Of a stretch of 32,353 bases of DNA, positions 1 to 32,353 are shown one piece after another; positions within the stretch are counted from its first letter, which is position 1, and each line of letters begins with the position of its first letter. A program made the translations under genes and the position numbers. The notes beneath the pieces were generated by a model that was not told where the DNA came from, did no database searches, and was given only the letters and a program-made list of their open reading frames with translations. The stretch lies in the NCBI GenBank assembly GCA_020055845.1, contig JAGVIV010000270.1, positions 1 to 32,353 on the forward strand. The letters run 5' to 3'. The stretch comes from Betaproteobacteria bacterium. GTDB taxonomy: Bacteria > Pseudomonadota > Gammaproteobacteria > Burkholderiales > Gallionellaceae.

Positions 1-36
1 AAAGTGGCGGGCTTTTTATCGGCCTGAATTAACAGA

Positions 37-2274
<2,238 letters not shown>

Positions 2275-2390
2275 TTAAGGAGGGCTGACTATTTCTTCGT
2301 ATACTTTATGCCTGTTGCCGGCTCTTTTCAGCGATGGCTCGGCAGCCAACGGATTATCCCGCTTGAAATTTCAAACTGTGAAAAAATAAA

Positions 2391-2933
2391 ATGAGCCGTA
2401 TCGTGCTGTTCAACAAACCTTATGGTGTGGTCTGTCAGTTCAGTCGTGACGGTTTGCATCCGACTTTGGCGGATTATATCGCTGTTCCCGACATTTATCC
2501 CGCAGGCCGCCTTGATACGGACAGCGAAGGCTTGTTGTTGCTCACGGATGACGGTGTCTTGCAGCATCGCATCACCGATCCTGCGCATAAATTAGCCAAG
2601 ACGTACTGGGTGCAGGTGGAGGGTGTGGCGAACGAAACCGCATTGGCGACATTGCGGCGCGGGGTGCAGCTTAAAGACGGGCTGACTCTGCCGGCACAGG
2701 CGCGTCTGATGCCGGAGCCGGAAATATTATGGCAGCGCACCCCGCCGGTGCGGGAGCGCAAGGCGATTCCCACGAGCTGGATAGAGCTGAGTATTCGCGA
2801 GGGCAAGAACCGCCAAGTGCGGCGAATGACCGCGGCGGTGGGGTATCCAACCTTGCGCCTTATCCGTTATGCCATCGGTGAATGGACATTGGATAACTTG
2901 CCCGTCGGGGGCTGGCGCGAGGACATTGTTTGA
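2391..2933 (+). CDS. rluE: 23S rRNA pseudouridine synthase, RsuA/RluE family
   Basis: 180 aa; FNKPYGVVCQF, AGRLDTDSEGLLLLTDDG (catalytic Asp motif) and EGKNRQVRRMTAAVGYPTLRLIR are RsuA/RluE-family signatures. Confidence 0.9.
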   Translation: MSRIVLFNKPYGVVCQFSRDGLHPTLADYIAVPDIYPAGRLDTDSEGLLLLTDDGVLQHRITDPAHKLAKTYWVQVEGVANETALATLRRGVQLKDGLTLPAQARLMPEPEILWQRTPPVRERKAIPTSWIELSIREGKNRQVRRMTAAVGYPTLRLIRYAIGEWTLDNLPVGGWREDIV

Positions 2934-2946
2934 GGTGGGTCTGGGG

Positions 2947-2952
2947 TATAAT
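2947..2952 (+). promoter_or_regulatory. Candidate sigma70 -10 box (TATAAT) upstream of the FmdB-like gene
   Basis: TATAAT about 37 bp upstream of the ATG at 2989; no convincing consensus -35 element was seen. Confidence 0.4.
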
Positions 2953-2988
2953 GCGCGCCTTTTAGAAAACACCGATAGGAAGACTACT

Positions 2989-3234
2989 ATGCCTATTTAC
3001 GAATATCGTTGCAGCAGTTGCGGTATACAAAAAGATGTCATGCAGAAGTTCAGTGATCCGCTGCTGACAACTTGCCCTGAGTGCAAACAGGAGACTTTCA
3101 GCAAGCAACTGACCGCTGCGGGTTTTCAGCTCAAGGGTAATGGTTATTACGCCACCGACTTCAAGAATCCGCCTGCCCCGAAATGCGAGCCGTCCGCCTG
3201 CGCAGCCTGTCCTGCCATGAGTGGCAACACATGA
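2989..3234 (+). CDS. FmdB-family zinc-ribbon regulatory protein
   Basis: MPIYEYRCSSCG...LTTCPECKQ zinc ribbon of the FmdB family. Start taken at the ATG at 2989, not the longer upstream ORF start. Confidence 0.9.
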   Translation: MPIYEYRCSSCGIQKDVMQKFSDPLLTTCPECKQETFSKQLTAAGFQLKGNGYYATDFKNPPAPKCEPSACAACPAMSGNT

Positions 3235-3845
3235 AAAAATATCTGCTGACGGGTTTGTTGGTATGGGTTCCGCTCGGTATTACGATCTGGGTGTTGAATC
3301 TGACTATCGGCACGATGGATCAATCGCTGAAGCTGTTGCCCGAGGCTTGGCGTGTTCCCGGCTTGGGTGTGCTGCTCACGTTGGCTATCGTATTGTCTAC
3401 CGGCTTGCTGGCGCGCAACGTGTTGGGTCAGCGTTTGCTGGATATGTGGAACGCGATCCTGCAGCGTATCCCCGTGGTCAACAGCATTTACAACAGCGTC
3501 AAACAAGTCAGCGATACGCTGTTGTCGGAAAACGGCAACGGTTTCGGCAAGGTGCTGCTGGTGCGATATCCGCATCCACAGGCTTGGTCGCTGGCGTTCC
3601 AAACCACGATTCCCGGCGAAGTATCGCGCGGCCTGGACGAGGAGCACATCGCTGTATTTATCCCGACAACCCCCAGCCCGGTGAACGGATTTTATTTCTT
3701 TGTGCGCAAGGCCGACACAATCGAGTTGGATATCAAGGTCGATGTGGCCTTCAAATCCATCATTTCGATGGGTGTGGTCGCATCCCCGGAAGATGCCGCC
3801 TCAAAACTGGAAGACGCGGCTGCCAAGCTGGCCGCCAAGCAGTAA
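3231..3845 (+). CDS. DUF502 family membrane protein
   Basis: MKKYLLTGLLVWVPLGITIWVLNL...RIPVVNSIYNSVKQVSDTLL...VFIPTTPSPVNGFYFFV is typical of DUF502 proteins; overlaps the FmdB-like gene by 4 bp (ATGA). Confidence 0.9.
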   Translation: MKKYLLTGLLVWVPLGITIWVLNLTIGTMDQSLKLLPEAWRVPGLGVLLTLAIVLSTGLLARNVLGQRLLDMWNAILQRIPVVNSIYNSVKQVSDTLLSENGNGFGKVLLVRYPHPQAWSLAFQTTIPGEVSRGLDEEHIAVFIPTTPSPVNGFYFFVRKADTIELDIKVDVAFKSIISMGVVASPEDAASKLEDAAAKLAAKQ

Positions 3846-3885
3846 TTTTTTGACTTAACTCCAACTGAACTGAATAGATTTAATT

Positions 3886-5682
3886 ATGCGAACTCATTAT
3901 TGCGGACAACTTAACGCTTCCCATCTGGATCAAACCGTCAGCCTGTGCGGCTGGGCGCATCGCCGTCGCGACCACGGCGGCGTGATTTTCATCGACTTGC
4001 GCGACCGCGAAGGTCTGGCCCAGGTGGTGTGCGATCCCGACCGTGCAGACATGTTCAAGCTGGCCGAATCGGTGCGTAATGAATTCGTGTTGCGCATCAC
4101 CGGCAAGGTGCGTCGCCGTCCGGCAGGCACTAGCAACACCAACATCGGTAGCGGCGAGATCGAAATTCTGTGCCACGAAATCGAAGTGCTGAATGCGGCC
4201 GTGACACCTCCGTTCCAGTTGGACGACGAGAATCTGTCCGAGAATGTGCGCCTGACCCATCGCGTGATTGACCTGCGCCGCCCGCAAATGCAAAAGAACA
4301 TGATGCTGCGTTACAAAACTGCGCGCGCGTTCCGCCGCTTCTTGGACGACAAAGGTTTTATCGACATCGAAACCCCGATGCTCACCAAGTCCACACCGGA
4401 AGGCGCACGCGATTACCTCGTGCCTTCGCGCGTGCATGCGGGCGAGTTTTTCGCGCTGCCCCAGTCGCCGCAGTTGTTCAAGCAGATGCTGATGGTGGCG
4501 GGCTTCGACCGTTACTATCAGATCACCAAATGCTTCCGCGACGAAGACCTGCGCGCCGACCGCCAGCCCGAATTTACCCAAGTGGATATCGAGACTTCGT
4601 TCTTGAGTGAAGAGCAGATCATGAATCTCACCGAAGAGATGATCCGCACCGTGTTCAAGGAAACGCTGGATGTCACGCTGCCGAACCCGTTCCCGCGCAT
4701 GACTTACGCCGAAGCGATGAACCGTTTCGGTTCGGACAAGCCCGACCTGCGCGTGACGCTGGAAATCACCGATGTCACCGATGCGGTGAAAGATGTGGCG
4801 TTCAAGGTGTTTGCCGGAGTGGCCAATTCCGACAACGGTCGCGTGGCGGCTTTGCGCGTGCCGAACGGCGGCGCATTCTCGCGCGGAGAAATCGACGACT
4901 ACACCAAGTTCGTCGGCATCTACGGCGCGAAGGGCTTGGCTTACATCAAGGTCAACGACATCACCAAGCTGAACGAAGAAGGTCTGCAATCGCCTATCGT
5001 TAAGAATCTGCACGAAGCCGCGCTGAAGACCATCATCGCCCGTACCGGCGCGCAAAACGGCGACATCATTTTCTTCGGTGCGGACAAGGCCAAAATCGTC
5101 AACGACGCGCTCGGTGCATTGCGCAGCAAGATCGGCCACGAGAAGGGCTACACCAACGGCAAGGCGTGGGAGCCGCTGTGGGTGGTGGACTTCCCCATGT
5201 TCGAATACGACGACGAAGCCAAGCGCTGGAACGCCTGCCACCATCCGTTCACTTCGCCAAAAGACGAACATTTGCAATTCCTCGAAACCGATCCGGGCAA
5301 GTGCCTGGCCAAGGCTTACGACCTCGCTTTGAACGGCTGGGAAATTGGCGGCGGCTCGGTGCGTATCCACAAAGAAGAAGTGCAGAGCCAAGTGTTCCGC
5401 GCGCTCAACATCGGCGCGGAAGAAGCGCAACTTAAGTTCGGCTTCCTGCTCGACGCGCTGCAATATGGCGCGCCACCGCATGGCGGTTTGGCCTTCGGTC
5501 TGGATCGCATCGTCACCATGATGACCGGTGCCGAATCCATCCGCGACGTGATCGCTTTCCCCAAGACCCAGCGCGCGCAATGTCTGTTGACGCAAGCGCC
5601 GTCTGCGGTGGACGAGAAGCAACTGCGCGAACTGCATATCCGTTTGCGTCAGCCTGCGCCGACTGAGGCTGCCAAGGAATAA
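3886..5682 (+). CDS. aspS: Aspartyl-tRNA synthetase
   Basis: 598 aa; [10 protein letters not shown]...[61 protein letters not shown] are class IIb AspRS motifs. Confidence 0.98.
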
Positions 5683-5683
5683 G

Positions 5684-6061
5684 ATGCAGCTCAGGACTCA
5701 AGCACGGTGGTGGCTGTTTGTCGGCTTGCTGCTGTGCTTGCCGTTTGCACAGGCGCGAGGTCATCATTCCCACGATGACGCGGCCATTTCAATTGTCTCC
5801 CTCTCCGGTTTGCCTGTTGAAGCCCGCGACACTTTTCGGCTCATCAAACAAGGTGGTCCCTTTCCTTATTCGCGTGACGGCATCGTGTTCGGCAACCGCG
5901 AACACCAGTTGCCGCAGCAGCCGCGCGGCTACTACCACGAGTACACGGTGAAAACGCCGGGTGCGCATAATCGCGGCGCGCGGCGTATTGTTTGCGGCAT
6001 CGTTCCCGAGTGCTATTACACGGGCGATCATTACCAGACTTTTCAACGCATCAGGGAGTGA
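5684..6061 (+). CDS. Secreted barnase-like (N1/T1 family) guanyl-specific ribonuclease
   Basis: N-terminal signal peptide (MQLRTQARWWLFVGLLLCLPFAQARG), then a microbial RNase core with RGYYHEYTVKTPGA, RGARRIV and YYTGDHYQTFQRI, preserving the Glu/Arg/His catalytic residues of the family. ATG lies 1 nt after the aspS stop. Confidence 0.9.
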   Translation: MQLRTQARWWLFVGLLLCLPFAQARGHHSHDDAAISIVSLSGLPVEARDTFRLIKQGGPFPYSRDGIVFGNREHQLPQQPRGYYHEYTVKTPGAHNRGARRIVCGIVPECYYTGDHYQTFQRIRE

Positions 6062-6064
6062 GCC

Positions 6065-6457
6065 ATGAGTGATCTATGTGAACGCTTGCAGGATGCGAAC
6101 GAAGCAGGGACGTATCGTTTGAGTTGTCCGCTCGCGGTATTGGAAGCAAACGTGGCATTGTCCGGGATGCTGCTGATTGATGTCGATATGGCGGCGGTGC
6201 ACAGCAAAGGCGAGTTTCTCGCGGCTATGGCGCAAGCGTTGCGCGCGCCGGACTGGTTCGGCCTTAACTGGGATGCCTTGGCCGATGTATTGGGCGATTT
6301 GTCCTGGCTGCCCGCTGGCGGATATGTGCTGTTGTTGCACGGCGATGAGCGACTCGGCCTGAACGATGCCGACTACGCCATCGTGAACGATATGTTCAGC
6401 GAGGCGGTGAGCTATTGGAAGTCGCAGGGGAAACCGTTTTGGGTGTTTTTTACCTAA
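6065..6457 (+). CDS. Barstar-family ribonuclease inhibitor
   Basis: 130 aa with the barstar core APDWFGLNWDALADVLGDLSWLPAGGYVLLLHG; starts 3 nt after the RNase stop codon. Confidence 0.9.
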   Translation: MSDLCERLQDANEAGTYRLSCPLAVLEANVALSGMLLIDVDMAAVHSKGEFLAAMAQALRAPDWFGLNWDALADVLGDLSWLPAGGYVLLLHGDERLGLNDADYAIVNDMFSEAVSYWKSQGKPFWVFFT

Positions 6458-6519
6458 TGGGCATTTCAATGTTGTTGTATAGATAATGACTTCATCATGC
6501 CCGTTTCCCTCTCCTCAAT

Positions 6520-6541
6520 CCTCTCCCGCAAGCGGGCGAGG
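6520..6541. repeat. Short inverted repeat (CCTCTCCCGC-AA-GCGGGCGAGG) in the barstar-nudB intergenic region
   Basis: 10-bp arms with one mismatch and a 2-nt loop. Resembles the widespread 'ctctcccgcaagcgggcgagg' intergenic repeat; a degenerate relative is at 25212-25229. Confidence 0.6.
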
Positions 6542-6565
6542 AGGTAAACGAATCATGCGAATTTT

Positions 6566-7018
6566 ATGTTAGTCGCGTATAAACAGCCTGTTTCGGCGCT
6601 GGTGGTGATTTATACCGCCGCACTTGATGTGCTGCTGCTGGAACGTGCGGATCATCCTGATGCATGGCAGTCAGTCACCGGCAGCCGTGAGGGCGAAGAG
6701 GCTTTGCGCGAAACCGCGATCCGAGAAGTCGGCGAAGAGACCGGTCTGGATGCGACGCATTATGTGCTGAATGACTGGCTTGAACAGAATGTGTACGACA
6801 TCTATCCCCAGTGGCGGCACCGTTACCCGCCAGGTATCACGCAGAACACTGAGCATGTTTTTAGTTTGCAACTGCCGCAACAAGTTGCAGTGCAGCTCTC
6901 GCCGCGCGAGCATTTGTGCTACCGGTGGCTGTCTTGGCGCGAGGCGGCGGAAAAGGTTTTTTCGCCGAGCAACCGTGCGGCAATCCTTGAACTACCCAAA
7001 AGAGTACGTCATGTCTGA
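6566..7018 (+). CDS. nudB: Dihydroneopterin triphosphate diphosphatase (Nudix)
   Basis: Nudix box [23 protein letters not shown]; NudB-type N-terminus [35 protein letters not shown]. Confidence 0.92.
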
Positions 7019-8108
7019 ACAACAAATTTCCATTGCTTATGATCACCCCGACACCGCGCAAACCAGTTGCAGCACGGCGCACGCCTGGGCAAAGAAGCCG
7101 CGCGAACCCGAACCCGCCGAAAAAGCCGAACTCATTGCGCGCATCAAGCGCATGCTCAAGGAGCAGGATGCGGTGCTGGTGTCGCACTACTACGTGCATC
7201 CCGACTTGCAGGATTTGGCCGAGGCGACGGGCGGCATCGTGTCCGATTCGCTCGATATGGCCGACTTCAGCCACCGCCACCCTGCCAAAACCATCGTGGT
7301 GGCGGGCGTGCGTTTTATGGGCGAGACGGCAAAAATATTGAATCCCGAAAAGCGCGTGTTGATGCCCGACCTCGAGGCGGAATGTTCGCTCGACCTAGGC
7401 TGTCCGATAGATGAGTTCGCCGCCTTCTGTGACGCGCATCCAGATCGCACTGTGGTGGTATATGCCAATACCAGCGCGGCCGTGAAGGCGCGTGCCGACT
7501 GGATGGTGACCAGTTCCATTGCCTTGCCGGTGGTGAAACGTTTGCACGAGCAGGGCAAGAAAATTTTGTGGGCACCCGACCGCCATCTGGGCGGTTATGT
7601 GCAGGAACAGACCGGTGCGGATATGTTGTTGTGGCAAGGTTCGTGCATTGTGCATGACGAATACAAGGCCAAAGAATTGCAGGAAATGAAAGCGCAGCAT
7701 TCGGGCGCGTTGGTGCTGGTGCATCCCGAGTCTCCGCGTGCCGTGGTACAGCAGGCCGACGTGGTCGGCTCCACCTCGCAGCTTATCAAGGCGGCCCAAA
7801 CCTCCGGCGCGAATAAATTTATCGTGGCTACCGACAACGGTATTCTGCACAAGATGCGCACGCTGTGCCCGGATAAGATTTTTCTCGAAGCGCCCACGGC
7901 GGGAAGCGGCGCAAACTGCAGCAGTTGCAGTCACTGCCCGTGGATGGCGATGAACGGCTTGCTCAATCTGGCGGAGGTGTTGGAAAGCGGGAAGAACGAG
8001 ATTCGCGTTGATCCGCTCATCATCGAGCATGCGGTGTTGCCGATCCGGCGCATGCTGGATTTTGCCCGCCGGGAGAACATGCCCAGCCGTAATTTGGGCA
8101 ATGCTTGA
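7011..8108 (+). CDS. nadA: Quinolinate synthase
   Basis: [60 protein letters not shown] (Fe-S cysteines). Start at the ATG at 7011; the ORF-track start at 6771 is an upstream extension overlapping nudB. Confidence 0.97.
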
Positions 8109-8260
8109 GTGTGGTTTTGTTTGAAAAAATATTTTTCGTGTGTCGTTATATAGGCAGCCAAACAGGTTGTGAGCGGGCGCTGCATAGGGTAGATTTCGCG
8201 GCTGAACGGCGCTGATCCGCCCTGTGTGGATTTCATATTTATTGATTGAAGGAGACTGGA

Positions 8261-8866
8261 ATGTTGAGCAAAAAAACTTGGGCTGTGATGTTGGCTGCTG
8301 TGGCGGTATTGATGATGAGCGGTTGTGCCACGGACGTTAAACGTATGGGAATCGAGGAAGTAAAGGATCTGTCCGGCAATTGGAACGATACCGATTCGCG
8401 GCTGGTGTCCGATGAAATGATCAAAGACTCGCTTTCCGGTGCCTGGATAGACCGCCACGAGCAAAAGAACAACAATAAAGCCCCTGCGGTAATTGTCGGA
8501 AATATCCGTAATCTTTCGCATGAGCATATCAATACCCGCACTTTTATTGCCGATCTTGAGCGCGCGTATGTCAATTCAGGTCGCATCGATGTGGTCGCAT
8601 CCAAAGCAGAACGCGACGGGATACGCGAAGAGCGCGCGGACATGGATCTCAATGCGAGTGAAGAAAGCCGCAAAGAGATGGGAAAAGAAACCGGTGCGGA
8701 TTACATGCTGATCGGCTCTATCAATAGCATCATCGATGCATCGGGCGGCGAACAGATCCGTTTCTATCAAGTGGACCTTACGCTGGTTAGTATCCTGGAC
8801 AATCGCAAAGTCTGGACAGGCCAGAAAAAGCTCAAAAAAGACGTGAAAGAAGCGAAGTTCCGCTGA
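8261..8866 (+). CDS. lpoB: LpoB-like lipoprotein (penicillin-binding protein activator family)
   Basis: Lipoprotein signal with lipobox MMSGC; APAVIVGNIRNLSHEHINTRTFIADLERAYVNSGRIDVV...ADYMLIGSINSIID...YQVDLTLVSILDNRKVWTGQKKLKK fits the LpoB family. SD (GGAG) precedes the ATG at 8261. Confidence 0.85.
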   Translation: MLSKKTWAVMLAAVAVLMMSGCATDVKRMGIEEVKDLSGNWNDTDSRLVSDEMIKDSLSGAWIDRHEQKNNNKAPAVIVGNIRNLSHEHINTRTFIADLERAYVNSGRIDVVASKAERDGIREERADMDLNASEESRKEMGKETGADYMLIGSINSIIDASGGEQIRFYQVDLTLVSILDNRKVWTGQKKLKKDVKEAKFR

Positions 8867-8940
8867 GTTCGGACGGACTGTCGTGTGCTCGGGACGAATA
8901 TTGTCGGTGAGGATTGCGGTTTAAAAATCAGGGGTAAGCA

Positions 8941-10254
8941 ATGAAAGTTGCATTTAGAAGTGCCAGCAAAAGACGTTTGTCGCGAGTGTTGTTAGGTGTG
9001 AGTGTTGCGGTGGCGGTTTTGTCGCTGCCGGGCTGCGCCACATACAGCGCAAGTTTTGCCAAAGTGGAAAGCGCCGCTGCCAATCGTGACTTGAAGGAGG
9101 CAATTAAGTCCCTCGATGAACTCAAGCTGAGCGGCCCGGATGAATTGCTGCACCACCTCAACAAGGGGACGTTGCTGAGTCTGCAAGGGGATTACGCCGA
9201 GTCAAACAGGCATTTCGATGCGGCGAAGAGTCTGATGGAGACGCTCAATGCAATCAGTGTCACCGAGCAGACCGCATCGGTCATTTCGAACGATACCGTG
9301 AAGGCGTACGAAGGCTTGCCCAGCGAGCAATTGATGATCTATTCCTTCGAGGCGCTCAACTATCTGCAACTGGGTAACATTGATGACGCGGCAGTCGAGG
9401 CGCGCCAGTTCGATGTCAAACAAGGCCTCATTGCCGAAAAAAACAAGGGTGCAAATTACCTCTCGGGTGCTTTCGTGCGTTATCTGAACGGTATGGTGTA
9501 CGAGGCGGCCGGGGAGCGCGGCGATGCGGTGATAGAGATGCGCAAAGCGTTGGAGGGATACAAGGCGCAGGACTCCGCTTTTCCCGTTCCGCAAAAGTTG
9601 CGCGAAGATATGGCCCGGCTCGCCGCTGGCAAGCCGGCTGTGAGCGAGGTGGTGCTGATCCTGCACAACGGTTTGGGCGCTTCGGTGGATGAGAACAATA
9701 TCCGTGTGGCGAATCCTTTTTATGATCCGCGCAAGACGGGAGATATCGCCATGTTGAGCCTGGCCGTTCCAAAATTCGTCAAACGCTCTTTGCCTGTGGA
9801 TCATGTGGTGTTGAGCAGTGGGTCGAATTCTGCCACTTCTGAAGTGGTTGAGGATGTGAATGGCATTGCCGAAAAAAGTTTCAATGACCGCATGCCCGCA
9901 ATCATTGCGCGGGGCGCCGTCAGAATGGTGGCAAAAAATGTCGCGGCACAGGAAGCCAAAAAGCGGATGCAGGATAATCCCTATGCGGCGCTGTTGAATG
10001 TGGTGACTGATGTGGCTACCAATGTTTCGGAAAGAGCGGATACTCGCTCCTGGTCGTTGTTGCCGGGGAATATCCAAATGGCGCGTTTGGCTTTGCCGGA
10101 GGGTCGGCATGATTTGACTGCGACTTATTACGGCAGTTACGGAAATATCGTCGGCGTGCGCGAATTCAAGGGGGTGGAGCTTAAGTCAGGACACAAAGTT
10201 TTCGTGTCGGATTATTATTTGAATCCACCTGCCGCGCCCAAGGCGGCCAATTGA
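8941..10254 (+). CDS. COG3014-type lipoprotein of unknown function
   Basis: 437 aa with lipobox SLPGC; N-terminal helical/TPR-like segment (LLHHLNKGTLLSLQGDYAESNRHFDAAKSLME). Family call from overall resemblance and its place between LpoB- and LPP20-type genes. Confidence 0.75.
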   Translation: MKVAFRSASKRRLSRVLLGVSVAVAVLSLPGCATYSASFAKVESAAANRDLKEAIKSLDELKLSGPDELLHHLNKGTLLSLQGDYAESNRHFDAAKSLMETLNAISVTEQTASVISNDTVKAYEGLPSEQLMIYSFEALNYLQLGNIDDAAVEARQFDVKQGLIAEKNKGANYLSGAFVRYLNGMVYEAAGERGDAVIEMRKALEGYKAQDSAFPVPQKLREDMARLAAGKPAVSEVVLILHNGLGASVDENNIRVANPFYDPRKTGDIAMLSLAVPKFVKRSLPVDHVVLSSGSNSATSEVVEDVNGIAEKSFNDRMPAIIARGAVRMVAKNVAAQEAKKRMQDNPYAALLNVVTDVATNVSERADTRSWSLLPGNIQMARLALPEGRHDLTATYYGSYGNIVGVREFKGVELKSGHKVFVSDYYLNPPAAPKAAN

Positions 10255-10307
10255 CCGTGAGCAACACGGCACCCGTTTCTTTGCATAGAGAGTTCATGGA
10301 GATAAAA

Positions 10308-11315
10308 ATGACCGGTATTCGCCAACGTTTTGCTAGTGTTTTATTCGTCGTCCTCGCTGGCTTGTCGCCTCAGCTGTTTGCCGCACAGCCGGATTGGGTT
10401 GGAGGTGATTCGGCAGAGTATTCTTCTGCGCAATACTTGTTGGGGCGAGGTACAGGGGCGACGGAAGAAGAGGCGCAAAACCGTGCGCGCGGCGATCTGG
10501 CGGCGATATTTGAAGTGCGTATTCAGGTGGCAAGCGAGAATACGATTTCTATCTCGCAATCGGACAAAAAATCTCAGGTTAATAAACTGGCTACACAGCG
10601 CGTCTCTGCCAAGACCGACAAAGTGCTTAGCGGAGTGAGCATCGCCAAGATATGGCGGGATCCTCTCACCAAAGATTTTCATGCGCTGGCGGTGTTGTCG
10701 CGAGCTCAGGCAGCTGCCGCATTGCGTGAGGAGTTACTGAAGATCGACACGGCGGTCCAGCAACAGTTTGATGCGTCCAAAGCAGCCACTGATCCTTTGC
10801 TGAAAATCGCGGCGCTCACGCGGGCGTTGGCGGTATCCATCAAACGCGACGGTTTTCAGGCTTCTTTGCAAGTGGTGAATCCGTCCGGGACCAGTCTGGA
10901 CGCGCCGATTCCGCAGGTAACGATTCAGGCCGAAATCAATGACACCCTGAAGCGCGTAAAGATCGCGCCTGAGGTGGCGAGCGACGACGGGGTCAAAGAG
11001 TTTGCGGGCATATTAAAAGGGGGACTGGCTGCGGCCGGATTCCTAGCCAGTGATACGGGCAGCGCGGAACTGGTGTTGCAAGGACGCCTCGTTCTGGTCG
11101 ATTTAGGCCGTCAAGCGAACTGGAACTGGGTGCGCGCCAGCGTCGAAGTGTCCTTGGTAGAGAAGGCCAGCGGGCGCGTGCGCGGTAGCAAAACCTGGCC
11201 GGCTAAAGCGTCTGCGCAGGATCCTGCCACCGCGCGTTCCCGTGCACTCATTGAGGTCGAGAAGTTGTTCAAACAAGAGTTGCGCACAACGCTCATCGGT
11301 TTCGCGGCTAGCTGA
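10308..11315 (+). CDS. LPP20-domain exported protein
   Basis: Signal peptide (MTGIRQRFASVLFVVLAGLSPQLFAAQ) then PDWVGGDSAEYSSAQYLLGRGTGATEEEAQNRARGDLAAIFEVRI (LPP20 domain). ATG at 10308 chosen over the longer ORF start at 10251. Confidence 0.75.
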   Translation: MTGIRQRFASVLFVVLAGLSPQLFAAQPDWVGGDSAEYSSAQYLLGRGTGATEEEAQNRARGDLAAIFEVRIQVASENTISISQSDKKSQVNKLATQRVSAKTDKVLSGVSIAKIWRDPLTKDFHALAVLSRAQAAAALREELLKIDTAVQQQFDASKAATDPLLKIAALTRALAVSIKRDGFQASLQVVNPSGTSLDAPIPQVTIQAEINDTLKRVKIAPEVASDDGVKEFAGILKGGLAAAGFLASDTGSAELVLQGRLVLVDLGRQANWNWVRASVEVSLVEKASGRVRGSKTWPAKASAQDPATARSRALIEVEKLFKQELRTTLIGFAAS

Positions 11316-11337
11316 ACACTTGACCCCTTTGTCCGGC

Positions 11338-12075
11338 ATGCGTGAAATATCCGTTGCCACCTACAATATCCATAAAGGGTTCTCGCAGTTCAACCGCAGG
11401 TTCGTGTTGCATGAACTGCGCGAGCGACTGCGCGAACTCGATGCCGACATTGTGTTCTTGCAAGAGGTGCAGGGCGCTCATGCAGGTGGTGTCCAGCATG
11501 CCCCGCATGCGCAGCATGAGTTTCTTGCGCACGAGACTTGGCTTCACCATGCCTACGGCAAGAACTCGGTGTATGACGGCGGGCATCACGGCAATGCCAT
11601 ACTTAGCCGTTTCCCGATACTGAATTGGGATAATCAGGACATTTCCGCCCACCGCTTCGAAAGTCGGGGTCTGCTGCACTGCGAGTTGGCGCTGGGGCAA
11701 AGCGAGCTTGTTTTGCATTGTATGTGTGTGCATCTGGGATTGTTCTCGCGTGGACGCAAGCTGCAACTGGGGGCATTGGTGGAGCGTATTCGTCGCCAGG
11801 TTCCCGATGCCGCGCCGCTTATCATCGCGGGTGACTTCAATGACTGGAACAACCGCGCCCGTCTTTTGCTGGCGCAGGAGTTGGGGTTGCACGAGGTGTT
11901 CGAGACCAGCCACGGTGTTCTGGCACGCAGTTATCCGGTGAAGTTCCCTGTGCTGCGCTTGGATCGTATCTATGTGCGCGGCCTGTCGGTGAAAGATGTT
12001 GCGGTGCATGCACTGCATCCTTGGAACAGAATCTCTGATCATGCCGCTCTTTCCGCCCGTCTGAATTTGTTATGA
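11338..12075 (+). CDS. Endonuclease/exonuclease/phosphatase (EEP) family hydrolase
   Basis: VATYNIHKGFSQFNRR, DIVFLQEVQGAH, LIIAGDFNDWN, SDHAALSARL are EEP catalytic motifs; next to clsB as is common in betaproteobacteria. Confidence 0.9.
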   Translation: MREISVATYNIHKGFSQFNRRFVLHELRERLRELDADIVFLQEVQGAHAGGVQHAPHAQHEFLAHETWLHHAYGKNSVYDGGHHGNAILSRFPILNWDNQDISAHRFESRGLLHCELALGQSELVLHCMCVHLGLFSRGRKLQLGALVERIRRQVPDAAPLIIAGDFNDWNNRARLLLAQELGLHEVFETSHGVLARSYPVKFPVLRLDRIYVRGLSVKDVAVHALHPWNRISDHAALSARLNLL

Positions 12076-13223
12076 GCAGCGTCTATCAGGTTGCAGGCCA
12101 CAGCCTCACTTTGCTGCGCAATGGCGCGGAGTATTTTCCGCATTTGCTGGACGCGGTCGGCGCGGCACAGCGCAGCATCTATCTGGAAACCTATATTTTC
12201 TCCGCGGATGCGAGCGGGCTGCGTTTGAAAGAGGCGCTGCAAAGCGCCGCCGCACGCAAGGTCGATGTGCGGCTGATGCTGGACGGTTTTGGCTCTTCGG
12301 ATTTTCCGCCGGAATGGCTGGAGACGATGCGCGGAGCCGGAGTGAAAGTGTTGTGGTTCAGACCTGAATTGACCCGTACGCGCATGTTTCGCCAGCGTCT
12401 GCGCCGCTTGCATCGTAAGCTGGTGGTTGTGGACGAACACACTGCTTTTGTAGGCGGCATCAATATTTCGGATGAAGCACTCACACCACGTCTGGATTAT
12501 GCAGTGGAGGTGCAAGGGCCGGTGGTCGAGGAAATTTTGCGGGCTATGCGCAAGCTCTGGCAACTGGTGTCGTGGGCGAGTTTGCGGCACAGTTCAGACC
12601 ATGCTCTGTTTCGGATTCCGGGACGCTCGGGGCCGCAACAGGTGATGTTTTTAATCCGGGACAATTTGCGCCATCGCCGCGATATTGAGCATGCCTATCT
12701 GCACGCAATCAAGCATGCACAGCATGAGATTGTTATCGCGAATGCGTATTTCTTGCCCGGGCTGCGTTTCCGCCGTTATTTGCTCAGGGCCGCGCGCCGG
12801 GGGGTGCGCGTGGTGCTGCTATTGCAGGGAAAGATAGAATATCGTTTGCAGCACTATGCCACGCTGGCGATGTATGACGAGTTGCTGGGGGCGGGGATAG
12901 AAATTCACGAATATACGCATAGCTTTCTCCATGCCAAAGTGGCGGTGGTGGACGGTTCCTGGGCGACGATAGGCTCGTCGAATATAGACCCGTTCAGTTT
13001 GTGGTTGGCGCGCGAGGCGAACCTGGTGGTGCAAGACAGGGCTTTTGCCGGGGCACTGCGTGCCAGTCTGGAGCATGAGATTCAGCACGGTGCGCAACGC
13101 ATGACGGCGTTGGATTGGCATCGGCACGGGCTATGGGAGCGCGGTGTTTTGCGCGTCAGTTATGCTTTGGTACGGCTTTTGGCCGGTTTGTCTGGATATC
13201 TCCATAAGCGTGACGATATTTAA
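12072..13223 (+). CDS. clsB: Cardiolipin synthase B (phospholipase D superfamily)
   Basis: Two HKD motifs: HRKLVVVDEHTAFVGGINIS and HAKVAVVDGSWATIGSSNID; overlaps the EEP gene by 4 bp. Confidence 0.93.
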   Translation: MSSVYQVAGHSLTLLRNGAEYFPHLLDAVGAAQRSIYLETYIFSADASGLRLKEALQSAAARKVDVRLMLDGFGSSDFPPEWLETMRGAGVKVLWFRPELTRTRMFRQRLRRLHRKLVVVDEHTAFVGGINISDEALTPRLDYAVEVQGPVVEEILRAMRKLWQLVSWASLRHSSDHALFRIPGRSGPQQVMFLIRDNLRHRRDIEHAYLHAIKHAQHEIVIANAYFLPGLRFRRYLLRAARRGVRVVLLLQGKIEYRLQHYATLAMYDELLGAGIEIHEYTHSFLHAKVAVVDGSWATIGSSNIDPFSLWLAREANLVVQDRAFAGALRASLEHEIQHGAQRMTALDWHRHGLWERGVLRVSYALVRLLAGLSGYLHKRDDI

Positions 13224-13227
13224 ACGG

Positions 13228-13371
13228 ATGCCACGGCTGCTTTATTTGGATGCTCACAATGGTGTGCCCATGTTGACTGCCGGGCTGAAAGTCAGCGCAG
13301 AAGACAGTTATGTTTATTTGGATGTCAGTCCGGATAGTCGCATCAATGAAAAGGTCATCGGCAGTGAATAA
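13228..13371 (+). pseudogene. Truncated partial duplicate of the downstream PilZ/YcgR gene
   Basis: MPRLLYLDAHNGVPMLTAGLKVSAEDSYVYLDVSPDSRINEKVIGSE* is near-identical to DAHNGVSMLTAVLKVSAEDNYVYLDVSPDNRINEKVISSEE in the gene at 13526-14251. A TAA replaces the aligned GAA; nucleotide similarity continues past the stop to about 13385. Confidence 0.85.
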
Positions 13372-13385
13372 GTGACTTTCTTCAC
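13248..13385 (+). repeat. Direct repeat, copy 1 (partner 13627-13764)
   Basis: Gap-free alignment at a constant 379-bp offset; 13 mismatches in 138 bp counted by eye. Confidence 0.9.
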
Positions 13386-13525
13386 TTTTAGTGCCTAGAT
13401 TTTATGCGGGAAAGTAAGTAGACTTGCGCTTCCTTGGATGAATCTTGCATAACCTTGCGCTGCCTTGCAGGGATTTTTTCGTCCCGGATATATTTAAATT
13501 AACTTGACCTGATTTTTACAACACG

Positions 13526-14251
13526 ATGACGCATCACGTAGAAGACTCGGACTTCGCCATACACAACCGCAAGGAAATCGTCTTCATTTTGGAAGATATG
13601 GTGAAGCATCGCCCGGCGCTTAATCTGGATGCCCACAATGGTGTGTCCATGTTGACTGCCGTGCTGAAAGTCAGCGCGGAAGATAATTATGTTTATTTGG
13701 ATGTCAGTCCGGATAACCGCATCAATGAAAAAGTCATCAGCAGTGAAGAAGTGACCTTCTCCACGCAGACCGGTGTCAGAGTGCGCTGGCATGCGTCTGA
13801 TATGGAGCTGGTGACCTTGCCTGATGGTGAGGCATTTGCAATCGAATTGCCCGTTGTTATCGAGCGTATTCAGCGCCGTGAATATTTCCGTTTGAATACG
13901 CCACAGGGTAGCAAGGCTCTAATCTGCAAGATTCCGCTCAATGAGACCGACACCATCAGCGTTCCTGTTGTGGATATGAGTGTGGGGGGGATTGGATTGT
14001 CGCTGCGCGGGAAGGTGCCCGAAGAAATATCGCAGGGCGCAGTTTTGGCCGGTTGCAGTATCGAGTTTCCGGTGGTCGGTGTTGTGCCCCTCAGTCTGAA
14101 AGTGTGTGGCGTATTTGCTTCCAACAAAACCAAGAGCGGTGAGGAAATTCACCATCTTGGCATGGAGTTCGCCAATCTGAGCCGGGGTGCCAGCAATGTG
14201 GTGCAGCGTTACATGATTCAACTTGAAAGCGAGCGTATCAGCCTCGCCTGA
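13526..14251 (+). CDS. PilZ-domain flagellar brake-like protein (YcgR family)
   Basis: 241 aa; ERIQRREYFRLNTP (RxxxR of PilZ) and VDMSVGGIGLSL (D/NxSxxG) c-di-GMP-binding motifs with a YcgR-like N-terminal domain. Confidence 0.9.
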   Translation: MTHHVEDSDFAIHNRKEIVFILEDMVKHRPALNLDAHNGVSMLTAVLKVSAEDNYVYLDVSPDNRINEKVISSEEVTFSTQTGVRVRWHASDMELVTLPDGEAFAIELPVVIERIQRREYFRLNTPQGSKALICKIPLNETDTISVPVVDMSVGGIGLSLRGKVPEEISQGAVLAGCSIEFPVVGVVPLSLKVCGVFASNKTKSGEEIHHLGMEFANLSRGASNVVQRYMIQLESERISLA

Positions 14252-14260
14252 TTCCGGGAT

Positions 14261-15352
14261 TTAACGCGTCGAATTGAGCGCCAGTGCGCGTAAGCGGCTC
14301 TGTTCCAGTTGTGCCAAGTCCGGTTTCTCAAGCCATCCTTGCAAGTTCTCCAGCAGTAAGTCTCCCAGTGCCTGTATCCAGTCGGCGCGCGTGTTGAGGC
14401 AGGGAATGTAGTGGTATTCGCTTCCTCCCGCATGCAGGAAATCTTCTTTGCCTTCCTGGGCAATTTCTTCCAGCGTTTCCAGGCAATCCGCGACAAAACC
14501 CGGACACACTACATCGACGCGTTTGACGCTCTGTTTTCCCAGTTCGGCGAGAGTGGCGGTGGTGTAGGGTTTTATCCATTCGGCCTTGCCGAAGCGGGAC
14601 TGAAAACTGACGATGTATTGTTCTTGGCTTAATCCCAATGCTTCGGCGATGAGTCTGCCGCTCTTGAGACATTCGCAGTGGTAAGGATCGCCTTTTTCCA
14701 GCGTGTATTGCGGCACGCCGTGGAAGCTCATTACTAGTTTGTCTGGGCGACCATGTTGGGCCCAGTAATCGCGTATGTTCTGTGCCGAAGCACGGATGTA
14801 GCCGGCATCATCGTGGAAGTGTTTGACGCTGCGCAGCGCCGGCATATTGCGTGTTGTTAGCAGTTCTTTGTATACCGCATCGAAGGCGGTGGCGCTGGAA
14901 CTGGCCGCATATTGAGGATACAGCGGCAGCAGCAGGATACGCTGGCAGTTTTGCGCTTTGAGCTTTTTCAACACACTGGAGACAGAGGGATTGCCGTAAC
15001 GCATTGCATATTCCACAACGAGGGGGGCGCCATCCGTCCTGGTTTGCAGATGCTGCTGTATAAGCCGGGTTTGCTGTTCGGTGTAAACCTTGAGCGGCGA
15101 TCCCTCGTGCATCCAGACGCTGGCGTATTTCGCTGCGGATTTCTTCGGGCGCACATTGAGAATGATGCCGTTGAGAATCAGCCACCAGAGCAGCCTTGGA
15201 ATTTCGACCACACGCGGGTCGCTCAGAAATTCTTTGAGATAAGGTCTTACGGCTTCGGCGGTGGGAGCGTCCGGTGTGCCGAGGTTGATGAGCAACACTG
15301 CTGTCTGCTCGGGTGTGCCGTGGGTGTAGCTGGGTTCTGTTGTATAGGTCAT
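14261..15352 (-). CDS. hemH: Ferrochelatase
   Basis: [86 protein letters not shown]. Start at the ATG at 15352; GTG at 15373 is an alternative. Confidence 0.96.
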
Positions 15353-15370
15353 GGTATTTTTAAAAGTAGT

Positions 15371-15384
15371 CACCGCAGAGACGC
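15371..15384 (+). repeat. Short repeat CACCGCAGAGACGC (second copy at 19489-19502)
   Basis: Exact 14-mer match between two intergenic sites. Confidence 0.6.
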
Positions 15385-15465
15385 TGGGACGCAGAGTAGG
15401 TCAAAACGAAACTGATTGCGGACAAGCTGTTTCTGTATTGTTTTATATCTGTATGGTGAGGGATT

Positions 15466-16485
15466 TTAATGTTGTGAAAGCGCATTGCTCAATAATTTTG
15501 CGGTGATGTCCACAATCGGCACCACGCGTTCGTAATTCATGCGTTTGGGACCGACCACCGCAAGTGTGCCGATAATCTGTTCATCGGCCATGTAAGGCGC
15601 GCTCACGACGCTGCACTCATCCAGCCCAGCCAGTCCCGATTCGTGTCCGACGAAGATATGTACACCGGGAGCGTGGCGGCTCGCATCCAGCAGTTGTAGC
15701 AGCTCGGTCTTTTGCTCGAATACATTGAACAGTCCGCGCAGCTGATTCATATTGGTTGCCAGGTCGTTGCTGTGCAGCAACTTGCGTTCCCCGCTGATGA
15801 CGTAGTCTTCCTGTTTGCGTGCGATCACGGCATCGCTGGCGGCCATGGCGGCACTCATCAGTGCGGTGAGGTCGTGTTGCAACTGGCGCAGCTCGTTCTG
15901 CACGCGCTGGTGAATGTCGGCGAATGAACAGCCGGAATAATGCTGACTTAAAAAATTTCCCGCTTCGCTCAACTGGGATTGAGTGTAATCCTTGTGCGTC
16001 ATCAATACCCGGTTTTCCACTTCTCCATCCGGCATAACGATAATCAGCAGCACCTTGGTTTCGGAAAGGCGCAGGAATTCAATTTGGCGCACGGTGATGG
16101 CGGTGCGTTTGGGCGTGGCGACCACACCCGCGAAATGCGTGAGCTCGGACAGCAGAGAGGATGCCTGTGTAATCAACCGCGAGGTGTTGTCCGGCTTGAG
16201 TTGGCTTTCCAGCTGCTGCACGTGCGCGCTATCCAGCGGTTTTACAACCATCAGCGTGTCGATGAAGAGGCGGTAGCCGAGGGCGGTCGGCACGCGCCCT
16301 GCTGAAGTGTGCGGGCTGCATACCAGACCGAGCTCTTCCAAATCCACCATCACGTTGCGGATGGTGGCGGAACTGATCTCCAATCCGGAGTATTGCTGCA
16401 GTGCGCGCGAGCCGACAGGCTGACCGTCGCTGATGTAGCGTTCTACGAGGGTCTTCAGCAGTATCTGCGCGCGGTCATTCAGCAT
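15466..16485 (-). CDS. hrcA: Heat-inducible transcription repressor HrcA
   Basis: MLNDRAQILLKTLVERYISDGQPVGSRALQQYSGLEISSATIRNVMVDLEELGLVCSPHTSAGRVPTALGYRLFID is the HrcA N-terminal domain. Confidence 0.97.
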   Translation of the reverse strand: MLNDRAQILLKTLVERYISDGQPVGSRALQQYSGLEISSATIRNVMVDLEELGLVCSPHTSAGRVPTALGYRLFIDTLMVVKPLDSAHVQQLESQLKPDNTSRLITQASSLLSELTHFAGVVATPKRTAITVRQIEFLRLSETKVLLIIVMPDGEVENRVLMTHKDYTQSQLSEAGNFLSQHYSGCSFADIHQRVQNELRQLQHDLTALMSAAMAASDAVIARKQEDYVISGERKLLHSNDLATNMNQLRGLFNVFEQKTELLQLLDASRHAPGVHIFVGHESGLAGLDECSVVSAPYMADEQIIGTLAVVGPKRMNYERVVPIVDITAKLLSNALSQH

Positions 16486-16530
16486 GGGGTGGATTTTAGC
16501 ATTGCTGGAATGGCGGCGTTGGCACGGAAG

Positions 16531-17604
16531 TCAGAACAGTTGCACATCGTCGGAGTAATGCTCCACGGACAGCTTTCCGCTCACAATCAGGTCCTCATAA
16601 AAGCACACTTGGTTTCGTCCGTGCTCTTTTGCGTAATACAGTGCCTGATCAGCCCGCCCGATCATGACCGAGGGAACATCCGCTTTGTCCATTTGCACGA
16701 AGCCGATACTGATAGTCACTTTTCCGATTTGCGGGAAATCATAGTTTTCGATTGCTTCGCGGAAGCGGCTCAATACGGCTTTGGCATTTTCCTCGTCGGT
16801 GCGATCCAGAACGACGATAAATTCCTCACCGCCGAAACGGAATAGCTTGTCGTGCTGCCTGAAGATGCGCTGCATATTGCGCGACAGCAGGATGAGTACC
16901 TCGTCCCCGTACAGGTGGCCGAATTCATCGTTGATGCGCTTGAAATGGTCAATGTCGATGATGGCGAGCCAGTGCGGCAAGTCGTGGTGATCCATGCGCC
17001 GCGCGGGATGATGGGTGAGGGGCGGGTCATCGTTTTCATCCGATTTTGAACGGTCCGCAATGATTCTTTCAATATTGTTGTCGAATGTGCGGCGGTTAAG
17101 CAGGCCGGTCAGGGTGTCGGTTTCGCTTTCGTCCAGGAGTGTCAGATAGTTGCTGTACACGCGCAGAAAAGACGTGATGAGATGCCTGTCCATTTCACTG
17201 TGGGCTTCGGATACTGTTTCAAGCAAACCCACAACGCCATGTTGTCCGACAATCGGATAGATAGACAAAAAATACCTAGTGTCTAGCGGCTGCAGCAGTT
17301 CTTTGTGATGGTTCCATACCCAAGTGAAATCTGCCCTGCTGGCAATTTTGATGCTGGTGACGGAGGGCGGCGAGACAAATCCGTCTTGCGCGCAGACTTC
17401 GGCCGTCAAGACGGCTTCCGCACCTTCGTCGTTGCCCAAAACACGGTACATCGTGATGCGGCTGTTGTGTATCAGCTCGGTCAGGGTGGCAAGCAATGTT
17501 TTGGCGAGCAGATCGCGGTCACGCTGGCCGGTGATGGCTGCAACTGACTGCAATACACCGGTGGGGGTGCTTTGTTTTGGTGGCAACGGTTGAGGCTTGG
17601 ACAT
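16531..17604 (-). CDS. Diguanylate cyclase with N-terminal GAF-like sensor and C-terminal GGDEF domain
   Basis: LTGLLNRRTFD, IIDIDHFKRINDEFGHLYGDEVL, FRFGGEEFIVVL; intact A-site GGEEF with an upstream RQHD I-site at the expected 5-residue spacing. Confidence 0.93.
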   Translation of the reverse strand: MSKPQPLPPKQSTPTGVLQSVAAITGQRDRDLLAKTLLATLTELIHNSRITMYRVLGNDEGAEAVLTAEVCAQDGFVSPPSVTSIKIASRADFTWVWNHHKELLQPLDTRYFLSIYPIVGQHGVVGLLETVSEAHSEMDRHLITSFLRVYSNYLTLLDESETDTLTGLLNRRTFDNNIERIIADRSKSDENDDPPLTHHPARRMDHHDLPHWLAIIDIDHFKRINDEFGHLYGDEVLILLSRNMQRIFRQHDKLFRFGGEEFIVVLDRTDEENAKAVLSRFREAIENYDFPQIGKVTISIGFVQMDKADVPSVMIGRADQALYYAKEHGRNQVCFYEDLIVSGKLSVEHYSDDVQLF

Positions 17605-17719
17605 TGAGGTAGGAAGCGCGCTAGATGCTAACTTTAAATATGCTTCGCATCATAACATCGGCTTGAAACGGGGATGTTGGATTGTGAAAATGGGAAGTGG
17701 TTGACACAGAGAAACACCT

Positions 17720-17749
17720 GAATTAAATTACTGACTGGTTAGTTATTAA
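17720..17749. promoter_or_regulatory. Candidate TetR-family operator centred on ACTGACTGGTTAGT (17730-17743)
   Basis: Imperfect inverted repeat AATTACTGAC-TG-GTTAGTTATT immediately upstream of the TetR-family gene. Confidence 0.5.
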
Positions 17750-17765
17750 TAATTTGGATAGGGAT

Positions 17766-18422
17766 ATGGTTATGCAAAAGTGCTCAAACCCGCCTATTCG
17801 CCAGCGCCGTAAAGAGGCGCGACCCTCCGAGCTGACGGCGGCCGCATTGGATTTGTTTGTGGAACGCGGTTTCGCGGCCACCAAGCTGGATGATGTGGCG
17901 GCGCGTGCCGGCGTGTCTAAAGGCACGCTATACCTATATTTCGCGAGCAAAGAAGAGTTGTTTAAGGCGGTGATACAGCAGGGCATTCTGCCTGTAGTAG
18001 AGCAGGGCGAGGAGATGTTGTCTCAGCATAGCGGCGATGCCGCTTCGCTGTTGCGCGATTTGACGTACCGCTGGTGGGAGCTGGTGGGCTGCACCAAGCT
18101 GGCGGGGGTGGTTAAGCTGATTATTTCCGATGCGGGAAACTTTCCCGAGGTGGCGAGCTACTTTCATGAGCATGTGACTCGGCGTATCGACGATTTGCTG
18201 GGCAATATATTGAGACAAGGCATGGAGCGCGGTGAGTTTCGCCGGGTCGATGTCGCATCGGCTATCGACGCGATCACCTCGCCGATCCTGATGCGGGTGA
18301 TCTGGCAGTACTCGGTGCAGCCCTATTGTTGCGGCGGACAAAAAGATTCGGAAATTTATATGGGCACGTATATCGACTTGTTGTTGAACGGTTTGACGGT
18401 GAAGGAGCAATCGCATGAATAA
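17766..18422 (+). CDS. TetR/AcrR family transcriptional regulator
   Basis: AALDLFVERGFAATKLDDVAARAGVSKGTLYLYFASKEELF helix-turn-helix; first gene of the RND efflux operon. Start could also be TTG 17754 or ATG 17772. Confidence 0.93.
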   Translation: MVMQKCSNPPIRQRRKEARPSELTAAALDLFVERGFAATKLDDVAARAGVSKGTLYLYFASKEELFKAVIQQGILPVVEQGEEMLSQHSGDAASLLRDLTYRWWELVGCTKLAGVVKLIISDAGNFPEVASYFHEHVTRRIDDLLGNILRQGMERGEFRRVDVASAIDAITSPILMRVIWQYSVQPYCCGGQKDSEIYMGTYIDLLLNGLTVKEQSHE

Positions 18423-19473
18423 AAAAATATTGATTCTGGCGCTGCCGGTATTGCTGGCGGCTTGCAGCAAAGAGGTCGCGCCGCCGGCGAATGTCGAACG
18501 GCTAGCCTCGACCTTGGTGGTGGGCGCCTTGGCGACGGATAACGGCAATATGTATAGCGGCGAAGTGCGTGCGCGATATGAGACGGTGCTGGGCTTCCGC
18601 ATCGGCGGAAAAATTGTGGCGCGTCTGGTCGATGCCGGAGCCTTTGTTAAAAAAGGGCAGGTGTTGGCGCGGCTGGATGCGGCTGATACGGGATTGCAGG
18701 AGAGCGCGGCGCAGGCGCAATACAGTTTGGCGGAAGACGAATTAAAACGTTACCGCGAATTGCGCGAGCAGGGCTTTGTGAGTCAATCCGCCCTGGATGC
18801 AAAAGAGACCGCACTGAAGTCGGCCGCGGCCCAGGCGGGTTTGGCGCGGAATCAGGCGGCTTACACCAGCTTGTTATCCGACCGCGACGGTGTGGTGTCG
18901 GCCACTTTGGCCGAAGTTGGGCAGGTGGTCAGCGCGGGACAGGCGGTGGTGCGCGTGGCGCAGCAGGGTGAACGCGAAGTGACGTTCGCGATTCCGGAAT
19001 CGCGCTATACCTCGGTCAAGGTCGGAATGGCGGCTGAAATTGAATTAAGCGCAGCAGGTGACAGCGTATCTTCGACACTGCACGGACATGTGCGCGAAAT
19101 ATCCCCTTCTGCAGATCCTGCCAGCCGTACTTATCCGGTACGGGTGTCTTTCGATTCGCGCAAGTCGAAAGCTGCACTGGGTATGAGTGCGCGCGTGAGG
19201 CTGAATGAGGCGGACAAGGTTTCTGCGCAAACGAATGAGGGCTATTTGCTCCCGCTAAGTGCCATCTTTCAGCAGGGTGATAAAGCCGCAGTATGGATTG
19301 TGGCGGCGGACCGGAGCGTCTCTTTACGCCCGGTTGTGGTGTCGGCGTATCGCGACGACGGTGCGCTGGTCTCCAGCGGTGTCGCGGCGGGCGAGCGTAT
19401 CGTCAGCGCTGGAGTCCACAAAATCACGGCGGGTGAAAAGATCAAAATTATCGAGAGCGGGAATGCAAAATGA
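18415..19473 (+). CDS. RND efflux periplasmic adaptor (membrane fusion protein), lipoprotein
   Basis: Lipobox LLAACS; RIGGKIVARLVDAGAFVKKGQVLARLDAADTGLQ lipoyl/barrel-sandwich motif; overlaps the tetR gene by 8 bp. Confidence 0.93.
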   Translation: MNKKILILALPVLLAACSKEVAPPANVERLASTLVVGALATDNGNMYSGEVRARYETVLGFRIGGKIVARLVDAGAFVKKGQVLARLDAADTGLQESAAQAQYSLAEDELKRYRELREQGFVSQSALDAKETALKSAAAQAGLARNQAAYTSLLSDRDGVVSATLAEVGQVVSAGQAVVRVAQQGEREVTFAIPESRYTSVKVGMAAEIELSAAGDSVSSTLHGHVREISPSADPASRTYPVRVSFDSRKSKAALGMSARVRLNEADKVSAQTNEGYLLPLSAIFQQGDKAAVWIVAADRSVSLRPVVVSAYRDDGALVSSGVAAGERIVSAGVHKITAGEKIKIIESGNAK

Positions 19474-19488
19474 AAATCAAAACAATTT

Positions 19489-19607
19489 CACCGCAGAGAC
19501 GCAAAGTGCAGCCGGGAAAATCAACAGTGAAAGATTTTGCACGGATTGATTTTGCCGGGAGCGCGTTGCTCTTTGGCATTTCTCCGTGTTCCCGTGTCTC
19601 TGTAGTG
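19489..19607. repeat. MITE-like nested inverted-repeat element
   Basis: Outer arms CACCGCAGAGACGC / GTGTCTCTGTAGTG (11 of 14 complementary) and inner arms CCGGGAAAATCAA (19512-19524) / TTGATTTTGCCGG (19546-19558; 12 of 13 complementary). Confidence 0.65.
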
Positions 19608-19618
19608 GAGGTTCTGTA

Positions 19619-22600
19619 ATGAAAATGCCAAACCTTTCCGAATGGGCGCTGAAACACCAGCAGATGGTGGTGTATCTCATGATTGTGTTGTCAGTGGCGG
19701 GCGTGTTGTCATATCTGAATCTGGGCCGCGCGGAAGATCCCAATTTCACTTTTAAAGTGATGGTGGTGCGCACGCTGTGGCCGGGTGCCACGGCGCAGGA
19801 AGTCGAACGCGAACTGACCGAGCGTGTCGAAAAGAAATTGCAGGAGACCCCGTGGGTGGATGTGCTGCGCTCGGCTTCCAAGCCGGGTGAGTCGTTGGTG
19901 TTTGTGACGCTTAAAGATTACACGCCAAAGGACGAGGTACCGGAATCGTGGCGTCAGGTGCGCAAGAAACTCGATGATATTCGCCATACCCTGCCGAATG
20001 GTGTTCAGGGGCCTTTCCCCAATGACGAGTTCGGAGATGTGCAAATCAATATTTTTGCGCTGACCGGTGACGGTTACGATCTGGCCTCGCTGCGCCGCTA
20101 TGCCGACCATATGGCGCTTGAGCTGCGCCGCATCAAAGACGTGAAGCGGATCGAGATGATCGGTGTGCAGGACGAAAAGATATTCATCGATGTCGCGCCC
20201 AACCGGATGGCGACTTTGGGGATTACCCCGCAGCAAGTCGGAGATGCGCTACAAAAACAGAACGCGGTTAATCCGGCGGGTTTTGTAGAGACCGACAGCG
20301 ACCGAATCCGTATGCGGGTGAGCGGCGGATACGATAGCCTGGAGCGGGTGCGCAACACAGACCTGTTGGTGAACGGGCAGCATTTCCGTTTGGGCGATAT
20401 CGCGCGCGTGAGCCGGTCGCTGTCCGATCCACCCGCGCCGCAGATGCGTTTCGGCGGCCAACCCGCCATCGGTTTCGGCGTGGTCATGGACAAGGGCGGG
20501 GATGTGATTAAGCTTGGCGAAAATCTGGGGCAGGAAATGAAGCGGCTTGGCGCGGAACTGCCGGTGGGCGTGGATGTGCATGTGGTGTCCAACCAGCCCG
20601 AGGTGGTGCACGGCTCTATTCACCTGTTCGAGAGTTCTCTCACTGAGGCGGTGCTGATTGTGCTTGCGGTGTCGTTCCTGAGTCTGGGGATGCGCACGGG
20701 TATGGTGGTCGCGTTGTCGATTCCGCTGGTGCTGGTAATCACGTTCTTCGCCATGAAAGTGCTGGGCATAGATTTGCAACGTATCTCGCTGGGGGCGCTG
20801 GTAATCGCGCTGGGCTTGCTGGTGGATGATGCCATCATCGCGGTGGAGATGATGGTGGTGAAGATGGAGCAGGGCTGGGACCGTTTCAAAGCGGCAACCT
20901 ATGCCTATACCTCGACCGCGTTCCCGATGCTGACCGGCACGCTCATCACCGCGGCCGCGTTTACCCCGGTGGGGTTTTCAAAATCAGCCGCGAGTGAATA
21001 TACCGTCTCGATATTCCAGGTGGTGAGTATCGCGCTGATGACCTCATGGGTGGTGGCGGTGGTGTTCACCCCCTATATCGGCTACAAGCTACTCGATCCA
21101 AAGGCGCTGATTGCCAAGGCGCAAAAGCACGGCGAGGATATTTATGACACGCCGTTCTACCGGCGCTTTCGCGCGTTGCTGACCTGGTGTTTACGCAACC
21201 GCTGGAAGGTAATCGGCGCAACGCTGCTAATTTTTGTGCTGTCCATGCTCGCATTTGGCAAGCTGGTGCAAAAGCAGTTCTTCCCGTCCTCGAACCGTTT
21301 GGAGGTGATGGTGGATGTGTGGCTGCCGCAGGGGGCATCACTGCGGGCGACCACTCACGAGGTCAAGCGTATCGAGCAACTGCTCAAGGGCGACGCGGCG
21401 GTGGACTATTACTCGTCCTACATCGGTAACGGCGCACCGCGTTTTGTGCTGACCCTTGACCAGCAGCTGTTCACCGACAACTTCGGGCAGTTCGTCATTG
21501 TCACCAAAGATCTGGCGGCGCGGGAGGAACTTAAGCGTCGTCTGGAAGCGCGTTTCGCGGCCCCCGACTTTGCCGATATCCGTGTGCGCGTATCGCGTTT
21601 GGAAAACGGTCCGCCCATCGGTTATCCGGTACAGTTCCGCGTGATGGGGGACGACCTCACCAAGCTGCGCGAGATCTCCGCCGAGGTGGCCGGTCTGATG
21701 CGTGCGGATACGGGATTGCATAACATCAATTTCGACTGGAATGAAAAAGTTAAAAACGTTCGTGTCGAGGTTGACCAAGATCGCGCGCGCCAACTCGGCA
21801 CATCGACCCAGGAAATCGCACAGGCATTGCAGGGCTGGCTGAACGGTATCGCGCTCACCCAGTATCGTGAAGGCGACCAGTTGATCGATATTGTGTGGCG
21901 GGGCGGGAGCGAGCAGGACACGCGCTCGTTGAACAGCTTGCCCGATCTGGATATTGCGCTGGCCGGCGGACGTCATGTGCAATTGGCACAGGTCGCCAAA
22001 TTGGTTCCGGTACAGGAGGAGGGCATCATCTGGCGGCGCAATCGTCTGCCGACCATGATTGTGCGTGCCGACACGGTTGACAAGGTGCAACCCGCGACGG
22101 TGTCCGAACGTTTGAATGCGCAATTGGATGGTTTGCGCGGAAAGTTGCCCGCGGGCTACCGCATCGAGATGGGGGGGAGTATCGAAGAGTCGGCCAAGGG
22201 TTCCAGTGCCATCGCCGCCGTGATGCCACTGATGCTGGTCGGAGTCATCACGCTGCTGATGATTCAGCTGCAAAGTATCAGCCGCACGGTGATCGTCTTG
22301 CTCACCGCGCCACTTGGTTTGATCGGCGTGGCGCTGGCCTTGCTGATATTTCAGGTGCCGTTCGGGTTCGTGGCGAATCTGGGATTCATCGCGCTGGCCG
22401 GTATGATCATGCGCAACTCGGTGATTCTGGTGGATCAAATCCGTCAGGACGAAGAAGCCGGCAAGCCATTATGGGAGGCCATCATCGGTTCCACCGTGCG
22501 GCGTTTCCGTCCCATCGTGCTCACCGCTTCCGCCGCCATCCTGGCCATGATTCCGCTTACGCGCCAAGTGTTCTGGGGGCCGATGGCGGTATCCATCATG

Positions 22601-22681
22601 GGAGGTTTGGTGGTGGCAACCCTGTTGACGTGTATTTTCCTGCCCGCGCTGTATGCGGCGTGGTATCGCGCAAAAGAATAG
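19619..22681 (+). CDS. RND-family efflux pump permease (AcrB/MexF-like)
   Basis: About 1020 aa; LGRAEDPNFTFKVMVVRTLWPGATAQEVERELTERVEKKLQE, LVDDAIIAVEMM, GFIALAGMIMRNSVILVDQI. Start at ATG 19619 with SD GGAGG. Confidence 0.95.
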   Translation: MKMPNLSEWALKHQQMVVYLMIVLSVAGVLSYLNLGRAEDPNFTFKVMVVRTLWPGATAQEVERELTERVEKKLQETPWVDVLRSASKPGESLVFVTLKDYTPKDEVPESWRQVRKKLDDIRHTLPNGVQGPFPNDEFGDVQINIFALTGDGYDLASLRRYADHMALELRRIKDVKRIEMIGVQDEKIFIDVAPNRMATLGITPQQVGDALQKQNAVNPAGFVETDSDRIRMRVSGGYDSLERVRNTDLLVNGQHFRLGDIARVSRSLSDPPAPQMRFGGQPAIGFGVVMDKGGDVIKLGENLGQEMKRLGAELPVGVDVHVVSNQPEVVHGSIHLFESSLTEAVLIVLAVSFLSLGMRTGMVVALSIPLVLVITFFAMKVLGIDLQRISLGALVIALGLLVDDAIIAVEMMVVKMEQGWDRFKAATYAYTSTAFPMLTGTLITAAAFTPVGFSKSAASEYTVSIFQVVSIALMTSWVVAVVFTPYIGYKLLDPKALIAKAQKHGEDIYDTPFYRRFRALLTWCLRNRWKVIGATLLIFVLSMLAFGKLVQKQFFPSSNRLEVMVDVWLPQGASLRATTHEVKRIEQLLKGDAAVDYYSSYIGNGAPRFVLTLDQQLFTDNFGQFVIVTKDLAAREELKRRLEARFAAPDFADIRVRVSRLENGPPIGYPVQFRVMGDDLTKLREISAEVAGLMRADTGLHNINFDWNEKVKNVRVEVDQDRARQLGTSTQEIAQALQGWLNGIALTQYREGDQLIDIVWRGGSEQDTRSLNSLPDLDIALAGGRHVQLAQVAKLVPVQEEGIIWRRNRLPTMIVRADTVDKVQPATVSERLNAQLDGLRGKLPAGYRIEMGGSIEESAKGSSAIAAVMPLMLVGVITLLMIQLQSISRTVIVLLTAPLGLIGVALALLIFQVPFGFVANLGFIALAGMIMRNSVILVDQIRQDEEAGKPLWEAIIGSTVRRFRPIVLTASAAILAMIPLTRQVFWGPMAVSIMGGLVVATLLTCIFLPALYAAWYRAKE

Positions 22682-22713
22682 GGGGAAATATGAGCGATTT
22701 CAGTCGCGCAGGA

Positions 22714-22801
22714 ATTGGTGAGGCTCAAAAAATTCGCGGCTGAAGCCGCTCCCACGGGAGGGCGGAGATTTTGTATCGAGAAGGGGATTGGCGAGGCTCA
22801 A
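22714..22801. repeat. REP-like palindrome bracketed by 15-bp direct repeats
   Basis: Direct repeats ATTGGTGAGGCTCAA (22714-22728) and ATTGGCGAGGCTCAA (22787-22801) flank TTCGCGGCTGAAGCCGCTCCCACGGG, a sequence with a REP-type appearance. Confidence 0.6.
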
Positions 22802-23178
22802 TGCTGCTGCGCTTTCATGATTTTCGGCAGGTTGGTTTCAATCCAGTCGGTCAGCGCTTCAACCTGTTTGCCGACCCCCGCGCCCAGCGGTGTTAAGGAA
22901 TATTCCACATGCGGCGGCACTACGGGGTGAGATACCCGCTTGACGAAGCCGTCCTGCTCCAACTGCTGTAGCGTTTGCGCCAGCATCTTTTCGCTTACTT
23001 CTCCCACCTTGCGGCGCAGGTCGCTGAAGCGGTGCGTCCCTTCCATCAAAGCGACAAGTATCAGCACGCCCCAGCGGCTGGTGACGTGCTTGAGAATTTC
23101 GCGAGAAGGGCATTGCACGGCGAAGATTTCTCCGCGCCGCATTTTGGTTGATAGTTTTTGAGGATTGGTCTGTGGCAT
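22798..23178 (-). CDS. HxlR/MarR-like winged-helix transcriptional regulator
   Basis: 126 aa; CPSREILKHVTSRWGVLILVALMEGTHRFSDLRRKVGEVSEKMLAQTLQQLEQDGFVKR is the HxlR-family HTH. Confidence 0.92.
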   Translation of the reverse strand: MPQTNPQKLSTKMRRGEIFAVQCPSREILKHVTSRWGVLILVALMEGTHRFSDLRRKVGEVSEKMLAQTLQQLEQDGFVKRVSHPVVPPHVEYSLTPLGAGVGKQVEALTDWIETNLPKIMKAQQH

Positions 23179-23181
23179 AAC

Positions 23182-23205
23182 ACTTACCTTTAGGTGCGTA
23201 CTTAC
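23182..23205. promoter_or_regulatory. Candidate HxlR-family operator in the divergent promoter region
   Basis: Palindrome ACCT-TT-AGGT (23186-23195) with direct repeats ACTTAC at 23182-23187 and 23200-23205. Confidence 0.4.
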
Positions 23206-23272
23206 GAAAAGTTATTGTAACGGATATTCTTCGCATCCCCAACTTGATTAACAAACACAGAAAGGAAACACC

Positions 23273-24121
23273 ATGATCGTCGTTACCGGAGCTACAGGAC
23301 AATTGGGCCGTTTGGTCATCGCATCGCTGCTGAAGAAAACCGCAGCTTCCAACATTGTTGCCGCCGTGCGCAATGTGGAAAAAGCCAAGGATATCGCGGC
23401 GCTGGGCGTGCAAGTGCGCCAAGCCGACTACAGTCAGCCCGCAAGCTGGGATGCCGCACTGCAAGGCGCGGACAAAGTGTTGCTGATTTCTTCCAGCGAA
23501 GTAGGGCAACGCACACAACAACACCGCAGCGTCATCGATGCCGCCAAACGCGCGGGCATCAAGCTGCTGGCCTACACCAGCGTGCTGCACGCCGATACTT
23601 CGCCGCTCGGGCTGGCCGCCGAACACAGAGAAACTGAAACGTTGCTGCGCGCATCCGGCGTGCCTTTTGTGTTGTTGCGCAACGGCTGGTACACCGAGAA
23701 CTACACCGCAGGCATCCCCGCCGCGCTGGCTCACAACGCGGTTTTCGGCTGCGCGGGTGATGGCCGCATTGCATCGGCCAGCCGTGCCGACTACGCCGAA
23801 GCCGCCGCCGTCGTACTGACCTCCGACAATCAGGCTGGCAAGACTTATGAGCTGGCCGGTGACACCGCGTTCACCTTGAGCGAATTCGCCGCAGAAATTT
23901 CGCGCCAGAGCGGCAAGGCCCTCGGCTACGTCAACCTGCCGGAAGGCGATTACGAGAAAGCACTGCTGGGTGCAGGTTTGCCCGGATTCCTGGCGCAACT
24001 GCTGGCGGATTCCGATACGGGAGTTTCCAAAGGCGCGCTGTTCGACGAGGGACATCAACTGGGCAAGCTCATCGGCAGGCCGACTACTCCGTTGGCGGTA
24101 ATGGTCGCTGCCGCGCTGTAA
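23273..24121 (+). CDS. NmrA-like / SDR family NAD(P)H:quinone oxidoreductase
   Basis: MIVVTGATGQLGRLVIASLLKK Rossmann motif; QorB/YtfG-like throughout; divergent from an HxlR regulator as in ytfG/ytfH-type loci. Confidence 0.88.
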   Translation: MIVVTGATGQLGRLVIASLLKKTAASNIVAAVRNVEKAKDIAALGVQVRQADYSQPASWDAALQGADKVLLISSSEVGQRTQQHRSVIDAAKRAGIKLLAYTSVLHADTSPLGLAAEHRETETLLRASGVPFVLLRNGWYTENYTAGIPAALAHNAVFGCAGDGRIASASRADYAEAAAVVLTSDNQAGKTYELAGDTAFTLSEFAAEISRQSGKALGYVNLPEGDYEKALLGAGLPGFLAQLLADSDTGVSKGALFDEGHQLGKLIGRPTTPLAVMVAAAL

Positions 24122-24126
24122 CAGCG

Positions 24127-24163
24127 GCAAGGCTGTCGTGGCAGCGACAGCCTTGCTCGTTTT
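24127..24163 (+). terminator. Rho-independent terminator after the quinone oxidoreductase gene
   Basis: Perfect 12-bp stem GCAAGGCTGTCG-TGGCAG-CGACAGCCTTGC followed by TCGTTTT. Confidence 0.85.
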
Positions 24164-24225
24164 AAGGTCGTGCCAACAGCCCGCAAGCATGGCGATTGCC
24201 CGGCCGTTGTGGTTTAATCGCGCCC

Positions 24226-25098
24226 ATGAATTTATCCTTCAAAACTGTCGCGCTAATCGGCAAATACAAAACCCCGGCTATCGCTGAGCCCTTGCTGAGA
24301 CTGGCTTCATTCCTCGCCGAAAAAGGTGTGGAAGTCGCGGTGGACAGCCTCACTGCGGAACATCTGGGCGCGCATCCCTATCGTGTCCTGTCTTTGGATG
24401 AGATGCGCGGGGCCGTCGATTTGGCAGTGGTCATGGGCGGCGACGGCACCATGCTCAATATCGCGCGCACTCTGGCTCCGTTCGGCATCCCTCTGGTCGG
24501 CGTGAATCAGGGGCGTTTGGGTTTTTTGACGGATCTGTCGCTTGATTCGATGAAGCGCAGTCTGAACGCCATGCTGCAGGGGGAGTTTGTTACCGAGCAG
24601 CGAATGCTGTTGTCGGTGCAAGTGCTGCGCCAGGATCTCGAGGTGTGCAGGGCTTTGGCTTTCAACGAGATGGTGGTGCACCGCAGCAATATCGCGAGCA
24701 TGATCGAATGTGAAGTGCGCATCGACGGCGATTATCTCTACACCCAGCGCGCGGACGGTCTGATCATTTCCACGCCCACCGGTTCCACCGCCTACTCGCT
24801 TTCCGCGGGCGGCCCCATCGTGCATCCGGCGCTGGATGTGATGACGCTGGTGCCGGTCTGCCCGCATACGCTGAGCAACCGTCCCATCGTCGTGAGCGGA
24901 GGTTCGGTAATTGAGGTGCTGATGCACCGCACCGGCGACGTGCATGCGCGTTTTGACAGTCATACCCATTTCGATCTGCAATTGCACGATAGGTTGGTGG
25001 TGACGCGACACAAAGAGATGGTGCATCTGTTGCATCCCGCGGGGCACAGCTATTACCACACCCTGCGCGAAAAACTGCTGTGGAATAAGTCGCTCTGA
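24226..25098 (+). CDS. nadK: NAD kinase
   Basis: MGGDGTMLNIARTLAPFGIPLVGVNQGRLGFLTDL, DGLIISTPTGSTAYSLSAGGPIVHP. Start at ATG 24226. Confidence 0.97.
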   Translation: MNLSFKTVALIGKYKTPAIAEPLLRLASFLAEKGVEVAVDSLTAEHLGAHPYRVLSLDEMRGAVDLAVVMGGDGTMLNIARTLAPFGIPLVGVNQGRLGFLTDLSLDSMKRSLNAMLQGEFVTEQRMLLSVQVLRQDLEVCRALAFNEMVVHRSNIASMIECEVRIDGDYLYTQRADGLIISTPTGSTAYSLSAGGPIVHPALDVMTLVPVCPHTLSNRPIVVSGGSVIEVLMHRTGDVHARFDSHTHFDLQLHDRLVVTRHKEMVHLLHPAGHSYYHTLREKLLWNKSL

Positions 25099-25263
25099 CG
25101 GGAAGTTTAATTTTGAAAATGAATCGATTGAAGTCCGTCCCCCTCTCTCCTACCTCTGGTGAAACCCCTAGCCAATCGACTAAGCCCGCAGGCGGGCAAG
25201 TCGCTGGTTATCTCCCGCAAGCGAGCGAGAGTGATTTTGCCTTGCTTTGCAAGCGACTATTTG

Positions 25264-26925
25264 ATGCTTAAATTTCTCGGCATACGCGACTTTGTGATTG
25301 TGGCTTCCCTGGAGCTTGATTTCTCCGCGGGATTTACCGCGCTCACCGGCGAAACGGGAGCGGGCAAGTCCATCCTGATAGACGCGCTTTCGCTGGCGCT
25401 CGGGGAGCGCGGTGATGCTTCCATGGTGCGCAGCGGATGCGAGCGCGCCGAGATCAGTGCCGAATTCGATACGGGCGCATTGCCGCAATTGGAGGCATGG
25501 TTGCGCGAACAGGAGCTGGAAGGCGACGATGGCGTGTGTTTGATGCGCAGAGTGCTGGATGCGGGCGGACGTTCGCGCGGCTTCATCAACGGACGCAGTG
25601 CGACTTTGCAGCAGATGCGCGAGGCGGGAGAACAGCTGCTGGATATTCACGGTCAGCATGCGCATCAATCATTGCTGCGCCAGGATGCGCAACGCGATCT
25701 GCTGGATAGTCATGCCGGTTTGCAGGCCGAGGCCGAGCGCGTCGCGGGCAGTTTTAAAGCATGGCAAGTCTTGCATCGCCGCCGTATGCAACTGGAGCAA
25801 AACGCGGAGGCGGTGGCGGCCGAGCGCGAGTTGCTGGCGTTCCAACGTCGCGAACTGGAAACGCTGAATTTTGTGCCCGCAGAATGGGAAAGCTTGCAGG
25901 CCGACCACGCGCGGTTATCGCACGCCGCGAGTCTGCTGGAAACGGCGCAGTTCGGCGTGGAAGTGTTGAGCGAGGCCGATACGGCCTGTCTTGCGCAGTT
26001 GAATGCACTGACGGTGCGGCTACAGGCCGGTTTGGAATTCGACAGCGGGCTGCAAGACACACTGACCATGCTGGTGAGTGCACAGAACGAATTGCAGGAG
26101 GCTGTATATGCCTTGCGCCATTACCAGCAAAAACTCGATGCCGATCCGCAGCGTTTGCGCGAACAGGAGCGGCGCATGGCTGACGTGGTAGAGGCCTCGC
26201 GCAAATATCGCGCGGCACCAGAACACTTGCCGCAAGTCCTGGAAGGATTCGTCACGCGACTGGACGAACTGGGCGGGAGTGCGGACCTTGAGGAATTGGC
26301 CAGACAGGATGAGGTCGCCCGTGCTGATTACTTGTCTGATGCAAAAAAATTGAGCGCGGCACGCGCCAAAGCGGCACAGAAACTGTCCGAAGAAATCAGT
26401 GTGGCGATGCAGACGTTGGCCATGCAGGGCGGCCAATTCGCCGTGCAACTGACGCCGCTTACTGATGGCAATGTGCATGGTATGGAAACGGTCGAATTTC
26501 AAGTGGCGGCCAATCAGGGCAGCCCCTTGCGCAGTCTGGCCAAGGTCGCCTCCGGCGGCGAGTTGTCGCGTATCAGTCTGGCAATACAGGTGGCTGCCAG
26601 CCGCGCGGCCACCGTGCCTACACTCATTTTCGACGAAGTGGACAGCGGCATCGGCGGCGGCGTGGCGGAAATTGTGGGCGCGCTGCTCAAGCAGTTGGGC
26701 AAGCGCCATCAGGTCATGTGTGTCACGCATCTGCCGCAGGTAGCAGCGCAGGCGGACGCGCAATGGCAGGTGAGCAAAGCCGCGCAAGACGGCACGACCC
26801 TGAGTACCATAAAAGCGCTGGCAAACGACGAGCGTATCGAGGAGATCGCCCGTATGCTGGGCGGTGTGACAATCACCGCAACGACCCGCAAGCACGCGGC
26901 CGAGATGTTGGGTGTGGCGGCTTGA
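25264..26925 (+). CDS. recN: DNA repair protein RecN
   Basis: MLKFLGIRDFVIVASLELDFSAGFTALTGETGAGKSILIDAL (Walker A), LAKVASGGELSRISLAIQV, TLIFDEVDSGIGG. ATG 25264 chosen over the ORF-track start at 25159. Confidence 0.97.
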   Translation: MLKFLGIRDFVIVASLELDFSAGFTALTGETGAGKSILIDALSLALGERGDASMVRSGCERAEISAEFDTGALPQLEAWLREQELEGDDGVCLMRRVLDAGGRSRGFINGRSATLQQMREAGEQLLDIHGQHAHQSLLRQDAQRDLLDSHAGLQAEAERVAGSFKAWQVLHRRRMQLEQNAEAVAAERELLAFQRRELETLNFVPAEWESLQADHARLSHAASLLETAQFGVEVLSEADTACLAQLNALTVRLQAGLEFDSGLQDTLTMLVSAQNELQEAVYALRHYQQKLDADPQRLREQERRMADVVEASRKYRAAPEHLPQVLEGFVTRLDELGGSADLEELARQDEVARADYLSDAKKLSAARAKAAQKLSEEISVAMQTLAMQGGQFAVQLTPLTDGNVHGMETVEFQVAANQGSPLRSLAKVASGGELSRISLAIQVAASRAATVPTLIFDEVDSGIGGGVAEIVGALLKQLGKRHQVMCVTHLPQVAAQADAQWQVSKAAQDGTTLSTIKALANDERIEEIARMLGGVTITATTRKHAAEMLGVAA

Positions 26926-27028
26926 GGTATCATGCCGTGCGTTTTTAAACGCATTCGGCCACGGATAGACTCGGATCGTTCATCGGTGCGCCGGAATGAC
27001 GGTGCTAATTAATTTTAAGGTTCAATTT

Positions 27029-27346
27029 ATGCGTATCAGTATCGTTTTAGTTTCCTTGTTGTTGGCCTCGTGCAGCTGGCTTATGCCGCATAAAGTCGAG
27101 ATTCGTCAGGGCAATCTCATTTCTCCCGAGATGCGCGCGCGCCTGAAGGTTGGCATGACGCAGCAGCAGGTCAAAGCCGTACTCGGCACGCCATTAGTCA
27201 ACGATCCTTTTCATGCAAGCCGCTGGGACTACCTTTACCGTTTCGAGCAGGAAGGCAAGCTGATCGAAGAGCAGCACATGACGCTGTATTTTGACAAAGA
27301 CACATTGCAGCGCATCGAGGATGCTGCGCCCGCCGACAAAAAATAG
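27029..27346 (+). CDS. bamE: Outer membrane assembly lipoprotein BamE (SmpA/OmlA)
   Basis: Lipobox [55 protein letters not shown] is diagnostic. Confidence 0.95.
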
Positions 27347-27354
27347 GACGAAGT

Positions 27355-28158
27355 ATGAGCAAAATAAAGATAGTGATTGCGGGTTGCAGCGGACGTATGG
27401 GCAAGGTGCTGCTGGAGTGCATCGAGCAGTCGACTGATCTGGTCTTGCATGCCGCGCTCGACCATGAGGCCAGCCCGGCCTTGGGCAAAGATGCCAGCGA
27501 ATTCGGCGGAGCGCGCGGTATCAAAATCATTTGCGATGTGCAGACTGCATTGCAGGGGGCGGATGTGCTGATTGACTTCACGCGTCCCGAAGGCACATTG
27601 CACCATCTGGAAATCTGCCAGCAACTGGGCGTGCATATCGTCGTCGGCACCACGGGATTCAACGCGCAGCAAAAAGCCCAGCTCGGTGCAGCCGCGCAAA
27701 AGATCGGTGTGATGTTCGCGCCCAATATGAGCGTAGGTGTGAACCTGATTTTCAAGTTGCTGGAAACCGCATCGCGCGTGCTGAGTCACGGCTACGATAT
27801 AGAAATCATCGAAGCGCATCACCGCCACAAAGTCGATGCGCCGTCCGGCACGGCACTGGGTTTGGGCGAAGTGGTGGCGCGCACTTTGGGTCGCGATCTG
27901 GATAAATGCGCGGTCTACGGACGCGAAGGTGTCACCGGTGAACGCGATCCTTCCACCATCGGTTTCGCCACCGTGCGCGGCGGCGACATCGTGGGCGATC
28001 ATACCGTGCTGTATGCCGGTATCGGTGAGCGCATCGAGATTACCCACAAAGCCAGTAGCCGTGCCACTTTCGCCATCGGCGCTTTGCGCGCCGCGCGCTT
28101 TCTAAAAGCCCACCCGCCGGGCATGTATGACATGCAGGACGTGCTGGATTTGAAATAA
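27355..28158 (+). CDS. dapB: 4-hydroxy-tetrahydrodipicolinate reductase
   Basis: [53 protein letters not shown]. Confidence 0.97.
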
Positions 28159-28205
28159 GTTTTTTGCGCCCCGCGACGGGGCGTGTTCACTGGGCTTTGC
28201 ATACA

Positions 28206-28583
28206 ATGATAAAAATTTTCTTCAGGACGCTGCGTCTGCTGCTGATGCCTTTTATGCTGCTATGGGCAAGGCTGGGAATGCCAAAAGGAATGGTGCGCGC
28301 AGTTGAAGCTCAAAAAAAGATCGATGCGGAGTGTCTCTCTTTGGCGCTCTACCATTTCAAGACCTGTCCATTTTGTATCAAAGTGCGCCGCGAGATGGCT
28401 AGATTATCTTTGACTATAGACTTGCGCGATGCCCAGCATGATCCCGTGCACCGGGCTGCGTTGCTGCAAGGTGGCGGCAAGATACAGACACCCTGTCTGC
28501 AAATCACCGACGCGCAAGGCGCTGTTCAGTGGCTGTATGAGTCGGAAGACATCATCAAATATTTACAGCAACGCTTTTCCTGA
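28206..28583 (+). CDS. Membrane-anchored glutaredoxin-like protein
   Basis: N-terminal hydrophobic anchor (IFFRTLRLLLMPFMLLWARLG) then a thioredoxin-fold domain with CPFC active site and IQTPCLQI cis-Pro loop. Confidence 0.82.
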   Translation: MIKIFFRTLRLLLMPFMLLWARLGMPKGMVRAVEAQKKIDAECLSLALYHFKTCPFCIKVRREMARLSLTIDLRDAQHDPVHRAALLQGGGKIQTPCLQITDAQGAVQWLYESEDIIKYLQQRFS

Positions 28584-28646
28584 GAGTTTCAAAAGCGTGA
28601 ACTGCAAAACATCCGCTTAGCGGCATCCGTTGTGGTTCCGGCTTAT

Positions 28647-29180
28647 TTAAATGATGAGGAACTTGATCCCCATCAGGATTAACACCACCCCGCCGAATAT
28701 CTCCGCTTTGCTCTCAAGCCAAGTGCCGCTACGTTTGCCTATCAGCACGCCGACCCAGCTAAACGCGAAGGTTGTCACGCCGATGATGATGCAGGCCAGA
28801 TAGGGATTGAAGTCCAGCAGGGTGAGGCTGAATCCGGCGGCCATCGCGTCGATGCTGGTGGCGACGGCGAGCAACAGCATCATCTTGTTGGTAATGGCAG
28901 CGATGTCTTCTTCGATACCTTCCTGCAAGCCTTCGTAGACCATTTTGCCGCCTATGAGCAGCAACAGGGCGAAAGCGATCCAGTGGGAATAGTCGGCCAG
29001 CCAGCCCAGCACCCCCTTGCCACCCAGATAGCCTATGAAGGGCATCAGCGCTTGGAATAGGCCGAAGAAAAGTCCGGCTTTTAAGCCCAGTCCCTTGATG
29101 TCTCCTTTGGAGCCGAGTCCGATGGAAACGGCAAACGCATCCATGCTGAGGGCGATAGCTAACACAATGACTTCAAACAT
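28647..29180 (-). CDS. mntP: Manganese efflux pump MntP
   Basis: 177 aa; [21 protein letters not shown] and [17 protein letters not shown] duplicated DAxA motifs. Confidence 0.94.
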
Positions 29181-29277
29181 ATTGGTGGCTCATGTTGGGG
29201 ATTTATGGTGGACGTTGCTGCATCCGGATTATACGCGCGGCGCGAATCCTTTGTTGCCACAAGGCTGCGGGCAAGGT

Positions 29278-29306
29278 TTGATGCAGACCTGCTAATCCGC
29301 TATAAT
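29278..29306 (+). promoter_or_regulatory. Sigma70-like promoter for carAB (TTGATG-N17-TATAAT)
   Basis: TTGATG at 29278-29283 and TATAAT at 29301-29306 with 17-bp spacing, 75 bp upstream of the carA start. Confidence 0.75.
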
Positions 29307-29320
29307 GCGCAGCAATCCAA

Positions 29321-29351
29321 AAGCGGGACGAGCCAAGTGCTTATCCCGCTT
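29321..29351 (+). promoter_or_regulatory. 5'-UTR hairpin of carA (leader stem-loop)
   Basis: AAGCGGGA (29321-29328) pairs perfectly with TCCCGCTT (29344-29351), followed by CTTTATG; lies between the promoter and the carA start. Confidence 0.6.
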
Positions 29352-29380
29352 CTTTATGTCCAGTTTTGAGGGAGTCTCCG

Positions 29381-30568
29381 GTGTCGCAAACAAGTCCTGC
29401 CATTCTAGTTTTAGCCGATGGGACAGTGTTTCGCGGAACCGCCATTGGCGCGTCCGGTAGCAGTGTCGGTGAGGTTGTTTTTAATACTTCCATGACCGGT
29501 TACCAAGAGATACTGACCGACCCGTCCTACTGCCGCCAAATCGTTACACTGACCTATCCGCATATCGGTAATGTGGGCTGCAACCCGGAAGATGTGGAGT
29601 CGCGACAAGTATTCGCCAGCGGCCTCATCATTCGCGACCTGTCGATGACGGTGAGCAATTTCCGCGCAACGCAATCTCTGCCCGAATATCTCAAGGCCAA
29701 CAATGTAGTCGCCATCGCCGGGATTGATACGCGCAAGCTGACGCGCATCCTGCGCAGCAAGGGGGCGCAGAGTGGCTGCATCGCCACGGGCGATAACGTG
29801 GAAGCTGCGCTGGCTGCGGCTCGCGGTTTCGCGGGTTTGGCTGGTATGGATTTGGCGCAGGTGGTGACTTGCGACAAACCCTACGAGTGGAAGCAGCGCG
29901 AGTGGGAGTTGGGCGTGGGATATGAGGATGTAGGAGCTAGGACTGAGGATTTAGCTAAAAGCGGAGCCGCAGCGTCCTCTCAATCCTCAATCCTCAATCC
30001 TAATTCCTATCATGTGGTGGCTTACGACTTTGGCGTGAAGCGCAATATCCTGCGCATGCTGGCCGAGCGCGGTTGTAAGATCACCGTGGTTCCCGCCAAA
30101 ACTTCCGCCGCCGATGTGCTGGCGATGAAGCCGGACGGCGTGTTCCTGTCCAATGGTCCCGGCGATCCTGAGCCGTGCGATTACGCGATCAACGCGACGA
30201 AGAAATACCTTGAAGCCGGTGTGCCGCTGTTCGGTATCTGTCTCGGTCATCAGATTTTGGGGCTGGCTTCCGGCGCGAAGACCGTGAAGATGAAGTTCGG
30301 CCATCGCGGCGCAAACCATCCGGTGCAGGACACGTTGACCAAACGCGTGATGATTACCAGTCAAAACCACGGCTTTGCGGTGGATGCTACGACCTTGCCA
30401 AAGAATGCGCGCGTCACACACATCTCGCTGTTCGACGGCACACTGCAAGGTTTCGAGCTGACTGACAAGCCGGCGTTCTGTTTCCAAGGTCATCCCGAGG
30501 CGAGTCCCGGGCCGCATGACGTGGATGTTTTGTTTGATCGCTTCGTTGCGATGATGGGTGCTAAGTAA
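29381..30568 (+). CDS. carA: Carbamoyl-phosphate synthase small subunit
   Basis: [87 protein letters not shown] start at 29381. Confidence 0.97.
29921..30010. repeat. Heptamer-repeat palindrome located in frame inside carA
   Basis: Right arm TCAATCC-TCAATCC-TCAATCC-TAATTCC is tandem heptamers; left arm GTAGGAGCTAGGACTGAGGATTTAG matches its reverse complement at about 19 of 25 positions by eye. Confidence 0.75.

Positions 30569-32353
<1,785 letters not shown>

Follow-up and report, generated by a model that had tools for sequence, protein, structure and literature searches.

The window analysed here, the whole 32,353-nucleotide stretch of contig JAGVIV010000270.1, comes from a member of the Gallionellaceae that we take to be an iron-oxidising betaproteobacterium, and the closest named public genomes belong to Sideroxydans, Sideroxyarcus, Gallionella, Ferrigenium and Candidatus Nitrotoga of the same family. 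Five consecutive genes on the + strand are of concern. A DUF502 membrane protein (3183..3845; PF04367, E=2.2e-33), syntenic in relatives, is the upstream member of a conserved block and is followed by an intact aspS reading frame encoding aspartyl-tRNA synthetase (3886..5682; PF00152, E=1.9e-126), the upstream partner of a probable operon. Behind it lie a predicted exported guanyl-specific RNase of 125 aa (5684..6061) and a predicted barstar-family inhibitor of 130 aa without a signal peptide (6065..6457), while nudB, for dihydroneopterin triphosphate diphosphatase (6566..7018; NF006961, E=3.8e-64; PF00293), forms the downstream member of the block. The aspS stop codon (TAA, 5680–5682) is separated by 1 nt from the RNase ATG at 5684, and the RNase stop codon (TGA, 6059–6061) by 3 nt from the barstar ATG at 6065; the barstar frame closes with TAA at 6455–6457. 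The open reading frame calls place both genes, and both gaps, exactly where a sequence-only reading of this DNA had put them. The gap between barstar and nudB (window 6455–6568) measures 108 nt here, contains two predicted hairpins (z = −2.5) and looks like inserted repeat sequence; the two genes abut or overlap in several relatives.

By profile (PF00545, E=1.7e-24) and fold, the first gene product is a member of the N1/T1 microbial ribonucleases, and more precisely of their RNase Sa branch; Bacillus and Streptomyces secrete their exported RNases of this family. Its closest solved structure is RNase Sa (E=5.6e-33, phmmer against the PDB), and its AlphaFold model superposes on RNase Sa, Sa2 and Sa3 at 0.9–1.1 Å rmsd. 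The description of the enzyme as barnase-like in the sequence-only reading holds for its assignment to the PF00545 guanyl-RNases and needs correcting as to the branch, since identity is about 60% to RNase Sa and only about 34%, over the aligned core, to barnase. The catalytic residues Glu86, Arg101 and His116 align with those of RNase Sa and do not vary in any of the 152 family and relative sequences that cover them; loss of a catalytic residue was looked for in this set and none was found, in agreement with the intact active site claimed earlier. A scan of NCBIfam returned no match for either the RNase or the barstar.

The second product is a barstar (PF01337, E=2.1e-23) by profile, fold and inhibitory motif, as had been proposed. 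Its structural model has a pLDDT of 93 and finds barstar chains as its best fold matches in the PDB, and the family profile matches barstar itself at E=1.8e-6 with the DxxxD motif aligned. Inhibition by barstar depends chiefly on Asp35 and Asp39; together with Asn33 they align with Asp70, Asp74 and Asn68 of the family protein, all three of which are invariant in the family alignment. DxxxD is also given as the conserved motif of Imm-Barstar in the polymorphic-toxin literature (PMC3482391).

The N-terminus of the RNase (MQLRTQAR / WWLFVGLLLCLPF / AQA) looks, judged by eye, like a Sec signal peptide spanning about residues 1–24, and the same succession of a basic stretch, a hydrophobic stretch and an AxA-like end recurs in nearly all relatives, in line with the signal peptide suggested earlier and with probable export. 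It also argues against a type II toxin–antitoxin reading, in which a cytoplasmic toxin would act on its own cell. A second line of support comes from two cysteines, Cys104 and Cys110, at the facing ends of a predicted hairpin. Of the sequences compared, 102 have both and 50 have neither, with at least seven changes on the aspS tree and no true singles; the only apparent single-cysteine cases (L073 and L117) represent one genome in which an insertion splits the RNase domain. The pair is thus a likely disulfide, and its both-or-neither occurrence is what would be expected of a disulfide in an oxidising compartment, supporting export of the RNase there. In one relative (L049 in G019) the signal has a lipobox-like LLAC at its end, which suggests that this form is a lipoprotein anchored in the membrane. 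In two others (L073 in G044 and L076 in G047) a REP-like palindromic repeat interrupts the RNase gene in frame, immediately ahead of the second cysteine, and L073 contains a further in-frame insertion of another kind. Repeats related to the palindromic one number 12 in G005, eight in G044 and none in the window's genome.

Expression of the pair is probably tied to aspS by co-transcription and translational coupling. The 1-nt spacing here, a distance of 0–6 nt between the aspS stop and the RNase start in many relatives, and a + strand without any promoter-like site ahead of the RNase between 3600 and 5684 all support read-through from aspS, in line with the co-transcription considered probable from the start. 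Other genes intervene between aspS and the RNase in six of 56 family loci, so the coupling would not be obligatory.

The distribution of the pair was followed in a family set of 60 Gallionellaceae genomes, including the window's own, and in an order set of 40 genomes, one for each of 40 other families. Within the family, the RNase and the barstar each occur in 59 of the 60 genomes as a single copy, and in the sole genome without them (G035) the contig ends inside aspS. The order aspS–RNase–barstar–nudB, in the same orientation over whatever stretch the contigs cover, is kept in 56 of the 59 loci, most of which also have DUF502, fmdB and rsuA further upstream of aspS; among the three deviating loci, one is cut by a contig end (G013) and two have aspS elsewhere (G021 and G027). 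In the order set the RNase is found in 16 of 40 genomes, 15 of them with an adjoining barstar, and the pair sits in the aspS–nudB slot in five of 40 (G064, G069, G071, G079 and G088). One further genome (G096) shows RNase–barstar–nudB without aspS, aspS directly adjoins nudB in some (G065 and G074, for example), and in other families the pair is located elsewhere or missing. Comparison of the aspS–nudB interval across relatives, as the sequence-only reading had proposed, thus shows that the pair is not a class-wide occupant, being absent from this slot in most other families. Public named loci repeat the picture: the barstar lies directly behind the RNase in 79 of 80, the 80th ending at a contig edge, and the pair again occupies the aspS slot in Gallionellaceae and in records of Rhodocyclales type (Dechloromonas, Azonexus, Sulfuritalea), whereas those from Burkholderiaceae, Comamonadaceae, Oxalobacteraceae and Streptomyces have the pair outside it. 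Stabilisation of the module through its linkage to aspS, as had been suggested, need not be invoked, as the pair persists away from aspS in G021, G027 and 10 order-level genomes.

Vertical inheritance is reflected in the trees. Distances for the RNase and the barstar correlate with those of the aspS tree (r=0.69 and 0.64, respectively) and with each other beyond what the aspS tree accounts for (partial r=0.32, Mantel p=0.002). Slot membership requires 11 changes on the RNase tree, compared with 37–47 in shuffles, and a single origin of the aspS–nudB slot is neither demonstrated nor rejected (AU p=0.058) on an RNase tree that is short of columns. Because dN/dS, for pairs where it was computable, ranges from 0.03 to 0.26 for the RNase and from 0.05 to 0.32 for the barstar, purifying selection acts on both genes, a little less strictly than on aspS; no positive selection was seen by dN/dS, and DUF502 values above 1 were treated as alignment artefacts of partial matches. 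The strict pairing and correlated divergence of the two proteins are indirect hints that the barstar would bind and inhibit the neighbouring RNase. Searches for a mobile source gave no match to the pair in 50,697 phage records and matches in only 16 plasmid records, none above 60% identity, and a phage or plasmid origin was rejected on these grounds. Five of the plasmid matches (H11–H15; Citrobacter, Enterobacter and E. coli) are stretches without a listed gene that are about 47% identical to the RNase. Throughout the Gallionellaceae the two genes belong to the stable core of the family and are not a newly inserted weapon.

The pair belongs to the known simple barnase–barstar kind, with affinities to several described systems. 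Like RNases Sa, Sa2 and Sa3 of Streptomyces, with which it shares about 53–63% identity over the mature domain, the Gallionellaceae RNase has the same fold and the same catalytic Glu, Arg and His; it differs from them in its predicted Gram-negative signal peptide, in the clade-typical Cys104–Cys110 pair, and in having a barstar gene directly downstream within a probable operon with aspS. The predicted combination of an exported RNase and a cytoplasmic inhibitor recalls barnase and barstar of Bacillus amyloliquefaciens, whose barstar fold and Asn33/Asp35/Asp39 are kept; the RNases have the low identity given above, and in that species the genes for RNase and inhibitor do not share an operon (PMC5021464). 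A joint operon of RNase and barstar genes is found in the balifase–YrdF system of Bacillus licheniformis (PMC5021464), whereas balifase is of the barnase/binase branch, is phosphate-controlled and has different neighbours. Simple barnase–barstar gene pairs in toxin–immunity order, as well as Tox-Barnase/Imm-Barstar cassettes, are known from Zhang et al. (2012; PMC3482391); a location between aspS and nudB and conservation throughout Gallionellaceae are not described in the portion of that work drawn on here. A literature search on Gallionella or Sideroxydans gave no relevant account of an RNase–barstar pair, and that the pair is fixed across the family at a position between aspS and nudB seems undescribed in the literature searched. 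A barnase–barstar-type pair thus behaves as a core, vertically inherited gene pair across a bacterial family and not as a mobile weapon.

A universal, single-copy and vertical distribution favours a conserved physiological role, and the presence of exactly one copy in one place in nearly every Gallionellaceae genome makes general RNA breakdown in the periplasm or outside the cell the likeliest one; we consider it probable, if by no wide measure certain, that the pair comprises a Sec-exported guanyl-specific endoribonuclease serving this purpose and a cytoplasmic barstar acting as a safety device. The aspS transcript would also yield the RNase, probably through translational coupling, and any enzyme folding in the cytoplasm would be kept inactive by barstar. 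Otherwise it would cross the inner membrane, fold in the periplasm with a Cys104–Cys110 disulfide and there, or after release, cut RNA 3′ of guanosine via a 2′,3′-cyclic intermediate. An RNase I-like function would in this way be filled by an unrelated enzyme, and barstar would be a safeguard rather than immunity in a toxin arms race. The RNase T2/RNase I family is absent from 59 of the 60 family genomes and present in one, with E. coli as positive control, so the main RNase of the periplasm may be the one of RNase Sa type; such a replacement of RNase I is an argument from absence, and many members of the order have neither enzyme. We put forward only tentatively, as a rather unlikely extension, that in Gallionellaceae and neighbouring Betaproteobacteria the RNase Sa-type enzyme is the standard periplasmic RNase replacing RNase I, its dose tied to translation capacity via aspS and barstar serving as a permanent fail-safe. 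The physiological role of exported RNases in Gram-negatives without RNase I becomes directly testable with this system.

Alternatively, the RNase could be a toxin released for interbacterial competition, leaving the cell by a type II system or lysis and entering neighbours while barstar protects siblings. Barnase–barstar modules do serve as toxin–immunity cassettes in polymorphic toxins (PMC3482391), and the order of the genes is that of toxin followed by immunity. One order-level genome (L097 in G072) has the RNase domain as the C-terminus of a large protein with polymorphic-toxin features, with a divergent barstar behind it, and a high-scoring GspD is found in 38 of the 60 family genomes. 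We nevertheless regard competition as unlikely, as the family RNase has a signal peptide only, without a delivery or receptor domain, the universal and vertical distribution is neither patchy nor polymorphic, and most of the 22 family genomes without a GspD above the cut-off still carry the pair. Two narrower candidates were rejected: dependence on type II secretion, because the pair is present in nearly all family genomes whether or not a high-scoring GspD is present, and a polymorphic toxin system (CDI, RHS and similar), because the protein has 125 aa and no delivery domain and its RNase domain is constant across the family. The case warns against taking each RNase–barstar pair for a competition module.

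The enzyme might also be secreted to scavenge phosphate or nucleotides, in the manner of the phosphate-starvation-induced binase and balifase of Bacillus, and the induction of the B. licheniformis operon of balifase and its barstar gene by phosphate starvation (PMC5021464) offers a precedent. We hold such a role to be quite improbable, because coupling to aspS, with no + strand promoter-like site ahead of the RNase, suggests housekeeping rather than phosphate-controlled expression, and because fewer than half of the family genomes have a periplasmic nucleotidase family, which is also not found in the window's own, 89% complete genome. Matches to PF02872 (UshA/CpdB-type nucleotidases) occur in only 25 of 60 family genomes, are mostly about 575–600 aa long and could be SoxB, so they do not add up to a complete nutrient-scavenging chain; nucleotide scavenging through CpdB/UshA was rejected given this patchy and possibly SoxB-confounded occurrence.

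Recent mobile insertion between aspS and nudB with hitch-hiking on the essential gene, the original interpretation of the locus, finds some footing in families whose aspS adjoins nudB without the pair and in the uptake of cargo at the aspS–RNase junction itself, and yet is very improbable and was rejected on family-wide synteny, for the pair fills the same slot throughout the family and in five of 40 others and is no peculiarity of this genome, changes slot far less often than in shuffles and lacks phage matches.

The varied small genes found at the aspS–RNase junction mark it as a location for small cargo genes. A closely related Mrr-type restriction endonuclease lies exactly between aspS and the RNase in four family genomes of four genera (G002, G011, G012 and G019, at L032:807-1709, L041, L042 and L049:4043-4945), the copies being 66–76% identical to that of G019; less similar Mrr genes are found elsewhere than at this junction. 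The same position is occupied by a DpnI-like restriction enzyme and a DUF2442 gene at L047:3963-5087, by a DUF4160 gene followed by a DUF2442-like gene at L058:1525-2049, and by a small aspartyl protease at L049:4954-5346.
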